NCBI RefSeq assembly: GCF_003851725.1
Contig: NZ_BHYL01000096.1
Location: 1-34,157 of the forward strand
Reading direction: 5' to 3'
Length of the DNA stretch: 34,157 nt
From: Cellulomonas algicola
Lineage (GTDB): Bacteria > Actinomycetota > Actinomycetes > Actinomycetales > Cellulomonadaceae
Made by a program: the position numbers and the translations under genes. Numbering within the stretch: position 1 is the stretch's first letter; the number at the start of each line of letters is the position of its first letter. Positions 1 through 34,157 of the stretch are shown here, piece after piece. The notes under the pieces were generated by a model. It was given only the letters and a program-made list of their open reading frames with translations. It had not been told where the DNA came from and made no database searches.

Positions 1-153
1 GTGCCCCGCACCCTGTCCGTGGCACGCCGGCGGACGCGTCCGCAGACCGGCGCGTCCCGGAGCGCCAGCCGTGAGCCGGGCACGCGTCGCCCGGCGCGAC
101 GCGCCGGGACGGCGACGGACGTCCGCCGACGGGGTGGCCCGGGAGGTGCGGGC

Positions 154-1437
154 GTGAGCCGGGCACGGGTCGTGTGGCACTACGCGCGGGCGCGGCATCG
201 GACGTTCGCCGGCCGGGCCGCGCTCGAGGCGTGGCAGGACCGGCACCTGCGTCGGGTGCTGCGGCTCGCCCCGCGCCGGTACGCCTTCTACGCGGGGACG
301 ACGCCGCGCGCGCTCACCGACCTGCCGGTCGTCGACAAGGTGGACGTGCTCGCGCGCTTCGCCGACCTCAACGTCCGTGGCGTCGGCCTCGACGAGTGCC
401 TCGCGGCCGCCCGGTCCGCCGAGCGGGGACGCGACTTCGGCACCACCCTGCGCGGGCTCTCCGTCGGCCTCTCCTCCGGGACGACAGGCCGGCAGACCGC
501 GTTCCTCACGTCGGCCGCCGAGCGCGACCGGTGGGCGGGCGAGGTCCTGGCCCGCACGCTCCCGGACGGTCTTCTCGCCGGGGCTCGCGTGACGCTCGTC
601 CTGCGCGCGGGCGGGCCGCTCTACGAGAGCGTCGACGGCGGACGCGTGAGCTTCCGGTTCGTCGACCTCGCGCTCGACGAGGACCGCCTGCTCGACGAGA
701 TCCGCGCCGCCGACCCGACCGTGCTCGTCGCGCCGCCGTCCGTGCTGGTCGCGGTCGCCCGTGCAGGGCTCGGGCTGCGACCGCAGCGGGTGCTGTCGGT
801 CGCGGAGGTGCTCGACCCGCACGACGCGGCGGTCGTCGAGGACGGGCTCGGCGTGCGGGTCGACCAGGTCTACCAGGCCGCCGAAGGGTTCCTCGGGGCG
901 AGCTGTCGGCACGGGCGGCTGCACCTCGCGGAGGACCTCGTCGTCGTCGAGCGGGAGGACGTCGGCGGCGGACGGTTCGTGCCCGTCGTGACCGACCTGT
1001 TCCGCAGCAGCCAGGCCGTGCTGCGCCGCCGGGTCGGCGACGTCCTGGTGCCCGACGAGGACCCCTGTCCGTGCGGCTCCCCGATGCTCGCGGTCCGCGA
1101 GATCGTCGGCCGGTCCGACGACGTGCTCTGGCTCGCGCGAGCGGGCGTGGCGGCGCCGGCCCTCGGATCGTTCCACCCCGACTTCGTCCGGGCCGCGGTG
1201 CTCGCGGTGCCCGAGGTCGACGACTTCCGCGTGGACCAGACCGCGACCGACGCCCTGCGGCTCGCCGTCGAGCCCGCGACTGCCTTCGACGCCGCCCGAC
1301 GCTCGCTCGAGCGCGCGCTCGCCGACGCCGGGCTCGCCGTGCCGTCGGTCGTGCCCGGCGAGGTCGAGCCGCGGGACCCGCTCGTCAAGCGCCGACGCGT
1401 CCGGCGCGACCCCGCCGTCCCCGCCGGGGCGTGCTGA
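154..1437 (+). CDS. Adenylate-forming enzyme, F390 synthetase/CapK-related
   Basis: This 427-residue protein belongs to the adenylate-forming superfamily, in the branch related to phenylacetate-CoA ligase, CapK and the so-called F390 synthetase-related proteins. Seen in the sequence: the nucleotide-binding loop SSGTTGR at about residues 107-113, a YQAAEGF segment near 240-246 at the place of the family's YGxTE motif, a CPCG metal-binding-like motif at 305-308, and a hinge-like GRSDD at 319-323. The family activates a carboxylate as an acyl-adenylate; the substrate here cannot be read. I chose the GTG at 154 because GGAGGT lies six bases upstream; the frame stays open to the left edge but with poorer codon bias. 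It converges on an operon of two glycosyltransferases and an epimerase, which suggests it activates or ligates a group for the same product. Family is fairly sure, function is inference. Confidence 0.82.
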   Translation: MSRARVVWHYARARHRTFAGRAALEAWQDRHLRRVLRLAPRRYAFYAGTTPRALTDLPVVDKVDVLARFADLNVRGVGLDECLAAARSAERGRDFGTTLRGLSVGLSSGTTGRQTAFLTSAAERDRWAGEVLARTLPDGLLAGARVTLVLRAGGPLYESVDGGRVSFRFVDLALDEDRLLDEIRAADPTVLVAPPSVLVAVARAGLGLRPQRVLSVAEVLDPHDAAVVEDGLGVRVDQVYQAAEGFLGASCRHGRLHLAEDLVVVEREDVGGGRFVPVVTDLFRSSQAVLRRRVGDVLVPDEDPCPCGSPMLAVREIVGRSDDVLWLARAGVAAPALGSFHPDFVRAAVLAVPEVDDFRVDQTATDALRLAVEPATAFDAARRSLERALADAGLAVPSVVPGEVEPRDPLVKRRRVRRDPAVPAGAC

Positions 1438-1522
1438 CCTCGGCGCTGGGCGCGACCCCCAGCCGTCCCGGTAGGGCGGGCGTGCTGACCTCGGCGGCCG
1501 GGCCCGACCCCGAGCCGTCCCG
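1427..1522. repeat. Imperfect direct repeat of about 44 bp, two copies
   Basis: Copy one spans 1427-1470 and includes the stop codon of the adenylate-forming gene. Copy two spans 1478-1522. Both begin GGGCGTGCTGACCTCGGCG and end AGCCGTCCCG, with a few mismatches and one indel between; the period is about 51 bases. It looks like a local tandem duplication of a gene end, or two units of an intergenic repeat. Confidence 0.7.
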
Positions 1523-1592
1523 CAGCAGCACGCGGACTCCGTCGCTCACGTCGCCCGGCCGCCGGACGGCGACGGGCGCCCGCGGGTTCGCG

Positions 1593-1610
1593 CGAGACCG
1601 AGCCGTCTCG
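1593..1610. other. Small inverted repeat between convergent genes
   Basis: CGAGAC at 1593-1598 pairs perfectly with GTCTCG at 1605-1610 across a six-base loop. It lies next to the stronger hairpin at 1619-1639 and may add to transcription termination between the converging genes. There is no T tract. Confidence 0.35.
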
Positions 1611-1618
1611 TGGGGCCG

Positions 1619-1639
1619 CGCGTGTCGACCCGACACGCG
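1619..1639. terminator. Hairpin between convergent genes, likely bidirectional terminator
   Basis: CGCGTGTCG at 1619-1627 and CGACACGCG at 1631-1639 form a perfect nine-base-pair stem with a three-base loop. It sits in the 282-base gap between the adenylate-forming gene and the oppositely oriented GT1 gene, where a shared terminator is expected. There is no U tract, which is usual in high-GC actinobacteria. Confidence 0.55.
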
Positions 1640-1719
1640 GGCCGCCGTGCGAGCTCCGAGGTCGTGCTCTCGCGTCCGCGCTGTTCGTCGGGCGCGATGC
1701 CGTGGCATGCGGGACGGGG

Positions 1720-2985
1720 TCAGCGACCGTCCGCGGTCCGGTGGCCCTTCAGCGCGTCGTCGATCGCGTCGGCGACCCCGGCGACCGGGTCGTACGTGGC
1801 GGCCGCGGTGGCGAGCGCGTCCAGCTGAGAGCGGTCGGAGTCGAGCACCGCGCGCACGGCCTCGGCGACGCGGCGGCCGTCCAGGCGCCGCACCCGGACG
1901 CCCGCACCGGCCGCGACGATGCGTGCGGCGAAGTCGAACTGGTCGTAGTCCTGCGGGCACACGACCGCGGGGACGGCGGCGCGGATCGCGCTGTAGGTGA
2001 TGCCCGCGCCGCCGTGGTGCACGACGGCCGCGCAGCCGGGGAGGACGTCGTCGTAGGGGAGGTGGGCGTAGACGTGCACCCGCCCGTCGACGACGAGCGG
2101 GTCGGGGGAGCGTCGGGCCGCGTCTCCCAGGCTCACGACGACCTCGTGCCCGGGCAGGCCGTCGGCCAGCGCCCGGGCCTCCTCGACGAGTCGGTCCTTG
2201 GCCCACGGCAGGTGCGTACCGAGCGTGACGAGCACGCGTGCGCCGCTGGGGAGGTGCGGCGCGGCTCCTGCCTCCGGGGTGCCGGTGACCGGGCCGACCA
2301 TGCGGAACGCCGCGGGCCAGTCGCGGTCGAGCTCGAGCTCGGTCATCCCGAGCCCCAGGATGTGGGTCGGCGAGTAGGCGGCCTCCGACCCGTCGGCCCG
2401 GTAGACACCCGTCCCGGCGGCGCGGAACGCGGGCGCGAGGACGCGCTGCATCGCCCGCTTCGTCACGCGCGTGGCGGTGCGACCGACAGCGTCCCGTACG
2501 CGGTGGCCCGCGTGCCGGGCCGGTCCCCAGCCGCCGCAGTAGGAGGGCGTGCCCGTGCGCGTCTCGAGCGCGAACGGGGTCGGCATGGTCGTGAGCCAGG
2601 GCAGACCGTGGTCGAGCGCGACCATGCCCGCGACCGGTGCCGTGAAGTCGGCGAGCACGGCGTCGGGACGGTCCCGCCGGACCAGGGCGTCGATCTCCGA
2701 GCGGGCGCGGGGGAGCAGGCGCAGGTTCGCCGCGAGCTGGCGCGTGAGCAGCAGCGGGTTCGACCGGACCGGCCCGTTCGTGTCGGCGATCCGGTCGAAC
2801 ACGTGCGGGTCGTCCGGCAGGAGCGCGTCGGCGGCGAAGCCGTGCTCCCGCAGCAGGTCGACCTTCGTCGCGCCCGTCGCGAAGCGGACGTCGAACCCGC
2901 GGTCGCGCAGGCCGCGGCCGAGCGTGACGAGCGGGTTGAGGTGGCCGGCGAACGGCGGCGCGACCAGCAGCAGCCGGGCGCTCAC
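1720..2985 (-). CDS. GT1-family glycosyltransferase (MGT/UGT type)
   Basis: This 421-residue protein resembles macrolide- and terpenoid-type GT1 glycosyltransferases (GT-B fold). The N-terminal start reads LLLVAPPFAGHLNPL, with the usual acceptor-side histidine at residue 15. The C-terminal nucleotide-sugar motif is present: HLPYDDVLPGC near 308-318, HHGGAGI at 323-329 and PQDYDQ at 344-349. Such enzymes move a sugar from an NDP- or dTDP-sugar to a lipophilic acceptor in the cytoplasm. The GTG start at 2985 overlaps the stop of the upstream hydrolase-like gene by four bases (GTGA), so translation is probably coupled. It is the last gene of a four-gene minus-strand operon. The acceptor is unknown; a lipid, carotenoid or polyketide would all fit. 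Confidence 0.88.
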   Translation of the reverse strand: MSARLLLVAPPFAGHLNPLVTLGRGLRDRGFDVRFATGATKVDLLREHGFAADALLPDDPHVFDRIADTNGPVRSNPLLLTRQLAANLRLLPRARSEIDALVRRDRPDAVLADFTAPVAGMVALDHGLPWLTTMPTPFALETRTGTPSYCGGWGPARHAGHRVRDAVGRTATRVTKRAMQRVLAPAFRAAGTGVYRADGSEAAYSPTHILGLGMTELELDRDWPAAFRMVGPVTGTPEAGAAPHLPSGARVLVTLGTHLPWAKDRLVEEARALADGLPGHEVVVSLGDAARRSPDPLVVDGRVHVYAHLPYDDVLPGCAAVVHHGGAGITYSAIRAAVPAVVCPQDYDQFDFAARIVAAGAGVRVRRLDGRRVAEAVRAVLDSDRSQLDALATAAATYDPVAGVADAIDDALKGHRTADGR

Positions 2986-3728
2986 GACGCACCCCGCGGT
3001 CGTGCGTCGCCACGTCCGCGCTGCGCGGAAGGTCCGTCGCGACCGGGGTCGCCGGCGGGGTGGGCCACGGCGACGTCGGCGGTGGGCGGTGCCGACGGGC
3101 CGCTGCTGCGCGGACGACCGACGAGGCGGCGCACCGCGGCGATCGCCGCGGGGGACGTGGCCGCCGCGAGGTGCCCGCCGGGCACGTCGACGTCGACGTG
3201 ACCGCGGAAGCCCCACCGGCTGAGCGGGTCGGCGGAGCCGCGGACGGCGTGCACCGTCCACACGCCGCCCGGCGGCGGCAAGGCGCCGACAGGCCCGAGG
3301 CCGACGACGTGCACGTGCAGTCCGTCGGGCACGACGACCAGCGGTGCGGCCGCCGCGGCCATCCGCGCACCCGTGCTGCCGCAGAGCAGCAGCAGGTCCT
3401 GACGTGTCCGGTCGAGCAGCGCCTGGAGGTGCCGGGCGGTCTCGCGCGTGAACGCGGTGACCGGCCGCGCCGCGGCCCACTGGACGGCGTTCCGGGCCGA
3501 CGCGACGACGAGCGGCGCGGCGCGGTACGGCGCGACGGCGCGGTCGGTCCACGGGAAGCCGACGCGCACGGGCGTCCAGCCGTCGACGGCGAGGGCGTCG
3601 AGCACCGCGTGCTGCGCGGGCGAGAGGGCGGAGTGCGTCCACGAGCTCTGCCCGGTGAGCCACGCGACGCGGGCGTCGACGACGTCGGCCACCGGGCGCG
3701 CCGACGCGTGCGCGTCGAGCCACCTCAC
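2982..3728 (-). CDS. Predicted alpha/beta-hydrolase-like protein, uncharacterised
   Basis: I do not recognise a named family for this 248-residue protein. The order of features fits a small alpha/beta hydrolase: GFPW at 57-60 in the oxyanion-loop position, a nucleophile-elbow-like LCGSTGA with Ser118, GSADP with Asp167, and GGHL with His186, the last two spaced as in catalytic triads. The last 45 residues are Pro/Gly/Ala/Arg-rich and look disordered. GTG at 3728 is chosen because it overlaps the stop of the upstream GT2 gene as GTGA, and its own stop overlaps the next start in the same way. Lying between two glycosyltransferases, it may be an esterase or acyltransferase acting on the same glycolipid; that is inference. 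Confidence 0.7.
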   Translation of the reverse strand: MRWLDAHASARPVADVVDARVAWLTGQSSWTHSALSPAQHAVLDALAVDGWTPVRVGFPWTDRAVAPYRAAPLVVASARNAVQWAAARPVTAFTRETARHLQALLDRTRQDLLLLCGSTGARMAAAAAPLVVVPDGLHVHVVGLGPVGALPPPGGVWTVHAVRGSADPLSRWGFRGHVDVDVPGGHLAAATSPAAIAAVRRLVGRPRSSGPSAPPTADVAVAHPAGDPGRDGPSAQRGRGDARPRGAS

Positions 3729-5104
3729 GGCGCCGACCCGATCCCGACGCGCACGCGGCGCCCGCGCCATGTCACGGTCCGAGGACCGAGCTGTGCCGCG
3801 AGGGCCTGCAGCGGCGCGAGCACGGCGGCGACCGGCTCGAGCAGCACGCCCAGCCACCCCGCCCCCACGCCTGCGTGGGCGGGCGGCCCTGCCTGGATCG
3901 GCGACGCCATGTGGTCGGCCGAGGCCGCGTCCGGTGGCATGGCGGCCGTCACCTGTCGGCGCAGCGCGCGGGTGACGAGCGCGGAGACGGCGAGGGCGGC
4001 GAGCGCAGCGCCGACGGCGGCGAGGGAGCCGGAGGCGACGGCGAGCGCGACCGTCGCGAGCGGCAAGGCCGTCGGGACGAGGACGAGCAGCAGGAGCCGC
4101 GCCGAGAGGTCACGGCGGACGACCTCGCCGGCGAACAGGAGCCAGCGCCGGACGATCCGCAGGTAGGCGGCCGCGCCCGGGACGGTCGTGGCGACGAGTG
4201 CGGGCTGCGCGGTCTGGACGACCCTCAGGCCGTGCGCGCGGAACAGCCGGGCGAGCGCGTAGTCGTCGCACGTGGCGGTCGCGAGCGCGGGGAACCCGCC
4301 GACCGCCTCCAGCCGGTCGCGCCGGAGCGCCACGACCATGCCGTTGATGCTGACGGGAGGCCCGACTCGCGCGAGCGGCAGGTAGGTCACGAGGGCCGAG
4401 CCGTTGACGAACGCGGCGAGCAGTCGGGACCAGAGCCCGCCCTGCTCGCGGTAGACGGGGACGCCGGTCGCGAGGTCGGCGTCGGCCAGCGCCCCGACGA
4501 GCCGTGCGAGCCCGCCGGCGGGGAAGGCGGTGTCGTCGTCGAGCAGGACGACCGTGCCGCTCTGCACGTCGGCGAGCGCGAGCTTGTGGATCTTGGGGTT
4601 GACGCCGGGCTCCGGTGGCGGGCACACGACGACCTCGACGTGCGGGCGTCGTGCGCCCCCGCCTCGCACGGCACCGACCTCGTCGACGACCTCCGGGGCG
4701 GGGGCGCGCCGGGCGGCAGCCGTCGCGGCGGCGGGCACCTCGGCGGCGTCGATCAGGACCGCAGCCTCGTGCGCGGTGGCCTGCGCGGGGGCGGCATCGA
4801 CCGGGACGGCAGCATCAGGGTCGGTGGCCTGCGCGGCGGCGGCCGTCGCCGCGGCACGTCCGGCCGTGTCGTCGTGGTCGACCAGCAGCAGGACCCGGGC
4901 GGGGGCGAGGGTCCGGACGGAGGACGCGAGCACGTCGGGCAGCAGGGGGTCGCCGGAGCGGACCGCGACGAGGACGGTGACGTCGGCGAGGTCCTGCCCG
5001 GGTGCGACACGGGCGGGCGAGGCGATCGCGGCGGCGGCGAGGTTGCCCCGGACGGCGGTGAGCACCACGAGGAGGGCCGCGACGGCGAGCGCAGCCTCAC
5101 CCAT
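3725..5104 (-). CDS. Membrane-bound GT2/GT21-like glycosyltransferase
   Basis: This 459-residue GT-A enzyme resembles ceramide glucosyltransferase (GT21) and HpnI-type proteins. It has an N-terminal membrane segment (about residues 5-18), GVNPKIHKL at 167-175, a metal-binding VVLLDDDTAF with Asp189-191, a second acidic pair CDD at 279-281, and the processive-type RRW at 319-321 followed by two or three hydrophobic helices at about 335-380. Such enzymes transfer a sugar from a UDP-donor to a membrane lipid. Unusual is an Ala-rich, low-complexity stretch at about residues 82-155 inside the catalytic fold, where relatives are compact. The ATG start overlaps the end of the epimerase gene by eight bases. 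The C-terminal tail past residue 385 is variable-looking. Confidence 0.83.
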   Translation of the reverse strand: MGEAALAVAALLVVLTAVRGNLAAAAIASPARVAPGQDLADVTVLVAVRSGDPLLPDVLASSVRTLAPARVLLLVDHDDTAGRAAATAAAAQATDPDAAVPVDAAPAQATAHEAAVLIDAAEVPAAATAAARRAPAPEVVDEVGAVRGGGARRPHVEVVVCPPPEPGVNPKIHKLALADVQSGTVVLLDDDTAFPAGGLARLVGALADADLATGVPVYREQGGLWSRLLAAFVNGSALVTYLPLARVGPPVSINGMVVALRRDRLEAVGGFPALATATCDDYALARLFRAHGLRVVQTAQPALVATTVPGAAAYLRIVRRWLLFAGEVVRRDLSARLLLLVLVPTALPLATVALAVASGSLAAVGAALAALAVSALVTRALRRQVTAAMPPDAASADHMASPIQAGPPAHAGVGAGWLGVLLEPVAAVLAPLQALAAQLGPRTVTWRGRRVRVGIGSAP

Positions 5105-6059
5105 GCGCGCGCACGAGCCGGTCGACGCTCTCGTCGAGCGACACCGCGGGGGCGCCCAGGTCGCGCAGCGTCCGCGTCATGTCGAACGTCTTGGACCGCG
5201 AGAGCACGGACACCCCGAAACGCGTGATCGGCGGCTCGCGCCAGCCGAGCAGCGTGGCCGACACCTGCTCCCCGGCGCCCGCGAGCGCCCGGACGACCGA
5301 CGGCGGGACGTGGAGTGTCCGCGGCCGGGCGCCGAGCCGCGCGAGGATGCCGAGCAGGAACGGGTAGAGGTCGACGGGCTCGGCGTTCGTCAGGTGGTAC
5401 AGCCCGGTGGCGCCGCGCTCCACGGCCTCGTTCACGTAGTGCGCAGCGGTGTGGACGTCGGTGAGGTCGGTGCGCACGGGCGGCCCGTCGCGGCGCTCGA
5501 GCACGGGCAGCAGCCCGCCCTGCGCGAGCCGCAGGATCCGGGGCAGGAGGACGGTGTCGCCGACGCCGAACACGGCCCGCGGTCGCACGACCACGTGCGG
5601 GCCGGGGTAGCCGTCGACGACGCGCTCGGAGATCCGCTTGGTGCGCGCGTAGGCGTTGAGCAGCTCGTCGTCGGGCGGGACGGGGCTGTCCTCGGTGAGG
5701 TCGTGCTGGTCCTCGTCGCGGTAGAGCACGGACGACGACGAGACGTGCACGAGCGGTGGCGCGCCGTGGTCGGCGGCCCACCGCGCGACGTGGCGGGTCG
5801 CGTCGACGTTCGCCGCGACGAACGCGCGCGGGGGTGCCCAGGGGGACGCGAGCGCGGCGCAGTGCACGACCGCGTCGACGGGCCCGGGGACGGCGTCGTC
5901 GGGCAGCGGGCGGGACAGGTCGTGCCGGACGTAGGTGTCGACGTCGTTGGTCGCGGTGGCCGACCGCCCGAGCCCGACGACGTCCCAGCCGCGCGCGTGC
6001 GCGTCGGCGACGATCCGCGTCCCCAGGAAGCCGTTGGAACCGGTGAGCAGGAGACGCAT
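5097..6059 (-). CDS. NAD-dependent epimerase/dehydratase (extended SDR, 3-beta-HSD-like)
   Basis: This 320-residue extended short-chain dehydrogenase has the Rossmann motif TGSNGFLG at 6-13, a VVHCAAL segment at 64-70, SSSS at 107-110 and the catalytic YARTK at 137-141. It could epimerise a nucleotide sugar or oxidise a 3-hydroxy group on a lipid or sterol-like substrate; the sequence alone does not separate these. It is the first gene of the minus-strand operon with GT2, the hydrolase-like protein and GT1. The ATG at 6059 is the only suitable start and has no Shine-Dalgarno. A TATCCT hexamer ending seven bases upstream would place the transcript start on the ATG, so it may be leaderless. Confidence 0.88.
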   Translation of the reverse strand: MRLLLTGSNGFLGTRIVADAHARGWDVVGLGRSATATNDVDTYVRHDLSRPLPDDAVPGPVDAVVHCAALASPWAPPRAFVAANVDATRHVARWAADHGAPPLVHVSSSSVLYRDEDQHDLTEDSPVPPDDELLNAYARTKRISERVVDGYPGPHVVVRPRAVFGVGDTVLLPRILRLAQGGLLPVLERRDGPPVRTDLTDVHTAAHYVNEAVERGATGLYHLTNAEPVDLYPFLLGILARLGARPRTLHVPPSVVRALAGAGEQVSATLLGWREPPITRFGVSVLSRSKTFDMTRTLRDLGAPAVSLDESVDRLVRAHG

Positions 6060-6062
6060 GCC

Positions 6063-6106
6063 GTGGAGGATACGGCGGTCACGACGTCGGCAGTCCGGTC
6101 CTCCAC
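6063..6106 (-). promoter_or_regulatory. Promoter of the glycolipid operon, with flanking inverted repeat
   Basis: On the minus strand TATCCT (6072-6067) fits an actinobacterial -10 of the form TANNNT; the ATG follows after seven bases, the spacing of a leaderless transcript. GTGGAGGA at 6063-6070 and TCCTCCAC at 6099-6106 are perfect inverted copies 28 bases apart, one overlapping the -10. They could be two half-sites of an operator. No good -35 is visible. Confidence 0.45.
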
Positions 6107-6153
6107 AGGCGTGTCCCCGCGGGAGCGTCGGCGGCGGATCCGGAGTCACGACC

Positions 6154-6193
6154 ACCGGGTGGTGCGCCGCGCACGCACGACGCACCACCCGGT
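6154..6193 (-). terminator. Strong hairpin after the ABC exporter operon
   Basis: ACCGGGTGGTGCG at 6154-6166 pairs perfectly (13 bp) with CGCACCACCCGGT at 6181-6193 across a 14-base loop. It lies 13 bases past the permease stop and before the epimerase promoter, so it most likely ends the exporter transcript. No U tract follows. Confidence 0.72.
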
Positions 6194-6206
6194 CACGACC
6201 GGCCCG

Positions 6207-7037
6207 TCAGCGGCCGAGGCGCGTCCACCGGCGCACGGAGAGCACGCCGAACACGGCGACCAGCACGACGGGCCAGACGACCGCGAGCAGCAGCGCGTGC
6301 TCGGAGGCCCAGCCGGTGCTCGCGACCGTGGGGTTGCCGAACAGGTCGCGCGTCGCGGCGATCGTCGCGGTGATCGGGTTCCACGCCGACAGCGCCTCGA
6401 GCCACCCGGGCATCGTCGAGATCGGGACGAACGCGTTCGACAGGAACGCGAACGGCCAGACGAGGATCTGCACGGCCGTGACGCCGCCCTGCCCGCGGAA
6501 CAGCAGCCCGAGCCAGATGCCGAGCCACAGGAACGCGAACCGCAGCAGGAGCAGCAGGCCGAGCGCGACGAGCGCGTTCCCGAGCCCTTCGTGCCACCGC
6601 CACCCGACGGCCAGCCCGCCGAGGAGCAGGACGAGCAGCCCGACGACCGACGAGAGCATGTCGGCGATCGCGCGGCCGAGCAGGACCGCGGCCCGGGACA
6701 TGGGCAGGGACCGGAACCGGTCGGTCACGCCGCGCTGCACGTCGGTCGCGACGACCGTCATGGTCGACTCCAGGCCGAAGGCCATGGTGACGGCGAGCAT
6801 GCCGGGGAACAGGAACTCGATGTAGCCGCCGGGGACGTCGATCGCGCCGCCGAGCAGGTACCCGAACATGAGCAGCAGGAGCAGCGGGAACGCGAGCCCG
6901 ATCAGCAGGTCCCACGGCTGGCGCCGCCAGTGGCCGAGGTCGCGCAGGGTCACGGTCCAGGCGTCGCGCAGCGCCCACGACGGGCCGCCCGACGGGACGG
7001 GTGGGGCGGTGCGCGCTCGGGTGGTGGTCACGGTCAT
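6207..7037 (-). CDS. ABC-2 type exporter permease (DrrB-like)
   Basis: This 276-residue protein is the membrane subunit of a drug-type ABC exporter. It has a cytoplasmic N-terminus of about 40 residues and about six hydrophobic segments. The GVTDRFRSLPMSR segment is the conserved cytoplasmic loop of DrrB/ABC-2 permeases. Its ATG overlaps the stop of the ATPase gene by four bases (ATGA), which shows the two are translated together. It would form the channel through which the ATPase drives an amphipathic substrate out of the cell. The nearby TetR repressor suggests the substrate, or a related compound, induces the pair. The hairpin just downstream ends the operon. Substrate unknown. Confidence 0.92.
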   Translation of the reverse strand: MTVTTTRARTAPPVPSGGPSWALRDAWTVTLRDLGHWRRQPWDLLIGLAFPLLLLLMFGYLLGGAIDVPGGYIEFLFPGMLAVTMAFGLESTMTVVATDVQRGVTDRFRSLPMSRAAVLLGRAIADMLSSVVGLLVLLLGGLAVGWRWHEGLGNALVALGLLLLLRFAFLWLGIWLGLLFRGQGGVTAVQILVWPFAFLSNAFVPISTMPGWLEALSAWNPITATIAATRDLFGNPTVASTGWASEHALLLAVVWPVVLVAVFGVLSVRRWTRLGR

Positions 7038-8104
7038 CGGGAGGCCTCCTCGGCGGTCGCGGCGGCGGGGGAGTCGGAGGCGGACCGGGCGGACGTCCCG
7101 GCCGGGGCGTCGGCGGGAACGCCGGTGAGGTGCAGGAACGCCTCGTCGAGGGTCGGCCGTCGCAGGGCGACGTCGTCGACGGGGACGCGTGCGTCGTCGA
7201 GCGTGCGGACGACGTGCGTGAGCGCCGCGACCCGGTCGACGACCGTGGCGGTCACGCGTCGGGTCGCGACGTCGGTCTCGACGTCGGTGCCGACGGCATC
7301 GAGCGCCGCCCGCGCGGCGGGCAGGTCCGTCTCGGCCCGGACGACGACGTCGAGCCGGTCCTGGCCGATGGACGCCTTGAGCTCGTCGGGCGTCCCGCGG
7401 GCGACGAGCCGGCCCTGCGCGAGCACGCTCACCTGCGACGCGAGCTGGTCGACCTCCTCGAGGTACTGGGTGGTGAGCAGCACCGCGGTCCCGCCGGCGA
7501 CGAGCTCGCGCACGGCCTGCCACACCTCGCGCCGGCCGCCCGGGTCGAGGCCTGTCGTCGGCTCGTCGAGGAGCAGCACCTCCGGGTCGAGCACGAGCCC
7601 CGCGGCGAGGTCGAGCCGTCGGCGCATGCCGCCGGAGTAGGTGCCGACGGGCCGGTCGGCGGCGTCGGCGAGGTCGAACCGGTCGAGCAGCTCGTCGGCG
7701 CGACGGCGGGCGTCGCGCGTGCCGAGGTGCGAGAGGCGGCCGAACATCACGAGGTTGTCGCGCCCGCCGAGGATCTCGTCGACGGCGGCGTGCTGGCCGA
7801 CGAGGCCGAGCCGGCGGCGCGCCCGCGCGGCGTCGCGGACGACGTCGTACCCGGCGACGTGCGCGGTGCCGCCGTGGGGGTCGAGCAGCGTGGAGACGAT
7901 GCGGACGGTGGTCGTCTTGCCGGCGCCGTTGGGGCCGAGCAGGGCGTGGACGGTGCCGTGCTCGACGTCGAGGTCGAGGCCGTCGAGGACGGTGGTCTCG
8001 CCGTAGCGGCGGGTGAGCCCGCGGACGCGGACGGCGGGAGGGGCGGTCGCCGCGGTCGCGGTGCCGGCCGCGCGGATGGTCGGGGATCCGGTGGACGTGG
8101 GCAT
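7034..8104 (-). CDS. ABC exporter ATP-binding protein (DrrA-like)
   Basis: This 356-residue ATPase has Walker A GPNGAGKTT at 57-65, the Q-loop region LVGQHAAVDE at 101-110, signature YSGGM at 156-160, Walker B LLLDEP at 177-182 and the TTQYLEE switch region that is typical of DrrA-type proteins. The C-terminal 110 residues form the regulatory domain common to this family, ending in an Ala/Ser-rich tail. ATG at 8104 has AGGAGGT about seven bases upstream. It forms a two-gene operon with the permease and faces the divergent TetR gene across a 93-base gap containing a dyad operator. The first 22 residues are Thr/Ala-rich and not part of the ATPase fold. Confidence 0.93.
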   Translation of the reverse strand: MPTSTGSPTIRAAGTATAATAPPAVRVRGLTRRYGETTVLDGLDLDVEHGTVHALLGPNGAGKTTTVRIVSTLLDPHGGTAHVAGYDVVRDAARARRRLGLVGQHAAVDEILGGRDNLVMFGRLSHLGTRDARRRADELLDRFDLADAADRPVGTYSGGMRRRLDLAAGLVLDPEVLLLDEPTTGLDPGGRREVWQAVRELVAGGTAVLLTTQYLEEVDQLASQVSVLAQGRLVARGTPDELKASIGQDRLDVVVRAETDLPAARAALDAVGTDVETDVATRRVTATVVDRVAALTHVVRTLDDARVPVDDVALRRPTLDEAFLHLTGVPADAPAGTSARSASDSPAAATAEEASR

Positions 8105-8129
8105 GGGTGGACCTCCTCGGACGGGAGCG

Positions 8130-8152
8130 CTTATCGTACAGCGTACGACAAG
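8130..8152. promoter_or_regulatory. Probable TetR operator between exporter and repressor
   Basis: CTTATCGTAC at 8130-8139 and GTACGACAAG at 8143-8152 form an inverted repeat matching at 9 of 10 positions around the centre AGC. It lies 26 bases from the exporter start and 46 from the TetR start, where it could block both promoters. This AT-richer patch is also the only stretch in the gap that looks like a -10 region. Binding by the adjacent TetR is inference from position and symmetry. Confidence 0.72.
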
Positions 8153-8197
8153 AACGCACGGACGTCTCCACCTGTTCCCGGCAGGGAGGATGAGGTC

Positions 8198-9049
8198 ATG
8201 ACGGAGCACACCGGGACCGGCGACCCGGCCCGCAGCATGGCCCTGCTCTGGCGCACCGCCGAGCCCGCCGCCCCGCGCGGCCGCGGTGCCGCCGCCGGGC
8301 TGTCCGTGGACCGCGTCGTCGCGACCGCCGTGGCGCTCGCGGACGCCGAGGGGCTCGGCGCACTGTCGATGCGCCGCGTCGCGACCGAGCTCGGCGTGGG
8401 CGCCATGACCCTCTACACGTGGGTCCCGGGCAAGGGCGAGCTGGTCGACCTCATGGTCGACGCGGTGCTCGGCGAGGTCGTCGACGCGCTCGGCGGTCTC
8501 GCCGCACCCGCCGTCGCACCCGCCGTCGCACCGGCACCGGCTCCCGCGCCGGGGGGCGCCGACCCGGGAGTCGTCGAGAAGCCCGCGTGGCGCGACCGCC
8601 TCGAGGCCGTCGCCCGCGCGAACTGGGCCGTCTTCGCGCGTCATCCCTGGCTGCTCCAGGTCGCGGCCATGGGCCGTCCGCCGCTCGGCCCGAACGTCAT
8701 GGCGAAGTACGAGGTCGAGCTCCGCGCGATCGACGGCACGGGCCTCGACGAGGTCACGATGGACGCGGTCGTCACGCTCGTGAACGGGTTCGTCGGCGGG
8801 GCCGCGCGGGGCGTGCTCGACCGCGCGCAGGCCGAGCAGCTGACCGGCATCAGCGAGGAGCAGTGGTGGGAGGCGACCGCCCCCTACGTCGACCAGGTCT
8901 TCGACGCCGACGCCTACCCGACCGTGGCGCGCGTCGGACCGGTCGCCGGCGAGGCGAACCAGGCGGCGTACGACCCGCACCGCGCGTTCGAGTTCGGCCT
9001 CGCCCGGCTCCTCGACGGCATCGCGGTGCTCGTCGACGCCGCCCGCTGA
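8198..9049 (+). CDS. TetR-family transcriptional repressor of the ABC exporter
   Basis: This 283-residue regulator has an N-terminal helix-turn-helix at about residues 37-80 (LSMRRVATELGVGAMTLYTWV), close to the subgroup whose C-terminal domain is of the tetracycline-repressor type. The ligand domain follows from about residue 115. Between them is an Ala/Pro linker with three VAPA-type repeats (about 103-118), encoded by a short tandem DNA repeat near 8509-8540. ATG at 8198 has AGGGAGGA seven bases upstream. It is divergent from the exporter operon and most likely represses it and itself through the dyad at 8130-8152. The ABC-F gene follows 38 bases downstream on the same strand, so it may be co-regulated. 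Confidence 0.9.
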   Translation: MTEHTGTGDPARSMALLWRTAEPAAPRGRGAAAGLSVDRVVATAVALADAEGLGALSMRRVATELGVGAMTLYTWVPGKGELVDLMVDAVLGEVVDALGGLAAPAVAPAVAPAPAPAPGGADPGVVEKPAWRDRLEAVARANWAVFARHPWLLQVAAMGRPPLGPNVMAKYEVELRAIDGTGLDEVTMDAVVTLVNGFVGGAARGVLDRAQAEQLTGISEEQWWEATAPYVDQVFDADAYPTVARVGPVAGEANQAAYDPHRAFEFGLARLLDGIAVLVDAAR

Positions 9050-9087
9050 CGTCGGACCGGGCCGTCGAGGTCGGGGAGGATGGGCGC

Positions 9088-10734
<1,647 letters not shown>

Positions 10735-10798
10735 CCGGGCCGAGCGCGCCTTGCCGAGGACGCTCCACGGCGCACGCGGACCTGGTGGGATGTCCGCC

Positions 10799-11140
10799 AT
10801 GACACCTGCGCACGACGCCGTCGAGCACGAGGACCTCCCGCGCCTGCGGACGCTCCTGGACGAGGGCGCGGACGTCGAGGAGGTCCACGGCGGCCTGACC
10901 CTGCTCCAGCACGCGGTCGACGTCGAGATCGACGCGCACACCCAGACCGGCGAGCCGCTCCACGTGGACCTGACGGCCTACCTCCTCGCGCGCGGCGCGG
11001 ACCCGCTCGCCTCACCCGCTCCCGGCGGAGCCGGTTCGGCGCTGCACACGGCACGGCTCCGCGGGCACTGGCTCGCCGTCGCGGTCATGGAGGCGTTCGT
11101 GCGCGTCGACGAGGGCGGACACCGCACCCCCGAGCTCTGA
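10799..11140 (+). CDS. Small ankyrin-repeat-like protein
   Basis: This 113-residue protein carries about two to three degenerate ankyrin units: HDAVEHEDLPRLRTLLDEGADV at the start and LTAYLLARGADPL near residues 59-71, followed by SALHTARLRGHW. It would be a cytoplasmic protein-interaction module; no enzyme domain is attached. I start at ATG 10799, which has GGTGGG about nine bases upstream; an in-frame ATG at 10790 adds three residues. It follows the ABC-F gene by 64 bases on the same strand and could be read through from it. The partner is unknown. Confidence 0.75.
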   Translation: MTPAHDAVEHEDLPRLRTLLDEGADVEEVHGGLTLLQHAVDVEIDAHTQTGEPLHVDLTAYLLARGADPLASPAPGGAGSALHTARLRGHWLAVAVMEAFVRVDEGGHRTPEL

Positions 11141-11173
11141 CGGCTCGACCTCCCCGATGCGCGACCCGGCTCG

Positions 11174-11629
11174 TCACCAGGCGCTGAGCGACACCGAGGC
11201 GCCCGTCACGACGGAGGCGCCATCCTCGTCGAGGTCGACCGTCGGGTCGACGAACGCGAACACCCCGTGGCCTCGTTCGAGGCGCAGGAACACGTGGCAC
11301 GCGTCGGACTCGAGGTCGGGCGCCACGAGGGTCGCCGAGCAGTCCTGCTCGAGCGTGCCGCCGTCGGTGGCGCCGAGCCCGGCGGCGAGGTCGGCGGCGA
11401 CGTCGGCGACGGCCCGGTCGACGCCCCAGCACGCGACGAGGTCGTCGACGTGGCACCCGGTCTGCTCGACGGCGCCGTCGGGCATGGGCAGCGCGGCCCC
11501 GCGCTCGACGGCCTCCGCCCGGAGGTGCCCGTCGACGGCCCGCAGGACCCCGGGTACGGTCACGGCCACAACCGCGCCGACGGCGACGACGGCGAGCGAG
11601 ACGATGAACACCGGCCGCGGAGTGCGCAT
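11174..11629 (-). CDS. Uncharacterised membrane-anchored or secreted protein with four cysteines
   Basis: I recognise no family for this 151-residue protein. Residues about 7-29 form one hydrophobic helix after a short basic N-terminus, which fits an N-terminal anchor or uncleaved signal. The rest would be outside the cell, is acidic, and has four cysteines at about 59, 67, 97 and 111, which could make two disulfides. ATG at 11629 is the only clear start. It converges on the ankyrin-like gene with a 33-base gap and is divergent from the toxin-antitoxin pair. It is kept as real because the codon bias is strong and the topology is coherent. Confidence 0.68.
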   Translation of the reverse strand: MRTPRPVFIVSLAVVAVGAVVAVTVPGVLRAVDGHLRAEAVERGAALPMPDGAVEQTGCHVDDLVACWGVDRAVADVAADLAAGLGATDGGTLEQDCSATLVAPDLESDACHVFLRLERGHGVFAFVDPTVDLDEDGASVVTGASVSLSAW

Positions 11630-11706
11630 GCGCGGGTCATCGGCAGTCCAGGGGGCGTGCTTGAACGGCGGTCGGACGTCGGGCTGCGACGTCCGGATCG
11701 ATCAGA

Positions 11707-11728
11707 GAATCTGATTCGATGCTAGCGT
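11707..11728 (+). promoter_or_regulatory. Promoter and dyad in front of the toxin-antitoxin operon
   Basis: GAATC-T-GATTC at 11707-11717 is a perfect 5-1-5 inverted repeat in a locally AT-richer patch. TAGCGT at 11723-11728 fits TANNNT and ends six bases before the antitoxin GTG, consistent with a leaderless transcript. Phd-type antitoxins usually repress their own promoter at such a dyad; here that is inferred. Confidence 0.5.
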
Positions 11729-11734
11729 GAGCGC

Positions 11735-11989
11735 GTGCGCATCCTCACCGCGACCGAAGCCTCACGGGGCTTCTCCGACCTCCTCGACGCCGTCGAGCGG
11801 GGGGAGACGGTCATGGTGACGCGCGGCAACCGGACGATCGCGCGCATCGCTCCCGTCCCCGCCGGCACAGGTCGGAGCCTGCGCGCGGCGCTCGACAGGG
11901 TGCCCCGGCTCGACGACGCGTTCGAGGCCGACATCGCGGAGGCGACCGCACTGCTGACCAGCGAGACGGACCCGTGGGTCGGCGACTGA
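11735..11989 (+). CDS. Phd/YefM-family antitoxin
   Basis: This 84-residue protein has the Phd/YefM N-terminal DNA-binding fold: ILTATEASRGFSDLLDAVERGETVMVTRGNR over residues 3-33, with the typical variable C-terminal tail that wraps the toxin. It should neutralise the VapC-like toxin encoded next and repress the operon. The GTG at 11735 has no Shine-Dalgarno, and a -10-like hexamer lies just upstream, so translation may be leaderless. Its last 16 bases overlap the toxin gene, which ties the two together. Confidence 0.9.
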   Translation: MRILTATEASRGFSDLLDAVERGETVMVTRGNRTIARIAPVPAGTGRSLRAALDRVPRLDDAFEADIAEATALLTSETDPWVGD

Positions 11990-12372
11990 TCCTCGACACC
12001 ACGACCCTCATCGCCTACGAGCGCCGCGCGTTTGACACGACCGTCCTCGACGAGGACGACCTCGCGATCGCGGCGGTGACCGTGGCCGAGTTCCGCAGCG
12101 GCATCGAGCTCGCCGACACCGCGGCCCGAGCGGCCGACCGCGCGCGCGTCCTCGACGCGGTGCTGGAGAACGTCACCGTGCTCGACTACACCGAGCACAC
12201 GGCGACGCAGCACGCGCGCCTGCTCGCGCACGTGCGCCGCACCAGCGTCCCCCGGGGCGCGCACGACCTGATCATCGCGGCCCACGCCGCGCACACCGGC
12301 CGGGTCCTCGCGTCCCGGGACGCGCGCGCCCGGTTCGCCGACCTGCCTGGTGTGGAGGCCGTCAGTCTCTGA
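11974..12372 (+). CDS. VapC-family PIN-domain toxin (ribonuclease)
   Basis: This 132-residue PIN-domain protein carries all four acidic positions of the fold: Asp8 in LILDTT, Glu39 in VAEFRSG, Asp98 in AHDLIIAAHA and Asp116 in ASRDARARF. VapC toxins are magnesium-dependent endoribonucleases that cut tRNA or rRNA when freed from their antitoxin. The GTG at 11974 lies inside the antitoxin gene, giving a 16-base overlap, so the toxin is made only when the antitoxin is translated. With an intact catalytic set I expect it to be active. It converges on metZ with a 32-base gap. Confidence 0.92.
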   Translation: MGRRLILDTTTLIAYERRAFDTTVLDEDDLAIAAVTVAEFRSGIELADTAARAADRARVLDAVLENVTVLDYTEHTATQHARLLAHVRRTSVPRGAHDLIIAAHAAHTGRVLASRDARARFADLPGVEAVSL

Positions 12373-12404
12373 CGGTCGCGCCGTCGCCCCGCTCCGAGCC
12401 GCGC

Positions 12405-13676
12405 TCAGCCGGCCGCGACGTCCAGGGCCTGGGTGAGGTCGTCGCGGAGGTCCTCGACGTCCTCGAGCCCGACGGACAGGCGGACGGTCGACTCGGCGAT
12501 CCCGACAGCGGCGCGGCCCTCGGGTCCGAGCTTGCGGTGCGTCGTCGTGGCGGGGTGCGTGACGATCGACTTGGTGTCGCCGAGGTTGTTCGACAGGTCG
12601 ATGATCCGCAGCGCGTCGAGGAACGCGAACGTCGTCTTCTTCGCGACGTCGGGCGTCGCGCCCTCGGGGACGCGCAGCTTGAGCGTGACGACCGTGCCGC
12701 CGCCGGTCTGCTGCGCGCGCGCGAGGTCGTGCTGCGGGTGCGACGGCAGGAACGGGTAGCGGACGGACGCGATCGCGGGGTGCTGCTCGAGCCAGCCGGC
12801 GAGCGTCAGGGCGGACGCGGCCTGGTGCCGCACGCGCAGCGACATCGTCTCGAGGCCCTTGAGCAGCACCCACGCGTTGAACGGGGACAGCGACGGGCCG
12901 GTGTTCCGGATGAGCGTCTGGACGGGCCCGCGCACGTACTCGGTCGAGCCGAGGATCGCGCCGCCGAGCACGCGGCCCTGGCCGTCGATGTGCTTGGTCG
13001 CGGAGTAGACGACGACGTCGGCGCCGAGGTCGAGCGGCCGGGACAGGACGGGCGTCGCGAAGACGTTGTCGACGACGACGGTCGCACCGGCGGCGTGCGC
13101 GAGCCGGGACACGGCGGCGATGTCGACGAGGTCCTGCATCGGGTTGGACGGCGTCTCGAAGAACACGACGTCGGCGGGCGTCGAGAGCGCCTCCTCCCAC
13201 TGCGACAGGACGTGCCCGTCGACGTAGTCGGTGCGGACGCCCCACTTGGCGAGGATCTCGTCGAAGATCACGACGCTCGACCCGAAGAGCGCGCGGGCGG
13301 ACACGATGCGCGAGCCCTGCTGGACGAGCGCGGCCAGGGCGGTGAAGACGGCGGACATGCCGGTCGCGGTCGCGTATGCGGCCTCGGCGCCGTCGAGCAG
13401 GCGCAGGCGCTCCTCGAACGTCGAGACCGTCGGGTTGGAGTAGCGCGAGTAGAGGAACCGGTCGACGTCGCCCGCGAACGCGGACTCGGCCTGCGCGGCG
13501 GAGTCGTACACGTACCCCTGGGTGAGGAAGAGGCCCTCGGACATCTCCTGGAACTCGGACCGCACGAGCCCGCCGCGGACGGCGAGCGTGTCGGGCCGCA
13601 GCGTCGAGCGGTCGACGGAGCGGTCGTCCCAGTCGCCGGGACCGGGCACGCGGCCCGGCACGCGGTCGGCGGTCAC
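12405..13676 (-). CDS. metZ: O-succinylhomoserine sulfhydrylase
   Basis: This 423-residue PLP enzyme of the Cys/Met metabolism family makes homocysteine from an O-acylhomoserine and sulfide, a direct route to methionine. Seen: YSRYSNPT at 76-83, TATGMSA near 103-109, VVVDNVFATP with Asp203, and SATKHIDGQGR with the PLP lysine at 228. The DGQGRVLGG context and length favour MetZ over MetB or MetY. GTG at 13676 overlaps the rhodanese stop as GTGA, so the two are translationally coupled. The pair lies behind a SAM-binding riboswitch, which explains its control: end-product SAM should lower expression. Confidence 0.92.
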   Translation of the reverse strand: MTADRVPGRVPGPGDWDDRSVDRSTLRPDTLAVRGGLVRSEFQEMSEGLFLTQGYVYDSAAQAESAFAGDVDRFLYSRYSNPTVSTFEERLRLLDGAEAAYATATGMSAVFTALAALVQQGSRIVSARALFGSSVVIFDEILAKWGVRTDYVDGHVLSQWEEALSTPADVVFFETPSNPMQDLVDIAAVSRLAHAAGATVVVDNVFATPVLSRPLDLGADVVVYSATKHIDGQGRVLGGAILGSTEYVRGPVQTLIRNTGPSLSPFNAWVLLKGLETMSLRVRHQAASALTLAGWLEQHPAIASVRYPFLPSHPQHDLARAQQTGGGTVVTLKLRVPEGATPDVAKKTTFAFLDALRIIDLSNNLGDTKSIVTHPATTTHRKLGPEGRAAVGIAESTVRLSVGLEDVEDLRDDLTQALDVAAG

Positions 13677-14086
13677 AGCGTCGTCCAGGGCAGTCCCTCG
13701 GCGCGCCACCCGACGTGCCCGCGCTGACCGTCGGGGCCGACGTCGCCCTCGAACCCGCGCAGCACGTTGTACGCGGGGCCGAACCCGGCGGCGGTCGCGG
13801 CCTGCGCGGCGGCGACCGAGCGGACCCCGGAGCGGCACAGGAAGACGACGGGCCGCTCGTCGCCGGGCGTCAGGCCCGCCTCGGCGAGCTCGTCGACGAA
13901 CCGGGGGTTGAGGCCCTGCGGGGTCGTCCACTCGACGAGCGCCGCACGGCCGCCGATCTCGGTGGCGTCGGGCACGCCGATCAGCCGCCACTCGGCGTTG
14001 GTGCGCACGTCGACGAGCAGGGCGCGCTCGTCGGACGCGAGCAGGTCCCACGCCTGCTGCGGGGTCAGGTCACCGGCGTACGGCAT
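13673..14086 (-). CDS. Rhodanese-like sulfurtransferase
   Basis: This single-domain rhodanese of 137 residues has the fold's LLVDVRTNAEW at 23-33 and the active-site loop FLCRSGVRS with catalytic Cys84. Such proteins carry persulfide sulfur and pass it to acceptors. It is the first gene of the riboswitch-controlled operon with metZ; it may supply sulfide equivalents to MetZ or accept sulfur from the cysteine-desulfurase-like enzyme encoded divergently. The ATG at 14086 has GGAGGA five bases upstream (14097-14092), and this site is part of the predicted P1 helix of the upstream aptamer. Confidence 0.92.
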   Translation of the reverse strand: MPYAGDLTPQQAWDLLASDERALLVDVRTNAEWRLIGVPDATEIGGRAALVEWTTPQGLNPRFVDELAEAGLTPGDERPVVFLCRSGVRSVAAAQAATAAGFGPAYNVLRGFEGDVGPDGQRGHVGWRAEGLPWTTL

Positions 14087-14095
14087 CGCGATCCT

Positions 14096-14184
14096 CCATC
14101 GGTCCTGGCGGTAGCACCCTCGCCCGGCGGACCGGGGGGTTGCTGCGGCGTCGTCGAGCCAGATCTCTCGGCCGCTCTGGATGG
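14096..14184 (-). ncRNA. SAM-I-clan riboswitch (SAM-I or SAM-I/IV variant) for rhodanese-metZ
   Basis: The minus-strand leader has the SAM-I clan core. P1 is CCATC (14184-14180) with GATGG (14100-14096). P2 is GCGGC (14175-14171) with GCCGC (14149-14145). The joining sequence is GCAACC, followed by P3 and GGGTGCTA. The loop TCTGG (14163-14159) can form the pseudoknot with CCAGG (14108-14104). A P4 hairpin, normal in SAM-I, is not evident, which is like the SAM-I/IV variant. The 3' strand of P1 overlaps the Shine-Dalgarno of the rhodanese gene, so SAM binding should hide it and stop translation. Confidence 0.88.
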
Positions 14185-14192
14185 TTGGCGCG

Positions 14193-14223
14193 ATGCTACG
14201 CGCGCCGGCGGCCGACGCGCCAA
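14193..14223 (-). promoter_or_regulatory. Promoter for rhodanese-metZ leader
   Basis: TAGCAT on the minus strand (14198-14193) fits a -10 TANNNT, with TTGGCG (14223-14218) as a weak -35 at a 19-base spacing. A start near 14186 would begin the RNA just before P1 of the aptamer, as expected for a riboswitch leader. Confidence 0.5.
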
Positions 14224-14269
14224 GGAGTGGACACGCTGTCCCGTCATCCGAGACGGCCGACGTGTCCCG

Positions 14270-14299
14270 TTGACACATCACGGGCGCCGACGGAACCCT
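14270..14299 (+). promoter_or_regulatory. Promoter for the SAM-IV leader
   Basis: TTGACA at 14270-14275 is a consensus -35. At an 18-base spacing AACCCT (14294-14299) is only a weak -10. A start near 14306 would fall at the edge of the SAM-IV aptamer. CCCGT (14266-14270) and ACGGG (14280-14284) form a small inverted repeat over the -35. Together with the minus-strand promoter this explains the 377-base gap between the two genes. Confidence 0.5.
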
Positions 14300-14307
14300 C
14301 GTCGTCA

Positions 14308-14390
14308 GGTCATGAGCGCCAGCCCGAAGCCCCGGCTCGCTGGCCGGCAACCCTCCTCCGCGGTGGGGTGCCCCGGGTGACGACCAGGCC
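14308..14390 (+). ncRNA. SAM-IV riboswitch upstream of the cysteine-desulfurase-like gene
   Basis: The sequence closely follows the SAM-IV consensus as I know it. P1 pairs GGTC (14308-14311) with GACC (14382-14385). P2 pairs GCCAGC (14318-14323) with GCTGGC (14339-14344). The core GGCAACC is followed by a P3 and GGTGC. CCCGG (14331-14335) can pair with CCGGG (14373-14377) as the conserved pseudoknot. It sits 74 bases before the start of the aminotransferase-V gene. A 3' hairpin at 14437-14451 directly before the Shine-Dalgarno may be the expression platform. SAM should lower expression; that is inferred from the class. Confidence 0.92.
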
Positions 14391-14436
14391 GACCGCCGCC
14401 CGGCGGACGGCAAGCGCGGGGCCGGCCGTCGGTGCC

Positions 14437-14451
14437 GGGTCCCACGGACCC
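14437..14451 (+). promoter_or_regulatory. Hairpin abutting the ribosome binding site, possible expression platform
   Basis: GGGTCC (14437-14442) and GGACCC (14446-14451) form a perfect six-base-pair stem with loop CAC. The GAGGAG ribosome site (14454-14459) follows at once. Upstream, CCGCCG (14393-14398) and CGGCGG (14401-14406) form another stem. Between them they could relay the SAM-IV state to translation. Confidence 0.4.
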
Positions 14452-14463
14452 GTGAGGAGCACC

Positions 14464-15879
14464 ATGTCCGTCATCGCCGAGACCACGTCCTGTGCCGAGG
14501 TCGACGCCCCGGTGTCGACCCGCGAGCCCGTCCCCGCCCTGCTGCCCGTCGTCGGCGGCGACACGACCGTCCCGCTCGTCGACGGCACCCAGCGGGTCTA
14601 CGCCAACCTCGACTACGCCGCGAGCGCCCCCGCACTCGAGTCCGTCGCCGCCCGCGTCACCGAGGTCCTGCCGCTGTACGCGTCGGTGCACCGCGGCGCC
14701 GGGTACCTGTCGCAGGTGTCCACGGCCCTCTACGAGTCGTCCCGGCAGAGCATCGCGCGGTTCGTCGACGCGCGCCCCGACGACGTCGCGATCATCACGC
14801 GCAACACGACCGACTCGCTCAACCTGCTCGCGGGTGTCGTCCCCGCCGGTGGCAAGGTCCTCGTCCTCGACGTCGAGCACCACGCCAACCTGCTGCCGTG
14901 GGTGCAGTCGTCGCAGCGGCACGGCAACACCACGACGATCCTCCCGATCGGCCGGACCGTCGCCGAGACCCTCGACGCGTTGCGCACCGAGCTCGCGACC
15001 CAGCCCTACGCGATCCTGACGATCACGGGCGCGTCCAACGTGACGGGCGAGTCGCTGCCGATCGAGGAGGTCGTGGCGCTCGCGCACGCCGAGGGCACCC
15101 GCGTCGCCGTCGACGGCGCGCAGCTCGTCCCGCACCGCGGCTTCTCGCTCGCCCGCACCGGCGCCGACTACGTCGCGTTCTCCGGCCACAAGACGTACGC
15201 GCCCTTCGGCGCGGGCGCGCTCGTCGGTCGCCGCGACTGGCTCGACACCGGCACGCCCTACCTGGCCGGTGGCGGCGCCGTGCGCGACGTGCGCGCCGAC
15301 CGGACCGTCTGGCAGCCCGCCCCCGCGCGGCACGAGGCCGGGTCGCCCAACGTCATCGGCGCGATCGCGCTCGCGGAGGCGTGCGACCGGCTCGCCGCCC
15401 TGCCCGCCGGCGCGCTGCTCGCGCACGAGGAGGCGCTCCGCGCCCGCCTGGTCGACGGCCTGGGCACGATCGACGGCGTCGAGGTCGCGCGCATCTGGCC
15501 CGACTCCGCGGACCCGGTCGGCGTCCTCACGTTCACCGTCCCCGGCCACGACCCCGGCCTCGTCGCCGCGTACCTGTCGGCCGAGCACGGCATCGGCGTC
15601 CGCGACGGCCGGTTCTGCGCGCACCCGCTCCTCGCGCACCTCGGCGCGTCCGGCGGCGCGATCCGCGCGTCCGTCGGCGTCGGCACGACGAGCGAGGCCG
15701 TCGACCGCCTCGTCGACGCGCTGCGCCGCTACCTCGCCGACGGCCCGACCGCCCGGTACGACGTCGTCGACGCCTGCTGGACCGTCGTCGACGACACCCG
15801 CCCCCTCGTGCAGGTCCACGGCCTCGACGCCCTCGCCGCCACCGCGGCCGCCGCCTGCGGTCCGGCCCTCGACGACTGA
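14464..15879 (+). CDS. Class V aminotransferase, cysteine-desulfurase-like (SufS/CsdA type)
   Basis: This 471-residue PLP enzyme fits the SufS/Csd group. Seen: EHHANLLPW with the PLP-stacking histidine near 140, VAVDGAQ with Asp217, FSGHK with the PLP lysine at 243, and RFCAHP with Cys385 at the position of the sulfur-accepting cysteine. Such enzymes take sulfur from cysteine as a persulfide, or in some branches act as cysteine lyases. It is longer than SufS, with a 45-residue N-terminal and about 40-residue C-terminal extension. ATG at 14464 has GAGGAG four bases upstream. Control by a SAM-IV riboswitch ties it to methionine/SAM supply rather than to Fe-S assembly; it is not next to suf genes. 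The true substrate is open. Confidence 0.87.
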   Translation: MSVIAETTSCAEVDAPVSTREPVPALLPVVGGDTTVPLVDGTQRVYANLDYAASAPALESVAARVTEVLPLYASVHRGAGYLSQVSTALYESSRQSIARFVDARPDDVAIITRNTTDSLNLLAGVVPAGGKVLVLDVEHHANLLPWVQSSQRHGNTTTILPIGRTVAETLDALRTELATQPYAILTITGASNVTGESLPIEEVVALAHAEGTRVAVDGAQLVPHRGFSLARTGADYVAFSGHKTYAPFGAGALVGRRDWLDTGTPYLAGGGAVRDVRADRTVWQPAPARHEAGSPNVIGAIALAEACDRLAALPAGALLAHEEALRARLVDGLGTIDGVEVARIWPDSADPVGVLTFTVPGHDPGLVAAYLSAEHGIGVRDGRFCAHPLLAHLGASGGAIRASVGVGTTSEAVDRLVDALRRYLADGPTARYDVVDACWTVVDDTRPLVQVHGLDALAATAAAACGPALDD

Positions 15880-15970
15880 CTCGCCCGCGACGGCTCGGCG
15901 CCCGCTCGTCGTCAGGCCGCGTCGATCGGGCGCGCCGAGGGGGCCCGGCCCGCGGGGGACGGGCGCGTGA

Positions 15971-16561
15971 TCAGCCGACGACGATGCCCAGGTGCTCGGC
16001 GACGAGCGGGGCGAGGTCGAGCAGCTGGTCCTGCGTGATGCGCGCGCCGCGCAGCCCGTCGAGGCCGTCGATGCGCTCGAGCCCGACGACTCCGCGCAGG
16101 TCGACGTCCTCGAGCCGCGCGCCCGAGACGTCGAGACGCCGGACACGGCAGTCGTCGAGGACGACCTTGCGCGCCCTCACCCGGGCCAGGTCGAGCTCGG
16201 CGACCATGACGCCGACCAGCCGCACGTCGGTGAGCGTCGCGTCGCGCAGGTTGAGGTAGTCGACCTTGCCCCCGTGCAGCTCGACGCGGGTCCACTCCGA
16301 CCCGTGCGCCTCGACCGCACCGAGCCGCGCGCCCTCCCACCGGCAGTCGAGCCAGGTCGTCGACACCGCGGACAGCGACCCGGCCCGCACGCGCGTCCAG
16401 GCGGTGTCCGACGCGCGCGTGCCGTCCAGGCGCACACCGTCGAGCGAGCAGTCCGTGAAGGTGCACTCGAGGATCCGGGAGTGGGACCCGTCCTGCCCGT
16501 CGAGGTCCTCGCCGACCAGGTCGAGGGCGTCCAGGTCGCCGTCGCGCTCCAAGAAAACCAT
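15971..16561 (-). CDS. Pentapeptide-repeat protein (degenerate repeats)
   Basis: This 196-residue protein is a right-handed quadrilateral beta-helix candidate: from about residue 28 to 155 the five-residue pattern with a central Leu/Val/Trp runs on, for example CSLDGVRLDG, NLRDATLTDVRL and RLDVSGARLEDVDLRG. Some DNA-mimic members of this family protect gyrase from quinolones, but most have no known role. The C-terminus is helical and ends in an Ile/Val-rich tail. The ATG at 16561 shares the sequence CCATGG with an ATG on the other strand, so its start lies back to back with the divergent GNAT gene. The Shine-Dalgarno is weak (AGGGTGG). Confidence 0.82.
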   Translation of the reverse strand: MVFLERDGDLDALDLVGEDLDGQDGSHSRILECTFTDCSLDGVRLDGTRASDTAWTRVRAGSLSAVSTTWLDCRWEGARLGAVEAHGSEWTRVELHGGKVDYLNLRDATLTDVRLVGVMVAELDLARVRARKVVLDDCRVRRLDVSGARLEDVDLRGVVGLERIDGLDGLRGARITQDQLLDLAPLVAEHLGIVVG

Positions 16562-16598
16562 GGTCGCCACCCTGCCAGACCCGTGCGACGCTTCCGCC

Positions 16599-17186
16599 GT
16601 GCTCCACGACGTCACGCTCGAAGGCCACGGTGCTCGCCTCGTCCCGCTCGACGACACCCACGCGGAGGCGCTCGCCGCGTTCGTCGACGACCGGGTGTGG
16701 GCGGGCATGTCGTCGCCGCTGCCCGTCGGGATCGACGGCTGGCGGGCCGAGGTGGACCGCGCGCGGGCGACGCCGGGGCGGGTCGCGCTCGCGGTCCTCG
16801 ACGCGGCGACGGGCGAGGTGCGCGGCAGCACGTCGTTCTACGACCTGGACACCCACGTCCTGCGCGTCGAGATCGGGCACACGTACTACGCGCCGCGCTG
16901 GTGGGGGACGTCGAACAACCCGGCCTGCAAGCTGCTGATGCTCACGCACGCGTTCGAGACGTGGGGCATGCAGCGCGTCGCGTTCCGCGCCGACACCCGC
17001 AACACGCGCTCGGTCGGCGCGATCCGTCGGCTCGGCGCGGTTCCCGAGGGGGTGCTGCGCAGCCACCGCCTCGCCCCCGACGGCACGCGCGGCGACTCCG
17101 CGTACTTCTCGATCCTGCCCGACGAGTGGCCCGCGGTCCGCGCCGGCCTGCTCGCGCGGCTGGCGGGGACGACGCCGGACGTCTGA
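16599..17186 (+). CDS. GNAT-family N-acetyltransferase (RimJ/RimL type)
   Basis: This 195-residue protein has the RimJ/RimL-like pattern: an N-terminal LEGHGARLVPLDDTHAEAL, a central beta strand pair GSTSFYDLD and LRVEIGHTYYAPRWWGT, the acetyl-CoA region NPACKLLMLTHAFET, and the C-terminal RVAFRADTRNTRSVGAIRRLG that is very typical. It should acetylate an amino group of a small molecule or a protein N-terminus. I place the start at GTG 16599, which leaves the usual short N-terminus; an in-frame ATG at 16560 adds 13 residues but would overlap the start of the divergent pentapeptide gene. Neither start has a clear Shine-Dalgarno. The target is unknown. Confidence 0.88.
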   Translation: MLHDVTLEGHGARLVPLDDTHAEALAAFVDDRVWAGMSSPLPVGIDGWRAEVDRARATPGRVALAVLDAATGEVRGSTSFYDLDTHVLRVEIGHTYYAPRWWGTSNNPACKLLMLTHAFETWGMQRVAFRADTRNTRSVGAIRRLGAVPEGVLRSHRLAPDGTRGDSAYFSILPDEWPAVRAGLLARLAGTTPDV

Positions 17187-17255
17187 CGCCGCACGGCGGA
17201 CGGATCACCCCGCGCGAGGGGTGCGCCGACGGTCACCCCCGGCAGACTGGGGCGC

Positions 17256-18941
17256 ATGCCGGGCAGCGTGCTCCTCCCGCGAGTCGACCGATCCGCCCTC
17301 GACGAGCAGCGTCGTCGCGTGCACGTGCGCGTGCTGGCGTCGCGGACCGTCTGGGTCCTGGCCGTCGTCGGCCTCGTCTCGAGCCTGCTGCGCGGGGTCT
17401 GGCGCGACCTCGCGCTGTTCGACGACATCGTGCCGAACGCGGGGACGGCGTCGGCGCGCCCGGCGCTCATCACCGTCTCGATCGTGCTGCTGTTCACCGC
17501 CCGCGGGCTGCGACGCGGCCACCGGCTGTCGTGGATCCTCACGCTCGGCCTGCTCGTCGCGTCGGCGGTGCTGCACCTCGTGCGCGGCCCGGACGTGCTC
17601 GCCGCGGCCGCCGTCGTCGTCGGCACGGTCTGGCTGGCGACGCAGGGCGCGTCCTTCCCGGTGCTGCCCAACCGGCGCGACGTGCGGCGCGCGGTCCTGC
17701 TCGTCGTGTTCGCGGTCGTGTTCGTCGTGGTGACGACCGTCGGGCTCGTCGTGTGGGTGCTCGTGCGGGACCCGGGCACGGACGAGATCGAGCGGCTCGC
17801 CCGCATCCTCAGTCCCGTCGAGTTCGTCCTCGAGCTCACGTTCCTGCTGACGCTGCTGTGGACGCTCACGTCGCCGCGCCGTCCGCACAAGCTCAACGCG
17901 GCGGACCACGCGCAGGAGCGCGAGCGGGCCCGCGCGGTCGTCCAGCGCTGGGGCACGGGCACGCTCGACTACTTCGCGCTGCGCGACGACAAGGACTGGT
18001 TCTTCGTCGGGCGCTCGGTGGTGGCGCACTCGGTGCGCGGGGGTGTCGCGCTCGTGTCGCCCGACCCGATCGGGCCGCCCGAGGAGCGAGAGCAGACCTG
18101 GGCCGAGTTCCTCGACTACACCGAGGACTACGGCTGGTCGGTCGCCGTGATCGGCGCCGGTCAGGACTGGCTCGGCGTCTACGAGGCTGCGGGCCTGCGC
18201 GTCGTCTACCTGGGCGACGAGGCGATCGTCGACTGCACGACCTTCACGACGGCCGGCGGGTCGCACAAGTCGCTGCGGCAGGCCGTCGGACGCGTCGAGC
18301 GGGCGGGCTACACGACGACGTTCCACGACCCGGCGACGATGGAGCCGCACCTGCGCGCGCAGATCGAGGCGATGAGCGACGAGTCGCGTCGCGGCGAGAC
18401 CGAGCGCGGCTTCTCGATGACCTTGTCGCGGCTGTTCGACCCCGCGGACACCGGGCTGCTGATGTCGGTGACGCAGACGTCCGCGGGTCGCGTCGACGCG
18501 TTCTGCCAGTGGGTGCCCGCGCCCGCGATCGGCGGCTGGTCCCTCGACGTCATGCGCCGCCGCCTCGACGTCGAGGGCCTGCCCAACGGGCTGATCGACA
18601 CGAACATCGTGCACACGATCGGCGAGCTCAAGGCGCGCGGGCACACCGGTCTCGGACTCAACTTCGCGGTGCTGCGCGAGGTCCTCGAGAACGACGAGGG
18701 CGGCGGCTCGCGCCTCGACCAGCTCACGCGGCCCGTCCTGCAGCGGCTGTCGCAGGGCACGCAGATGGCGACCCTCGGCCAGTTCAACGAGAAGTTCGAC
18801 CCGGGCTGGGTGCCGCGCTACACGATCCTCGACTCCGTCGAGTACGTCGCGACGCAGGCCGTCGTCATGGCCGGTGCGGAGGGCGTCACCGAGATCCCGG
18901 TGATCGGGCGCTTCCTCGGCAACGTCGGGCAGCCGACGTGA
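17256..18941 (+). CDS. Phosphatidylglycerol lysyltransferase-like membrane protein (DUF2156)
   Basis: This 561-residue protein has about six membrane segments in the first 210 residues (about 28-46, 67-83, 92-108, 112-130, 141-168, 184-205) and a soluble C-terminal domain from about 225 that matches the DUF2156/MprF catalytic region: KDWFFVGRSVVAH, VALVSPDPIGP, GSHKSLRQAVGR and GLGLNFAVLREV. MprF and LysX proteins move lysine from lysyl-tRNA to phosphatidylglycerol, lowering the negative charge of the membrane and giving resistance to cationic peptides. Unlike mycobacterial LysX it has no fused lysyl-tRNA synthetase. ATG at 17256 is supported by the hydrophobic N-terminus. The neighbours give no further clue. 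Confidence 0.85.
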   Translation: MPGSVLLPRVDRSALDEQRRRVHVRVLASRTVWVLAVVGLVSSLLRGVWRDLALFDDIVPNAGTASARPALITVSIVLLFTARGLRRGHRLSWILTLGLLVASAVLHLVRGPDVLAAAAVVVGTVWLATQGASFPVLPNRRDVRRAVLLVVFAVVFVVVTTVGLVVWVLVRDPGTDEIERLARILSPVEFVLELTFLLTLLWTLTSPRRPHKLNAADHAQERERARAVVQRWGTGTLDYFALRDDKDWFFVGRSVVAHSVRGGVALVSPDPIGPPEEREQTWAEFLDYTEDYGWSVAVIGAGQDWLGVYEAAGLRVVYLGDEAIVDCTTFTTAGGSHKSLRQAVGRVERAGYTTTFHDPATMEPHLRAQIEAMSDESRRGETERGFSMTLSRLFDPADTGLLMSVTQTSAGRVDAFCQWVPAPAIGGWSLDVMRRRLDVEGLPNGLIDTNIVHTIGELKARGHTGLGLNFAVLREVLENDEGGGSRLDQLTRPVLQRLSQGTQMATLGQFNEKFDPGWVPRYTILDSVEYVATQAVVMAGAEGVTEIPVIGRFLGNVGQPT

Positions 18942-18981
18942 CCGGCCGGCGCGGGTCCGGCCCTCGCGCGGGGCGGCTGGC

Positions 18982-19830
18982 GTGATCGGGTCTCTGCTCG
19001 CCGCGGTCGCGTCGTCGATCGGCTACGGCATCAGCACGATCATGCAGGCGGTCGGCGCACGCCGGGCGCGGGGCCTGGGCGCCGTCCTGCAGCCGCTGGT
19101 CGTCGCGGCGTTCGTCCTCGACGGCCTCGCCTGGCTGCTGTCGCTCGCGGCCCTCGACCACCTGCCGCTGTTCGTCGTGCAGGCCGTGATCGCCGCGTCG
19201 CTCGTGGTCGTCGTGCTGCTCGCGCGGGTCGTCCTGCACGCGACGATGCGTCGTCTCGACGTCGCCGCGGTCGTCGCGGTCGTCGCCGCGCTCGTCGTGG
19301 TCGCCGCCGCCGGGGGTGAGCAGCCCGCGGTTCACCCGCCCGACGGGTTCGTCGGCCTGACGATCACCGCCGCAGGCGTCGTCGCGGTCGCCACCCTCGC
19401 GGCCTACCGGTCCGGGCCGCCCGTGCTGCTCGCCGTCCTGGGCGGCCTCGGCTACTCGATCGCCGCGATCGCGGCGCGCGCCGCGCACGCCGACGGCGAC
19501 CTGCTCGACACGGTCCTCCAGCCGCTCGCGATCCCGATCGTCGTCGGCGGCGTCGCGGGCGCCCTCGCCTACCTCCGCGCGCTCGAGCGCGGGTCCGTCG
19601 GGACTGCGGCCGCGATCGTCTCCGTCATCGAGGTCGTCGTCCCCGGCGTCGTCGGCCTGACGGTCCTCGGCGACTTCGTGCGCGACGGGTGGGCAGTCCC
19701 CGCCGCGGCCGCGCTCGCCGTCGCGCTCGTCGGCTGCGTGGCGCTCGCGACGAGCCCCGCCAACGCGGCCGCCGAGTCGGGCGACACCCCCGGCGGCGAC
19801 GACGTCCGCACGCCTGCGCGCTCCGGGTAG
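18982..19830 (+). CDS. DMT/EamA-like integral membrane protein
   Basis: This 282-residue protein is almost entirely hydrophobic, with about nine or ten membrane segments and an internal two-fold pattern as in drug/metabolite transporters: SSIGYGISTIMQAVGARR in the first half, GGLGYSIAAIAARAAHA in the second. It probably exports a small metabolite or acts as a permease; no substrate can be read. The GTG at 18982 starts 40 bases after the lysyltransferase stop and could be in the same transcript. The last 25 residues are Gly/Asp/Pro-rich and polar. Confidence 0.78.
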   Translation: MIGSLLAAVASSIGYGISTIMQAVGARRARGLGAVLQPLVVAAFVLDGLAWLLSLAALDHLPLFVVQAVIAASLVVVVLLARVVLHATMRRLDVAAVVAVVAALVVVAAAGGEQPAVHPPDGFVGLTITAAGVVAVATLAAYRSGPPVLLAVLGGLGYSIAAIAARAAHADGDLLDTVLQPLAIPIVVGGVAGALAYLRALERGSVGTAAAIVSVIEVVVPGVVGLTVLGDFVRDGWAVPAAAALAVALVGCVALATSPANAAAESGDTPGGDDVRTPARSG

Positions 19831-19882
19831 ACGCCCGCGCCACCGCGAGCCGGGCCACGTCGCCCTGTGCTTGGGTGAGCGC

Positions 19883-20530
19883 ATGGACCCAGCGCAGGAG
19901 CCCCGCGACGCGACGCTGTCGGGCGACACGACGCTCGTCCTCCCGGAGTTCGACAACCCGCCCCACGAGCCGATGCCCCTGGTGCGCGCGTGGTTCGACG
20001 CCGCGCGCGAGCGCGGCCTGCGCGAGCCGTTCGCCGCGACCCTGGCCACCGTCGACGAGCGCGGCGACCCGCGCACCCGCACCGTCCTGCTCAAGACCGT
20101 CGACGAGCAGGGCCTCGTCTTCGGCAGCTCGACGACGAGCCGCAAGGGCCGCCACCTCGCCGCCCGACCGCGCGCCGCCCTCACCGTGTACTGGCGCGAG
20201 ACGCTCCAGCAGGTCAACGTCACCGGGTCGGTCGAGGTCCTGCCCGACGACGTCGCCGACGCCCTGTTCGCCCGGCGGACGCGCGACGCGCAGGCCGCGA
20301 CCGCCGCGTCCCGGCAGAGCCGCCCGCTGACCTCGGAGCCCGGCCTGCGCGCCGAGGCCGCGCGCCTCGCCGCCGCGGACGGACCCGTCGAGCGGCCGGC
20401 CGACTGGGTCGCCTACCGCGTCGTCCCCGACGCCGTCGAGCTCTGGTACGGCAGCCCCGACCGCCTCCACCGCCGCCTCCAGTACGTCCGCACCGGCACG
20501 ACGTGGGAGCCCACCCGCCTCCAGCCGTGA
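19883..20530 (+). CDS. Pyridoxamine 5'-phosphate oxidase family flavoprotein (PdxH/PhzG-like)
   Basis: This 215-residue protein has the split-barrel FMN-binding fold: MPLVRAWFDAARERGLREPFAATLATVDERGDPRTRTVLLK over 30-70 matches the start of PdxH, GLVFGSSTTSRKGRHL follows, and the end carries the PdxH-type C-terminal ELWYGSPDRLHRRLQY. The Arg-X-Arg at the end of the usual PdxH is reduced. It may oxidise pyridoxine phosphate, or a related heterocycle as PhzG does. ATG at 19883 has GGTGAG a few bases upstream. It stands alone between a transporter-like gene and the NERD gene. Confidence 0.85.
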   Translation: MDPAQEPRDATLSGDTTLVLPEFDNPPHEPMPLVRAWFDAARERGLREPFAATLATVDERGDPRTRTVLLKTVDEQGLVFGSSTTSRKGRHLAARPRAALTVYWRETLQQVNVTGSVEVLPDDVADALFARRTRDAQAATAASRQSRPLTSEPGLRAEAARLAAADGPVERPADWVAYRVVPDAVELWYGSPDRLHRRLQYVRTGTTWEPTRLQP

Positions 20531-20574
20531 GGCCGACAGGTCATCCGCCGGCCGGGACGTGCCGATGGAGCCGT

Positions 20575-21513
20575 GTGAGCACGCAGGCGAGCGGGACCGG
20601 CGACAAGACGATGCGGCTGCGCTACGCCGGTGACTGCCGGCTGTGCGGTTGCCGCCTGGACGCGGGCACTGTCGCGGTCTACGAGCGGTCGACGAAGTCC
20701 GTCCGCTGCATCGAGTGTCGCGACGACTCGGTCGACGCATCCCTGAACGCCGACGCGACGCCGGTGCTCGACCCGGTCCCACCGGCCGACGCACCACCGG
20801 TCGGCGCATCCCCACCGGTCGGCGCATCCCCGGCGGCCGACGCGACCGCGGCGGTCGTGGAGATCGGGCGTGCCGGCGCCTCGGCCGCACGTGAGTTCGA
20901 GCGGCGTGCCGCCCAGCGGGAGCAGCGCGTGCGTGCGGCGCACCCGCGTCTCGGCGGGCTGATCCTGGCGCTGTCCGACGACCCGCAGAGCACGCGCGCG
21001 TGGAGCTCCGGCGCGGCGGGCGAGCGGGTCGTCGCGCGGAGCCTCGACACGTGGGCGAACGAGCGCGTGCGCGTGCTGCACGACCGCCGGATCCCGCGGA
21101 CGCGCGCGAACATCGACCACATCGCGGTGGCGCCGACGGGCGTGTACGTGATCGACGCCAAGCGGTACAAGGGTCGGCCGGACCTGCGCGTGCAGGGCGG
21201 CATCCTCCGTCCGCGCACCGCGACGCTGACCGTCGGCGGCCGGGACTGCACCAAGCTCCTCACCGGCGTGCAGAAGCAGGTCGACCTGGTCCGCACGGCG
21301 CTCGCGGAGGTCCAGCCCGACGTGCGGGTGCGGGGTCAGCTGTGCTTCGTCGACGCCGACTGGCCGCTCATCGGCGGGGCGTTCGCGCTCGACGACGTCG
21401 ACGTCCTCTGGCCGAAGAAGCTCGCCCAGCTGCTCAACCGTGACGGTCCCCTGACCGACGAGCAGATCGACCGCCTGCACCGCGGTCTCGCCGCGGCGTT
21501 CCCGGTCGCCTAG
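20575..21513 (+). CDS. NERD nuclease-like protein with N-terminal zinc ribbon
   Basis: This 312-residue protein starts with a zinc-ribbon-like CxxC-x20-CxxC (Cys21, 24, 45, 48), then a Pro/Ala linker to about residue 95, a charged helix, and a NERD domain from about 145. The NERD nuclease-type residues are there: GAAGERVVA with Glu150, IDHIAV with Asp181 and VIDAK with Asp194 and Lys196, the PD-(D/E)xK pattern. NERD proteins are thought to cut or process nucleic acid; most are unstudied. The linker holds an exact 18-base tandem repeat. GTG at 20575 has GGAG four bases upstream, and choosing it keeps the zinc ribbon complete. It overlaps no neighbour. Confidence 0.85.
   Translation: MSTQASGTGDKTMRLRYAGDCRLCGCRLDAGTVAVYERSTKSVRCIECRDDSVDASLNADATPVLDPVPPADAPPVGASPPVGASPAADATAAVVEIGRAGASAAREFERRAAQREQRVRAAHPRLGGLILALSDDPQSTRAWSSGAAGERVVARSLDTWANERVRVLHDRRIPRTRANIDHIAVAPTGVYVIDAKRYKGRPDLRVQGGILRPRTATLTVGGRDCTKLLTGVQKQVDLVRTALAEVQPDVRVRGQLCFVDADWPLIGGAFALDDVDVLWPKKLAQLLNRDGPLTDEQIDRLHRGLAAAFPVA
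20796..20831 (+). repeat. Exact 18-bp tandem repeat inside the NERD gene
   Basis: ACCGGTCGGCGCATCCCC occurs twice head to tail, and a degenerate third copy precedes it at 20781-20795. It encodes repeats of Pro-Val-Gly-Ala-Ser-Pro in the linker between zinc ribbon and nuclease domain. Being in frame (six codons), gain or loss of a unit would only change linker length. Confidence 0.85.
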
Positions 21514-21714
21514 CCGCCCGCGACTGCTTCGCCGCCGATCGGCCGCTACTGCTCGTGCGGGGCCTTCGATATCGACGCGACGCTGCGGGTGCTCCACCAC
21601 CGCGAGGGGTCGGGACATCGACCGCGTCGCCCCTGAGCGACCCGCCTCGGCCGCCCGGGCGACTCACCCGCGAGAGCACTCACAGCCACGGTCCTGGCCG
21701 CCGATGGATCAGGC

Positions 21715-21990
21715 ATGAACCGCGAACCGCACCTGAGCCTGCGAGGTGAGCTGTCCCTGCGTCGTGACCGGCACTGGATGGTCGGCTACGCCGCGCTGGT
21801 CATGTGCCTGCCGGCGGTGATGGCGCTCGCGCGCGTCCCGTCGGTGACGGGGAAGGGCGCGGTCGTGACGGTCGCGATGACGCTCGCGTTCGTCGGCCTG
21901 GTCCGGCTGCGGTGCGCGCGCCGGCTGGAGCGGATCCTCGACGAGTCGACGCCGCTGCGCTCGGACCTCGGCGAGGACGTCGACCACTGA
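21715..21990 (+). CDS. Small two-helix membrane protein, uncharacterised
   Basis: This 91-residue protein has a basic N-terminus, two hydrophobic helices (about 22-41 and 46-64) with a short loop, and an acidic, charged tail ending LGEDVDH. I recognise no family. ATG at 21715 has only a weak upstream AGG. The 201 bases before it hold no gene I can support. It converges on the MaoC gene. Confidence 0.6.
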   Translation: MNREPHLSLRGELSLRRDRHWMVGYAALVMCLPAVMALARVPSVTGKGAVVTVAMTLAFVGLVRLRCARRLERILDESTPLRSDLGEDVDH

Positions 21991-22038
21991 CGGACCGGGC
22001 GACGCCTCACGGGCCGCCCGGCCGCGCAGCGGACGAGG

Positions 22039-22920
22039 TCAGAGCGGGACGACCGTGCCCGTGAGGTACGGCTTGCCGGTGCGGGCGTCCCAGCCGGCGA
22101 ACGTGGTGGAGCCGTCACCGTCGGGTGCGACGCGGACGGTGACCGTCCCGGGCAGCAGCGCGGGCTTGGCGAACTCGACGGACCACGTGAACGCGTCGCC
22201 GCGCGACGCGCCGACGTCGGCCAGCGCGCGGGCCGCGGTGTACATGCCGTGCGCGATGGCCCGCGGGAACCCGAGGGCCTTGGCGGAGACCGCGGACAGG
22301 TGGATCGGGTTGTGGTCGCCGGACACGGCCGCGTAGCGGCGGCCGGTGTCGGCGGCGAGCCTCCAGCGCCCGGTCGGCTGCGGCGCGACGAAGTCGGACC
22401 GCGCCCCCTCGTCGGTCGGTCGGCCCGCGAGCCGCACGCCCTTCGCGAGGTACGTCGAGACACCCCGCCAGACGAGCGCGTCGCCGACGCGGACCTCCGC
22501 GACGAGGTCGACGGTCGTGCCGGCCCGGTGCGGCCGCAGCCCTTCGGCCCAGGCGCGGACGTCGAGCGCATCACCGAGTCCGACGGGCGCGTGCTGCGTG
22601 ACCCGGTTCGCGACGTGCACGAGCCCGAGCAGCGGCAGCGGGAAGTCGGGCCGCACCATGACGGCGAACGCGACGGGGAACGCGAGGACGTGCACGAACC
22701 CGGCGGGCAGCCGGTCGGACGCGGACTCCCCGACGAGGTGCTGGTACTCCGTCAGGTGGTCGGCGTCGGCGCGCACGCCGCGCACCTCGTGCACCACGTC
22801 GGGCAGGTCGGTCGGCGCGCGGCCGACGCGACGTGCCACGGCCAGTCGGCCGGTCGCCGCCGCGCCGCGCGCGTAGAGCCCGCCGAGGGAGGGGACGGCG
22901 GGCAGGACGACTGTGGTCAC
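22039..22920 (-). CDS. MaoC-like (R)-specific enoyl-CoA hydratase (HtdX-like)
   Basis: This 293-residue protein is a double hot-dog hydratase like HtdX of mycobacteria. The C-terminal hot dog has the hydratase-2 motif AAVSGDHNPIHLSAVSAKALGFPRAIAHGM over about 197-226 (Asp202 and His207 catalytic); the N-terminal half is the inactive partner fold. It adds water to trans-2-enoyl-CoA to give (R)-3-hydroxyacyl-CoA, or the reverse. GTG at 22920 overlaps the stop of the fabG4-like gene as GTGA. It is the last gene of a three-gene operon with FabG4-like reductase and thiolase, matching the mycobacterial htdX-fabG4-fadA2 neighbourhood. Confidence 0.88.
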   Translation of the reverse strand: MTTVVLPAVPSLGGLYARGAAATGRLAVARRVGRAPTDLPDVVHEVRGVRADADHLTEYQHLVGESASDRLPAGFVHVLAFPVAFAVMVRPDFPLPLLGLVHVANRVTQHAPVGLGDALDVRAWAEGLRPHRAGTTVDLVAEVRVGDALVWRGVSTYLAKGVRLAGRPTDEGARSDFVAPQPTGRWRLAADTGRRYAAVSGDHNPIHLSAVSAKALGFPRAIAHGMYTAARALADVGASRGDAFTWSVEFAKPALLPGTVTVRVAPDGDGSTTFAGWDARTGKPYLTGTVVPL

Positions 22921-24296
22921 CGGCCCACCAGGTTCTGCCCGCAGACGCGCAGCGTCTCGCCGACGACCCCGCCGGCCGCGGGCGACGCGAGGAACGCGAC
23001 GGCCTCGGCGACGTCGACGGGGAGCCCGCCCTGCTGGAGCGAGTTGAGCCGTCGGGCGACCTGCCGTGTGACGGCGGGGATGCGCGCGGTCATCTCGGTC
23101 TCGATGAAGCCGGGCGCGACCGCGTTGGCGGTGCCGCCGAACGGGACGAGCAGCGGTGCGGTCGCGCGGACCATGCCGATGACGCCACCCTTCGACGCCG
23201 CGTAGTTGGTCTGCCCGCGGTTGCCCGCGATGCCCGACGTCGACGCGAGCGACACGATGCGGGGCGCGTCGGCGAAGTCGCCCGACGTGAGCAGCGCCTC
23301 GTTGATCCGCAGCTGGCTCGCGATGTTCACGGCCAGCACGGACTCCCACTTGTCGGGGGTCATGTTGGCGAGCAGCTTGTCGCGCGTGATCCCGGCGTTG
23401 TGCACGACGACGTCGAGCCGCCCGTGCCGCTGGAGGGCGTGCGCGAGGATGCGCGCACCGGCGTCGTCGGCGGTGACGTCGAGCTGGAGCGCGGTGCCGT
23501 GGATCTCGTTGGCGACGGCCGCGAGCTGCTCGCCCGCAGCGGGGACGTCGACCGCGACGACGGTCGCGCCGTCCCGGGCCAGCGTCTGCGCGATCGCCTT
23601 GCCGATGCCGCGCGCGGCCCCGGTCACGACCGCGACACGCCCGTCGAGCGGCGTCTCCCACGACGCCGGCAGCGCGCCCGCGTCGGAGGCGACCGTCAGC
23701 AGCTGCCCGTCGACGAACGCGGACCGGGCGGACAGGAAGAACCGCAGCGCACCGAGCACCGAGGGCGCGGTCACGGGCACGCCCTCGCGCAGCACGACAC
23801 CGTTGCCGGTCGCGCCGCCGCGCAGCTCCTTCGCGAGCGACCGCAGCAGCCCGTCGACGCCCTGCCGGGCCGCCGCGAGGGCGGGGGCGTCGTCGACGCC
23901 CGCCTCGCGCGAGACGGTGACGACCCGACCGCCGCGCGCGAGCCCCTTGAGGGTGCCGGCCGCCGCGAGCACGGGCTCGGCGAGCTGGTCGGGGTGGGTC
24001 ACGCCCGTGAGGACGAGGACGACAGCCGCGTAGCGGGTGTCGGGGTGGGCGTGCCGGTGCACCTCGAGGTCCCAGCCGTCGAGGACCGTCGCGCCGGGAG
24101 CGCCGCCCGCGGGCCCGGACAGCACCGCGGCGAGCGCGTCGCCGTCACCGTCGCGGCCGAGCACGAGGACGGGTCCGTCGACGAGCGGTGCGCCGGGGCG
24201 GTGGCGGCGCAGCGGCGTCGGCTGGGGGAGGCCGAGCTGCTTCGCGATCTTCTTCGTGACGCCGCTGTTGACGAGGTTGAGGTAGGTGTCGGTCAT
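22917..24296 (-). CDS. fabG4: High-molecular-weight 3-oxoacyl reductase (FabG4-like)
   Basis: This 459-residue protein is nearly twice the length of ordinary FabG and matches FabG4 of mycobacteria: an N-terminal Rossmann-like domain without a glycine-rich cofactor motif (residues 1-210), then a full SDR domain with TGAARGIG (225-232), NAG (300-302), SSTSG-type serine near 352 and YAASK (Tyr365, Lys369). FabG4 is an NADH-preferring reductase of 3-oxoacyl-CoA; in the forward direction of beta-oxidation it would oxidise (R)-3-hydroxyacyl-CoA. ATG at 24296 lies two bases after the thiolase stop; a GTG at 24302 would give a GTGA overlap and two more residues. Confidence 0.9.
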   Translation of the reverse strand: MTDTYLNLVNSGVTKKIAKQLGLPQPTPLRRHRPGAPLVDGPVLVLGRDGDGDALAAVLSGPAGGAPGATVLDGWDLEVHRHAHPDTRYAAVVLVLTGVTHPDQLAEPVLAAAGTLKGLARGGRVVTVSREAGVDDAPALAAARQGVDGLLRSLAKELRGGATGNGVVLREGVPVTAPSVLGALRFFLSARSAFVDGQLLTVASDAGALPASWETPLDGRVAVVTGAARGIGKAIAQTLARDGATVVAVDVPAAGEQLAAVANEIHGTALQLDVTADDAGARILAHALQRHGRLDVVVHNAGITRDKLLANMTPDKWESVLAVNIASQLRINEALLTSGDFADAPRIVSLASTSGIAGNRGQTNYAASKGGVIGMVRATAPLLVPFGGTANAVAPGFIETEMTARIPAVTRQVARRLNSLQQGGLPVDVAEAVAFLASPAAGGVVGETLRVCGQNLVGR

Positions 24297-24298
24297 GG

Positions 24299-25642
24299 TC
24301 ACGCCGCCTCGAGGATCGCGGTGAGGCCGAGCCCGCCGGCCGCGCACACGGACACCAGGGCGCGCACCGGGCGGCCCTCGGCCTGCTGGCGGCGGTGCAG
24401 CTCCTTGCTGATCGTGGCGACGATCCGGCCGCCGGTCGCGGCGAACGGGTGGCCCGCGGCCAGCGACGAGCCGTGCACGTTGAGCCTCGCCCGGTCGACG
24501 GACCCGAACGCCCCGTCGAGCCCGAGCCGCTCCTTGCCGAACTGCGCGGACTCCCACGCGGCGAGCGTCGTGAGGACGGTCGACGCGAACGCCTCGTGGA
24601 TCTCGACGTAGTCGAGGTCGTCGAGCGTCAGCCCGTTGCGGGCGAGCAGGCGCGGCACCGCGAACACGGGTGCCATGAGCAGCCCGTCGACGCCGTGCAC
24701 GAAGTCGACCGCGGCGGCCTCGGCGTCGACGACGACCGCGAGCGGCGTGAGGTCGTGCGCGGCGGCCCACTCGTCGGAGCCGAGCAGGACGGTGGACGCG
24801 CCGTCGGTGAGCGGCGTGGAGTTCCCGGCCGTCATGGTCGCGGGCGTGTCGAGCCCGAGCCCGAACACCGGCTTGAGCTTCGCGAGCTTCTCGAGGGAGG
24901 TGTCGGCGCGCAGGTTGCCGTCGGTCGTCTGCCCGCGGAACGGCGTGACGAGGTCGTCGAAGAACCCGTCGGCCCACGCGGCGGCGAGCCGCTGGTGCGA
25001 CGCGAAGGCGACCTCGTCCTGCGCCTCGCGCGTGATGCCCCACTGCGCGGTCGTCAGAGCCTGGTGCTCGCCCATCGACAGGCCGGTGCGCGGCTCGTCG
25101 GTGCGGGGTGCGGCGGGCGCGAGGTCCTTCGGGCGGATGCGCGACGCGACGGCGAGGCGCTGCCCGACGGACCGCGCGCGGGACAGGTCGAGCAGCGTGC
25201 GGCGCAGCCGGTCGCTCACGGCGATGGGCGCGTCGGACGTCGTGTCGACGCCGCCCGCGATGCCGGAGTCGAGCTGGCCGAGCCGGATCTTGTTGGCGAG
25301 CCCGACGACGGACTCGAGCCCGGTCGCGCAGGCCTGCTGCACGTCGTACGCGGGTGTCGTCGGCGCGAGCGCGGAGCCGAGCACGGCCTCACGGGTGAGG
25401 TTGAAGTCGCGCGAGTGCTTGAGCACCGCGCCGGCCGCGACCTCGCCGATGCGCTCGCCCTGCAGCCCGTACCGCGCGACGAGCCCGTCGAGCGCGGCGG
25501 TCAGCATGTCCTGGTTGCTCGCGTGGGCGTACGCGCCGCCGGCGCGGGCGAACGGGATCCGGTTGCCGCCGAGCACGAGCGCGCGGCGCGTCCCGGGTGT
25601 CGTCGGCGTGTCCGCAGGGGTCTTGCGGGGGGAGGGGGCCAC
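24299..25642 (-). CDS. Acetyl-CoA C-acyltransferase (thiolase, FadA2/FadI-like)
   Basis: This 447-residue thiolase has the acyl-accepting Cys105 in QQACATGLES, His398 in LAAGHPFAATGGR and Cys433 in SVCAAGGLGL, so all catalytic residues are present. It splits 3-oxoacyl-CoA with CoA, or condenses two acyl-CoAs in reverse. Its insert between the halves is like that of FadI/FadA2 rather than short acetoacetyl-CoA thiolases. GTG at 25642 has GAGAGG about eight bases upstream. It is the first gene of the operon with the FabG4-like and MaoC genes, and is divergent from a TetR gene across 114 bases. Confidence 0.92.
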   Translation of the reverse strand: MAPSPRKTPADTPTTPGTRRALVLGGNRIPFARAGGAYAHASNQDMLTAALDGLVARYGLQGERIGEVAAGAVLKHSRDFNLTREAVLGSALAPTTPAYDVQQACATGLESVVGLANKIRLGQLDSGIAGGVDTTSDAPIAVSDRLRRTLLDLSRARSVGQRLAVASRIRPKDLAPAAPRTDEPRTGLSMGEHQALTTAQWGITREAQDEVAFASHQRLAAAWADGFFDDLVTPFRGQTTDGNLRADTSLEKLAKLKPVFGLGLDTPATMTAGNSTPLTDGASTVLLGSDEWAAAHDLTPLAVVVDAEAAAVDFVHGVDGLLMAPVFAVPRLLARNGLTLDDLDYVEIHEAFASTVLTTLAAWESAQFGKERLGLDGAFGSVDRARLNVHGSSLAAGHPFAATGGRIVATISKELHRRQQAEGRPVRALVSVCAAGGLGLTAILEAA

Positions 25643-25724
25643 GGCTTGGTTCCTCTCGCATCGTCGCTCGAGCTCGGACGGCCCTCGGCCGGTGCGCGAG
25701 GGACCTACGTCCCGAAGTGGTGTC

Positions 25725-25757
25725 CGAAACCCACAGTACCTGATACCTTCGGTTTCG
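25725..25757. promoter_or_regulatory. Divergent control region between thiolase operon and TetR-oxidase operon
   Basis: CGAAACC (25725-25731) and GGTTTCG (25751-25757) are perfect inverted copies. Between them lie two direct TACCT elements (25737-25742 and 25744-25749). TACCTT at 25744-25749 fits a -10 and ends seven bases before the TetR GTG at 25757, so that gene may be leaderless; it has no Shine-Dalgarno. On the minus strand TACTGT (25738-25733) is a possible -10 for the thiolase operon. A TetR site that controls both sides is likely here. Confidence 0.55.
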
Positions 25758-26623
25758 TGAGCCCCATCACACGAGGGCCGTCGACGACGACGCCACCCAC
25801 GCTCCTGCGCCCCGACGCCGGAACCCCGCCGCCGGGCGACCGCGCCCTGCCCGACGCGCACGACCTGCCCGTCGACGGCCGCTCGACCCGCTGGGCGGAC
25901 CACCGCGAGGCCCGCCGCGCCGAGCTCGTCCGCATCGCCCGCCGCACCGTCCACCACCACGGCCCGGACGTGTCGATGGAGGAGATCGCGGCCGCGGCCG
26001 CCACCTCGAAGTCGATCGTCTACCGCTACTTCACCGACAAGACCGGCCTGCAGATCGCCGTCGCCGAGGCCGTCGTGCTGCAGATCCAGGGCGCGCTCGA
26101 AGGCGTCCTGCGCGTCTCGCCGACGCCCCGCGAGGGCCTGCGGGCGATGGTCGCGGTCTACCTCGAGATGATCGAGTCCTCGCCGAACGTCTACGCGTTC
26201 GTGACGCGCGACGGCTCCGTGGAGTCCGGCGGCCCGCTCGGCCACTTCCTCGACTCCGTCACCGCGCTCGTCGCCGCCCCCTTCGCGCGCGGCCTCACGC
26301 AGGAGCAGCCCGACGGCCGCCGCACCGCCCGCCGTCCCGAGGCCGCCCCCGACGAGACCGCCCCCGTCGACGACGACGAGGCCGCCCGCGTCGCGCTCGC
26401 CGAGGCCTGGGCCGCCGGCGCCGTCGGCTTCGTCCGCGGCGCGGGGGAGTGGTGGCTCGCGCACCGCGACCAGCCCGGCGCCCCCGACCGCGAGGCCCTC
26501 ACCGCCCAGGTCGCCGCCTGGCTCTGGGCCGGACCCGTCGGCCTGCTCGCCCGCGACCGCACCCGACCCGACGCACCCCACCCTGACGCGACGCAGCCCG
26601 CAGACCCGGAGGAGTCCCGATGA
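25757..26623 (+). CDS. TetR-family regulator of the fatty-acid module
   Basis: This 288-residue regulator has its helix-turn-helix at about 56-100 (MEEIAAAAATSKSIVYRYFTDKTG), after a 45-residue disordered, Pro/Thr/Asp-rich N-terminus. The ligand domain is helical, with an Arg/Asp-rich insert near 195-215. It is divergent from the thiolase operon and its stop overlaps the acyl-CoA oxidase start by four bases (ATGA). Such a place suggests it senses an acyl-CoA or fatty acid and represses both arms; neither ligand nor site is shown. The GTG at 25757 lacks a Shine-Dalgarno and may be leaderless; the next in-frame ATG lies past the recognition domain's start. Confidence 0.88.
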   Translation: MSPITRGPSTTTPPTLLRPDAGTPPPGDRALPDAHDLPVDGRSTRWADHREARRAELVRIARRTVHHHGPDVSMEEIAAAAATSKSIVYRYFTDKTGLQIAVAEAVVLQIQGALEGVLRVSPTPREGLRAMVAVYLEMIESSPNVYAFVTRDGSVESGGPLGHFLDSVTALVAAPFARGLTQEQPDGRRTARRPEAAPDETAPVDDDEAARVALAEAWAAGAVGFVRGAGEWWLAHRDQPGAPDREALTAQVAAWLWAGPVGLLARDRTRPDAPHPDATQPADPEESR

Positions 26624-28701
26624 CGACGACCACCCCCCGCCCGACCCCGGCGGAGACCGAGCAGGGCGACCCCCGGCTCGACGCCGACGTCCGCCTGGAC
26701 GTCGAGCACCTCGCGCACCTGCTGCTCGGGCACTACCCCGAGCTGCGACTGGGCGCGCGCCGGCTCATGGCCGACGAGCGGTTCCACCGCATCGAGGGCC
26801 TGCCGCTGGCCGAGCACCGCGACCGGGTGCTCGGCCAGCTGCGGCTGCTCGCCGCCGAGGGCGACGTGCACCGGTCGTTCCCCGTGCGGTTCGGCGGCGC
26901 GGAGGACCACGGCGGGTTCCTCGCCCGGTTCGAGGAGCTCGGCCACGCCGACCCGTCGCTGCAGATCAAGTCCGGCGTGCAGTGGGGGCTGTTCGCGTCC
27001 GCGATCTACCACCTCGGCACCGAGCGCAGCCACGACCAGTTCCTCGCCGACGCGCTGTCCGTCGCGGTCCCGGGTGCGTTCGCGATGACCGAGACCGGCC
27101 ACGGGTCGGACGTCGCCGCGATCGGCACGACCGCGACCTTCGATGTCGAGACCGAGGAGTTCGTCATCCACACGCCGTTCCGTGCGGCGTGGAAGGACTA
27201 CCTCGGCAACGCGGGCCAGCACGGCACCGCGGCCGTCGTGTTCGCCCGCCTCATCACCTCGCCCGCGGGCAAGCCGCGCGTCGACCACGGCGTGCACGCG
27301 TTCTACGTCCCGATCCGCGACCCGCAGACCATGGAGTTCCTGCCGGGCGTCGGCGGCGAGGACGACGGGCTCAAGGGCGGGCTGAACGGCATCGACAACG
27401 GCCGGCTGTGGTTCGACCACGTGCGCGTCCCGCGCGTCAACCTGCTCAACCGCTACGGCGACGTCGACGCCGACGGCACCTACTCCTCGCCGATCGCGAG
27501 CCCGGGCCGCCGGTTCTTCACGATGCTCGGCACGCTCGTCCAGGGCCGCGTGTCGCTCGACGGCGCCGCCGTCACCGCGTCGCGCCTCGGCCTGACGATC
27601 GCGATCACCTACGGCAACCAGCGCCGCCAGTTCGCGGGCGCCGGGAACGACGAGGTCGTGCTGCTCGACTACGCCGAGCACCAGCGGCGTCTCCTGCCGC
27701 TGCTCGCCGAGACGTACGCCGCCGGGTTCGCGCACGAGGACCTGCTCGCCGCGTTCGACGACGTCTTCTCGGGCCGCAACGACACCCCGGAGACGCGCGA
27801 GGACCTCGAGACGCTGGCCGCCGCGCTCAAGCCGACGTCGACCTGGTTCGCCCTCAAGACGCTCCAGACGTGCCGCGAGGCGTGCGGCGGTGCGGGCTTC
27901 CTCACCGAGAACCGGCTGACCAGCCTGCGCGCCGACATGGACGTCTACGTGACGTTCGAGGGCGACAACACCGTGCTCTACCAGCTGGTCGGCAAGCGGC
28001 TCCTCACCGACTACGCCAAGGGCTTCAAGCACCTCGACGCGGTCAAGGTCGCGCAGCTCGTCGCCGAGCGCGCGTCCGACGCCGCCCGGTTCCGGACGCC
28101 CCTGCACCGCGCGATCCAGACCATCGCCGACGTCGGCGACGTCCGCCGCAGCGCCGGCCAGCTCCGCGAGACCGACACCCAGCGGGCGCTGCTCGTCGAC
28201 CGGGTCGAGACGATGGTCGCCGAGATCGCGCAGGCCCTGCGCCCGGCCCAGAGGGCCGACGCCGCGACGTCCGCCGCGCTGTTCAACGGCCAGCAGCACG
28301 CGATCGTCGAGGCCGCGCGGGCGCACGCCGAGCTCGTCCAGTGGGAGTCGTTCACCGCGGCCCTCGCGCGCGTCGACGACCCGGGCACGAAGCAGGTCCT
28401 CACGTGGGTCCGCGACCTGTTCGGGCTCACGCTCGTCGAGCGGCACCTCGCCTGGTACCTGGTCAACGGGCGCCTGTCGGCCGGCCGCGCGCGGACCGTC
28501 ACGTCGTACATCGACCGGCTCGTGTCGCGCCTGCGGCCGCACGCGCAGGACCTCGTCGACGCGTTCGGCTTCGAGCAGGCGCACCTGCGCGCGCCCATCG
28601 CGTCGGGCGCCGAGCAGACGCGTCAGGACGAGGCCCGCGCCTGGTACCGCGCGCAGCGCGCGTCGGGCGACGCCCCGATCCCGGAGAAGCACACCCGCTG
28701 A
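26620..28701 (+). CDS. Acyl-CoA oxidase-like flavoprotein
   Basis: At 693 residues this is far longer than a bacterial FadE (about 380) and has the acyl-CoA oxidase order: an N-terminal helical domain, the FAD-side MTETGHGSD at 156-164, a middle beta domain with WKDYLGNAG, a helical domain with CREACGGAGF, the catalytic Glu447 in FEGDNTVLYQLVGK, and a second, ACOX-type C-terminal helical domain. Such oxidases make trans-2-enoyl-CoA and pass electrons to oxygen, giving peroxide. FEGDNTVL is the oxidase form of the motif. ATG at 26620 has GGAGGAG upstream and overlaps the TetR stop. Dehydrogenase rather than oxidase activity cannot be excluded from sequence. Confidence 0.88.
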   Translation: MTTTTPRPTPAETEQGDPRLDADVRLDVEHLAHLLLGHYPELRLGARRLMADERFHRIEGLPLAEHRDRVLGQLRLLAAEGDVHRSFPVRFGGAEDHGGFLARFEELGHADPSLQIKSGVQWGLFASAIYHLGTERSHDQFLADALSVAVPGAFAMTETGHGSDVAAIGTTATFDVETEEFVIHTPFRAAWKDYLGNAGQHGTAAVVFARLITSPAGKPRVDHGVHAFYVPIRDPQTMEFLPGVGGEDDGLKGGLNGIDNGRLWFDHVRVPRVNLLNRYGDVDADGTYSSPIASPGRRFFTMLGTLVQGRVSLDGAAVTASRLGLTIAITYGNQRRQFAGAGNDEVVLLDYAEHQRRLLPLLAETYAAGFAHEDLLAAFDDVFSGRNDTPETREDLETLAAALKPTSTWFALKTLQTCREACGGAGFLTENRLTSLRADMDVYVTFEGDNTVLYQLVGKRLLTDYAKGFKHLDAVKVAQLVAERASDAARFRTPLHRAIQTIADVGDVRRSAGQLRETDTQRALLVDRVETMVAEIAQALRPAQRADAATSAALFNGQQHAIVEAARAHAELVQWESFTAALARVDDPGTKQVLTWVRDLFGLTLVERHLAWYLVNGRLSAGRARTVTSYIDRLVSRLRPHAQDLVDAFGFEQAHLRAPIASGAEQTRQDEARAWYRAQRASGDAPIPEKHTR

Positions 28702-28702
28702 C

Positions 28703-28766
28703 CCGGCACGACGACGGGCCCCGGGCGCGCGGTGGAGGCGCAGCCCGGGGCCCGTCCGCGTGCCGG
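28703..28766. terminator. Very large two-part hairpin between convergent genes
   Basis: The outer stem CCGGCACG (28703-28710) with CGTGCCGG (28759-28766) is perfect over 8 bp. The inner stem 28713-28726 with 28743-28756 is perfect over 14 bp. The inner part runs on through a single bulged A into GCGC/GCGC (28727-28730 with 28738-28741). About 26 pairs in all lie in the gap between the acyl-CoA oxidase stop and the convergent pentapeptide gene, so a bidirectional terminator is very likely. It could also extrude as a cruciform. Confidence 0.85.
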
Positions 28767-28830
28767 TGCCGTCGCCGCGTCGGACGTCGCGACCAGCACG
28801 CGGCTCCGCCGGGGTGTGCGCGTGTCGTGC

Positions 28831-29496
28831 TCAGGCGATGCTGCCGCGCCAGGCGGGCGGCGCGTCCGGCGCGTCGGTGACGGTCGACAGCGCGGCGCCG
28901 TCGGTGGCCAGCAGCACGACGAGCTCGGGCACGGTGCGCTGGACCGTGCCGCCGTCGCCGGCGAGGTCGACGACCCCGTCGACGGGTCCGACGCTGCCGA
29001 CGGCCCCGCGGACCGTCGTCCCGCCCCACGTCGTGGCGTCGACGAGGACGCCGTGCAGGTCCGTGTCGGACAGGTCGGCGCCGCGCAGGTCCGCGCCGCC
29101 CAGGTCGGTCCGGACCAGGTAGGAGCCGCTGAGGTCCGCGTCCGTGAGGTCGGAGCCCGTCAGGTCGGTGCGGACCAGCCACGTCCGGTGCAGGCGCGCG
29201 CCGATCGCGCACACGCCCGACAGGTCGGCCTTGCCGAGCCGCGCGTGCGTGAGGTCGGCGCCGCGCAGGTCCGCGCCCGCGAGGAGCGCACCGGACAGGT
29301 CCGCGCCCCGGAGGTCGGTGCGCTGCAGGTCCACGCCGAACAGGTCCGCGTCGGCAAGGTCGGCCCCACGCAGGTCGGCCCCGGCGAGGTCGGGTGCCGA
29401 CGGGTCGGACCCGAGGTCGAGGCGCGCGCCCTCGGCCCCCGACGTGCGCAGCCAGGTCCGGTGCGCCTCCAGGCGTGCGGCCAGCGTCTCGGTCAC
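28831..29496 (-). CDS. Pentapeptide-repeat protein (A(D/N)LxX type)
   Basis: This 221-residue protein has a nearly regular run of pentapeptides from about residue 34 to 155, with the classic A-D-L-x-x unit repeated: ADLRGADLADADLFGVDLQ, GADLSGALLAGADLRG and so on. This predicts a right-handed quadrilateral beta-helix. The C-terminal 60 residues are not repeats and may cap the helix or bind a partner. Regular members include DNA-mimic gyrase protectors, but this repeat type is also common in proteins of no known role. GTG at 29496 has GGGAGG eight bases upstream. It shows much better repeats than the protein at 15971-16561. Confidence 0.9.
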   Translation of the reverse strand: MTETLAARLEAHRTWLRTSGAEGARLDLGSDPSAPDLAGADLRGADLADADLFGVDLQRTDLRGADLSGALLAGADLRGADLTHARLGKADLSGVCAIGARLHRTWLVRTDLTGSDLTDADLSGSYLVRTDLGGADLRGADLSDTDLHGVLVDATTWGGTTVRGAVGSVGPVDGVVDLAGDGGTVQRTVPELVVLLATDGAALSTVTDAPDAPPAWRGSIA

Positions 29497-29616
29497 GGGG
29501 CTCCCTCCCGTCGGCACCCCGACCACCCGAGCATGACGGGCGGCCGGGGTGCGCGGCCAGGCTGTTCCCGCGGGCTGGACGGCGGCACGAGCGCCGGTCG
29601 GGCGCACCCGGCGCGC

Positions 29617-29637
29617 GCCTGTGGCGCACGCACAGGC
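29617..29637 (-). terminator. Hairpin after the aldo/keto reductase gene
   Basis: GCCTGTG (29617-29623) and CACAGGC (29631-29637) form a perfect seven-base-pair stem with a seven-base loop. It lies 37 bases past the reductase stop on the minus strand and before the start of the pentapeptide gene, so it may separate the two transcripts. No U tract. Confidence 0.5.
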
Positions 29638-29673
29638 CGGGCGGGCGCGACGAGGCCGGCGGTGGCGTCGGCG

Positions 29674-30606
29674 TCAGGCCGGGGCGTCCAGGCGGGCGAC
29701 GAGGTCGTCGTCGAGGGTCAGGCGTGCGCCCGCGACGGCCTCCTCGACCTGCTCGACGCGCGTCGCACCGACGATCGGCACGACGCCGTGCGCGACGAGC
29801 CACGCGATCACGACCTGGTTGGCCGAGACCCCGAGCTCGCTCGCGACCTCGTGGAGGACGGCGAGCCGCGCCGTCGTGCCGGGGTGCTCGAAGAGCTCCT
29901 GCATCGGCTTGTCCGGCCGGGTGTAGGCCCCGAACATCAGGGTGTTGTAGGCCCAGAGCGTCAGGTCGCCCTCGGCGGCGAGGTAGTCGAACGTCTCCGG
30001 GGTCGCGAGCGTGTGCCCGCCCTCGGGCAACCGGACGCCGGGCCGCGGCTGCAGGTAGGTGTGCCGGAGCTGCACCTGCGTGAACGGTGCGACGCCCAGG
30101 TCGCGCGCGGTGCGACGTGCGCGCTCGAGGCGCCAGGTGGCGTGGTTGCTCGCGCCGAGGACCCCGACGGTGCCGTCGGCGACGAGCGCACCGAACGCGC
30201 CGACCGTCTCCTCCAGGGGGACGGCACGGTCCTCGACGTGCGCCCAGTACACGTCGATCCGGTCGGTGCCGAGGCGCTTGAGCGACCCCTCGACGGCCGC
30301 GCGGATCGCGGCGGCGGACAGGCCCTCGACGTCGTCGAGCGTCCGGTCGCCCGGTGTGCGGGGACGCGCACCGACCTTCGTCGAGAGGACGACGGCGTCG
30401 CGGTTGCCGCGCGCGGCGAGCCAGCGGCCGATGGTCGCCTCGCTCTCGTCGCCCGTGCAGCCGTCCTGCCAGAACGGGTAGTTGTCGGCCGTGTCGAGCC
30501 GGGTGCCGCCGAGCTCGACGAACCGGTCGAGGATCGCGGACGAGTCCTGCTCGTCCACGGTCGTGCCGAGGGGGATGGTGCCCAGTGCCAGTCGCAGATC
30601 GGTCAT
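29674..30606 (-). CDS. Aldo/keto reductase
   Basis: This 310-residue (beta/alpha)8 oxidoreductase has the full catalytic tetrad: Asp38 and Tyr43 in LDTADNYPF, Lys77 in LSTKVGA and His123 in VYWAHVEDR. GASNHATWRLE and IVGATRVEQVEEA near the C-terminus fit NADPH binding as in the YghZ/AKR11-13 type. It reduces aldehydes or keto sugars; the physiological substrate is unknown. ATG at 30606 has no obvious Shine-Dalgarno. A perfect 16-base palindrome lies 17 bases upstream and most likely is the operator of a LacI-type or similar repressor encoded elsewhere, suggesting control by a sugar or other small molecule. Confidence 0.9.
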   Translation of the reverse strand: MTDLRLALGTIPLGTTVDEQDSSAILDRFVELGGTRLDTADNYPFWQDGCTGDESEATIGRWLAARGNRDAVVLSTKVGARPRTPGDRTLDDVEGLSAAAIRAAVEGSLKRLGTDRIDVYWAHVEDRAVPLEETVGAFGALVADGTVGVLGASNHATWRLERARRTARDLGVAPFTQVQLRHTYLQPRPGVRLPEGGHTLATPETFDYLAAEGDLTLWAYNTLMFGAYTRPDKPMQELFEHPGTTARLAVLHEVASELGVSANQVVIAWLVAHGVVPIVGATRVEQVEEAVAGARLTLDDDLVARLDAPA

Positions 30607-30622
30607 GACGACACCGTGCCGC

Positions 30623-30638
30623 TTCGAGCGCGCTCGAA
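30623..30638. promoter_or_regulatory. Perfect 16-bp palindrome upstream of the aldo/keto reductase
   Basis: TTCGAGCG followed at once by CGCTCGAA is self-complementary over 16 bases with a central GCGC. The centre and size fit a LacI-family operator. It lies 17 bases upstream of the reductase start and 26 past the lipoprotein stop. No candidate regulator is in the window. Confidence 0.65.
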
Positions 30639-30663
30639 CGCAAGCCCTGCGCGCGTCGTGGTC

Positions 30664-31428
30664 CTACTCCGGGTTGCAGCGCGCGGCGATCATCGTGAAC
30701 GCGTCCACGTCGGGCCGCCACGGCTCGAGGTTCCACTGGTCCTTGTCCGGCGCCCCGAGCATGTGGCAGAGCAGCTGGTCGTGCATCGTCGGGGCGTCGG
30801 CGCGCGGCTCCTGCGCGACGAGCTGCGCCCACGTGAGGTCCTGCGCGGCCAGGCCGGACGCGCGCGCCCAGGCGGTGGGCGTGACACCGAGCGACTCGCC
30901 GCCCTCCCGGTCGCCCCAGGAGAGCGCCGCGACCGTCGCGGACGCGAGCCACAGGTCGGTCCCGGCAGCGCCGTCCACCCGCACCAGGTCCGGCGCGACG
31001 GCCACCGCAGCCCCGCCCGACACGCCGCCCACCGGCACCCCGGCGGCGTCGGTCACGAGCACGGACCCGTCGGCCGGCACCGTGAGCGACCACCCTGCGG
31101 GTGCGGCGACGAGCGCGGTGCCGGGCGAGACGGTCGCGCGGGCGCTCCCGTCGGCGTCGGCCGCGACCGTCACGGTCGCCGGCGCGACGGTCAGGAGCGT
31201 CAGCGCCACCGGCCCGGAGACGAGCGGGACGCCCTGCGCGCGGACCGTCGCGGCGTCGGGTGCGGCGGGCGCGGACGGCGTCCGATCGGGCGACACCGCG
31301 TCGGTCGGGGAGGCCGACGGCGTCGGGCTCGTCGTCGCGTCGTCCGCACGCCGCGGACCGCACCCGACCAGCGTCAGGAGCAGCGCGACACCGGCCGCGA
31401 CGGCGGCGGACGGCGTGGCGCGGCGCAT
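30664..31428 (-). CDS. Secreted lipoprotein with DUF2599-like C-terminus
   Basis: This 254-residue protein has a lipoprotein signal: basic MRR, a hydrophobic core and the lipobox LVGC with Cys23, followed by a Thr/Ser/Pro-rich linker to about residue 55. A beta-rich middle follows. The last 65 residues, with WAQLV, HDQLLCHML, KDQWNLEPWRPDV and a final CNPE, match the DUF2599 pattern seen in actinobacterial exported proteins (two cysteines likely paired). The function of that domain is not known to me. ATG at 31428 is required for the signal. It is divergent from the SpoIIE-type phosphatase gene. Confidence 0.85.
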   Translation of the reverse strand: MRRATPSAAVAAGVALLLTLVGCGPRRADDATTSPTPSASPTDAVSPDRTPSAPAAPDAATVRAQGVPLVSGPVALTLLTVAPATVTVAADADGSARATVSPGTALVAAPAGWSLTVPADGSVLVTDAAGVPVGGVSGGAAVAVAPDLVRVDGAAGTDLWLASATVAALSWGDREGGESLGVTPTAWARASGLAAQDLTWAQLVAQEPRADAPTMHDQLLCHMLGAPDKDQWNLEPWRPDVDAFTMIAARCNPE

Positions 31429-31480
31429 GGCCGGACGCTAGCAGCGCGGCGTCACCACCGGTCACGACCCTGTGGCGTCC

Positions 31481-31486
31481 TATGCT
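31481..31486 (+). promoter_or_regulatory. -10 element for the PAS-GAF-SpoIIE gene
   Basis: TATGCT at 31481-31486 fits TANNNT, in the gap between the divergent lipoprotein and phosphatase genes, 54 bases before the phosphatase start. No clear -35 is visible, so the sigma factor is open. Confidence 0.4.
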
Positions 31487-31539
31487 GACCGGACTGGTGT
31501 CCGGACGCGCGGCACCCACCTGCCCGCCGAGGGGGGCCT

Positions 31540-33753
31540 GTGCCCGTCCGAGACGCTGCCGACGACGACGCCGCCGCGGCGTCCGTCGACTGCCGTGACG
31601 GCGTCGTCCACCCGGACGGTGTCGAGGCCGTCGCCCGCGCGCTCGAGGGTGAGCGCGTGCGCTGGCAGCTCGCCGTCACGGCGGGGGAGGTCGGCGGGTT
31701 CGACTGGGACCTCGTGAGCGGACGGCTCGAGTGGGACGACCAGCTCCACGCGATCTTCGGGATCCCGCGCGAGGAGTTCGCCGGGACGATCGAGCACTTC
31801 GCGGCGGTCCTGCACCCCGACGACGTCGGGCGCGTGACCGAGGCGCTGCGCACCGCGATCGCCGCGTGCGCCGAGTACGCCGCCGAGTACCGCGTCGTCC
31901 GCCCGGACGGCACGGTGCGGTGGGTGCAGGCGCGCGGCAAGGCGCTCCGGGGGCCCGACGGCACGGCCGTGCGCGTCCTCGGGGCGGCGTACGACACGAC
32001 CGACCGACGCGACGCCGACGCCCGCATCTCGCGCGTGCTCGAGACCATGTCCGCGGCGTTCTTCCTGCTCGACGACGCGTGGCGGTTCGCCTACGTCAAC
32101 GCCGAGGCCGAGGTGCTGCTCGCGCGGCCTCGCGCGGAGCTGCTCGGCGGTGTCGTCTGGGAGCTGTTCCCCGACGCGCTCGGGTCGGCCTTCGAGGAGA
32201 ACTACCGGGGCGCGGTCCGCAGCGGCGAGCCGCGTACGTTCGAGGCCTACTACCCGGCGCCGCTCGACCGCTGGTACGAGGTGCGCGCCTGGCCCGGCAC
32301 GGACGGGCTGTCGGTGTACTTCTCCGACTGCACGGAGCGCCGCCGGTCCCAGGACGAGGCGCGACGCGCCCGCGACCGGGCCGAGACCGAGCGCCGGGCC
32401 GCCGAGTGGGCCCGCCAGCGCGCGGAGGTCGGCCAGGCGCGGCTGCGGCTGCTCGCGGAGGTCGGTGACGACCTCGCGTCGACGCTCGACACCGAGGACG
32501 CCGTCGCGCGGCTGGCCCGGCACCTCGTGCCGAGCCTCGCGTCGTGGTGCCTCATCACGCTGTCGAGCGACCAGCGCCACCTGCGCGACATCGCGTCGTG
32601 GCACGGCGACCCGGCGAGCCGCGAGAAGGTCGCGCGGTACGCGCGGCTCCGGCTCAACTCGCTCGACCCGTCGTCGTACCTGTACCGGGCGCTGCGGACC
32701 GGCGAGGTCGTCGCGGTGCCTGACGCGACGCGCGCGATCTCCGAGGTCCTCGCGGTCGGCGAGGCCCGGTCCGTGCTCGGCGAGCTCGCGCCGCAGAACG
32801 CGTACGCGATCCCGCTGCGCGCCCGCGGCCGCACGGTCGGCGCGATGACGCTGTTCCTCGACGCGGGCCGGCGCGACCTCACCAGCGACGACCTGGCGAT
32901 GCTCGTGCAGCTCGCCGACCGGGCAGGGCTCGCGCTCGACAACGCGCGGCTCTACGAGGAGCAGCGGCAGATGGCCGAGTCGCTGCAGCGGGCGCTGCTC
33001 TCCCCGCCCGTCCAGCCCGACGGCCTGCACGTCGTCGTCCGGTACCTGCCCGCGTCGAAGGCCGCGCAGGTCGGAGGCGACTGGTACGACGCGTTCCTCC
33101 AGCGCGACGGATCGACCGTGCTCGCCGTCGGCGACGTCATCGGGCACGACACGCAGGCCGCGGCGGCGATGAGCCAGGTCCGCACGCTGCTGCGCGGCAT
33201 CGGCTACACGTCGGGCGCCGCGCCTGCGACGATCCTGCGCGACCTCGACGAGGCGATGCAGGGCCTGCGCGTCGACACCATGGCGACCGCCGTCGTCGCG
33301 CGCCTCGACCCGGCCGACGCGTCGGTCACGTCGGGTGACGCCGGTGCGCGGCGGCTGCGCTGGTCCAGCGCGGGCCACCTCCCGCTCGTCGTCGTGGCGC
33401 CCGACGGGATCGCGCGCGCGCTCGAGGTGGGCCGTCACGAGCTGCTCCTCGGGGTCGGCCTGGGGACCGAGCGTGCCGAGCACGAGGTCCTGCTCGCGCC
33501 GGGCAGCGTCCTGCTGCTCTACACCGACGGGCTCGTCGAGCGGCGCGGCGAGCACCTGTCGCACGGGGTGGCCAGGCTGTGCGAGGCCCTCACGGAGACG
33601 CTCGCCGGGGTGTCCCTCGACGACGAGGACGGCCTGGGGTGCGGCGTCGACGACCTCGTCGGGCGCATGCTCGACGGCCACGCCGACGACGACGTCGCCG
33701 TCCTCGCGGTGCACGTCCGCGCGCACCCCGGCTCGCAGCCCACGGCCGCCTGA
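31540..33753 (+). CDS. PAS-PAS-GAF-SpoIIE protein phosphatase (PP2C type)
   Basis: This 737-residue cytoplasmic sensor has a first PAS domain at about 40-155 (with the PAC-like EYRVVRPDGTVRWVQ), a second PAS at about 160-270, a charged coiled coil at about 270-310, a GAF domain at about 300-480 and a SpoIIE phosphatase domain from about 490. The metal ligands of the phosphatase are present: GGDWYD with Asp514, VGDVIGHD with Asp532, and DDDVAVL with Asp716-718. Such proteins dephosphorylate anti-anti-sigma factors to release stress sigma factors, with PAS/GAF domains sensing light, redox or ligands. No anti-sigma kinase domain is attached and no partner is nearby. GTG at 31540 has GAGGGGGG upstream. 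Confidence 0.92.
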   Translation: MPVRDAADDDAAAASVDCRDGVVHPDGVEAVARALEGERVRWQLAVTAGEVGGFDWDLVSGRLEWDDQLHAIFGIPREEFAGTIEHFAAVLHPDDVGRVTEALRTAIAACAEYAAEYRVVRPDGTVRWVQARGKALRGPDGTAVRVLGAAYDTTDRRDADARISRVLETMSAAFFLLDDAWRFAYVNAEAEVLLARPRAELLGGVVWELFPDALGSAFEENYRGAVRSGEPRTFEAYYPAPLDRWYEVRAWPGTDGLSVYFSDCTERRRSQDEARRARDRAETERRAAEWARQRAEVGQARLRLLAEVGDDLASTLDTEDAVARLARHLVPSLASWCLITLSSDQRHLRDIASWHGDPASREKVARYARLRLNSLDPSSYLYRALRTGEVVAVPDATRAISEVLAVGEARSVLGELAPQNAYAIPLRARGRTVGAMTLFLDAGRRDLTSDDLAMLVQLADRAGLALDNARLYEEQRQMAESLQRALLSPPVQPDGLHVVVRYLPASKAAQVGGDWYDAFLQRDGSTVLAVGDVIGHDTQAAAAMSQVRTLLRGIGYTSGAAPATILRDLDEAMQGLRVDTMATAVVARLDPADASVTSGDAGARRLRWSSAGHLPLVVVAPDGIARALEVGRHELLLGVGLGTERAEHEVLLAPGSVLLLYTDGLVERRGEHLSHGVARLCEALTETLAGVSLDDEDGLGCGVDDLVGRMLDGHADDDVAVLAVHVRAHPGSQPTAA

Positions 33754-33801
33754 CCCGCGCCAGGCGTCGGCGGGGTCCTGCCGAGGGAGTGCGTCGATCG
33801 T

Positions 33802-33823
33802 GCCCGGACGTGGTGCCCCGGGC
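33802..33823. terminator. Hairpin between convergent phosphatase and surface-protein genes
   Basis: GCCCGG (33802-33807) pairs with CCGGGC (33818-33823) across a ten-base loop in the 87-base gap between the converging genes. The stem is short and without a U tract, so this is only a candidate terminator. Confidence 0.4.
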
Positions 33824-33840
33824 GGGGAGCGGGTCCCGGC

Positions 33841-34157
33841 CTACAGGCGGTGCGCGGGGCGGGCGCGCCGCCCGCGACGGTGGACCGACCGCAGCACGAC
33901 GCCCGCAGCGAGGGCGGCCGTGCCGACGCCGAGGACGGGCACCAGCAGGCTGCTCCCGGTGATGGCCAGCGCGCCGTCCGACCCGGCGCCGGCGCTCAGG
34001 ACCTCGGACCGCACGACCGACGCGGACGACGTCGGGCCCGGGCTCGCGACGAGCGCCGCACCGCTCACGGTCGGGCTCGGCGTCGGGGCGGGCGTCCCGC
34101 TCGCGCTCGGCGCCGGGGCGGGTGCGGCAGCCGGGGGCGGACCGGCCGGCACGGCGG
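33841..34157 (-). CDS. C-terminal part of an LAXTG-type sortase-anchored surface protein (partial)
   Basis: Only the last 104 codons are in the window; the reading frame is open at the right edge, so the gene starts beyond it. The visible part is a Pro/Ala/Ser/Thr-rich, wall-spanning-like stretch, then the sorting signal LAITG, a hydrophobic helix (about 18 residues) and an Arg-rich tail ending RRGRRARPAHRL. LAXTG is the form used by class E sortases of actinobacteria. The protein should be attached to the cell wall after secretion. The functional domain lies outside the window, and no sortase gene is seen here. Confidence 0.82.
   Translation of the reverse strand, partial: AVPAGPPPAAAPAPAPSASGTPAPTPSPTVSGAALVASPGPTSSASVVRSEVLSAGAGSDGALAITGSSLLVPVLGVGTAALAAGVVLRSVHRRGRRARPAHRL

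Follow-up and report, generated by a model that had tools for sequence, protein, structure and literature searches.

A conserved divergent pair of SAM-I-like and SAM-IV riboswitch aptamers in Cellulomonas and its relatives

Introduction

Why should there be several riboswitch classes for one ligand? The question can be put at a single locus of Cellulomonas algicola, where aptamers of two SAM classes occur in the same cell, 120 nt apart and facing one SAM pool. The DNA analysed here, referred to as the window, is the whole of a 34,157-nt stretch (contig NZ_BHYL01000096.1). A first-pass annotation of it had proposed that two SAM riboswitches of different class stand back to back, about 120 bases apart, and had asked why one divergent locus should use both. 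A conserved pair of this kind provides a natural test of why a cell keeps two sensors for one signal, and because both classes are found in one cell, and natural counter-examples exist in which the same operon is under the other class or the same class is used twice, the question becomes testable.

Results

Two SAM aptamers of different class lie back to back

When the whole window was compared by cmscan with all 4227 Rfam families, exactly two matches reached the gathering score, a SAM-IV aptamer on the plus strand and a SAM-I aptamer on the minus strand (Table 1). The two are divergent, and the gap between them (14188–14307) confirmed the distance that had been proposed. The extent originally given for the two elements, 14096–14390, was in the right place but slightly short at both ends, as the matches run from 14093 to 14422. 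Among the Rfam SAM covariance models, a significant match was available on each strand, and RF01725 gave none. The gene assignment of the first-pass annotation (rhodanese-metZ on the minus strand, a cysteine-desulfurase-like gene on the plus strand) was likewise borne out, by PF00581, NF005870 and PF00266. The desulfurase-like protein scored under the cut-off of every NCBIfam model that it matched; its best-matching solved chains carry the name cysteine desulfurase, and the closest named relatives of its gene, among the best 80 of 237, are those of Cellulomonas fimi (97%) and C. biazotea (93%). A PIN-domain (VapC-like) gene is located just past metZ, at 11974–12372, on the strand opposite to metZ.

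Table 1. Features of the divergent locus, with positions in the window.
Feature	Position	Strand	Basis or remark
metZ, O-succinylhomoserine sulfhydrylase	12405–13676	-	NF005870, 722 bits (cut-off 618); TIGR01325, 597 bits, also over cut-off
Rhodanese-domain protein, first gene of the operon under the SAM-I-like aptamer	13673–14086	-	PF00581
SAM-I-like aptamer (RF00162), without P4, leader of rhodanese-metZ	14093–14187	-	56.9 bits, cut-off 44.4, E 9.3e-11
GATGGAGG: P1 3' strand GATGG fused to Shine-Dalgarno GGAGG	14093–14100	-	GATGG at 14096–14100
P1 5' strand CCATC, pairing with GATGG at 14096–14100	14180–14184	-	Alignment of pair loci
Putative -10 element TAGCAT, directly 5' of the SAM-I-like aptamer	14193–14198	-	TANNNT pattern in close pairs
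Possible -35 element TTGGCG, 19-nt spacer	14218–14223	-	By eye, weak
Imperfect dyad GTCCCGTCATCCGAGAC, middle of the shared promoter region	14238–14254		Alignment of pairs
TTGACA, putative -35 element of the SAM-IV transcript	14270–14275	+	TTGAC pattern in close pairs
SAM-IV aptamer (RF00634)	14308–14422	+	103.7 bits, cut-off 38, E 3e-18, model positions 1–116
Shine-Dalgarno GAGGAG of the desulfurase-like gene	14454–14459	+	31 nt past the aptamer
SufS-like class-V PLP enzyme (cysteine-desulfurase-like)	14464–15879	+	PF00266 (Aminotran_5), E 2e-82

The divergent pair is conserved across genera

The conservation of the arrangement was assessed in 221 genomes of the family to which the window belongs. 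SAM-I was detected at E <= 0.001 in 201 of them (over the cut-off in 195) and SAM-IV, at the same threshold, in 198; by set arithmetic, 194 genomes have both classes. Using the best 150 matches of each class, which makes the pair count a lower bound, at least 55 of the 221 genomes, from 11 genus groups, were found to carry SAM-I and SAM-IV on one contig within 1.5 kb of each other. All 55 pairs were divergent. On the SAM-IV side every pair had the desulfurase-like gene, and on the SAM-I side every pair had a rhodanese match, followed by metZ in 54 (in the other, L078, the contig ends before metZ). The gap was 97–165 nt in 36 of the 55 pairs, and 97–129 nt in 35; of the 19 pairs with longer gaps 12 were inspected, and in 11 of these another reading frame lay inside the gap.

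A second survey started from the named loci with a relative of the desulfurase (the best 80 of 237), in which aptamers were detected by sequence signatures that recovered 55 (SAM-IV) and 54 (SAM-I) of the 55 pairs found with the covariance models. Among these best 80 of 237, 76 had the SAM-IV signature 5' of the desulfurase gene and 64 had the SAM-I signature no more than 2.5 kb away on the other strand. Sixty loci had both, and in 50 of these the gap was less than 200 nt. The loci with both signatures include representatives of Cellulomonas, Oerskovia, Sanguibacter, Pengzhenrongella, Timonella and Isoptericola; Cellulosimicrobium lacked the SAM-I side in 10 of the 11 loci present among the best 80.

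Divergent SAM-I/SAM-IV pairs also occur outside the family. One, L129, has a gap of 1588 nt and the desulfurase gene, another, L147, has a gap of 157 nt on a contig that ends before the SAM-IV gene, and a third (L217, 604–1941; gap 164 nt) comes from another family of the class. On the SAM-I side of L217, the best reading frame starts some 120 nt downstream and is 2OG-Fe(II) oxygenase-like. The E-values together with the conservation across genera exclude chance as the source of the aptamer pair, and the divergent pairing of SAM-I and SAM-IV in Cellulomonas and its relatives is thus confirmed as real and conserved.

The minus-strand element is a SAM-I-like aptamer without P4

The minus-strand element had been assigned to the SAM-I clan, and it does score as SAM-I, but the assignment has to be amended in that the P4 helix is absent: the window sequence has 2 nt where the RF00162 model has 18. 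To judge its structure we collected 107 SAM-I-like aptamers from the window's family and its order. Ten of unsuitable length were excluded from the pair counts, and the 97 usable sequences gave 62 that were distinct. Every pair of P1, P2a and P2b was a standard pair in all 62, compensatory changes were present in both P2a and P2b, and the GCAACC and GGTGC cores were kept. The pseudoknot PK-1 (L2/J3-4) had standard pairs in 98.4% of cells over the same 62 aptamers, against 25–69% for a slid control. The segment from GGTGC to the P1 3' strand (J3/4) was uniform in length, being 13 nt in 102 of the 107 aptamers, 12 nt in two and 14 nt in three; L177 and L156 have 13 nt, L164 is among the five with 12 or 14, and the aptamer of L217, from another family of the class, has 12. 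In genus group g8 the SAM-I aptamers (L161, 897–1017; L160, 992–1093) score under the Rfam cut-off, and their PK-1 reads GTGGC/GCCAC instead of CTGGC/GCCAG, a compensatory change.

A SAM-I/IV identity for the minus-strand element was also considered and rejected, as a search of the entire genome with RF01725 at E <= 10 gave nothing. The search of the genome with the SAM-IV model (RF00634, E <= 0.001) gave five matches, none of them at 14093–14187 on the minus strand. With P4 missing and the SAM-I/IV model unmatched in the genome, we refer to the element, on the basis of its sequence, as a P4-less SAM-I-like aptamer and not as a canonical SAM-I. The lack of P4 is given for SAM-IV as a difference from SAM-I in one report (PMC6890682). 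Our literature search on SAM-I and P4 found no description of a P4-less SAM-I; the search was incomplete, and absence from print is not claimed.

P1 of the SAM-I-like aptamer runs into the ribosome-binding site

In all 55 pair loci the CCATC/GATGG P1 helix runs directly into the Shine-Dalgarno purine run, and in 53 of them an ATG follows 3–8 nt past it. With the ribosome-binding site carried on the P1 3' strand, the SAM-I-like switch should block translation directly. For actinobacterial SAM-I, direct occlusion of this site has been described as a mechanism (PMC2258182). At L082, L083, L087 and similar loci, inspection by eye found a frame similar to the beginning of the L155 DUF1737 protein between SAM-I and the rhodanese gene, so that the ribosome site in P1 there belongs to that frame.

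The expression platform on the SAM-IV side

The SAM-IV aptamer is complete, with a full-length match to the model that includes P5 and the 3' tail, and lies 41 nt from the start codon. By eye, in the window sequence alone, the strands of PK-1 (CCCGG/CCGGG) and PK-2 (CCGCG/CGCGG) are complementary. How the aptamer might act on the gene was examined by partition-function folding of the 55 SAM-IV leaders. Enforcing P1 lowered access to the ribosome site by more than 0.1 in 7 of the 55 and raised it in 17, and thus caused no consistent loss. Complementarity of the linker to the ribosome site was weakly above that of shuffled sequences (27% of the 55 at p<0.1), and that of the linker to P1 was not above shuffles (9% of the 55 at p<0.1). 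The motif GGTC was found in 31 of the 55 linkers, compared with 21.7 expected. A consensus scan of 14085–14470 detected no site resembling an intrinsic terminator. Neither folding with and without P1 nor the comparison of duplexes with shuffled sequences brought out a clear expression platform for SAM-IV.

For Streptomyces clavuligerus, a premature transcript predicted to hold SAM-IV has been reported for a class-V PLP gene, and the fall in read-count ratio at that gene is among the most extreme (PMC8269248). This gene may be an orthologue of the desulfurase-like gene, judging from its description and from the wide association of SAM-IV with this family; SAM-IV adjoins desulfurase relatives in most class-level regions (see below), so that it is perhaps the same gene. 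Premature transcription stop is the best lead for the SAM-IV mechanism.

The shared promoter region

A strict sigma-70 consensus scan of 14085–14470 found no promoter. The close pairs do have promoter-like hexamers at fixed places. Of the 36 close pairs, 31 have a TANNNT motif in the 16 nt preceding SAM-I (control 1/36), and all 36 have TTGAC 36–38 nt 5' of SAM-IV, with a second, nearer copy in two of them (control 0/36). Because these hexamers abut both aptamers at fixed places, transcription of each mRNA probably begins right at the 5' end of its own aptamer.

Between the two putative promoters is the dyad GTCCCGTCATCCGAGAC, the right half of which is better conserved in the alignment than the left, and which may be a transcription-factor site. 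The genome contains one exact match to the dyad pattern and four with one mismatch, and the reversed-pattern control gave one. With five sites in total at no more than one mismatch against this control, the candidate of a genome-wide regulon for the dyad was set aside, as no clear regulon emerged.

Genes found under each class

Leaders outside the 55 pairs were sampled for their target genes, the samples being biased to high-scoring matches and hand-picked to spread over genera; some of these leaders may belong to pairs with an unlisted partner. Downstream genes were identified by third-position GC bias and clustered by blastp, and 10 representatives together with L004 were matched to Pfam. 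The 34 SAM-I leaders preceded 25 metF-like, three metE-like, three rhodanese/metZ, two SfnB-like genes and one MetQ/NlpA-like gene. The 39 SAM-IV leaders preceded 29 desulfurase genes, five symporters of the SDF family, two luciferase-like monooxygenases, an FMN reductase, a nitroreductase and an ABC permease. Not one blastp cluster contained both classes among these 34 and 39 sampled leaders. The window's own genome has SAM-I before rhodanese-metZ and before metF, and SAM-IV before the desulfurase gene and four non-met genes, of which the nitroreductase-like one has a weak match (40.4 bits). In the sampled leaders, SAM-I is thus mostly associated with methionine synthesis and SAM-IV mostly with the desulfurase and other non-met genes. 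There are exceptions to this division, in that two SAM-I leaders stand before SfnB-like oxidoreductases of sulfur acquisition; the one of these that was tested fell under the cut-off of that model. A sulfur role for several SAM-IV targets (the SDF symporters, the nitroreductase and the ABC permease) is a guess. L164 and L165 share a contig on which a metF-like gene is followed by a metE-like gene; a separate SAM-I leader precedes each of the two genes, and these leaders are about 1 kb from each other on the same strand.

The classes look exchangeable among relatives

Regions around metZ were examined at the level of the order, in two batches of 40 and 7 taken from 68 matches outside the window's own genome, three of the 40 coming from the window's own family. 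In the batch of 40, SAM-I was over the cut-off in 11; 12 regions were rescanned at a relaxed threshold and seven more SAM-I matches, at 30–44 bits, were obtained among them. One region had SAM-IV in the metZ leader and 21 had neither class at the thresholds used. The second batch gave five SAM-I and two SAM-IV. The metZ genes led by SAM-IV (L155, L307 and L308) are those of the three genomes of family f6 with a metZ match, and in L155 (4255–5497) the operon under the SAM-IV leader reads DUF1737-rhodanese-metZ. With SAM-IV leading metZ in f6 and SAM-I elsewhere, either class can serve the same operon.

For the desulfurase, 20 of 26 non-own matches were examined at the level of the class. SAM-IV was directly 5' of the desulfurase relative in 18 of the 20 regions (the exceptions being L222 and L223), and in the roughly 1.9 kb upstream metZ was present only in L221, where it is on the same strand. 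In one region, L208 (117–452), two divergent SAM-IV aptamers are separated by 101 nt, with the desulfurase relative to one side and a luciferase-like monooxygenase gene to the other. Since the f6 metZ operon is under SAM-IV and one SAM-IV/SAM-IV pair exists, SAM-I and SAM-IV look exchangeable over evolution.

Discussion

From the aptamers, their gene order, their conservation and the overlap of P1 with the ribosome site, all of which were obtained by computation, we infer SAM binding, the OFF direction, the start sites and the mechanism of each switch. Taken jointly, the locus is with high probability best explained as two independent SAM-sensing OFF switches that form the 5' ends of divergent mRNAs and share one short promoter region. 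Each transcript would most likely begin right at the 5' end of its aptamer. In the minus-strand RNA, SAM would stabilise P1 of the P4-less SAM-I-like aptamer, the 3' strand of which holds the rhodanese-metZ ribosome site, so that methionine synthesis would be blocked directly at translation when SAM is high. In the plus-strand RNA, SAM bound by the SAM-IV aptamer would lower expression of the cysteine-desulfurase-like gene. The locus would join a SAM-I set concerned mostly with methionine synthesis to a SAM-IV set made up of the desulfurase and further genes, most of them sulfur-supply-like.

It might be asked whether one of the aptamers has decayed, or binds a ligand other than SAM. The minus-strand match is just 12.5 bits over the cut-off and has no P4, and in some relatives SAM-I scores under the cut-off. 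Against this, P1, P2a, P2b, PK-1 and both core motifs are kept in the 62 distinct aptamers with compensatory changes, and the genes downstream are methionine genes, so that we regard such a loss or change of function as very improbable.

Why two classes are used, as the first-pass annotation had asked, is answered in part by the conservation of the pair, by the association of class with gene and by the extension of the SAM-IV/desulfurase link to other families of the class, but the class swap in f6 and the SAM-IV/SAM-IV pair speak against a need for two different classes at such a locus. The best account is that the class at each side reflects the history of its gene, with functional specialisation possible. 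The met genes would have brought along SAM-I and the desulfurase gene SAM-IV, the divergent joining of the two already regulated units being a frozen accident between interchangeable classes, and we consider this reading rather likely. It fits the regular occurrence of SAM-IV 5' of the desulfurase at the class level, where only L221 has metZ, the finding that other families have SAM-I before rhodanese-metZ with no close desulfurase relative within the 2.5–5 kb examined, and the f6 swap together with the SAM-IV/SAM-IV pair. It sits less easily with the narrow gap of 97–129 nt in 35 of the 55 pairs and the spread over many genera, which suggest that the shared region itself is selected, and with the fact that the samples from the window's own family showed no class swap. 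Under specialisation, the classes would differ in affinity, speed or level of action, and methionine synthesis and sulfur supply would be shut off at different SAM levels or times. Class does follow gene in the family sample, the pair recurs in 11 genus groups (at least 55 pairs), and SAM-I looks directly translational, whereas the Streptomyces SAM-IV leader gives a premature transcript (PMC8269248). However, rhodanese-metZ is under SAM-IV in the three f6 genomes with a metZ match, the class-level relative L208 has SAM-IV on both sides, and SAM-I, SAM-I/IV and SAM-IV are reported to have one common ligand pocket (PMC6890682); specialisation as the reason for the two classes is therefore doubtful. 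Equally tentative is a division of labour in Actinobacteria in which the P4-less SAM-I gates translation for methionine synthesis and SAM-IV gates transcription for sulfur supply, the two being joined at the divergent locus; if true, a single SAM pool would thereby set two thresholds or two time scales.

As to known systems, the minus-strand element resembles SAM-I (S-box, RF00162) in its core, P1, P2a and P2b with the internal loop, PK-1 and P3, and actinobacterial SAM-I in having the ribosome site in P1, as in direct translation attenuation (PMC2258182). It differs from the S-box in lacking P4 and in standing back to back with SAM-IV. The P4-less form, present in every aptamer examined in the order, is a structural variant of interest for structure and affinity. 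The plus-strand aptamer resembles SAM-IV (RF00634) in matching the model over its full length and in its position 5' of a class-V PLP gene, as in S. clavuligerus (PMC8269248); no difference was seen in the aptamer, and the divergent partner alone sets it apart.

In the literature searched, two SAM classes at one locus were found described only as tandems, in one report (PMC9481103), and a divergent SAM-I/SAM-IV pair was not found described; this search too was incomplete and absence from print is not claimed. That report gives 149 tandem arrangements of SAM-II with SAM-V, and seven of SAM-II with SAM-I/IV plus two inverted (PMC9481103). The window pair is like these in having two classes for one ligand at one locus, but the tandem systems lie 5' of a single open reading frame, whereas the window pair is on opposite strands and would serve separate mRNAs. 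The pair itself is built of known classes.
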